From the IMG/VR virus record IMGVR_UViG_3300007538_005612, positions 1-31,816 of that record: a stretch of 31,816 nt of DNA. One strand, given 5' to 3'. Both the position numbers and the translations under genes were made by a program. Source of the DNA: a virus. Below, one piece after another: positions 1-31,816 of the stretch. The notes under the pieces are model-generated. The model had not been told where the DNA came from. It saw nothing but the letters and a program-made list of their open reading frames with translations, and made no database searches. Position 1 is the first letter of the stretch. Each line of letters begins with the position of its first letter.

Positions 1-2
1 AG

Positions 3-1070
3 GATAAATCAAGATTTTTAATTATTTTACAAAGAATATTAGGATTGTGTTTTGATGATGCTCGTGAAATTGATGTGTCAGGTGTTGCAAAAGTTGCCCC
101 TTTAGATGGTGTTGATGATTCTTTCTTTGAATTAACAGAATTGGACTTAATAAATTTAGACCAAAGAGTGTCAAATATATTAAGAGGTGTTGTCACATAT
201 GAAGATTGTAATGTTGTAAATTTACCTGTACAAACCGATGGTATTAATGACTATCTATTGAAATTTAATGAGGATGGTGCTAATGAAGATGATTTGGGGG
301 ATGATTTAACCAAAACATTATTGAATTTACCTGGTTGGCCAAAGATTGAAGAATTATCTATCTTTATTGACACTGAGATTATTAAAAACTTGGCAAAATC
401 ATTAGTCATGTCAATCTTAACACCAAAGGTGTTATTACCACTTATGATTTTATTAAAGTCATTAGGTCAATTATTTGTTGATACAATTCAAGACCTTAAA
501 TCTTTCTTAAATAGATTTAAAAAATTGATAATCAACATCATGTCAAGAGTTGGTTCAATTTTCATTAAAATTGTTTATGAAATTATCATTAGAGATTTAA
601 GACAATTGTTACAATCAATCGGTAAACAATTACTTAAAAACAAAACTAAAAAAACTCGTCAAGTTATTCAATCATTATTAGATTTAGCTTACTTAATTGC
701 ACGTGGTATTCAAGATTATAGAAAATGTAAAAGTGTTATTGATGAAATAATTGCAATAATAACATTAGCGTTAAAAGGTACTCCTTTTGTGGTACCAAAC
801 CCATTACTTCAATTGGCTAGATTTAGAAGTGGTTTTGATGATACAAGAGCATCAATCAATGTAATACAAGAACTTCAAAAAATAGGTGTTCCTACAGGAG
901 CTTTACCTGACGGGTCACCTAACGTATATTTACAATCAATACTTGCACAAATAACAGGTGTTGAATCTGAAAGGACTCAGAATGGTGTTTCACAGGCGGC
1001 TCTTGGACCAATACCTGTTCCACCGTTTGGGGTATTACCATCAATTACATTAACAGGAGTAGTATTATGA
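3..1070 (+). CDS. Virion protein, C-terminal part (5' truncated by window)
   Basis: The frame is open to the left edge of the window, so this is the 3' part of a longer gene; a TTG at 45 is the first possible start inside the window but is probably internal. I do not recognise the family. About 355 residues are visible. The middle (roughly residues 130-240 of the visible part) is a run of amphipathic or hydrophobic helices rich in Leu, Ile and Lys, followed by a Pro/Gly-rich C-terminus. Its stop overlaps the next start (ATGA) and it lies just upstream of a gp5-like baseplate gene, so a baseplate or other tail role is an inference from position only. Confidence 0.6.
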   Translation, partial: DKSRFLIILQRILGLCFDDAREIDVSGVAKVAPLDGVDDSFFELTELDLINLDQRVSNILRGVVTYEDCNVVNLPVQTDGINDYLLKFNEDGANEDDLGDDLTKTLLNLPGWPKIEELSIFIDTEIIKNLAKSLVMSILTPKVLLPLMILLKSLGQLFVDTIQDLKSFLNRFKKLIINIMSRVGSIFIKIVYEIIIRDLRQLLQSIGKQLLKNKTKKTRQVIQSLLDLAYLIARGIQDYRKCKSVIDEIIAIITLALKGTPFVVPNPLLQLARFRSGFDDTRASINVIQELQKIGVPTGALPDGSPNVYLQSILAQITGVESERTQNGVSQAALGPIPVPPFGVLPSITLTGVVL

Positions 1071-1288
1071 TAAACAGCGAGAAAATAGATATTGATAAGG
1101 TTAAAGATATTGTTGCCGATATTAAGTCAAAACCAAATAAAGATTTAACGAAAGTTATGGATTTTTTACTTGAGGATTTTGATGAGACAAAAAAATTAAT
1201 TGTTGATTTAACTTATCATTTAGATAATATAGAAAATTTATACAATAAAGTATTGAAAGAATATCAATCAAGAAATGGCCAAGAGTAA
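1067..1288 (+). CDS. Small charged helical protein, unknown function
   Basis: A 73-residue, Lys/Asp/Glu-rich protein with heptad-like Leu/Ile spacing, probably all helix or coiled coil. It overlaps the upstream gene by 4 nt (ATGA) and the downstream gp5-like gene by 14 nt, so all three are likely translated from one message. An AGGAG lies 7 nt before its start, within the end of the upstream gene; this is one of very few Shine-Dalgarno-like sequences in the window. It may be a chaperone or small component of the baseplate hub, but only its position supports this. Confidence 0.65.
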   Translation: MINSEKIDIDKVKDIVADIKSKPNKDLTKVMDFLLEDFDETKKLIVDLTYHLDNIENLYNKVLKEYQSRNGQE

Positions 1289-2813
1289 TAATCAAATAAT
1301 GTTTACTGGTATCGTTCAGGATATTGATGACCCAAAAATGTTGGGTAGAATACGTGTATATCCTGAAAACAATGCGAATATTCAAGACGTATTGAAAGGA
1401 TATGCTCAAAGAAACAATTTGAATACTGTTAACTCACCTGATGATATCAAACCTTGGACTCCTGATGACCCCTTTGTTACATTACCATTTTTACCTATGT
1501 ATATTTCACAGGTCCCAAGACCTGGTGAATTAGTATGGTTAATTTATGTAAATGAAGATTACAAATACCAAGACATTTATTACGTACAGGGACCGTTCTC
1601 GTCACCGATGTCTTTGAATTATCAGAATTATCAAGCCGCAAAACAACAAACCGCATTAGGTGACCAAGTCAAACCAACAACTGATATTCTTAATGAGGAT
1701 GGTACCTATAAGGATTTAAATTCAAAAGGAATATTTCCCGAACCAGGTGATAACTCTTTGTTGGGTAGGGGTAACTCAGATGTGGTTGTAAAGTATGAAG
1801 ATGTATTAATCAGAGCGGGTAAGTCTTTAAATATGGACAACCCCAACACACTACCAACTGCAAATGTCAATAGAGCCTTTCTTCAAGTATCAAGTAGAAC
1901 TCAAGAAAAACTACCACCACAAGAAAAAGTAATTTTTAACTTGGAGAGTGATGTATCATTTGTAAACTATTTGATGGAGTGGGACATTGATAATCCTGAA
2001 AACTCTCAGAACGTATTCAATGGTAGTGTTAAGTTTTACAAATTAAAACAAAATGAACGTGTTTTAAGCAATCAACTCAACGTAAACAGTGAGATAGATG
2101 ATTTACAATTTTTAATCTATCAGGTGACGTTTAAATCGTTAAGTCTAAATGGTGTTGCCAGTTTTATATCTGATGAGATAAATAAGTTTAACGATGGGTT
2201 TTATAATACAACATTAAGCATCAACACACAGTTTCCATTTTTCTTTAGACCAAATAAAACCACAAATAAATGGACAAATTCTCAATACCACCAATCAAGT
2301 AGTGCAATTGAAAACGAGGCTTGGAAAAATGTTAACCAAATTTATAAAAATGTTAAATATCAATCAACGGATACAATCTTTGGTTCAGGTTTGATGTATC
2401 AACAAGGAAAAATTGGTAAACCACAAAAAATTACACGAAAAGTTGAGACGGTAACAGAATACAGAAATAACCCCCAAACTTTCGGTATTATGGGGGGTGA
2501 TAAAATTGTTTTATTATCACACAAGAGTTCAATACCAGGTAAAGAAAGAATTAATTTAATTGATACATTATATGGTATTGATATTGACAAATTAACGGAT
2601 GATGTACTTCCAAATACAAGTTCAATGGTTAGGGGTGAGGAATTAATTGAATTATTAAACATCATTGTTAGATATATGATTTCACACGTTCACGCAATGC
2701 CAGGTTCAGGTCCAGTACCTGTTTCATTAGACGGAACACAGGTGAATGAAATACTAAAACAATTAAATGATGCCTCTCAGAAAGTTTTAAATACAAATAT
2801 TCGTTTGAATTGA
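1275..2813 (+). CDS. Baseplate hub/spike protein, T4 gp5-like OB-fold
   Basis: A 512-residue protein. Residues 8-30 (FTGIVQDIDDPKMLGRIRVY) match the start of the T4 gp5 N-terminal OB domain, where the same FxGxVxDxxDPxxLGRxRV pattern occurs. A PRPGELVWL segment near residue 80 fits the later OB strands. The rest has no visible lysozyme domain. It ends with a helix after an HVHAMPGSGP segment (around residue 470), resembling the region just before the C-terminal spike of gp5-type proteins. In T4, gp5 trimers sit at the centre of the baseplate and puncture the outer membrane. The family call is firm for the N-terminus; the remainder is unassigned. Confidence 0.8.
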   Translation: MAKSNNQIMFTGIVQDIDDPKMLGRIRVYPENNANIQDVLKGYAQRNNLNTVNSPDDIKPWTPDDPFVTLPFLPMYISQVPRPGELVWLIYVNEDYKYQDIYYVQGPFSSPMSLNYQNYQAAKQQTALGDQVKPTTDILNEDGTYKDLNSKGIFPEPGDNSLLGRGNSDVVVKYEDVLIRAGKSLNMDNPNTLPTANVNRAFLQVSSRTQEKLPPQEKVIFNLESDVSFVNYLMEWDIDNPENSQNVFNGSVKFYKLKQNERVLSNQLNVNSEIDDLQFLIYQVTFKSLSLNGVASFISDEINKFNDGFYNTTLSINTQFPFFFRPNKTTNKWTNSQYHQSSSAIENEAWKNVNQIYKNVKYQSTDTIFGSGLMYQQGKIGKPQKITRKVETVTEYRNNPQTFGIMGGDKIVLLSHKSSIPGKERINLIDTLYGIDIDKLTDDVLPNTSSMVRGEELIELLNIIVRYMISHVHAMPGSGPVPVSLDGTQVNEILKQLNDASQKVLNTNIRLN

Positions 2814-2821
2814 TATTTATT
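2814..2821 (+). promoter_or_regulatory. TATTTATW motif (candidate phage promoter)
   Basis: TATTTATT lies 14 nt before the ATG at 2836, in the short gap after the gp5-like gene. It is the only plus-strand member of a set found just upstream of about a dozen genes. Function is inferred from recurrence and position. Confidence 0.45.
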
Positions 2822-2835
2822 ATAAAAAAGTAATA

Positions 2836-4329
2836 ATGTCAATCCACAGGTCATATTTTAGCAAGAACGACACCATACTATACAACAACTACGTAAACAC
2901 AGGTAGAAACCCAATTACGCAATTGTATTTTGGTTCATCACCAACATCATTTGCCCCTCTTTCATATTCAAGATTTATTTTTGATTTGGATTTGTTTCAA
3001 TTAAGAGCAAAACTTGCCGATGGTGTTATATCAACAGGGTGTACGTCAGCAATGACACACACATTAACGATGATTAACACAAGTTCATTTGATTTAGAAT
3101 TATTAAATTCTGTAACTTCAGAAGGTACAAGAAGGGCAACATCATTTGACTTAGTATTATTTAGAATTCCTTTGTTCTCAGGAACAACAGGAAGTCCCCA
3201 ATCTTGGGATGAAGGTGTTGGATATGATTATGCAAATTTGGTGACAAACACACCAACAGGTAATGCAACAACGACACAATTTTATGGTGACAAATCTTAT
3301 TCTGATAGACCTGCAAACTGGTTCCAATCAACCACAATTGATTTATGGAGTCAATCGGGTTTATATGACAATGAAAATACAGGTAATGTAAATTATAACG
3401 ATTTGGTTATTGTTGACAGACAACACTTTGAATTTGGTAATGAAGATATCAACTTTGATATGACCAATGAAATTAACGGAATTCTTAATGGTAGTATCAC
3501 TGGTGTTACAGGTTGGGGTGTTGCTTATGTTCCTGAGGTTGAAAACATTACAGGACTTACAGAACAATATTCTGTTGGATTCTTTACAAGACACACACAA
3601 ACATTCTACGAACCATATCTTTTAACTGATTATGATGATTTAATTCAAGACGATAGGAACTTGTTTGTATCAAATAAAACAAACAAACTTTATCTATATG
3701 TTTACCAAAATGGTAATCCGTTAAATTTAGATTCAGACCCAACGGTTGATATATTTGATTCTGATGGTTTACCACTATCAGGACATACAGGTTTAACAAC
3801 ATGTTTGGTAACAAAAGGTGTGTATGAAGTATCAGTACCACCTATTAGTGGATATACCAAACCATGTCAATTTACTGATGTTTGGAAGGGTATTGTCATT
3901 GATGGTGTATCAATAGACGACATAACAAACGAATTTGTATTATACAACTACTCAAAAGAGTTTACAATAGGTTCAGTATCAAAAGAACCATCATTATATG
4001 GTTTTGAGGCTTATGGTATTAAACAAAACGAAAAGATATTAAATACCGACATTAGAAGGGTGGGAATTATAATCAAAAAAGCTTACACCGGAAATGAAGT
4101 TTTAAACAAGGTAGATGCTCAATATAGAATATATGTTAAAGAGGGTACTACTGAAGTTCAAGTTCAAGATTGGACTCCAATAAATAGAACACCAAATGAA
4201 TACTATTTTGTTTTTGATACAAGAGACAAAATACCTAATGAATATTTTGTTGACATTAAAGTGACATCAAGTGGTGAAGTGGATACTTATAAGAAAGTAT
4301 TACAATTCCAAATCGTAAACAAAAAATAA
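2836..4329 (+). CDS. Putative virion structural protein
   Basis: A 497-residue protein, Thr/Ser/Asn/Gly-rich with many predicted short beta strands, as in phage fibre, baseplate wedge or sheath-associated proteins. It begins SIHRSYFSKNDT and keeps long stretches of aromatic and Asn residues; no enzyme motif is visible. It has its own TATTTATT element 14 nt before the start and is followed after 1 nt by the next gene. I cannot assign a T4 counterpart; a tail or baseplate role is inferred from the neighbouring gp5-like gene. Confidence 0.6.
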   Translation: MSIHRSYFSKNDTILYNNYVNTGRNPITQLYFGSSPTSFAPLSYSRFIFDLDLFQLRAKLADGVISTGCTSAMTHTLTMINTSSFDLELLNSVTSEGTRRATSFDLVLFRIPLFSGTTGSPQSWDEGVGYDYANLVTNTPTGNATTTQFYGDKSYSDRPANWFQSTTIDLWSQSGLYDNENTGNVNYNDLVIVDRQHFEFGNEDINFDMTNEINGILNGSITGVTGWGVAYVPEVENITGLTEQYSVGFFTRHTQTFYEPYLLTDYDDLIQDDRNLFVSNKTNKLYLYVYQNGNPLNLDSDPTVDIFDSDGLPLSGHTGLTTCLVTKGVYEVSVPPISGYTKPCQFTDVWKGIVIDGVSIDDITNEFVLYNYSKEFTIGSVSKEPSLYGFEAYGIKQNEKILNTDIRRVGIIIKKAYTGNEVLNKVDAQYRIYVKEGTTEVQVQDWTPINRTPNEYYFVFDTRDKIPNEYFVDIKVTSSGEVDTYKKVLQFQIVNKK

Positions 4330-4330
4330 T

Positions 4331-4825
4331 ATGAAAAAAACAGTTAAGTTAACAGAAAATGATTTAATGAACTTAGTTAAAAAAGTTCTTAATGAAAAGA
4401 AAACTGATAGATATATGTTCTTCAGCAATCTTCAACAAATGCAAAGACAATGTGAAATGTTGTTAGAAATGGACCCTAATATGATTGAATCTATTTTAGA
4501 TAACGGTCACGATTGGGCTCAAGACCATATCGCAGAAGCAAAAAATAATATGGACCAAGTATTTGATTTCTTAATGAATGAAACAAAAAAAGATGATATG
4601 GAAATGGTTGACACCATGGATATTGATATGATTGAGGAGGCAAAGAAAAAGAAAAAAAATAGAAAAAAGACAGGTACACCATTATGTGCAAGAGGTATTG
4701 CGGCAGCTAAATCTAAGTTTGAAGTTTATCCTTCGGCTTACGCAAACGGTTATGCGGTACAAGTTTGTAAAGGAACTATGCCAGGTAATGATGGTAAGAA
4801 AAAATGTTCAGGAGCATATTGTTAA
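4331..4825 (+). CDS. Small basic protein with N-terminal LxE helix and Cys/Tyr-rich C-terminus
   Basis: A 164-residue protein in three parts. Residues 1-22 form an amphipathic helix ending NLVKKVLNE. Residues 25-110 are acidic and Met-rich. Residues 111-164 start with a Lys-rich stretch and then TPLCARGIAAAKSKFEVYPS and a YANGYAVQVCKG segment, a small conserved module often seen in large phages, with four Cys overall. The L20-N21-E22 triplet matches the cleavage rule of T4-type prohead proteases, so the N-terminus may be a head-targeting peptide (inference). It is followed by a terminator hairpin. Function unknown. Confidence 0.65.
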   Translation: MKKTVKLTENDLMNLVKKVLNEKKTDRYMFFSNLQQMQRQCEMLLEMDPNMIESILDNGHDWAQDHIAEAKNNMDQVFDFLMNETKKDDMEMVDTMDIDMIEEAKKKKKNRKKTGTPLCARGIAAAKSKFEVYPSAYANGYAVQVCKGTMPGNDGKKKCSGAYC

Positions 4826-4851
4826 ATTTTTTAACACATAAATAACATTTG

Positions 4852-4877
4852 AAATCCCACTTTTGTGGGATTTTTTT
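4852..4877 (+). terminator. Rho-independent terminator
   Basis: A 9-bp stem (AAATCCCAC / GTGGGATTT) with a TTTT loop is followed by a T run to 4877. It ends the first plus-strand block and sits only a few bases before the methylglyoxal synthase promoter element. Confidence 0.85.
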
Positions 4878-4879
4878 AT

Positions 4880-4887
4880 TATATTTG
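4880..4887 (+). promoter_or_regulatory. Bacteroidota -7 element (TATATTTG) for methylglyoxal synthase
   Basis: TATATTTG matches TAnnTTTG exactly and lies 4 nt before the ATG at 4892. No TTTG sits at the expected 19-21 nt spacing upstream, so this is a partial match. If used, the start of transcription would fall at or next to the start codon. Confidence 0.5.
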
Positions 4888-4891
4888 TCAT

Positions 4892-5272
4892 ATGAAATTT
4901 GCACTAATTGCTCACGATGGTAAAAAGGCTGAGATGGTTGCCTTTGTAATGAAAAAATTAAAATTCTTTAACTTACCAAATATTGATATTGTTGCAACAG
5001 GAACCACAGGTAAAATGATTAAAAATGCTGGTGTGGACAAAGTTGATACGGTTAATAGTGGACCAATGGGTGGTGATGCTGAAATCGCATCAATGGTAAC
5101 AAAAGGTGAATTGGAAGGTGTAATATTTTTTAGAGACCCCTTAGATAAACACCCACATGAACCAGATGTTCAAATGTTGTTAAGACTTTGTGATGTTCAC
5201 AATGTACCGTTGGCGACCAATTACAAAAGTGCCGATATTCTTATTGGGTATTACGAAGGTTTGTTATCATGA
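4892..5272 (+). CDS. mgsA: Methylglyoxal synthase (EC 4.2.3.3)
   Basis: A 126-residue enzyme converting dihydroxyacetone phosphate to methylglyoxal and phosphate, a bypass of lower glycolysis. The whole family signature is present: AHDGKK (H8, D9, K12), TGTTG (36-40) and SGPMGGD (56-62) for phosphate binding with the catalytic Asp at 62, then FFRDPLDKHPHEPDV with D82, H89 and D92 corresponding to E. coli D91, H98 and D101. The C-terminus is shorter than in E. coli (152 aa). I chose the ATG at 4892; an in-frame TTG at 4865 lies inside the terminator hairpin. Its last 22 nt overlap the convergent gene. A host-derived metabolic gene in a phage is unusual. Confidence 0.93.
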   Translation: MKFALIAHDGKKAEMVAFVMKKLKFFNLPNIDIVATGTTGKMIKNAGVDKVDTVNSGPMGGDAEIASMVTKGELEGVIFFRDPLDKHPHEPDVQMLLRLCDVHNVPLATNYKSADILIGYYEGLLS

Positions 5273-5727
5273 CCACACTTATGACAAATATAAGGGTCAT
5301 TCCCACCTTCAGATAATTTCCAAGACCAATCACACTCATCACAAATAACTCTACTTTTTGTAACTTCTTCTTTAAGAATGGCGGTAATTAATCGTCTAAC
5401 CGATTCATTTTTCTTTTTCTTCTTATGTGAAACCCAATTAGGTTTTTGACCTTTACCCGTTTGAGTATCTTTTTTTTCAACTCTTCTTTTTTGTTGACAA
5501 GCACTTTTTTTCTCAGCATCAGTCATTTTACCCGCAACACCCGCAGCTCTACATTTTGGATATGACCCCTTATCAGCATCACTTCTACCACAAGGTGGAT
5601 GTTTACCATCCTTATCTTTCCTACAAATGTCTACCCAAGGACCTTTAGGTTGTTTACTACCTTTTGGTTTTTTCTTTTTACCAAACCAAACCGCCAAGTC
5701 TTCTTTTAATTTCTTGTCATTATCCAT
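5251..5727 (-). CDS. DUF5872-like protein with C-terminal zinc ribbon
   Basis: A 158-residue basic protein. Residues 27-62 (GPWVDICRK, HPPCGRSDADKGSYPKCR) and the following KMTDAEKKSACQQKRR segment fit the DUF5872 pattern found in large phages. Residues 108-121 form a short helix ending RRLITAILKE. Residues 127-155 form a CxxC...CxxC zinc ribbon (ICDECDWSWK, then YICHKCGHDN). So it combines a DUF5872 part, an LxE helix like those of two other proteins here, and a metal-binding end. DNA binding or a head-internal role is plausible but inferred. It overlaps the end of mgsA by 22 nt and has a TATTTATA element 17 nt upstream. Confidence 0.75.
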   Translation of the reverse strand: MDNDKKLKEDLAVWFGKKKKPKGSKQPKGPWVDICRKDKDGKHPPCGRSDADKGSYPKCRAAGVAGKMTDAEKKSACQQKRRVEKKDTQTGKGQKPNWVSHKKKKKNESVRRLITAILKEEVTKSRVICDECDWSWKLSEGGNDPYICHKCGHDNKPS

Positions 5728-5744
5728 AAGATTTACTATATTAC

Positions 5745-5752
5745 TATAAATA
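5745..5752 (-). promoter_or_regulatory. TATTTATW motif (candidate phage promoter)
   Basis: On the minus strand TATTTATA lies 17 nt before the start at 5727. Read on the plus strand it is TATAAATA, the T4 late-promoter box, 8 nt before the ATG at 5761, so it could serve either divergent gene. The minus reading agrees with the other copies. Confidence 0.45.
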
Positions 5753-5760
5753 TACTAATT

Positions 5761-5988
5761 ATGGAGAATAACGAAAAAAGACCAATAGGAAGATTGTTTG
5801 GTTGTATTGATTATTATGACATAGAACAATTAAATTCTTTGATTGAAAATATGTCAGAACCACAACTCAAATTTATGTGTATTAAAGCATTGGAATATTC
5901 ATTTGAAAGGGGTGTTTTTTCTTTACAAGAAACAGAAATAGTTTCAAAATGTGTTAGGGGATTAACTAATATCACTGATGAGAACTGA
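5761..5988 (+). CDS. Small hypothetical protein
   Basis: A 75-residue protein, mixed charge and likely mostly helical (IEQLNSLIENMSEPQLKFMC, then ALEYSFERGVFSLQETE). No family recognised. It is divergent from the DUF5872-like gene with 33 nt between starts, and overlaps the next start by 11 nt, suggesting a two-gene unit ending in the terminator at 6172-6196. Confidence 0.6.
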   Translation: MENNEKRPIGRLFGCIDYYDIEQLNSLIENMSEPQLKFMCIKALEYSFERGVFSLQETEIVSKCVRGLTNITDEN

Positions 5989-6187
5989 TAGAGAAAAAGA
6001 ATTATCATCCATTATTGTAGAGGGAGAACGTATCTTAGTTAAGGCTTATTTTAATGGTCACAAACATTCAGGTGGTGACGAATATCAAGATATTAGAGAT
6101 AAGGTTGAGATTGCTAGGTGTGAACTTTTTAATGAAAATCCACTATATTGTAAACCACAATATCGCAAAAAAAAGGGGACCAATTAG
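5978..6187 (+). CDS. Small hypothetical protein
   Basis: A 69-residue charged protein beginning MRTDREKELSSIIVEGERIL and ending in a basic KPQYRKKKGTN tail. Family unknown. It overlaps the previous gene by 11 nt. Its last codons and TAG stop lie within the terminator hairpin shared with the convergent capsid gene, which constrains its C-terminal residues. Confidence 0.55.
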   Translation: MRTDREKELSSIIVEGERILVKAYFNGHKHSGGDEYQDIRDKVEIARCELFNENPLYCKPQYRKKKGTN

Positions 6188-6196
6188 GTCCCCTTT
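6172..6196 (-). terminator. Bidirectional terminator of the major capsid gene
   Basis: A 10-bp perfect stem (AAAGGGGACC / GGTCCCCTTT) with a 5-nt loop. On the minus strand it is followed by a run of T, a strong terminator for the capsid transcript. The TAG stop of the plus-strand gene starts inside the loop. Confidence 0.9.
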
Positions 6197-6214
6197 CTAT
6201 TAAGTTAGATTCAA

Positions 6215-8023
6215 TTATCTCAACTCGTTTAAGTCAAATGTTCTAACACCATCAACTGTGATTTTACCGTAGAAACGGTTGTTCACCATCTTCTTAGCGT
6301 ATCTTGTCATGATACCCTTGATTGGTGTGAAGTTGAATGGATTATACATTGTTGGAGTTAATTGAAGAGGTACATACGGTGCGTAGATGTAACCAGTGTC
6401 AAGTAAAGACGTACCTTTGTGACCCAACAATACTGTGTTTGGTGGGAAGTAAGGGTCTCTATAAACCTGATATCTACCAGCCAAAGTACCAACTCTTTCA
6501 ATACCCATGTTGTATTGGTCTTGCTCTGGAGAAGCGTTTGATACGTGGAAGTACTCCAAGTCGTCAAAGATTGCACTTATCTCTGAAGATACAACAATCC
6601 AGTTAGCTCCACCTCTCAATGTTGATTTGTGGATTTGTGCTGAAATTTGGTTGATTGCAGTGATAAGAGTTTGGTTCCAGTCCTTCTGAGTGTAAGGAAC
6701 TGCGTTAGAACCTAATCTCTTCCATCCGTTGTAATCCCAACGTAATGTCCAAGCCGCACCTTTTCTCAAGTCTCTCAAGATTTCACGGTCAATCTCAGCT
6801 GCGATTTGCTCTGACAACAATGCTGTCAATTCAGCCTCAGCGTCAATGTTATGGAACGCAGCTACGTCCTGAGCTAATTCAGGTGACCACTGTGCTCTAA
6901 GTTTTCTTTCTGTAACAGAAACTGTTACTGACTCAAGGTCAAAAGAAACTTCACCGATTTTATCTTCAAACTCTAACTCTTCATATCTTCTGTATACCGC
7001 GATGAACGCTGCACTGTTAGCTGAAGAAGCTGAGAATGTTGTACCTGTGTAACCATCTAATGATGAATCACCACATGAGATACAAACTGGTGTTTGAAGG
7101 TCTACTTCTAAGTAGATTTCTCCGTTAGCGTTACAGATGTTGTCGTAGTATCCACCACCACCATTAGCTGGCCATGCAGCTTGTGCTTGTGAACCGTACT
7201 GAACAATACCTTTACCGTATTTCTGAGTTACTACTCTGAACAACTGAGCTCCTGTTCCTAAATCCCAACCAGCTTGACCTGATGTTGCAACTGTTGGAAC
7301 AATTTTCAAATCGCTTAAGAAAGCTTCGCTATCCATTTCCTGACCATCAGGACCGATAAGTTTACCAGCACCTGCTGATGCGAAACCTGTCATTTTTAAC
7401 AACACTTTTCTGTAGTTATCTTCAGAATAGTCTGCGATATCTAAATTACTACCATTCCATACAACAGTATTAGTTGTTGCAGTTACTGCTGTCCATCTAC
7501 CTTTTGAGTAGTCAAACAATCCTGGAGGGTCCAAAGATGCTTCGTTACCTTCGTAGAATAAATCGTAAAGGTTTTTAGCGTATGAACCATCACCGATGTA
7601 ACCAGCATCAGGATTACCTGGGTAGTTTCCTGGTGAACCTACAGGTGCGTAGTGTTGACCTGACTGATTAGCGGTACCACCTGTGTAACCTTGAATTTTA
7701 GGTACAAAGTAGAATAACTTACCAATTGGTAAATTCATTGCTTGTACAGAAACGATGTCGTTAGACAAAAGTTTAGAGAATACTCTTCTAACAATTGGAA
7801 AAACAACAGTTTCAAATGAACCACTGTCTGAAGTTGATGCAGCTTCGTTAATTAAGTGAGACGCTTGGTTCTCGTATAATTGAGCTACGTTTTCTTTAAG
7901 GTGACCTTTAAGACCCTCTAAGAATCCTAATTTGTCCCATTTGTTGATTGTGTCTTCTTTGATAACTTTCAAGTGCTTAAGACCGATGTTACCAACTAGA
8001 CCTGATTCTAATAATGCTCCCAT
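6215..8023 (-). CDS. Major capsid protein, T4 gp23-like
   Basis: A 602-residue HK97-fold capsid protein of the T4 type. Conserved blocks include RKLRAQWSPELAQDVAAFHN and the AEAELTALLSEQIAAEIDRE helix (around 365-405), the GANWIVVSSE block, and the C-terminal YAPYVPLQLTPTMYNPFNFT followed by KGIMTRYAKKMVN. T4 gp23 is 521 aa; the extra length is a Gly/Ser/Asn-rich insertion in the first half. Residues 57-62 (LINEAA) give an IxE site after Glu60, matching the gp23 propeptide cut at Glu65 in T4 by the gp21 protease, whose homologue is encoded upstream. The leader before the ATG is A-rich with no Shine-Dalgarno. Codon use looks less AT-biased than neighbours, as expected of a very highly expressed gene. 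Confidence 0.95.
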   Translation of the reverse strand: MGALLESGLVGNIGLKHLKVIKEDTINKWDKLGFLEGLKGHLKENVAQLYENQASHLINEAASTSDSGSFETVVFPIVRRVFSKLLSNDIVSVQAMNLPIGKLFYFVPKIQGYTGGTANQSGQHYAPVGSPGNYPGNPDAGYIGDGSYAKNLYDLFYEGNEASLDPPGLFDYSKGRWTAVTATTNTVVWNGSNLDIADYSEDNYRKVLLKMTGFASAGAGKLIGPDGQEMDSEAFLSDLKIVPTVATSGQAGWDLGTGAQLFRVVTQKYGKGIVQYGSQAQAAWPANGGGGYYDNICNANGEIYLEVDLQTPVCISCGDSSLDGYTGTTFSASSANSAAFIAVYRRYEELEFEDKIGEVSFDLESVTVSVTERKLRAQWSPELAQDVAAFHNIDAEAELTALLSEQIAAEIDREILRDLRKGAAWTLRWDYNGWKRLGSNAVPYTQKDWNQTLITAINQISAQIHKSTLRGGANWIVVSSEISAIFDDLEYFHVSNASPEQDQYNMGIERVGTLAGRYQVYRDPYFPPNTVLLGHKGTSLLDTGYIYAPYVPLQLTPTMYNPFNFTPIKGIMTRYAKKMVNNRFYGKITVDGVRTFDLNELR

Positions 8024-8049
8024 TTTAGTTTTATTTTAGTTTTTAAGTT

Positions 8050-9489
8050 TTATTTTGTTATTTTAGACATTAAGTCTTTCATTCTTAAGAACTGTGGATT
8101 TTCATAAGTCTTAGACTCAATCAAATTAACCGCAGAACCTGAAGAATTAGTCTTCTCAATTTTTTGCTCAAGAGACTCGTTTATTCTTGAATTACCACCT
8201 GATAATTCATTTTTAATTAAGCCGTACAAATTCTTAGACTCTTTAAGAGTTTCAACATCATCAAATCTTCTTAAAATGTTGATTTTCTCTTGTTTAGTTG
8301 TTGAATGTTCAGTAAACAATCTTGTAGCGTATGCTAAGTTTGAGTTGAAAACTGCAACTTCATTTAACTTTTCTCTAAAAATGTTAAGTGCTTTTCTGTA
8401 CTCTTCATTCTTTTCTCTAAGTAATTGTACTTCTTCTTTTGATACTCCCTCGAACGTTAAGTTTCTATTGTTAGTGATTCCTTTTCTTAAACCACGACCT
8501 TCTTTAGAACCCATTCCGTAAGTACGTGATGCTTCTTTAGCCTCTTCTTTTTTAGAGTCTTTGTCCATAGTCTTCACATTTGAATACTTACGGTCACCTG
8601 CTCTTTTTTCGTCAGCTGCTGCAACATCTCTCTTACCCTTTAAAGACATTCCTGGTTTTTTACCCTTGTCTTTACCTCCAAAGTGGTCGTCTTCTTTATC
8701 ATTAAAACCTTGTTTCTTAGGTTTTTTAGCTTCACCCATTTCAACTTCAACTGTGTCGTCCGAAACCTCTGTATCGTCATCATCAAAAGAGATTTCATAA
8801 ACGATGTCATCATCTTCTTCCATTTCAGAATAATCACCTTCTTCCATTTCAGAGTAGTCACCTTCCATTTGCTCTTCAGCAAAAATCTTGTCAAGTAACT
8901 CTTCTGCAGAAATGTCTTCACTACCATCTTCCATTGAGAATTCATCAAATTCTAAATCTTCTTCTTCCATAGGTTCAACACCTTTGTCAGATTCAGACAT
9001 TTGAATGATGTATTCAACATCTTCATCAGAATCAGATAAATGAATCTCATCATCGTCTTGTTTTACGATAATACCATCAGAATCATCCATCATTTTGAAA
9101 ACTTTCAAAATTTCTTCATCAGATGCACCGGTAAGGTCAATAGGTTCAATGTCAATATCTAACATTTCCTCATCGTTTTCATCTTCATCAGAACCCATTT
9201 CAATTTCAACTTCTCCCTCGTCTTCAGATTCTTCGTCACCCATTTCAACGTCTTCCATGTCACCCATTTCTTCCGCATCCATGTCTAACTCATCATCTTC
9301 AACTTGTTCCCAAGCTTCCATCTTTTCAGATTCTTCGTTTTCAGTCTCTTTTAACGACTCTTTTACCAATTCAGAGATTTCTTCCTTCATTGTTGAAGCA
9401 AGTATTCCTTTTGCATTTTCAGCTACTACTTTTTCCAAATTTTCCATTTGAAGTAGCGCTTCTTCAGCTAATGATTTTTTATTCGACAT
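8050..9489 (-). CDS. Acidic prohead core (scaffold) protein, gp22-like by position
   Basis: A 479-residue protein. Residues 50-255 are extremely acidic (long Asp/Glu/Met/Ser tracts) with a tandem MEEGDYSE repeat around 215-235. Residues 255-345 are Lys-rich. Residues 350-479 form a coiled-coil-like helical region (EEVQLLREKNEEYRKALNIF onward). No enzyme motif. It lies between the protease and the major capsid gene, exactly where T4 gene 22 encodes the main scaffold, and composition fits a scaffold degraded during maturation. The assignment rests on position and composition, not on clear sequence identity. A TATTTATA element lies 23 nt upstream, and capsid follows after 26 nt, so the two probably form one transcript. 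Confidence 0.75.
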   Translation of the reverse strand: MSNKKSLAEEALLQMENLEKVVAENAKGILASTMKEEISELVKESLKETENEESEKMEAWEQVEDDELDMDAEEMGDMEDVEMGDEESEDEGEVEIEMGSDEDENDEEMLDIDIEPIDLTGASDEEILKVFKMMDDSDGIIVKQDDDEIHLSDSDEDVEYIIQMSESDKGVEPMEEEDLEFDEFSMEDGSEDISAEELLDKIFAEEQMEGDYSEMEEGDYSEMEEDDDIVYEISFDDDDTEVSDDTVEVEMGEAKKPKKQGFNDKEDDHFGGKDKGKKPGMSLKGKRDVAAADEKRAGDRKYSNVKTMDKDSKKEEAKEASRTYGMGSKEGRGLRKGITNNRNLTFEGVSKEEVQLLREKNEEYRKALNIFREKLNEVAVFNSNLAYATRLFTEHSTTKQEKINILRRFDDVETLKESKNLYGLIKNELSGGNSRINESLEQKIEKTNSSGSAVNLIESKTYENPQFLRMKDLMSKITK

Positions 9490-9512
9490 AAAAATTATAT
9501 TTTTTTATACAC

Positions 9513-9520
9513 TATAAATA
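9513..9520 (-). promoter_or_regulatory. TATTTATW motif before the core/capsid pair
   Basis: Minus-strand CTATTTATAG lies 23 nt before the core-protein start and directly after a terminator, which isolates core plus capsid as a separate unit. Confidence 0.5.
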
Positions 9521-9568
9521 GTTCCATTTTTTAAAAAATTTATTTTTATCGCCAAAAGAGCATAAAAA

Positions 9569-9590
9569 AACCCCCATTTTCATGGAGGTT
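9569..9590 (-). terminator. Terminator after the protease/DUF4494-like genes
   Basis: AACCCCCAT / ATGGAGGTT pairs with one mismatch around a TTTC loop; on the minus strand seven T follow. It separates the protease unit from the core/capsid unit. Confidence 0.75.
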
Positions 9591-9612
9591 CTTTAAATTA
9601 GGTGAATAATTT

Positions 9613-9822
9613 TTATTCAATTACTTCATCAATACGACTTTCAACTACACCTGTAATTCTCCAATCGTGTTGAAATCCTTGATATCTTTCTGTAACTTTT
9701 GCTTCCACATCCGTAACAGAAAACCCTCTTACAAGTTTTTCTTCTCTGATTTTTTTAATCTTACCTGTATTTTCATCAGGTAGTTCATACATCACCTTCG
9801 CAACAAAATATTTTTCATCCAT
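9613..9822 (-). CDS. Small DUF4494-like protein
   Basis: A 69-residue protein with the pattern of the Bacteroidota DUF4494 family: an N-terminal YFVAKVMYELPDENTGKIKK strand pair, an EEKLVRGFSVTDVEAKV segment, and a final strand ending SRIDEVIE. Function of the family is unknown. It follows the protease gene by 14 nt and is followed by a terminator. Its place between protease and core is occupied by other small head proteins in T4-like phages, but nothing in the sequence shows a head role. Confidence 0.7.
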   Translation of the reverse strand: MDEKYFVAKVMYELPDENTGKIKKIREEKLVRGFSVTDVEAKVTERYQGFQHDWRITGVVESRIDEVIE

Positions 9823-9836
9823 AACGTTAAGAATTT

Positions 9837-10553
9837 TTATCTATCCAAATAATGAGATAATTTACTCATTAAGTCAATAGAGCGACCCAAACCTTTTCCA
9901 CTTTTCATTTCTTTTTCACGATTTTCTTCTTCAAGGTTCTCTTCAAAATTCGCACGTTCAGATGGGTCTGTAAATAGATAAGCACCTGGTGTAGATGGAG
10001 ATGATACCAAATCAAAACAAATTAATTCAAAATCAGGTTGAACTTCATTTTTCTCACCAACCTTTTTTAATGAACCAACTCCTCTTGAAGATATACCTAA
10101 TGTAACCCCTTGTCTAAGTAAGTTGGCAGCAATATCCCCCTTTGTAGTAACAACACCTCTTTCATGAAAACCTGGTGATGTTAATAATTTCAATTTACCC
10201 ATTAAAATATGACCATCCCACCAAATGTCCGTAATCATGTGAGATACACGGTCCAAATCAATTAAAGATGATTCAGGGTGATTTAATTCTGATAATGAAG
10301 TGCCTTTAGCAATTGCTTTTTTATAATTTTCAGATTCTCTCTTTAATATCGCCTCAGGATATATTCTACCATTTCTATTCGGTGTATCATATTTTTGAAG
10401 AACCGCATAGAATTCAAACGGTTTTGAATAATCTGTTAAGTTCTTAGATTCTCTAAGTACCACATCATTTTTAAATTCACTTGGTGATACATATCCTGCA
10501 TCCCATTCAATTAATATACCTTTACCAATTTCGTTAGCACCTAATACTTTCAT
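9837..10553 (-). CDS. Prohead protease, T4 gp21-like (peptidase family S80)
   Basis: A 238-residue serine protease that cleaves scaffold and capsid propeptides inside the prohead. Visible signatures are SELNHPESS (His92), the GISSRGVG block at 153-160 (catalytic Ser at 155 or 156), and DLVSSPSTPGAYL at 181-193, the usual third conserved block. The C-terminal 40 residues are charged and contain LxE-type sequences, compatible with self-cleavage. It is encoded upstream of the core and capsid genes as in T4, with a TATTTATA element 12 nt before the ATG. The IxE site in the capsid N-terminus is the expected substrate. Confidence 0.92.
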   Translation of the reverse strand: MKVLGANEIGKGILIEWDAGYVSPSEFKNDVVLRESKNLTDYSKPFEFYAVLQKYDTPNRNGRIYPEAILKRESENYKKAIAKGTSLSELNHPESSLIDLDRVSHMITDIWWDGHILMGKLKLLTSPGFHERGVVTTKGDIAANLLRQGVTLGISSRGVGSLKKVGEKNEVQPDFELICFDLVSSPSTPGAYLFTDPSERANFEENLEEENREKEMKSGKGLGRSIDLMSKLSHYLDR

Positions 10554-10565
10554 AACAAGTTTTAT

Positions 10566-10573
10566 TATAAATA
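10566..10573 (-). promoter_or_regulatory. TATTTATW motif before the protease gene
   Basis: Minus-strand GTATTTATAA ends 12 nt before the protease ATG, in the 25-nt gap between two head genes. Confidence 0.5.
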
Positions 10574-10578
10574 CTTTG

Positions 10579-11037
10579 TTATTGTGTATTTGTCTGTAAA
10601 GTTGTTTTTCCTTTTTTAGATGTTGTAAATGATAGATAATTATTCTTTTTTAAATCTTCAATATAAATTTCTTTTGTAATAGTTTTTAATGATTCTTTTA
10701 ATTCTGTTGATTTAAAATCAATTTCTTGTTTTAGGAATAAAGTTATCTCTAAATTCATAAAACTCTTTTTACCGTATGATATACCACTTGTTCGTAAATC
10801 TAAGTCCACAATGATATTGTGTGTGAACATTTTATTATTTAGATTATTATGAACCGTGTGTTTAATACCTCGGTGTAAATTTGAAACAATTCTATTCCAA
10901 TTATCATAGTCGTCTTTAGGTGTTACCCACGATTGTAGGTTTAGGTAGATTGATTTAAACTCTTTTGAATCCACAGTTCCGTAACTCGCCTTTACATCGT
11001 TAAAACCGTTTAACTTTGCGGTTTTCCCCTTCTTCAT
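10579..11037 (-). CDS. Hypothetical head-module protein
   Basis: A 152-residue protein with a mixed alpha/beta pattern: a KEFKSIYLNLQSWVTPKDDY region (25-45), then NRIVSNLHRGIKHTVHNNLN, and two strands (THNIIVDLDLRT, SFMNLEITLFLKQ). No enzyme motif or known family recognised. It lies between the portal-proximal gene and the protease, where T4 has small head-assembly genes 67 and 68, but it does not resemble them in composition. The start is divergent from bS21 with 99 nt between. Confidence 0.6.
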   Translation of the reverse strand: MKKGKTAKLNGFNDVKASYGTVDSKEFKSIYLNLQSWVTPKDDYDNWNRIVSNLHRGIKHTVHNNLNNKMFTHNIIVDLDLRTSGISYGKKSFMNLEITLFLKQEIDFKSTELKESLKTITKEIYIEDLKKNNYLSFTTSKKGKTTLQTNTQ

Positions 11038-11136
11038 ATATTTTTTAACATAAATCTTTGTTTATTTTCCAAAAATATATGCAATAAAACTACATCAGTC
11101 AAAATTTTTTGATAATATTGTGTTATTTAATAGTAT

Positions 11137-11325
11137 ATGCTAAAAGTAAAGGTTGATAAAAAAGGTATTGAAAAGGCGTTAAAAACCCTTAAAGGTAAGG
11201 TTATTAAAACCAAACAAAATGAAAAATTAAGAGCGAGACAAGAATATACAAAAAAGTCAGTTAAAAAAAGAGAACAAATGCAAAAGGCTAAGTATGTTCA
11301 GTCATTAAAAAATAACGACTTATAA
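11137..11325 (+). CDS. rpsU: Ribosomal protein bS21 homologue
   Basis: A 62-residue, very basic protein with the bS21 pattern: an N-terminal strand MLKVKVDKKGIEKALKTLK, then a long basic helix with LRARQEYTKKSVKKREQMQK and AKYVQ, corresponding to the LRxRxxYxKPSxxR core of bacterial bS21. It would join the small subunit near the 3' end of 16S rRNA. It is the only plus-strand gene in a 15-kb minus-strand block, and its last 6 nt overlap the convergent neighbour. No Shine-Dalgarno precedes it; a TTATTTAATAG sequence does. Phage-encoded bS21 is known, notably from phages of Bacteroidota, where host bS21 helps to hide the anti-Shine-Dalgarno sequence. Role in host ribosome takeover is inferred. 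Confidence 0.87.
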   Translation: MLKVKVDKKGIEKALKTLKGKVIKTKQNEKLRARQEYTKKSVKKREQMQKAKYVQSLKNNDL

Positions 11326-12027
11326 ACTTTCATATAATGAAACTAATTTAACATAATTCTTCTTGTTATAAGTTTCAGTTTTTACCTTATCAATTGTTTC
11401 TTGTAGTTTTAAACTTGTCGCTTCGTCCAAGTTTTCATTTAACATATTTAATTTTTCCAAAGTTTTTTCTTTGGTATTTTCAAAGATAGGTTTCAATTCT
11501 TCATCCGATGAATTCAAAATATTAGAAACCTCTTGCTTTACAGACTCATCTAAACTATCCAAATAACTTTTAAAAGTATTGTTCGCAATTTTAACCATGG
11601 AACTAATTGGTAACTGAACTTTAGATTCAACAATTTCCTTTTTCTGTTTTAAAGTTTCAATAATATTTTTCTTAGATTCAATTTTTGATTCAAGATTTAA
11701 AATATTTGGATATAAAACGTTGTCAATGTCCTGATAGTTATTTTCAGATTTAACATTACCAACAAAAGATTCAAGAATATTAATATCTTTTTTCTCAAGT
11801 TTAATTGAGTTAAAATAATTTACATTTTCTTCCAAAAATTCTTTGGCAACAGATTCATTTAAACCTCTTTTAGAACTCAAATTATCGTATAAGTAATATA
11901 ACTTACTTAATTTTTTATTTGCTAATATAGTTTGTTTGAATTTTAAAATATTGTTTTTAAACTGTTCAGTACCGTATGACTCAACAAGTATTTTATCAAT
12001 TTTAGATTTAATGATTCCGAATTTCAT
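11320..12027 (-). CDS. Hypothetical helical head-module protein
   Basis: A 235-residue Lys/Glu/Asn/Leu-rich protein, almost entirely helical or coiled coil by eye (for example LESKIESKKNIIETLKQKKE near residues 110-130), with no recognised family. It follows the portal gene by 22 nt, which holds a TATTTATT element. Position directly after the portal and before the protease suggests a prohead core or assembly factor comparable in place to T4 gp67/gp68; this is inference. Confidence 0.6.
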   Translation of the reverse strand: MKFGIIKSKIDKILVESYGTEQFKNNILKFKQTILANKKLSKLYYLYDNLSSKRGLNESVAKEFLEENVNYFNSIKLEKKDINILESFVGNVKSENNYQDIDNVLYPNILNLESKIESKKNIIETLKQKKEIVESKVQLPISSMVKIANNTFKSYLDSLDESVKQEVSNILNSSDEELKPIFENTKEKTLEKLNMLNENLDEATSLKLQETIDKVKTETYNKKNYVKLVSLYESL

Positions 12028-12041
12028 GATATTACTTTAAT

Positions 12042-12049
12042 AATAAATA
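12042..12049 (-). promoter_or_regulatory. TATTTATW motif
   Basis: Minus-strand ATATTTATTATT ends 14 nt before the ATG at 12027, inside the short gap after the portal stop. Confidence 0.45.
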
Positions 12050-13912
12050 TTACCCATTAAGGAGTTTTTCCAAAGCCTTGTCCATTTCACCCAAAGAATT
12101 GGAACCTTTACCCAAGTCAATGAATTTTGAACCTTCAATTAAATCTTCTTCAAGAAGAATATTCATTCTATTTCTATCAACAGATTCAGGTGTTATTTCA
12201 GTTTCTGCCGGTGCGGGTGTTTCAGCAGGTGCAGGTGTTTCCTCACCACCGCCAAACGTTTCACCTCCACCGCCAAACGTTTCACCTCCACCGCCAAATG
12301 TTTCACCACCTGTTTCACCACCCGGTGCTGGTGGTACTCCTTCACCTGAAGTTTGACCTGAATAACTTGAATAAAGTTTGTCAATATTATCAAATAATCC
12401 TGTTTTACTGATAACTTGTGCAGTATTTTGAAGTTCAGCAGAAACCGCTTTTTCAAGTCTTTGTTGTTGGTAATCCAACTTAATCTCTTCATCAGAGAAT
12501 CCAAGAATATGTTTCTTAGCCCAAGTTTGTGATACAGGTGCTATACCTTCAATCGGCATAACAGCATCTTTAAACAACAACATCTTTTCTTTCCAAACAT
12601 CAATTGCTAATAAGTCAGATTGTTTTGACGGATTAGTTAAACCTAAAACAAAGTTAGATAATTCATCCTCAAATCCTAATATAAATAAATGTATGATTGC
12701 TACTTTATTTAACTCAGCCAACATACTTTTTTGAATTCTATTGATTGTTCTTGCGAAACGAATATCCTGTAATGACAAGTTTCTACCATCACCAACAACC
12801 TCTTCAAACCCTAAGAACGCTTTTGGTATTCTTAATGCTGTTAATAATTTCTTTTGAATATATTCAATATCCGCAATTTCAGATAAGTTAGTCGCTCCTG
12901 GTAATGTATCAATTGGATTTGGTGCTCCTGGGTCACGAACAGGTACAAAGAAGTCTTGGTCAACCGCCATTTGATTGAATCTTAAATCAACGTTACCTGA
13001 TGTCGGGTCTGAAATTTGGTCTCTCTTAAATTGATTGGCAAATCTTTGAACATATGGTTGAATATCAGCATCATCCATATTACCAACATATACCTTAAAC
13101 ACCCTTCTTTCTGGTGCTCTTGATGTTCTATAAATTAACATTGCGTCCTCAGCAAGAACCAATTGTTTCCAAATTCTTCTCGCCTTTTCCAACATTGATG
13201 TACCATATGGAAGTCTTCTATCATCACCTAACAATCTAAAGTGAGCCATTTCCCATGATTGAAATTCCAAATCTTTAGCTTTCCAAGTAAATCTAAGATT
13301 CTTCTGAGTCTCAGCGGTATTGGCACTAGTACCTGCAGCAATCTTACCCTTCATACCCCTCTCAAGACGTTCCACTTCAATATTTGGAAGTTGGAAACTA
13401 CCGACAATACCTTTCTCAGGGTCCAACTTTAAATACACAAAGTTGTCACCATACTTACAGGTATTTCTTGTCCACATTGGCAAGTTTGTGTTAATGTCCA
13501 AAACATTATTAAACAAATCACCTAATACAGATTTAATTCTTTTAGATTCAGAATAAATTTGCAACATATAACCATCATCATTTGATGTGGTTGATTCTTC
13601 TGCATATGTATCCAACGCAGCTGCAATTTCAGGTGTATATTCCATTGACTCATAATCGTAATACGATGCAAGTCTTGTTGGTTCGTAGTATAAGGCTTGT
13701 GAATATAAATTATTTTCTACTTTAGCCCATTGATTAGACAAAAACTTTGTTTGTTGAGCCTGTAGTTTTTCTCTTTCGTATTCTTCTTTACTTTTTGTTC
13801 TTAAAAGTTCTTTCTTATCAAACTTATAAGTTGGCAAATCCTGATTCAATAACGAGTCAGGTCCCAGTGTCTGAGATAATCGTTGCCATACTGTCAAATT
13901 ATTTTCGCTCAT
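12050..13912 (-). CDS. Portal protein, T4 gp20-like
   Basis: A 620-residue portal vertex protein, the dodecameric DNA gateway and head-assembly initiator. T4 gp20-type features are the YYDYESMEYTPEIAAALDTY block (85-105), ARRIWKQLVLAEDAMLIYRT followed by SRAPERRVFKVYVG (245-280), and the long stem/clip section with DLRFNQMAVDQDFFVPVRDP and IPKAFLGFEEVVGDGRNLSL. T4 gp20 is 524 aa; the extra length is a low-complexity C-terminal tail from about residue 525, with GGGGETF repeats and a PAPAET repeat, ending in a conserved-looking helical segment. It follows the terminase gene by 36 nt. Confidence 0.92.
   Translation of the reverse strand: MSENNLTVWQRLSQTLGPDSLLNQDLPTYKFDKKELLRTKSKEEYEREKLQAQQTKFLSNQWAKVENNLYSQALYYEPTRLASYYDYESMEYTPEIAAALDTYAEESTTSNDDGYMLQIYSESKRIKSVLGDLFNNVLDINTNLPMWTRNTCKYGDNFVYLKLDPEKGIVGSFQLPNIEVERLERGMKGKIAAGTSANTAETQKNLRFTWKAKDLEFQSWEMAHFRLLGDDRRLPYGTSMLEKARRIWKQLVLAEDAMLIYRTSRAPERRVFKVYVGNMDDADIQPYVQRFANQFKRDQISDPTSGNVDLRFNQMAVDQDFFVPVRDPGAPNPIDTLPGATNLSEIADIEYIQKKLLTALRIPKAFLGFEEVVGDGRNLSLQDIRFARTINRIQKSMLAELNKVAIIHLFILGFEDELSNFVLGLTNPSKQSDLLAIDVWKEKMLLFKDAVMPIEGIAPVSQTWAKKHILGFSDEEIKLDYQQQRLEKAVSAELQNTAQVISKTGLFDNIDKLYSSYSGQTSGEGVPPAPGGETGGETFGGGGETFGGGGETFGGGEETPAPAETPAPAETEITPESVDRNRMNILLEEDLIEGSKFIDLGKGSNSLGEMDKALEKLLNG
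12246..12308. repeat. Three 21-bp tandem repeats in the portal gene
   Basis: Three near-identical 21-bp units encode GGGGETF on the minus strand. The third differs by two bases. They make a flexible Gly-rich linker in the portal tail and could vary in copy number. Confidence 0.85.
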
Positions 13913-13948
13913 ATTATAAACATAATTTACTGGTGAGTATAATAAAGT

Positions 13949-15712
13949 TTAACGCCCACCGAATAACCATAAATACTTTTCATAATCACTTTTGCTTGGA
14001 TTATTACCATAAGTTCTTCTATTTGGTGAAGAAACAGGAATTGCAGGGTTAAAATACTCCTCATTAGGTCGCTCTTTTGTTTCAACATGCCAAGACTCCA
14101 ACATCACTTTTGTTGTCTGTTCAACTTTCTTCAACGAACTAAATGATGATTCACTAACATATATGGCCATCGCCAAAGACATAATTAAATCATCATGATG
14201 TCCTTTTTGGTGGTCAGGTCTACCATTGATATAAATGAATGTTGACATTTCATTCAACAATCTCATTGAATATATTTTTAATCCATGTCTTAATCCTTCC
14301 TCAAAAGCTGAAATAATTTGAACCCTTTTAGCATTAAAGTTTAGACCAGGAATTTTCTCATGTTGTTTTGGATTATATTTCCAAGGATTACCAAATTCAA
14401 TACCATCAACATATAAATCTTTATAACCCATCTCTTGTAACTTTCTTGATGTGGTAACACCCATACCACCCGTAATATCAATTACAATAAATGCTTTATA
14501 CATTAATCCCCACTTATAACATATCTCAGCTAATACGTCAGGTGGTAGTTTTCCAATATACTCGGCAACTTGTTCCCTTTCGTCAAAGTCATATATTTGG
14601 AACGTTGAAAAGTCTTCAGAGTCTCCCCTTGATACGTCAACACCCATAATATATTTGTGTCCTTCTTTTGGTTCTTCCCATATCCAAAGCGAACCACTCA
14701 TCATTTTGGTGGTCGGTTCTTTAATCATTGTGGTTTTTAAATCTTCAATTTGATTAGCATCAAATACGTTATCACCCGAACCCAAGAAATTACACTCCAA
14801 TTCCTGAGAAATCTTTCTCTTATCAAATTTAAGTTTTTTAGCCATAGACTCAAACCAAGATGAATATGGTTTGTACCCATCAGCAAAACGAAGTTTTATT
14901 TCCTCAAAATCACGAACTCTCGGGTCAATATGACCATAGTCCAATATAATTTCATTATCATTATATTCTTCCCTGTTTAACATATAATGAATAATGTCCT
15001 TAACTTTAATTAACTTTAAATCTTTAGAATAACGTGGGTCTCTGTACCAATACATTTCCGTTATTTTAAAATCATTCATTCCCTTAATGGCTTGGTCATA
15101 GATTGAATAATAAATCGGGTCGTATCCGTTTGGTGTTGAAATAACAATAACTTTACCACCTGTTGAAAGTGATGCCATACAAGCCGCCCAGAAATCACTA
15201 TCAGCATCAATAAACGCTGCCTCGTCAAATATTAATATGGTGGGGCTATAACCACGAAGTGCGTCTTTAGATGTCGCAACCGCTTTAACCTCACAACCAT
15301 TACTTAATTTGTAATGTTTTGCAGCATTTTTCTCAGTTGAAAACCCAACTCCAATCCAACTAGGCCATTGGTCCGTAAACTCACGAATTTTATTCGCAAA
15401 CTCCACAGAGGTATCCAATTTGTTTGCAATAATAAGAACCTTTTCAGGTTTATTTTTTCTTGCAAAAACTAACTTTTTACTTGCCCACGCAGCGGTTACT
15501 GTGGATACACCAGCCTGTCTATATTTTAAAGCAATGTTTTCATTGTTTTCATCATAGTCCTCCACTAACCTTACTTGGTCAGGAAATAATTCTAATGGGA
15601 CATACCTTGATTGTGTATTATCATAAGTTTGAAGGTATGACTTTAAGGCGTATGACGTGTTCTTTAAACACTTACTATATTCTAATATTACTTGTTCTTT
15701 ATTTAATGACAT
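13949..15712 (-). CDS. Terminase large subunit, T4 gp17-like
   Basis: A 587-residue DNA-packaging motor. The ATPase domain has a Walker A-like YRQAGVST (64-71), a Walker B LIFDEA (160-165) and a coupling motif ISTPNG (191-196). The RNase H-fold nuclease has GVDVSRGDSED (D359), IVIDITGG (D412) and HHDD (505-508), the three acidic positions expected. Length is close to T4 gp17 (610 aa). No small terminase gene is recognisable nearby. The start directly abuts a terminator T run, and a TATTTATT sequence lies in the loop of that hairpin, 17 nt upstream. Confidence 0.94.
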   Translation of the reverse strand: MSLNKEQVILEYSKCLKNTSYALKSYLQTYDNTQSRYVPLELFPDQVRLVEDYDENNENIALKYRQAGVSTVTAAWASKKLVFARKNKPEKVLIIANKLDTSVEFANKIREFTDQWPSWIGVGFSTEKNAAKHYKLSNGCEVKAVATSKDALRGYSPTILIFDEAAFIDADSDFWAACMASLSTGGKVIVISTPNGYDPIYYSIYDQAIKGMNDFKITEMYWYRDPRYSKDLKLIKVKDIIHYMLNREEYNDNEIILDYGHIDPRVRDFEEIKLRFADGYKPYSSWFESMAKKLKFDKRKISQELECNFLGSGDNVFDANQIEDLKTTMIKEPTTKMMSGSLWIWEEPKEGHKYIMGVDVSRGDSEDFSTFQIYDFDEREQVAEYIGKLPPDVLAEICYKWGLMYKAFIVIDITGGMGVTTSRKLQEMGYKDLYVDGIEFGNPWKYNPKQHEKIPGLNFNAKRVQIISAFEEGLRHGLKIYSMRLLNEMSTFIYINGRPDHQKGHHDDLIMSLAMAIYVSESSFSSLKKVEQTTKVMLESWHVETKERPNEEYFNPAIPVSSPNRRTYGNNPSKSDYEKYLWLFGGR

Positions 15713-15744
15713 AAAAAAAACCTTATATCAATAAATATAAGGTT
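15713..15744 (-). terminator. Terminator abutting the terminase start
   Basis: A 10-bp perfect stem (AACCTTATAT / ATATAAGGTT, 15719-15744) with a 6-nt loop is followed on the minus strand by T up to the terminase ATG. It ends the upstream unit at 15771. Confidence 0.8.
15730..15737 (-). promoter_or_regulatory. TATTTATW motif inside the terminator loop
   Basis: Minus-strand TATTTATT overlaps the loop and one arm of the hairpin before terminase, 17 nt from its ATG. If a promoter, terminator and promoter are the same DNA. Confidence 0.4.
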
Positions 15745-15770
15745 CTTTTCTATTATGTGATTAGTATCTC

Positions 15771-17141
15771 TTAGTCTTTTGAACGGTCAATACCTAGACC
15801 ACCTAAAAAGTCGTCTAAATCCTCAAATCCTCCATCGTCATCAGGTGAGATAACATCCTCATCATCACTTTCGTAATCATCATCGTCATCACCTTCTTCA
15901 TACTTCATTTTTGCTTTCTTAGCGTCTTGTAAAATTCTACCTAAATCTTTTTTTGCCATGTCTTGCATACTTGGATTGTCAGATAAAACCCTACTCATAA
16001 TTTTTAAGAACTCCTCAGCATCAATTGCATATAATGTAAACTTGAACCAGTTCATTAAGTCACCTGACTCGGTGTCATATAATTCATCAGGTAATGCAAA
16101 TCTTAATTTCTTAACCATTGCTGGACCCAATCTTAATTGGTCAGGTTCGTATGATAATATATCAGTTTGACCCATAACTTTTTGTGCCATTTCAGGGTCT
16201 TTAGGTAAACCAGCTCTACCAAACGCTTCTTCAACACCTTTTGAAATTTCATGTGTTAAAATTGGGAAGTTACCACCTCTAGCAATAATTTTAGTATCGG
16301 CACCTTCTTCTTCACCACCTTCATCAGAATCTCCTAATTCTACACTACCAGCAACACCTATACCTGTCTGTGACATTCTTTTAATCATTTCATCGTGTGT
16401 CCAATAAAACAAATCATTGATAGCCATTATTCTCTTATAAAGAGGTACTAAACTACCATCAATATTGTTAAGTTCACTTACTACTGATGGTTTTTCAAAC
16501 AAGTAATGGTCTCTCTTAGCACTACCTTGAATTAAAGCATTGATGATTGTTCTTTTGTGTTTTTCTAATTCAAAAGTTTCTTCATCAGTTAATGAACTAA
16601 CATCAAAGTTTGGAAAATCCATTGGTTCATTACCTTGTTCGTCCGTAGACTCATCTTCATCTTCCTCAGGTCTTCTTCTCATTCTTGATGTATCAATGTC
16701 ATGAGGACCAACGATTTTTGCGTCAATAACAAAAGAACCTTCAGGTAGATTTTTCTCTTCCATAACAGATTTTATTGCCAATTCTTCTAACTCTCTTCTA
16801 TGTCTTGATTCAATGGCTCCGGCTTGCATGAATGCCTGCATCATGTTTTGTATTAGATATTCAATCATGTCTTGTCTTGTTAAATCTTCAAGACCTGTAA
16901 TATCTCTAACTTTAGTTACTATTTCACTGAATCTGTCAGCAGCCAATTTTTCAATAGAAGTACTTTCTTTTTCTCTACCCATAGGGTCTGTGAATTTAGA
17001 TTTCTCAGACGGAATTGCAGGATTACCTTTAAAAATAGTTTCACCTTTTCTAAGTCTATCTTCAATAGACCTACTCATTCTTTCAGGTCTATCTCCATAA
17101 TCAATAGGAGCCTCTTGGATATTTTTTTTCTTATTTGCCAT
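15771..17141 (-). CDS. Hypothetical acidic virion-module protein
   Basis: A 456-residue protein. The N-terminal third is charged (RPERMSRSIEDRLRKGETIF), the middle is helical (DLTRQDMIEYLIQNMMQAFM), and the C-terminal 45 residues are an Asp/Glu/Gly tail (about 410-456). No enzyme motif is visible. It overlaps the next upstream gene by 11 nt and precedes terminase, separated by a terminator. Position and acidic tail suggest a virion or assembly role, but I do not recognise the family. Confidence 0.6.
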   Translation of the reverse strand: MANKKKNIQEAPIDYGDRPERMSRSIEDRLRKGETIFKGNPAIPSEKSKFTDPMGREKESTSIEKLAADRFSEIVTKVRDITGLEDLTRQDMIEYLIQNMMQAFMQAGAIESRHRRELEELAIKSVMEEKNLPEGSFVIDAKIVGPHDIDTSRMRRRPEEDEDESTDEQGNEPMDFPNFDVSSLTDEETFELEKHKRTIINALIQGSAKRDHYLFEKPSVVSELNNIDGSLVPLYKRIMAINDLFYWTHDEMIKRMSQTGIGVAGSVELGDSDEGGEEEGADTKIIARGGNFPILTHEISKGVEEAFGRAGLPKDPEMAQKVMGQTDILSYEPDQLRLGPAMVKKLRFALPDELYDTESGDLMNWFKFTLYAIDAEEFLKIMSRVLSDNPSMQDMAKKDLGRILQDAKKAKMKYEEGDDDDDYESDDEDVISPDDDGGFEDLDDFLGGLGIDRSKD

Positions 17142-18066
17142 TACTCAATACTTGCATTATCATTTCAATGAACTTATTTTTAAGTTCTTCTTTATTTGCC
17201 TTTGGTGCCGGATTTGTACCAGGATTTGGGTTTTTGTAAGGACTTGGTCTTGTACCTGGTTTTGTTTTAGGAACAACTTTCGGTTCTTTAACAGGAGCTG
17301 CGGGAGCTTCAGACAAATATTGTAAAAGTTCTTTTTTAGTCATTTTTGGATTAATATGTTTTTCTACTAACGCAATTATACGACTTTCAATTAACTTTTC
17401 AAAATTTTCTTTTACATTTTCTTTTTCACCAAATAATGGTGCTGAAAAACTTCCTGATGCTCCTGAACCAGTTGCTTCTTTAGATTCTGATTTTTTTACA
17501 GAAACAACTTTACCAATAGGTTTACTCATTTTCATACCTTCTTTACTTTCTTTTTTAGAAACTTTTTTTGGTAATCCTTCATGTGGTGTTTCTGCAAAAT
17601 CTGTAACATCTTTCTTAGACATTTCTTTAGCGGCTTCACCAGCTTTACCTTTCATTGGTATATCACCTTTTTGCATTGCCTTTACAACACCAAAAAACTT
17701 CTGTTGTTGTTGTGACACCGCTTTTTCTTTAATTTCACCTTCATCCATGCCGTCATCCGCATTATTATATCCATCATTAGCACTAGGTCCGTCATCATTC
17801 CCAACAGAATTACCGGCATTTGGGTCATAACCACTTTCTTTTTCTAAAGAATTGGCATCGTCATCAGCATCATCCTGTTCATAAACCTCAAAAGGTTTCT
17901 TTTCAGATTTTAATTTATCAATAGTCGCAGTGTCATTTGCGTTTACCATCGTAACTTCAGACACTAACTTTTTATACAAGGCATTAATCTGTCCTTCGTT
18001 TAAACTATTAAGTAGTTTTTCACTCAAACCCGATTGGATTAATTTTTCAATTCTTTTTGATTTCAT
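17131..18066 (-). CDS. DUF3008-like protein
   Basis: A 311-residue protein if started at the ATG at 18066; an in-frame TTG at 18084 would add six residues. Residues about 118-170 contain QQQQKFFGVVKAMQKGDIPM then KAGEAAKEMSKKDVTDFAET and GLPKKV, the DUF3008 pattern (QQ, DFA, GLPxKV) common in phages. Around it are acidic Asn/Asp-rich and basic Lys-rich low-complexity stretches, a helix KLIESRIIALVEKHI, and a Pro/Lys-rich linker near the end. Function unknown. It overlaps the previous gene by 20 nt and the next by 11 nt, so the genes are translationally linked. Confidence 0.7.
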   Translation of the reverse strand: MKSKRIEKLIQSGLSEKLLNSLNEGQINALYKKLVSEVTMVNANDTATIDKLKSEKKPFEVYEQDDADDDANSLEKESGYDPNAGNSVGNDDGPSANDGYNNADDGMDEGEIKEKAVSQQQQKFFGVVKAMQKGDIPMKGKAGEAAKEMSKKDVTDFAETPHEGLPKKVSKKESKEGMKMSKPIGKVVSVKKSESKEATGSGASGSFSAPLFGEKENVKENFEKLIESRIIALVEKHINPKMTKKELLQYLSEAPAAPVKEPKVVPKTKPGTRPSPYKNPNPGTNPAPKANKEELKNKFIEMIMQVLSNGK

Positions 18067-18454
18067 ATTCAGATTCTTTATCAATTTGGAGAACTAAATC
18101 TCTTTCATATAGTTTATCCATTACGGATTTTTCGGTTTCACCAAACCTAAAAACAAGTCTGGTTTTATTTTCACAAGTTTCATCAGTTTCCCAAGCAAGT
18201 GCAATTACATCTTCCATGGCATCTGTAAAACCAAAAAAATCGGAGTTTTGAATCAACTCAAATTCAACTTGAGTGTTTTTTAAAACTCCGACTTTTCTTA
18301 TATGTTCCAATTCAGGTGGTTGTGGATTTCCGTGTGCGGGTTTTGAGTCCCACTCTTCACCCCAAACATCCAAATCATCTGAAAAGATAAATTCATACAT
18401 ATTATCTCCTTTATAGTTAGGGCCTAAACCATTAACATAAATTAGATAATTCAT
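18047..18454 (-). CDS. Hypothetical conserved phage protein
   Basis: A 135-residue acidic protein beginning MNYLIYVNGLGPNYKGDNMY and EFIFSDDLDVWGEEWDSKPA. Likely a small alpha/beta domain. The start overlaps the stop of the upstream gene by 4 nt (ATGA), and its end overlaps the DUF3008-like gene. No function can be read from sequence; position inside the virion block suggests a structural or assembly role. Confidence 0.6.
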   Translation of the reverse strand: MNYLIYVNGLGPNYKGDNMYEFIFSDDLDVWGEEWDSKPAHGNPQPPELEHIRKVGVLKNTQVEFELIQNSDFFGFTDAMEDVIALAWETDETCENKTRLVFRFGETEKSVMDKLYERDLVLQIDKESEYEIKKN

Positions 18455-19719
18455 AAAATTTCACCTTTTGGACTTACTTTAATCTGTTGACCTTTATATT
18501 CAAAAACTAAATTCTTTTTGTTTGTTTTTCCGATAAATTTAAAATCAGGGTTTTCTTTTAAAATAAAATCTGAAGCCAATTCTTGTTCAACTGTTTCTGA
18601 CAAACTTTTAACTTCTTCCATCAATGATTTTTTATTTATCTTATTTTCAATAAGTTTCTTAGCTCTTTTTTCTTGTTTCATTCTTTTTTCGTCACCACTC
18701 TCTTTAAAGTATGATGATAATACTTTATCAACAGTAGATTCGTTGAAGATTGAATCCATTATTTGTGAAACTCTATCATCGTGTGAAGGTTCTTCCATTT
18801 CCATTGGTTCTTCTTCTCTCAATTTAGATGCCACATAACCTGTTGCTATTCTACCTAAAAAGTTTTCACCCATTTCAGGTTCTTCGTCAGCAGGCATTTC
18901 ATCCATATCAAAGTCTAACTCATCATCCGCTGAGATATCTAAATTTTCAGTATCATCCATACCGTAATCAGCTTCTTCACCTTCAAGTTTGTTTAAAATA
19001 TCTTCTTTATCTTCATCATCTAATTTTTCCAAATCTAATGCTGAAATAATAGAATTCATTACATACTTGATATCTTCTGATGTCATACCAACGGTATCAT
19101 TCATTGTTCTAATTTTCTGACCTAACTTACCTGTCAACTTTTGAATCTGTTTGAAATCAACATCTTCCTCTGCAGATGAATCTTCAACTTCAGCATCCAT
19201 TTCAACATCCATATCACCTTCAGGTGTATCAACATCCATTTCAGCACCAAATTCGTCTGCACCCGCATCGTCAACTGGCATGTCATCCATTTCAGGTTCA
19301 GGTGCTGGCTCAGGAGCTGGTTCTGGTTTTGGTGTTTTCAAAACATATTTCTTGTCTTGTTCTGAAATTGTATTATTAAATAAGTTTACATTCTCTTCGT
19401 TTTCAAACAAAGTGTTAACTTCTTTAGCAATTAAATTCAATCTTTTGAATGCTTGAGAATATGAAGTATAGTATTTTCTATTCTTCATTGGTTCCATATA
19501 ATCAACAGATTCATTTAATCCTTTTTTAATAACATAACCATTCTTCTCTTTAACGATGGTATAATTATATCCGTCAGCCAATGTTATGTTATAACTATTT
19601 GATGAATTTTCATTAACTGGATTTGGTAAATGCTCTTTATACGTGGCAATTTCCATAATTCTTCTGATTTTATCAGAACCTGTTAATTTTTCACTTCCAA
19701 TTGGTTTTAAGTCAGCCAT
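18451..19719 (-). CDS. Hypothetical acidic virion-module protein
   Basis: A 422-residue protein. Residues 1-120 look folded. Residues 128-190 are a Pro/Glu and Asp/Met-rich tract (EPAPEPAPEPE and MDVDTPEGDMDVEMDAEVED). Residues 190-245 are helical, followed by a second acidic tract and a basic helical segment (KESGDEKRMKQEKRAKKLIE) with a small C-terminal beta domain (NPDFKFIGKTNKKNLVFEYK). Such alternating acidic tracts resemble the phage core protein encoded at 8050-9489. No family recognised. Confidence 0.6.
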   Translation of the reverse strand: MADLKPIGSEKLTGSDKIRRIMEIATYKEHLPNPVNENSSNSYNITLADGYNYTIVKEKNGYVIKKGLNESVDYMEPMKNRKYYTSYSQAFKRLNLIAKEVNTLFENEENVNLFNNTISEQDKKYVLKTPKPEPAPEPAPEPEMDDMPVDDAGADEFGAEMDVDTPEGDMDVEMDAEVEDSSAEEDVDFKQIQKLTGKLGQKIRTMNDTVGMTSEDIKYVMNSIISALDLEKLDDEDKEDILNKLEGEEADYGMDDTENLDISADDELDFDMDEMPADEEPEMGENFLGRIATGYVASKLREEEPMEMEEPSHDDRVSQIMDSIFNESTVDKVLSSYFKESGDEKRMKQEKRAKKLIENKINKKSLMEEVKSLSETVEQELASDFILKENPDFKFIGKTNKKNLVFEYKGQQIKVSPKGEIL

Positions 19720-19748
19720 ATTTTTGTTTTCTTTATTTCTTAATTGTT

Positions 19749-19910
19749 TTATCCGTTGAACCCTCCCAAGGCTACAACGGTAGTTTGTACAACGGCAGTA
19801 TCTGCAGAAAGTGGGTCACCATACTGTGGATAAGGAATCGGAGCAGGTGCGGTACCTCCTGAAAATGAACCTGGGTCGTAATCATATTGACCAGCATCTC
19901 TAGTTGCCAT
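19749..19910 (-). CDS. Small Gly/Pro/Ala-rich protein (53 aa)
   Basis: A 53-residue reading frame too short for the usual ORF cut-off. It begins MATRDAGQYDYDPGSFSGGT, continues through a Pro/Tyr segment (APAPIPYPQYGDP), and ends with TAVVQTTVVALGGFNG. Support for being real: an ATG 13 nt after a TATTTATA element, non-random protein-like composition, and it neatly fills a 236-nt gap between two genes. Function unknown; a small virion or decoration protein is only a guess. Confidence 0.65.
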   Translation of the reverse strand: MATRDAGQYDYDPGSFSGGTAPAPIPYPQYGDPLSADTAVVQTTVVALGGFNG

Positions 19911-19923
19911 AATGTTTTTTCTT

Positions 19924-19931
19924 TATAAATA
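19924..19931 (-). promoter_or_regulatory. TATTTATW motif
   Basis: Minus-strand ATATTTATAAAG ends 13 nt before the ATG of the 53-residue gene. Confidence 0.5.
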
Positions 19932-19955
19932 TATCTTTATTACCAAATAAGCAAA

Positions 19956-20708
19956 TTATTCTACTTCTTCGCTTTCTAATGATAGTCTTTTATCTATTAA
20001 TTGATTTTTAAAATCAAATAATTTCTGAATATATCCATTTCTTCTTAAGAATTTGAATGTCAAATTTTCGTATGAATACTCACCACCTTTTTCTAACCCC
20101 GCACTTCTATATCTTTTTAATTTATCTTTAAAATCGTCAATAATTTTTAAAGCATCATCTAATTCCTCTTGTTTTGTTTCATTTAAAACTTCATCAATTT
20201 TATTCATCCAAGATTCTACCTTTGTCAATAACAACCCTTTATCAACATTAAATTTTTCTTTTTCAGGTGGTGCAATCCACCTATCAAACATTACAGAATA
20301 AACCCCTGTTGAAAAATGTGATTCAGTTATGTCTTGAGCGTAAAGTTCAACTTCATATCCTTTAACACTAATATTGTGAGTTGAATTAAATAATGTTTTC
20401 TTTAGAGAAAATAATTCTTTATACATTTCTCTATCGTTTTCATCAAACTGAGTAAAATCAACTAATACATGTAAATCAATGTCTGAGAATTCAGACCAGT
20501 TAAAATTTGCTAATGAACCTGTGAATGTTATATCATCAATAAAAAAATCAACATCCAAAAAATTAACAAATTCTTCGGCGATTAAAAGTAATGCTTTTCT
20601 AATGTGGGGTTTTAATACTGGATTGTCTGTTTTAACATCATTCCAAATAATAGGGCTTAAAGTTTCCTGAGACTTAAATGATGATAATATGTCGGAGTAT
20701 TTTGGCAT
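19956..20708 (-). CDS. Nucleotidyltransferase-fold protein
   Basis: A 250-residue protein with the polymerase-beta superfamily signature: TFTGSLANFNWSEFSDIDLH, with G64-S65 and the metal-binding pair D76 and D78, and a later acidic strand YEVELYAQD (E119/E121) that may give the third carboxylate. The rest is helical. Such proteins transfer nucleotides to small molecules, proteins or RNA; the substrate cannot be inferred. Toxin-like (MNT-type) or tRNA-modifying activities are options. The neighbouring genes do not show a clear antitoxin. A TATTTATA element lies only 4 nt before the ATG. Confidence 0.8.
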   Translation of the reverse strand: MPKYSDILSSFKSQETLSPIIWNDVKTDNPVLKPHIRKALLLIAEEFVNFLDVDFFIDDITFTGSLANFNWSEFSDIDLHVLVDFTQFDENDREMYKELFSLKKTLFNSTHNISVKGYEVELYAQDITESHFSTGVYSVMFDRWIAPPEKEKFNVDKGLLLTKVESWMNKIDEVLNETKQEELDDALKIIDDFKDKLKRYRSAGLEKGGEYSYENLTFKFLRRNGYIQKLFDFKNQLIDKRLSLESEEVE

Positions 20709-20712
20709 TACC

Positions 20713-20720
20713 TATAAATA
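20713..20720 (-). promoter_or_regulatory. TATTTATW motif
   Basis: Minus-strand GTATTTATAG ends 4 nt before the ATG at 20708. The gap is shorter than at most copies. Confidence 0.4.
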
Positions 20721-20733
20721 CTCAGAAAAATGT

Positions 20734-20979
20734 TTAGGATACTTTTTTGTATTTATAAACCTTTGAAATTTTTGTGTTAAAGAAGTTTCCTTGTGATTCA
20801 GCAAGTCTGAATTGTGCATAAACTTTATGTGGTACTTCTTCATATTCATACTTGGTACCATTTTTAAATTCCGCAATCATTTTAGAATTTTCGGTATCAT
20901 ATTCGGTTCTTACCAAATTTGAAGATTGAACTTCATTGAAGATTTTTGTTCCTTCTATTTTTTCACTTAAAATTGCCAT
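20734..20979 (-). CDS. KTSC-domain protein
   Basis: An 81-residue protein matching the KTSC domain: SSNLVRTEYDTENSKMIAEF, then NGTKYEYEEVPHKVYAQFRL and AESQGNFFNTKISKVYKYKK. The domain is common in phages and bacteria, and its function is not established. It starts 1 nt after the preceding gene ends, so they are probably co-translated. Confidence 0.85.
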   Translation of the reverse strand: MAILSEKIEGTKIFNEVQSSNLVRTEYDTENSKMIAEFKNGTKYEYEEVPHKVYAQFRLAESQGNFFNTKISKVYKYKKVS

Positions 20980-20980
20980 A

Positions 20981-21277
20981 TTAATTTAATGGTATTTGTT
21001 CATTTACCATAGTAAATACTTCTTTTAGATATTCATCAATTTCTTGATTATTTATACCCCAAAAAGTAGTTAATTGTTTTTTAAACTTTTGAATTTCACC
21101 CACTAATTCACTATGTGCTAACCAAACATCTGAAGACGCACTTGAAACATTTGATAGTTCAGATTCTTTAAAACCCGCGTCCTTTAAAATTTTTCTAAAA
21201 TTAATATACGACTCAATAACACTAAGGTTATCATTGGTCATTGATAGTATTTTATCAAGTTTTTGGTTTGAACTCAT
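20981..21277 (-). CDS. Hypothetical helical protein
   Basis: A 98-residue, probably all-helical protein (LSVIESYINFRKILKDAGFK; VWLAHSELVGEIQKFKKQL). Family not recognised. It sits immediately before the KTSC gene. A TATTTATT element ends 3 nt before its ATG and overlaps the stop of the preceding 41-residue frame. Confidence 0.6.
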   Translation of the reverse strand: MSSNQKLDKILSMTNDNLSVIESYINFRKILKDAGFKESELSNVSSASSDVWLAHSELVGEIQKFKKQLTTFWGINNQEIDEYLKEVFTMVNEQIPLN

Positions 21278-21280
21278 AGT

Positions 21281-21288
21281 AATAAATA
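21281..21288 (-). promoter_or_regulatory. TATTTATW motif
   Basis: Minus-strand GTATTTATTA ends 3 nt before the ATG at 21277. Confidence 0.4.
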
Positions 21289-21414
21289 CTATGACCTATT
21301 ACTTAAGTAAGTCTCATATTCATCCTTGGTCATAAATTGGGTATCACCGTTTGGTGCACTAACCAAATAACCATCTTCAGTTTCTTTAATAATTTGAATT
21401 TCCCACTTTTCCAT
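21289..21414 (-). CDS. Small protein (41 aa)
   Basis: A short reading frame missed by length filters: MEKWEIQIIKETEDGYLVSA, then PNGDTQFMTKDEYETYLSNR and a final Ser. Its ATG follows the upstream stop directly (TAATATG), the classic coupling arrangement, and the protein looks like a small beta hairpin plus helix. Function unknown. Confidence 0.6.
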   Translation of the reverse strand: MEKWEIQIIKETEDGYLVSAPNGDTQFMTKDEYETYLSNRS

Positions 21415-21415
21415 A

Positions 21416-21613
21416 TTAACCACAAATTTTCTTAATCTCATAAACGCTATTATGAGTTGTGTTAGATTGGAACAAATCTCTAACTCGTTCAGCTTCTTCT
21501 AATGTTTCAAACTCATAAGGTATTCCCTCATCATCATTAATAAGAACTGTTTTAGATATTTCATCCACTTTTGAGTGTTTTAGAACTACATAGAAAGATT
21601 GATTATTTGTCAT
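21416..21613 (-). CDS. Small hypothetical protein
   Basis: A 65-residue protein with an apparent beta-beta-alpha pattern (SFYVVLKHSKVDE, KTVLINDDEG, then YEFETLEEAERVRDLFQS). No known family. First gene of the short unit that continues with the 41-residue frame; the Hsp20 terminator lies just upstream. Confidence 0.6.
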   Translation of the reverse strand: MTNNQSFYVVLKHSKVDEISKTVLINDDEGIPYEFETLEEAERVRDLFQSNTTHNSVYEIKKICG

Positions 21614-21645
21614 ACTTAAAATATATAAAAAATTATTTAAAAAGA

Positions 21646-21670
21646 AAACCCCCTATTTTGTAGGGGGTTT
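21646..21670 (-). terminator. Terminator of the hsp20 gene
   Basis: A 10-bp stem (AAACCCCCTA / TAGGGGGTTT) with a TTTTG loop lies 5 nt after the Hsp20 stop on the minus strand and is followed by TTTTCTTTTT. Confidence 0.88.
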
Positions 21671-21674
21671 AGAA

Positions 21675-22052
21675 TTAGAGTAGAGCAATTCTACTTTTTT
21701 TCTTTTCTTCTTTTTTCTTAAATGGTAGAATCAACTTCAAAACACCATTTTCAACTGACGCATCAATATTATCAGTATCAATGTGTTCACCAATAGTGAA
21801 CGTTTTACTTACTTCATATGATGTCAAATCTGATGAATACTTCGCTTCAATGAAAAGTCTGTTGTCTTCCAATTCAACCTTAACGTCTTTTTTAGAGAGA
21901 CCTGGTACAAACATTTCAAATTCAACACCGTATTCGGTTGTTCTTTGAAAATAAGATTTATCACCATAAGTGTAAGTTGATGTTTGCCATGATGGTTCGT
22001 TTAGACCACTAAAAATTTTGTCTACTAAATTTGAATTAAGTAATGAATACAT
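21675..22052 (-). CDS. Small heat-shock protein, Hsp20/alpha-crystallin family
   Basis: A 125-residue holdase chaperone. The alpha-crystallin domain runs from about residue 42 (VEFEMFVPGLSKKDVKVELE) to the signature GVLKLILPFKKK near 105-116. The N-terminal arm is short, and the C-terminal IALL resembles the I-x-I/V motif used in oligomer assembly. Hsp20 genes are a regular feature of T4-like cyanophages. Here it is divergent from the clp gene across 176 nt containing paired palindromes, suggesting shared control. No clear housekeeping promoter for it was found. Confidence 0.93.
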   Translation of the reverse strand: MYSLLNSNLVDKIFSGLNEPSWQTSTYTYGDKSYFQRTTEYGVEFEMFVPGLSKKDVKVELEDNRLFIEAKYSSDLTSYEVSKTFTIGEHIDTDNIDASVENGVLKLILPFKKKEEKKKSRIALL

Positions 22053-22062
22053 ATTATATTTG
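22030..22062 (+). promoter_or_regulatory. Possible distal promoter for clp
   Basis: TTTG (22030-22033), a 21-nt spacer and a perfect TATATTTG (22055-22062) point toward clp from within the 5' end of the divergent hsp20 gene. If active, it would produce a long leader that crosses the paired palindromes. Confidence 0.45.
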
Positions 22063-22121
22063 TTTTAATTTACGTTTATTTGTGAATCATATTGTAAAAA
22101 ATGTGCCAAATCAATAAACAA

Positions 22122-22177
22122 GACAAAATGTCAGAAATATGTATTTTTTACATATTGCAAAATGACAAATTGTCATT
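22122..22177. promoter_or_regulatory. Composite palindromic operator between hsp20 and clp
   Basis: Two copies of GACAAAWTGTC, at 22122-22132 and 22164-22174, have centres 42 bp apart, about four helical turns. The right copy extends to a 17-bp palindrome, AATGACAAATTGTCATT (22161-22177), abutting the -33 box of the clp promoter. Midway is an 8-bp inverted repeat, AATATGTA / TACATATT, with a 5-nt spacer (22136-22156). The sites do not resemble CIRCE, HspR or CtsR boxes. Confidence 0.65.
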
Positions 22178-22208
22178 ATTGAATATTTGAAAATTAGTTT
22201 TATATTTG
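22178..22208 (+). promoter_or_regulatory. Bacteroidota-type promoter for clp
   Basis: ATTG (22178-22181; consensus TTTG), a 19-nt spacer and an exact TATATTTG (22201-22208), 20 nt before the chosen ATG. Confidence 0.75.
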
Positions 22209-22228
22209 TGGTGTTAATAAGAAAGACT

Positions 22229-24241
22229 ATGATTGAAGAATTGGATAACGATGGTAAAAAACATTCTCGCCGACAAGGTTCGGAATCTGGAACTCCTGTA
22301 TTGGACAATTTCAGTAAGGACCTTAACAAGATGGCGTCCGAAGGTAAGCTTGACCCTGTTGTAGGGCGTGAGCGTGAGATTAGAAGGATTGCACAAATTC
22401 TTTCTCGTAGAAAGAAAAACAATCCAATTATTATTGGTGAACCTGGTTGTGGTAAAACTGCGATTGTTGAAGGTTTGGCAATGAAAATCCATGAAGGTGA
22501 TTGCCCAAGAAACTTGATGGATAAACGAGTTGTGCTTTTGGATATGACATCAATTGTTGCGGGTACCAAATACCGTGGACAGTTTGAGGAACGTCTGAAA
22601 GTCATTATTGAAGAACTACGTGAGAACCCAAACATTGTGGTATTCATTGATGAGATTCACACTATTGTTGGTGCTGGTAATGCCTCAGGTTCATTGGACG
22701 CATCAAACATCTTTAAACCCGCACTTGCTCGTGGTGAAATTCAATGTATCGGTGCAACAACTCTTGATGAGTATCGTACCAACTTTGAAAAAGATGGGGC
22801 TCTTGAGCGTCGTTTCCAAAAAATCGTAGTTGATTCTCCATCCAAATCTGAAACCTTACAGATTCTTCAAAACGTTAAGTTTAAATATGAGGAATATCAC
22901 AAGGTTAATTATTCAGATGAGATTCTTGGGTTGTGTGTTAATCTTGCTGACCGTTATATTACGGACCGAGAATTCCCCGACAAAGCATTTGACATCATTG
23001 ATGAGGTTGGTGCTCGTTCTCAAGTTGAAATCAAACTTCCTGAGGTTATTGAAAAACTAAAACTTCAAGCATCTCAAATTAAGGAAGAGAAAATCTCTGT
23101 CGTTAAAAAACAGGATTATGAACAAGCTGCTGAACTTAGAGATAAGGAACGTAAAATCTTGTCAAAACTCTCAACTGAGAAAAAGAAGTTTGAGGAAGAA
23201 CTCTCAACACACCGAAAAGACATCTTACCTGAATTGGTTTTGGAAGTTGTATCTAACATGACCAAGATTCCAGTAAACAAACTTTCAACTGATGATAAAT
23301 CTGCGTTGGTTGGTTTGGAAAATCAATTAGGTCAGTCAGTTATTGGACAAGAAGATGCGGTTAAGAAGATTTCAAAAGCTATCCGCAGAAACCGTTTGGG
23401 TATTAAAGACCCCAACAAACCAATCGGTTCATTCATCTTCTTGGGTTCAACAGGTGTTGGTAAGACTCACTTGGCTAAACAACTGGCAAAACAAATCTTT
23501 GGTAGTGAAGACTCTTTGATTCGTATTGACATGAGTGAATACTCAGAGAAACACAACGTATCAAAGTTGATTGGAGCACCTCCAGGTTATGTTGGATACG
23601 AAGAAGGGGGTCAGTTGACAGAAGCGGTTAAGAACAAACCATATTCTGTTGTGTTGTTTGATGAGGTTGAAAAGGCAAACAAAGAAGTGTTTAACACCCT
23701 ACTACAAATGTTGGACGATGGGTATCTAACAGATAGTTTGGGTCGTAAAATCAACTTCAGAAATTGTTTGGTTATTATGACATCAAACATCGGAGCTCGT
23801 AAGATTTCTGAATTTGGTACCTCTATTGGATTTGAGGGTAAACTATCTCACTCTTCACAAGAAGAAAGAAAGCGTTCCATCATCCAAAAAGAGATGAAGA
23901 ATTTCTTCTCACCTGAATTCTTGAATCGTATTGACGAGGTAATTATCTTCAACTCTCTTAAAGAAGAAGAGATTAAGAAAATTGTTGAGATTGAACTTAA
24001 CAAATTGACTGTTCGTCTTCAAGAGTTGAAACTTAACTTCAAATATGATAAGACTATTATTGAACACATTAGTCAAGTCGGATTTGATGAAACCTACGGG
24101 GCTCGCCCTATCAAGAGAGCCATCCAAGATGAGATTGAGGATTTAATCTCTGAAGAGGTTCTAATTGGTAATGTCATTGAAGATAAAAATTACACGTTAT
24201 TCTTCAAAGACGAGAAAGTTCAAATTAAAGGGTCTAAATAG
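22229..24241 (+). CDS. ClpC-like AAA+ unfoldase lacking the N-domain
   Basis: A 670-residue protein with two AAA+ modules. D1 has Walker A GEPGCGKT (70-77), Walker B VVFIDE (137-142) and a KYRG pore loop (114-117). A UVR-like segment (KKQDYEQAAELRDKERK, 293-309) lies in the middle. D2 has GSTGVGKT (406-413), VVLFDE (474-479), a GYVG pore loop (453-456) and an IGF tripeptide at 533-535, at the ClpP-docking loop. Typical ClpC is about 850 aa; the N-terminal repeat domain is absent. The linker TPVLDNF(S)KDL before D1 resembles Bacteroidota ClpC. I chose the ATG at 22229; the in-frame TTG at 22187 lies upstream of the promoter -7 box. Predicted to unfold substrates for host ClpP. Confidence 0.93.
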   Translation: MIEELDNDGKKHSRRQGSESGTPVLDNFSKDLNKMASEGKLDPVVGREREIRRIAQILSRRKKNNPIIIGEPGCGKTAIVEGLAMKIHEGDCPRNLMDKRVVLLDMTSIVAGTKYRGQFEERLKVIIEELRENPNIVVFIDEIHTIVGAGNASGSLDASNIFKPALARGEIQCIGATTLDEYRTNFEKDGALERRFQKIVVDSPSKSETLQILQNVKFKYEEYHKVNYSDEILGLCVNLADRYITDREFPDKAFDIIDEVGARSQVEIKLPEVIEKLKLQASQIKEEKISVVKKQDYEQAAELRDKERKILSKLSTEKKKFEEELSTHRKDILPELVLEVVSNMTKIPVNKLSTDDKSALVGLENQLGQSVIGQEDAVKKISKAIRRNRLGIKDPNKPIGSFIFLGSTGVGKTHLAKQLAKQIFGSEDSLIRIDMSEYSEKHNVSKLIGAPPGYVGYEEGGQLTEAVKNKPYSVVLFDEVEKANKEVFNTLLQMLDDGYLTDSLGRKINFRNCLVIMTSNIGARKISEFGTSIGFEGKLSHSSQEERKRSIIQKEMKNFFSPEFLNRIDEVIIFNSLKEEEIKKIVEIELNKLTVRLQELKLNFKYDKTIIEHISQVGFDETYGARPIKRAIQDEIEDLISEEVLIGNVIEDKNYTLFFKDEKVQIKGSK

Positions 24242-24254
24242 ACCCTTTTTTTTT
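24227..24254 (+). terminator. Terminator containing the clp stop codon
   Basis: A 10-bp stem (AAAGGGTCTA / TAGACCCTTT) with a 2-nt loop is followed by a T run. The clp TAG stop lies within the right arm, and the T run supplies part of the next promoter -33 box. Confidence 0.88.
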
Positions 24255-24282
24255 GTTATATCAAAAAAATGTAATATATTTG
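24252..24282 (+). promoter_or_regulatory. Bacteroidota-type promoter for the peptidase gene
   Basis: TTTG (24252-24255), exactly 19 nt, then TATATTTG (24275-24282): a perfect match to the Bacteroidota housekeeping promoter, 17 nt before the ATG at 24300. Confidence 0.85.
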
Positions 24283-24299
24283 CATCATAATTTATCAAC

Positions 24300-25349
24300 A
24301 TGAGACAAGAAGAACTTTCCAGATTTAAAGAATTACTATCAGTACCAAGCAAAACATACTTGGAAAAAATGATGGTTGCACATATTGAATCCGTTCTTTC
24401 TGAAATTGACGGTGTGTCATTTTGGAAGGACGATTTTGATAATGTCTATGCGGTCAAAGGAGAGTTAAACGATGGTGAATACTACCCCATGTTTGTCGCT
24501 CATACGGACACCGTTCACCAAATTGTTGATAAAATCAATGTTATTGAAGGTGAAAAGGTCCTACCACCAACTTTTGGTAAATCATTTCCACAAGATGAAG
24601 TTCATCAAGTATTATACGCATTGGACAACAATGACCTACCAACAGGTATTGGTGGTGATGATAAAGCGGGTATCTTCATTTGTTTGGAATTGCTCAGGAC
24701 TTTGGATAAGGTCAAGGTTGGTCTTTTCGTATCTGAAGAAACGGGTTGTCACGGGTCATCCAAATGTGACTTGGACTTCCTGACCGATGTTGGATATATC
24801 GTTCAATACGACGCACCTGGTAACCACCTAATTACCGAAACTTGCTCGGGGGTTCGTTTGTTTGAAAAGAACGGTGAGTTCATTAACAAAGTATTACCTG
24901 TTATTGAAAAAACAATGGAGACCGAAATGATGCTCCAAGCCCATCCATACACCGATGTATCTCAGTTAAAGATGAAGACAGATGTATCTTGCATCAACAT
25001 CTCTTGTGGTTATTACAACATGCACACACCATCTGAGTTTGTGTCAATTCAGGATGTTGAAAAGGCCATTGAAACTGGTGATTACATTGTTAGAGAGTTG
25101 GGATTGAAGAAGTACGAATACAAATACGAGAAACCAAATTATGGCGGTTTTTTTTACAACGACTATGAAGACGATAGTGATGACAATAATGATTACTTTA
25201 TTGACAGTCAAATAAGTATCAAAGAAGAATCTGACGGTATTATGATTGAGAGCAATTACACTTACGACCAGTTATTTTTATCTGATGATGATTGTGTTGA
25301 ACTATACGATTACCTAAAAACTTATTTAAAACGCAAACTTGCTTATTAG
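24300..25349 (+). CDS. M20/M42-type zinc aminopeptidase-like protein
   Basis: A 349-residue di-zinc peptidase-fold protein. Motifs in order: FVAHTDTVH (H68, D70), TGIGGDDKAG (D120 as bridging ligand), VSEETGCHG (E146/E147, base and ligand), VQYDAPG (D171) and YYNMHTPSEF (H242). This is the metal set of M20/M28/M42 peptidases such as peptidase T; a lid domain is not obvious. The last 75 residues are an extra acidic tail (YEDDSDDNNDY). There is no signal peptide, so it acts in the cytoplasm. A likely role is breaking peptides down to amino acids; substrate unknown. Its stop overlaps the convergent gene by 4 nt. Confidence 0.85.
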   Translation: MRQEELSRFKELLSVPSKTYLEKMMVAHIESVLSEIDGVSFWKDDFDNVYAVKGELNDGEYYPMFVAHTDTVHQIVDKINVIEGEKVLPPTFGKSFPQDEVHQVLYALDNNDLPTGIGGDDKAGIFICLELLRTLDKVKVGLFVSEETGCHGSSKCDLDFLTDVGYIVQYDAPGNHLITETCSGVRLFEKNGEFINKVLPVIEKTMETEMMLQAHPYTDVSQLKMKTDVSCINISCGYYNMHTPSEFVSIQDVEKAIETGDYIVRELGLKKYEYKYEKPNYGGFFYNDYEDDSDDNNDYFIDSQISIKEESDGIMIESNYTYDQLFLSDDDCVELYDYLKTYLKRKLAY

Positions 25350-26479
25350 AATAACTTTGGTTGGTAAACCAAAAGATTTAATTCTTCTCTGGTTAATTCT
25401 GATGATTTCTTTTTTGTGTTATTAGGGTCCCTCATATCTTCCAAATAAACTAGTATTTTATTAGTTTCTCGGTCAATACCATCAATTCTAACTTTCACCG
25501 CGTCGTCCCACTTTGTTTTGAATAATTTGTGCATTGGAAATTTACTTGAAACCCATTCAAAGTTTTCTCTGTAAACATCCACATCTTCAAACATATCTTC
25601 AACCTTACTTAACATATTTTGCAATTGACTAATTGTATATGGTTCGGACTCAGTAAGTGCAACATTTTCTTCCAAATAAGAATAATAATCTTCTTGTAAA
25701 TCACTAGGTACTTCAACATTTTCATCAATCACCATCTGAGAGATTAAATCAAACACGGATGAATTTGTTTTACCGTATTCTTCAAATTTTTCAATAAGGG
25801 TTGATAATGGTATTGTGTATTTATAAAAACAACTTTGAGTGTCAAATCCAATTGTTTCTAAACTACAGTGATTTTCAATAACATATTTCTTCATATTATT
25901 TGCGATTGTAGCGTTCTGTTCTGAAACATAATTTGATAAGATACTATCAAGCTCACTCTCAAACTCATTCATTAGTAATCTAATAATAAGTTCTTCACAC
26001 AAATCACTTCTACCGAATCTATCATTCTCTTCCCTGTCACCCAAACAAGGTAATAACTCAGGTGCCATAATCATGACAATATCTTTTATATATGTTTTTA
26101 CTTCGTCACCATTAAAAATTGATGGGTAATAACCCTCTTTAATATCGTCATAAATTGTATCTTCAGAAATAAAATCCCAATGTGACCCATAACTACTAAA
26201 TAAACTTTCCACCAATATTCGGTCATAATCACCATCATTAAAATTTGGAAATATATCCCAAAATTGAAAATTATTATCACCAAACCTTATTTCTACATCC
26301 CAATCGTTGGAGGTCTTTTTAATGTCATATACCAATTCATCGTCAAACCAATTAGGATACCATAAACTAGGTAAATCACCACCCCCATCTTTTATATTTT
26401 GTAAATACTTAAGTTGGTTGTAGATACCCTCAATATCATTTGGATTCTCATCTTCCTCTAAAATGATTTTTCTTCTCAT
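25346..26479 (-). CDS. Hypothetical protein
   Basis: A 377-residue acidic protein with many aromatic residues (LPSLWYPNWFDDELVYDIKK; NFQFWDIFPNFNDGDYDR). The C-terminal 60 residues (DAVKVRIDGIDRETNKILVY) look like a small beta domain. No recognised family, no membrane segment. Its promoter region overlaps that of the divergent tmRNA: a TATTTATC element lies 16 nt before its ATG. Confidence 0.6.
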   Translation of the reverse strand: MRRKIILEEDENPNDIEGIYNQLKYLQNIKDGGGDLPSLWYPNWFDDELVYDIKKTSNDWDVEIRFGDNNFQFWDIFPNFNDGDYDRILVESLFSSYGSHWDFISEDTIYDDIKEGYYPSIFNGDEVKTYIKDIVMIMAPELLPCLGDREENDRFGRSDLCEELIIRLLMNEFESELDSILSNYVSEQNATIANNMKKYVIENHCSLETIGFDTQSCFYKYTIPLSTLIEKFEEYGKTNSSVFDLISQMVIDENVEVPSDLQEDYYSYLEENVALTESEPYTISQLQNMLSKVEDMFEDVDVYRENFEWVSSKFPMHKLFKTKWDDAVKVRIDGIDRETNKILVYLEDMRDPNNTKKKSSELTREELNLLVYQPKLF

Positions 26480-26495
26480 ATAATTGACAACTAAA

Positions 26496-26503
26496 GATAA
26501 ATA
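26496..26503 (-). promoter_or_regulatory. TATTTATW-like motif
   Basis: Minus-strand TATTTATC (one change in the final base) ends 16 nt before the ATG at 26479 and lies next to the -33 box of the divergent tmRNA promoter. Confidence 0.35.
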
Positions 26504-26504
26504 G

Positions 26505-26536
26505 TTTGTTTTATTGAAATAGATGATATATATTTG
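26505..26536 (+). promoter_or_regulatory. Bacteroidota-type promoter for the tmRNA
   Basis: TTTG (26505-26508), 20 nt, then TATATTTG (26529-26536). Transcription should start near 26541-26543, about 100 nt before mature tmRNA. Confidence 0.82.
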
Positions 26537-26541
26537 TATCA

Positions 26542-26624
26542 GAAATCACAGGTGGCTCCCTTAATAGTTAAGGCTGACCTTAAGCATCTGACCAAAAGTC
26601 TATACAGGGGGCGAAAGTGGTTTC
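26542..26624 (+). ncRNA. Structured leader RNA upstream of tmRNA
   Basis: Starting at the expected transcription start, the RNA can fold with an outer stem GAAATCAC (26542-26549) with GTGGTTTC (26617-26624), an inner stem GCTCCC (26555-26560) with GGGGGC (26607-26612), and inside these a hairpin TTAAGG-CTGA-CCTTAA (26568-26583) and a weak GAC/GTC hairpin. The segment TTAAGG can alternatively pair with CCTTAA at 26559-26564, which would break the inner stem. It is not a tRNA: no T-arm can be formed. Family unknown; it could be a processed leader, a switch or a separate small RNA. Confidence 0.5.
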
Positions 26625-26643
26625 TTATTGTTCTTTGAATTAT

Positions 26644-27031
26644 GGGGGTGACCGGTATTGATTGGCGTTGCTGAGTATCGGGGGCACGTAGTGAGATGTT
26701 TCCTATCACTTTAATCTATGGATGCACATTTTTAAATGGCGATGTTTTCGCAAATCTCGAGGCAGTAGGTCTTCTTGCTGCTGAGGAAGTAGTTGTAGCC
26801 TAAGCTATACCTGCATCAGGTCGGGGGGACATTAACCTAGGAACAGAAGTCCCTTTAGGGTGTGGTTTCTACCCAAAAAGAAACAAGTGGAAGATTAGTT
26901 TTCAGTAAACCGAACCACTATAAAATAAGGGAACTGTAAATTTCGGAGTATTAGAAAATACTGACCTAAACGTGTAGTCCCTTATGTTGAGGACGAGCAA
27001 GACGGGGGTTCGATTCCCCCCACCTCCACCA
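26644..27031 (+). ncRNA. ssrA: Transfer-messenger RNA (tmRNA)
   Basis: A 388-nt tmRNA that rescues stalled ribosomes. The 5' end GGGGGTG pairs with CACCTCC (27021-27027), followed by discriminator A and encoded CCA at 27029-27031. The T arm is GGGGGTTCGATTCCCCC. The preceding CTAAACGTGTAGTCCCTTATG segment matches the conserved 3' half of bacterial tmRNAs. The resume codon is probably GGC at 26738, after AAAT, as in Bacteroidota. The tag frame then runs 21 codons to TAA at 26801-26803, starting GDVFANLE and ending LLAAEEVVVA. Usual Bacteroidota tags are short and end in ALAA. Several pseudoknot-type hairpins follow the tag, such as CCTGCATCAGG. Confidence 0.95.
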
Positions 27032-27034
27032 AAT

Positions 27035-27066
27035 AAAAAACCCCTCTTTATAGGAGGGGTTTTTTT
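27035..27066 (+). terminator. tmRNA terminator
   Basis: A stem AAAAAACCCCTC / GAGGGGTTTTTT with a 7-nt loop begins 3 nt after the tmRNA CCA and ends in T. It may also stop the convergent minus-strand gene. Confidence 0.9.
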
Positions 27067-27085
27067 ATTTTTTCAATATTTTTTA

Positions 27086-27640
27086 TTACCAGTGAACATC
27101 ACCCCAAATTCCTTGACCTCTTGCTCTCGCTCTACGTGCGGCTCTACATCCACTTCCTGAGCTTCTACCTCCGCCACCACCCATGCGGCTAATCATTGCG
27201 GTTAATACACCCAAAAGAACTAATCCTAAAAGAACGTAACTAACAGGTATACCTAAAATCATAGTACCGGCAGCGGCTGCGGCTTGTTCATTTTGTTGTG
27301 TCATTTTTGACTTAACATCTCTATATAAATTTTTTAACGATGATAAGTCTAATGAATTTATTTTTTGGAAAAGTTTTGCAAGATTGCTGTCACCTGTTTT
27401 TTTAACTTCTTGAGTAACTTCTTCAGGTGCTGTACATACTGCCAATTCTGCGGCTTCGTCACTTGCACCAGATTCCTGTTTTAATTTACCAAGAATATCA
27501 TCAACACCCAAGTTATCAGGTTCATATATTCCAGCTTCATTTATTCTTTTTGATTTTTGTTCTGAAACAACAACACCTCTATCATATTGAAAAAGGTATT
27601 TCATTACATTTAATTCTTCGTTTAAAACTTTTTTATCCAT
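27086..27640 (-). CDS. Single-pass membrane protein, unknown function
   Basis: A 184-residue protein. The N-terminus MDKKVLNEELNVMKYLFQYD has an LxE triplet (L6-N7-E8), and RINEAG near residue 34 gives a second IxE. Residues about 128-150 form one membrane segment (GIPVSYVLLGLVLLGVLTAM) preceded by an Ala run, followed by GGGGG and a basic tail with RAARRARARG. No holin or spanin family is recognised, although a small tailed membrane protein next to a peptidase could serve lysis or injection. It follows the M23 ORF by 15 nt. Confidence 0.6.
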   Translation of the reverse strand: MDKKVLNEELNVMKYLFQYDRGVVVSEQKSKRINEAGIYEPDNLGVDDILGKLKQESGASDEAAELAVCTAPEEVTQEVKKTGDSNLAKLFQKINSLDLSSLKNLYRDVKSKMTQQNEQAAAAAGTMILGIPVSYVLLGLVLLGVLTAMISRMGGGGGRSSGSGCRAARRARARGQGIWGDVHW

Positions 27641-27655
27641 AACTTTATTTTTTTT

Positions 27656-27946
27656 TTAAAGACAACCTGTATAAGGTATTAAATCATCTTTTTTATACTT
27701 TTTAAGTATCTGAACCATTTGTTCAGCGTTTACTTTATTTTGACCCATCAAAAACATTCTAATTTCTTTTGCCGCTCTTTCACCCTCACCTCTACCTTCA
27801 AGAAGTTTTTCAAGGATTATAACCAAAGCACCCAAACCCATTTTTGCACCATTACAACCTGGTACAATACTTTCTTTTTTCTTAGAATCTTTCTTTTCGG
27901 CTTCTTCAACAAACTCTCTAAGAGTTTTTCTTATTAAATTATCCAT
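27656..27946 (-). CDS. Probable nested gene in the M23 frame (96 aa)
   Basis: In the same frame as the M23 gene, an ATG at 27946 is preceded by a TATTTATA element 11 nt upstream, the arrangement seen at true gene starts in this phage. The product would begin MDNLIRKTLREFVEEAEKKD and end DLIPYTGCL. Its NLIRKTLRE closely resembles NLVKKVLNE at the N-terminus of the protein at 4331, which supports a real N-terminus here. Either the short protein is made alongside the long one, or this is coincidence. Confidence 0.5.
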   Translation of the reverse strand: MDNLIRKTLREFVEEAEKKDSKKKESIVPGCNGAKMGLGALVIILEKLLEGRGEGERAAKEIRMFLMGQNKVNAEQMVQILKKYKKDDLIPYTGCL

Positions 27947-28555
27947 ATTCTTTTTTTTATAAATATTACGATTTTCAGAAACACCAGGTCCTATCGCAGC
28001 TCCTGCTAATCCAGCAATTGTTAATGGTGTTGCTATCTTTGAAAACATGCCAGTTAATAATTTATTACTATCTTCCGACTTATCAGTTGAATCTGAATCT
28101 TTACTTACCGCATTTGCAAGTGCTGCGGTACCAAGAACCAATGCAGCACCTTTTAAATATGGTGATGGGTCTATGGGCGATTTACTTGAATTTAATAATT
28201 CAAAATGTAAATGAGGACCTTCAGCATTTCCTTTAAATGGGTCATCCTTACCTCCACCGCTTAATGCAATACTTTCACCTTCAGCAACAGTATCTCCAAC
28301 TCTAGCATATCTCTTTTTTAAATGACAATATTTTGTGTAGAAAGTTTCACCATCAACTTGGTGTTTTATCATAATGAATCCACCACATTTACCGTCTCTG
28401 GCTTCATCTACCGATGCAACCACAACACCTCTTGCTGGTGAAACAACACGAGTTCCTGATGGAACCGCAATATCAACTCCATTATGTGGTGTACCTTTTC
28501 TAATACCAAACCCACTTATTATATTATTACTACCTACAGGATTTGTTAATTTCAT
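27656..28555 (-). CDS. M23 (LytM-type) metallopeptidase with C-terminal extension
   Basis: A 299-residue protein. The peptidase domain (about 8-125) has all expected residues: HNGVDIAVP (H24, D28), YCHLKKRY (H78) and GPHLHFEL (H115, H117). It would cut peptide cross-links in peptidoglycan, in lysis or as a virion-borne injection enzyme. No signal peptide is present. After residue 135 there are two hydrophobic Ala/Gly/Leu stretches (GAALVLGTAALANAV; IAGLAGAAIGPGV), then a 96-residue C-terminal part that seems to be separately started at 27946. The start overlaps the upstream GAF-like gene by 4 nt. Confidence 0.88.
   Translation of the reverse strand: MKLTNPVGSNNIISGFGIRKGTPHNGVDIAVPSGTRVVSPARGVVVASVDEARDGKCGGFIMIKHQVDGETFYTKYCHLKKRYARVGDTVAEGESIALSGGGKDDPFKGNAEGPHLHFELLNSSKSPIDPSPYLKGAALVLGTAALANAVSKDSDSTDKSEDSNKLLTGMFSKIATPLTIAGLAGAAIGPGVSENRNIYKKKNMDNLIRKTLREFVEEAEKKDSKKKESIVPGCNGAKMGLGALVIILEKLLEGRGEGERAAKEIRMFLMGQNKVNAEQMVQILKKYKKDDLIPYTGCL
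27958..27965 (-). promoter_or_regulatory. TATTTATW motif inside the M23 frame
   Basis: Minus-strand ATATTTATAAAA lies within coding sequence, 11 nt before the internal ATG at 27946; it encodes part of the NIYKK stretch of the long protein. Confidence 0.45.
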
Positions 28556-29178
28556 ATTAAGTAAGTTTTTAATGAATTTGCATCCTGTACCATAGATTCT
28601 TTAATTTCATCACTAAATTGATTATCCACCAACATGTGCTCATCAATTTCAGAAAATACCCAATCAAATCCTAATACGGCTACTAAATGTTTATCTCTAT
28701 CATAAATAGGTAATCCACAGTGAGATGATGTTCCATATGAACGGAATAAACTCTTCATTGTAATATCATCAACATCTTCATCAACATCATTAAAAAATGT
28801 TTCACCTTTTAGTAATTTTGAATTATACCAAGTAAAATTACTAACCAAAATATTTTGGTATTTTTCACTTAATCTTTCCAAACCATCTGAACATCTCTCG
28901 TAAGTTATTGATGCCTTTTGCATTGAACTATCGGTATAAAACTGTCCACCATTGTGATACTGAATTATGTATACCCTATCTACATTATATTTTCTTCTAA
29001 TTTCTCTCAATGAGAAATGTATTAATTCATCTTTTTGAATTTGTTGAACTAACTTCGTTTTACTTTGTTTTTCAGTTTGTTGTTTTTTGTATTTTTGAAA
29101 ATATCCTGCCGCGATTAACGCAACAACAACAGAAGTTACAGAAGTTATTACTGTTTTGATTAAATCTAAAACGTCCAT
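28552..29178 (-). CDS. Membrane-anchored GAF-like protein
   Basis: A 208-residue protein. Residues 8-26 form an N-terminal membrane segment (TVITSVTSVVVALIAAGYF), followed by a basic linker. Residues 45-190 look like a GAF-type sensor fold: YNVDRVYIIQYHNGGQFYTD, a SFRSYGTSSHCGLPIYDRDK-like region, and VAVLGFDWVF. The topology places the domain in the cytoplasm. Ligand unknown. It overlaps the M23 gene by 4 nt, and a TATTTATT element lies 16 nt upstream of its start. Confidence 0.65.
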   Translation of the reverse strand: MDVLDLIKTVITSVTSVVVALIAAGYFQKYKKQQTEKQSKTKLVQQIQKDELIHFSLREIRRKYNVDRVYIIQYHNGGQFYTDSSMQKASITYERCSDGLERLSEKYQNILVSNFTWYNSKLLKGETFFNDVDEDVDDITMKSLFRSYGTSSHCGLPIYDRDKHLVAVLGFDWVFSEIDEHMLVDNQFSDEIKESMVQDANSLKTYLI

Positions 29179-29194
29179 TCAAGTAGTTTTACCT

Positions 29195-29202
29195 AATAAA
29201 TA
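29195..29202 (-). promoter_or_regulatory. TATTTATW motif
   Basis: Minus-strand GTATTTATTAGG ends 16 nt before the ATG at 29178; it overlaps the end of the upstream DUF2061 gene region. Confidence 0.45.
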
Positions 29203-29427
29203 CTACGAATTTTCTCTTTTAACACCTAAATCTATTTTATACCATATTCTTTCGTGTATAAAATACAAAAACATTTTTGTTATAACTTCTAATCCACCAA
29301 TAGTTAAACCTGTTTTAATATCACCAGAAACAAACCAACCTAATAACATGGTGTCAATTGTACCAACAACTCGCCATGTAATAGTTTTTAATAAATGGCG
29401 ATAAACACTAACATTTGTCTTAGTCAT
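29203..29427 (-). CDS. DUF2061 membrane protein
   Basis: A 74-residue protein fitting DUF2061: RHLLKTITWRVVGTIDTMLL, GWFVSGDIKTGLTIGGLE and the C-terminal YFIHERIWYKID with the conserved HERIW. Two short membrane segments are likely (about 20-33 and 40-58). Family function is unknown; it is common in bacteria and phages. Its start overlaps the HAD gene stop by 8 nt. Confidence 0.88.
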   Translation of the reverse strand: MTKTNVSVYRHLLKTITWRVVGTIDTMLLGWFVSGDIKTGLTIGGLEVITKMFLYFIHERIWYKIDLGVKRENS

Positions 29428-29782
29428 TTACAACCACACTCCCTTCAAATCCCTGATTTCTAATTAAGTTTATACCAATAGCACGGTGACCTTCTTTTTC
29501 AGGGTCCATGTCGTTAATCAAATATCTTGGACCTCGTTCAATACCCATAACAATTTGATTAAATGGTATTGCATATTTTTGAAGTTCTTTTAATGTGTGA
29601 GTATAATACTCAGATGGTCTTGCAGTTGTAAACACAACATGGTGACCCTCATCATACCATTTTCTAATTGAGTTCGCAACTGATTCAACAACCTCAGGTT
29701 CAGTTGTTAAAAGTTCGTCAAATTTTCTGTAAACTAATAAAGTACCATCAATATCAATAAAATATGTGTTTTTTTTCTGCAT
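29420..29782 (-). CDS. HAD-superfamily phosphatase-like protein
   Basis: A 120-residue compact HAD hydrolase. Motif I is FIDIDGTL (D10 nucleophile, D12), motif II VVFTTARP (T52/T53), and the last acidic motif LINDMDP (D91, D93). There is no large cap domain. The small size and TTARP/NDMD layout resemble phage and bacterial phosphatases of the polynucleotide or sugar-phosphate type; the substrate cannot be decided. Its ATG directly follows a terminator T run. Confidence 0.85.
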   Translation of the reverse strand: MQKKNTYFIDIDGTLLVYRKFDELLTTEPEVVESVANSIRKWYDEGHHVVFTTARPSEYYTHTLKELQKYAIPFNQIVMGIERGPRYLINDMDPEKEGHRAIGINLIRNQGFEGSVVVND

Positions 29783-29811
29783 AAAAAAAACCTACTAAAA
29801 TAGTAGGTTTT
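29783..29811 (-). terminator. Terminator abutting the HAD gene start
   Basis: An 11-bp stem (AAAACCTACTA / TAGTAGGTTTT, 29787-29811) with an AAA loop is followed on the minus strand by T up to the HAD ATG. It ends the PspC transcript. Confidence 0.85.
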
Positions 29812-29816
29812 GTAAA

Positions 29817-30005
29817 CTATATCACATCATTTTCATCTTCTTTTTGTTTTGTAAACATCCAAAGAATTAAGTATATCCAAAATGAACCTGTTGTCAATGT
29901 TAATACGAAAAATAGTCTGGGTAGGATTGGGTCAATATTGAAGTATTCACCCAATCCACCACAAACACCACCAATATATCCATCAGTCCTTGTTAAACGT
30001 TTCAT
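29817..30005 (-). CDS. PspC-domain protein
   Basis: A 62-residue protein that is essentially one PspC domain: MKRLTRTDGYIGGVCGGLGE with YFNIDPILPRLFFVLT, then a membrane segment (SFWIYLILWMF) and an acidic tail. PspC proteins sense or respond to inner-membrane stress in bacteria; the regulatory partners PspA/PspB are not present here. The start overlaps the preceding stop by 4 nt, and a terminator follows. Confidence 0.9.
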   Translation of the reverse strand: MKRLTRTDGYIGGVCGGLGEYFNIDPILPRLFFVLTLTTGSFWIYLILWMFTKQKEDENDVI

Positions 30006-30244
30006 ATCAAGAGAGTATCAATGTCAATGTTTTTAGAGTTTAGAATTCTGTGGAATTCATCTCTAACCTTCTGATATGTGTCAACAACATTATCAGGTGT
30101 ATCATCACTCGCATATTTGATGTTGCTTCTGAGATATTGGTCAATATCCCAAAGTGCAATTGTCATATCTAAAGACTTAACCGCTCTGTCATGAGCAACT
30201 CTATCGTCAATGTCATTCAAATCAAAAATTAGTTTCGCTTTCAT
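30002..30244 (-). CDS. Small conserved phage protein
   Basis: An 80-residue acidic protein beginning MKAKLIFDLNDIDDRVAHDR and continuing SLDMTIALWDIDQYLRSNIK. This pattern (FDLND, ALWD, LRS) is familiar from many phages but has no known function. I chose the ATG at 30244; a longer frame from TTG at 30262 would run through the promoter -7 box. It overlaps the PspC start by 4 nt. Confidence 0.7.
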   Translation of the reverse strand: MKAKLIFDLNDIDDRVAHDRAVKSLDMTIALWDIDQYLRSNIKYASDDTPDNVVDTYQKVRDEFHRILNSKNIDIDTLLI

Positions 30245-30248
30245 ACCA

Positions 30249-30280
30249 CAAAGATACATCAAAATTTATTAATTACCAAA
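30249..30280 (-). promoter_or_regulatory. Bacteroidota-type promoter
   Basis: On the minus strand TTTG (30280-30277), 20 nt, then TATCTTTG (30256-30249), 4 nt before the ATG at 30244. It lies across the end of the upstream gene. The geometry implies a leaderless or near-leaderless message. Confidence 0.7.
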
Positions 30281-31485
30281 TTTGTTTCAGATGAAGGATA
30301 AAAAACCATTCTGTTATTTAAATTTATATCTTCAACATGTTTTGACAATCTCCTCATAATCTCTTGCTGATATTCAAAATTGTGAGTTATTTGACCAACA
30401 GGAACACCAACAAAAACAACTTTAGGTCCAAATAGTTTTAATCTAATTCTTTCATACCAAGACAATTTTGTTGCATGCCTTAATTGTTTTTCAAACATGG
30501 TTAATTTATTCTCAAAATCTGATTCAATGTGACCATCATATGTGTGTGACATAACCGTATTATCATGATAATCTTCTTCTTCAATCATTACTTCAGGTGC
30601 AGGAACAGCTTCCTCAATAGGTTGAGGTTCATACTGACTCTCCTTAATATTTTCAAGTTTATCAAACTCATTAACCAAATTTGGATAAGTCTTAACAATA
30701 AAATCATAATTTGATATATAATTTTTGTTATCGTCCAAAATAAGTTTAATTACATCACTTTCAATGTTTAAGAATGCACTGTCAGTTCTTTCATCAGCCT
30801 CATTATAAATTTGGAAATTACCGTTATGGTTAACGTAATCACCTGGAGATGGTTTTTCACAATATATTGCACATTTAAAAGAGTCTTCTTTATTAATTAG
30901 ATAGTACAGGTTACCATTCCTTGAATATCTAGCAAAATGGTGAGGATTACTCTTTGATGCGGTACACCATTTTGTTGCCGAACCATACTTTAAAGAAGCT
31001 CCAAATGTTAAAGGTTTAATGATTAACCATTTATCATTATCTAAAACAACATGTGCCGAACTTGACACCTCCTTCTCCAAAAACTTAATGTTGGCAATTC
31101 GGGCTTGTTCATACAACTCATCAAGTCCTTTATATGATGAAATATCAGGATTTTGAATACGATTGTTTTTGTGATGTTCATTGTGTTGATTAATCATGTC
31201 AATATCCACAAAATTCAAAACATTAAAAATCACATCATTTAATAATTTAACATCAAAATATCCCAAATTTTTAAGTTCATCCTCATCAACATATTCTTTA
31301 ACATTATCAACATAATATGAATAATCTTCATCATATTTTTTTACAAACTCAGTATTTAACCTCTTATATTCTTTAATAAGAAGAGGTATATACTTTGATG
31401 ACCCTTTGGGATGCAACTTAGAAATAATATCAATGATACTGATATTTAATTCAGGGTGCTGTATTTTTAATTCTCTTTTTCCCAT
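30259..31485 (-). CDS. Phage protein with GSATKWCTA-type domain
   Basis: A 408-residue protein from the ATG at 31485; an in-frame TTG at 31494 would add three residues. Residues about 150-235 hold a domain frequent in phages: WLIIKPLTFGASLKYGSATK then WCTASKSNPHHFARYSRNGN and LYYLINKEDSFKCAIYCE. The WCTA and NLYYLI blocks are characteristic, but no biochemical role is established. A Pro/Glu-rich linker (EEAVPAPEVMIEEED) leads to a C-terminal region with FGPKVVFVGVPVG. Family function unknown. Confidence 0.65.
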   Translation of the reverse strand: MGKRELKIQHPELNISIIDIISKLHPKGSSKYIPLLIKEYKRLNTEFVKKYDEDYSYYVDNVKEYVDEDELKNLGYFDVKLLNDVIFNVLNFVDIDMINQHNEHHKNNRIQNPDISSYKGLDELYEQARIANIKFLEKEVSSSAHVVLDNDKWLIIKPLTFGASLKYGSATKWCTASKSNPHHFARYSRNGNLYYLINKEDSFKCAIYCEKPSPGDYVNHNGNFQIYNEADERTDSAFLNIESDVIKLILDDNKNYISNYDFIVKTYPNLVNEFDKLENIKESQYEPQPIEEAVPAPEVMIEEEDYHDNTVMSHTYDGHIESDFENKLTMFEKQLRHATKLSWYERIRLKLFGPKVVFVGVPVGQITHNFEYQQEIMRRLSKHVEDINLNNRMVFYPSSETNLVINKF

Positions 31486-31486
31486 T

Positions 31487-31816
31487 TTAATCAATTATTT
31501 CAATGTAAGTGTGAGGAATTTGAACTCTAACACATGTTTGTGGTTGTCCTTCATTCATCAAAAAATTATTAATATATCCCATCATATTGGCAGAACCAAT
31601 TGGGTTAGCTGAGTGAACTAAAACAGTCGGAAATGGAAAAGTGTGTTTTTTCTTTTCACCTCTACCCAACAAAATCCAGTCAGGGTTTAAATCGTAGAAA
31701 TGGTCTACCAACCATTTGGCACAATCATAACCCGTCATTTCTTTAATGTTTTGATAATCCAAAGTATAGTTGGGGGAAACATTGTTATGATATTCTTCCA
31801 TTGCAGTATCACCCAA
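31487..31816 (-). CDS. Hypothetical protein, C-terminal part (5' truncated by window)
   Basis: 109 residues are visible; the frame is open to the right edge, so the start may be outside. It contains TLDYQNIKEMTGYDCAKWLV, DLNPDWILLGRGEKKKHTFP and ends THTYIEIID-like (PHTYIEIID). No family recognised. Its stop lies between the alternative starts of the next gene, so the two are closely coupled. Confidence 0.55.
   Translation of the reverse strand: MGDTAMEEYHNNVSPNYTLDYQNIKEMTGYDCAKWLVDHFYDLNPDWILLGRGEKKKHTFPFPTVLVHSANPIGSANMMGYINNFLMNEGQPQTCVRVQIPHTYIEIID

Follow-up and report, generated by a model that had tools for sequence, protein, structure and literature searches.

Phages are already known to carry tmRNA genes (PMC4131195, PMC9004378, PMC7162821), and ten residues is the commonest tag length in a 2025 tmRNA database (PMC11915505). 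The closest precedent for a longer tag is that of Mesoplasma florum, which is read by Lon (PMC9382460). ClpC, an unfoldase that becomes relevant below, is normally activated via adaptors such as MecA (PMC12521514). Here we analysed a tmRNA gene in an IMG/VR virus record of 31,816 bases (the window, that is, the whole stretch of DNA under analysis), which also encodes a T4-like gp23 capsid protein, a portal, a terminase and a prohead protease.

Positions 26644–27031 of the window are a one-piece tmRNA gene. The RF00023 covariance model matched it from end to end (model positions 1–374, 85.7 bits at a gathering score of 47, E 3.9e-32). ARAGORN missed the gene and reported nothing on the window. 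The following features were located:

26630–26638, + strand: GTTCTTTGA, directly 5' of the tmRNA and also upstream of most relatives
26644–27031, + strand: tmRNA (ssrA) gene in one piece, CCA encoded
26644–26650, + strand: 5' strand of the acceptor stem, with G3 (26646) opposite U (27025), a pair conserved in the alignment
26734, + strand: A at position -4 of the resume codon, the equivalent of E. coli A86, invariant in the phage tmRNAs (22/22 aligned)
26738–26803, + strand: tag reading frame GDVFANLEAVGLLAAEEVVVA plus TAA, placed by sequence, host register and conservation in relatives
26789–26814, + strand: helix 5, the last tag codons paired with downstream sequence (RNA fold)
27004–27031, + strand: T arm (stem 27004–27008/27016–27020), 3' strand of the acceptor stem (27021–27027) and A + CCA end, placed by RF00023, sequence and alignment
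27040–27066, + strand: plausible intrinsic terminator, an ACCCCTC hairpin followed by a T run

The tRNA-like domain contains the G3-U70 pair (G26646/U27025), which is the alanine identity pair, and a canonical T arm (GGGGGTTCGATTCCCCC). Upstream, GTTCTTTGA might conceivably be a promoter element; it occurs twice in the window versus 0.7 times expected. The gene is presumably expressed.

From the GGC at 26738 the frame runs through 21 codons to a TAA at 26801–26803. We place the resume codon at this GGC because its register is shared with host tmRNAs and the A at -4 is invariant. Counted from the first tmRNA base (0-based), the resume codon has an offset of 94 in the window and of 92–100 in Bacteroidota tmRNAs, and the 12 bases preceding it (ACATTTTTAAAT) are identical in the window and in host tmRNA L288. 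In E. coli, A86 is the main determinant of the frame (PMC2481249). As in other tmRNAs, the tag frame stops near helix 5; in the fold of the window, the loop of this helix holds the TAA. Helix 5 was read from single-sequence folds, where it recurred in 55/55 (the window and 54 relatives), and was poorly resolved when RNAalifold was run on the whole alignment. In the relatives that ARAGORN does detect, it gives the same frame as in the window (for example GNTFAKLQAVGLLRTEEVTVA): for seven of them it reported the full tag as read here, and in three the tag started four codons late, at codon 5, with the frame unchanged. Its sensitivity was 10 of the 27 phage tmRNAs of this family, that of the window being among those missed. 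ARAGORN is reportedly the tool of earlier phage surveys, and surveys made with it would undercount such tmRNAs.

The original prediction had read the tag from GGC to TAA as 21 codons with a glycine-acidic start and no terminal LAA, and had allowed that a covariance alignment might move the resume codon into another frame. No alignment did so; the host register, the -4 A and conservation in relatives all agree with that reading, and by these sequence comparisons the frame is the one that opens at GGC 26738.

Host tags were read from a sample of Bacteroidota genomes. Of 48 genomes, 45 yielded a tmRNA, and the tag could be read in 38 of these 45, a simple 5'-end pattern having missed the rest. 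The host tags follow a GGN resume codon, comprise 9–10 residues and end in ALAA or AMAA (GENNYALAA, GESNYAMAA and GETNYALAA are examples), much as the original prediction had expected of short, ALAA-ended tags. It had also named the same tag in hosts as the finding that would speak against it; the phage pattern was searched for and occurred in 0 of 395 Bacteroidota genomes. A standard ssrA tag has a C-terminal [LM]AA and about 10 residues; the tag of the window has 21 residues and ends in VVA.

Relatives were collected by several routes. Matches to the tmRNA's first 19 bases were present in 22 viral contigs, and scanning these together with terminase-close records with RF00023 revealed 26 further full-length tmRNAs. 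All 14 that were found only via terminase and RF00023 encode a 21-residue tag. A degenerate pattern made from the last 12 tag codons, the second half of the tag, was present in at least 119 viral contigs; by our own estimate, chance would give about 0.15 matches. Each of the 103 newly fetched pattern contigs was open over exactly 21 codons; the ten codons outside the pattern were open in 103/103, and the first residue was G in 101 and D in 2. Loci picked by Clp similarity alone added more tags, each 21 or 22 residues long, and this length range held for every full tag read. Among 87 distinct tags, all ended in Ala, 78 had V in the second-last position and none ended in LAA. Strong conservation extended into the first half (G1, L7, G11, L12), G11 and L12 being nearly invariant.

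Across 63 distinct DNA versions of the tag, diversity at the three codon positions was 0.31, 0.16 and 0.46, pS was 0.48 versus a pN of 0.25, and amino-acid swaps among the tags were conservative. Since third codon positions vary most, the sequences indicate that purifying selection acts on the tag peptide, and not on RNA structure alone. The hydrophobic moment gave no support for the first half of the tag forming an amphipathic helix (0.225 versus 0.241 with positions shuffled, 52% of shuffles being as high). What the original prediction had treated as a single oddity appears from these comparisons as a conserved trait of a large, mostly uncultured group of Bacteroidota viruses. Searches of 50,697 phage records with the tmRNA and the tag (blastn, tblastn) gave no match, and no tmRNA was found in Flavobacterium phage immuto, the nearest cultured relative by terminase (27%).

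Some relatives carry interrupted or shortened tmRNA genes. Group I introns (RF00028, 52–106 bits) split the T loop in L092 (7041+), L095 (12845+), L097 (8719+), L102 (6780+) and L084 (~3972-); T-loop introns are known from bacterial tmRNA genes (PMC11915505), and those listed here lie in phage tmRNAs. The final CCA is not encoded in L110, L112, L115, L141, L142 and L143, where its addition would fall to the host.

We then analysed the gene surroundings of the tmRNA. The relevant genes of the window are:

11137–11325, + strand: ribosomal protein bS21, a marker of the phage group (PF01165 at 11146–11298, E 1.5e-9)
21675–22052, - strand: Hsp20 small heat-shock protein gene (PF00011, 5.6e-14)
22229–24241, + strand: ClpC-like AAA+ unfoldase that has the IGF loop but no N-domain (ORF start listed as TTG 22187; Pfam/PHROGs and alignment to host ClpC)
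24300–25349, + strand: M42-like peptidase (profile searches)

The bS21 gene lies on the + strand inside the structural block, in which the terminase, portal, capsid and protease genes are on the - strand. Counting the window, 29 phage records bear a tmRNA, and in 21 of them bS21 scored above the family cut-off. Near the structural genes there are also small genes whose products have PspC and DUF2061 membrane domains (29817–30005 and 29203–29427, both -).

A Clp gene was present in 28 of the 29 records, with an M42-like peptidase next to it in 28; the record lacking them is a fragment of 21.7 kb. Of 103 loci selected by their tag, 66 contained a Clp gene, in all of them upstream and on the same strand, and it was never missing where the upstream sequence reached 6.5 kb or more (66/66 with enough sequence). 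The reverse comparison gave a tmRNA 1.95–5.66 kb downstream in 62 of 80 phage loci selected by their Clp gene, and in 47/47 of those with at least 5.66 kb of downstream sequence. These counts reflect one conserved arrangement due to shared ancestry and not many independent events. A ClpP gene was found in three of the 29 records (G006 40112–40639, G015 154176–154703 and G026 26763–27290), beside the ClpC-like ATPase and the tmRNA. A peptidase query (27656–28555) revealed no relatives among viral contigs. SmpB was searched for in the 29 phage records, including those of 293, 242 and 172 kb, and was found in none; the tagging pathway would thus depend on an unseen host partner.

An alignment to ClpC from six Bacteroidota shows that the phage protein has retained both AAA+ domains, the pore loops and the M-domain with a UVR-like motif. 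The ClpP-docking loop of the second AAA+ domain reads GTSIGF in the window and is [IV]GF in six phages and six hosts. The N-domain is absent: 4–19 open codons precede the shared region in the phages versus 172–203 in host ClpC. That is, the protein has the hallmarks of a ClpC (Hsp100) ATPase except for the N-terminal adaptor-binding domain. With this domain lost, the phage ClpC should recognise its substrates in another way, and a dedicated tag would fit. In G043 (45288–50781, -), the Clp gene is in three pieces, contiguous in protein and about 1.6 and 1.8 kb apart, which suggests introns or inteins.

We propose that the phage tmRNA would be charged with alanine and, using host SmpB and ribosomes, would append Ala and the phage-specific 21-residue tag to the proteins of stalled ribosomes. 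The tag would be a dedicated degron. Its hydrophobic, Ala-ended tail, and probably the conserved first half as well, would be read by the N-domain-less ClpC-like ATPase, whose gene lies some 2.4 kb upstream; this ATPase would dock on ClpP, supplied by the host or, in some relatives, by the phage itself, leading to degradation of the tagged chain, and the adjoining M42-like peptidase may finish the peptides. Stalled ribosomes would be cleared and amino acids recycled by a route apart from host GENNYALAA tagging. We lean towards this explanation, a working phage tmRNA with a dedicated degron for phage Clp and ClpP, somewhat more than away from it. The original suggestion that a phage ClpC serves the tag is strengthened by the genes (a Clp gene upstream on the same strand, the N-domain lost, the docking loop kept), and recognition of the tag by the ATPase is what we infer. 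Some points temper the degron reading: host ClpC also has the IGF loop, the phage Clp may read substrates other than this tag, and host ClpX may still recognise the V-A end.

The last point leads to the main competing explanation, in which the tag is a degron for host ClpXP (or ClpC). Its length and tail would then have drifted in the phages around an Ala end that is still readable, and the phage Clp would have other substrates. Each of the 87 tags is Ala-ended and 78 close with V-A, while the engineered LVA and SVA variants of the E. coli tag are working degrons (PMC9382460); moreover, the initial contact of ClpX with ssrA is to the C-terminal Ala-Ala (PMC10638403), and the last of these alanines is kept in the phage tags. 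With a V-A end so similar to working E. coli variants, one cannot assume that the tag escapes host ClpXP. However, the first half of the tag, which ClpX would not need, is strongly conserved at G1, L7, G11 and L12, the host tail A[LM]AA is kept in 0/87 tags, and the phage invests in its own N-domain-less ClpC next door. We regard host ClpXP as an unlikely reader, though one to be taken seriously. The same tail bears on the possibility that the tag stabilises proteins or makes them useful, for instance as a localisation or binding peptide. The missing host-like LAA end and a conserved first half, which suggests a binding partner, would fit such a role, but the universal hydrophobic, Ala-ended tail and the Clp and peptidase neighbours point to degradation. 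The protection from degradation that the original prediction had considered thus finds no support in ends so close to E. coli LVA and SVA (PMC9382460), and we consider a stabilising tag very improbable.

Ribosome rescue in infection, for example after mRNA cleavage, could instead be the main benefit, with the tag no more than a permissive frame that carries a stop and is maintained by RNA structure. The tag end lies in helix 5 in every fold (55/55), and in E. coli, changes to the tag sequence hardly affect tagging (PMC2481249). Against this, third codon positions vary threefold more than second positions (0.46 vs 0.16), outside helix 5 too, amino-acid swaps are conservative and the length is fixed at 21–22, which makes rescue alone an improbable explanation. 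Finally, the frame could be wrong and the true tag short and host-like; ARAGORN did report a shorter tag, from codon 5, in three relatives, though in the same frame. The host-aligned resume codon and the invariant -4 A contradict this, as do the 63 tag DNAs: in every one, frame 0 stays open for 21 codons while the other two frames are interrupted by stops, although the search pattern itself forces the one in frame +1. We give a wrong frame almost no credence.

Taken together, the conserved long tag and the trimmed-down unfoldase gene beside it suggest that protein disposal in infected cells follows a route controlled by the virus, and phages of this group seem to control the fate of rescued proteins beyond the freeing of ribosomes. 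Whether this amounts to an orthogonal tag-and-destroy pathway, with a viral ssrA degron and a viral unfoldase that lacks the host adaptor domain, and with ClpP borrowed or brought along, we put at slightly below an even chance. To our knowledge, no earlier viral degron/unfoldase pair has been coupled to ribosome rescue. If true, efforts to degrade proteins orthogonally in Bacteroidota could draw on such a pair, and the Clp gene, which earlier work on the phage group reported without a substrate, would have one. Since the tag is conserved at the peptide level throughout a widespread group of phages, distinct from host tags and encoded beside an unfoldase of the phage's own, the question why phages carry tmRNA becomes testable.

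How does the locus compare with described systems? By gene layout, it matches the bS21-encoding huge phages of freshwater Bacteroidota (PMC9723584), which share bS21 opposite the terminase, portal, capsid and protease genes as well as Clp and Hsp20 genes; in its main text, that study lists genes for Clp protease and Hsp20 in these phages and makes no mention of tmRNA. Other phage tmRNAs, namely those of mycobacteriophages, phage G and marine myophages such as Melnitz (PMC4131195, PMC9004378), are likewise virus-carried and presumably use host SmpB, but no such tag family has been described for them and several are two-piece or TLD-only. Our literature search returned no paper on the tag family and no tag peptide strings, and the tmRNA database could list single members. 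In an unrelated 484 kb phage we observed a tmRNA (L407, LR756508.1 92434–92880) with a possible 36-codon tag ending in PAAV, and a second gene (L409, 414804–414915) that is tRNA-like-domain-only, as in phage DS6A.

With the tmRNA of its Bacteroidota hosts, the phage tmRNA shares the one-piece form, the GGN resume codon in the same place, the upstream context and the alanine acceptor end. However, host tags have 9–10 residues and an A[LM]AA end, whereas the phage tags have 21–22 and mostly a VA end. The M. florum ssrA tag (PMC9382460) offers the same combination of a longer tag, a changed C-terminus and a different AAA+ protease. There, the system is cellular, in bacteria without active ClpXP, the partner is mf-Lon and the tag ends in NYAFA; here it is viral, and the candidate partner is a ClpC-like ATPase.
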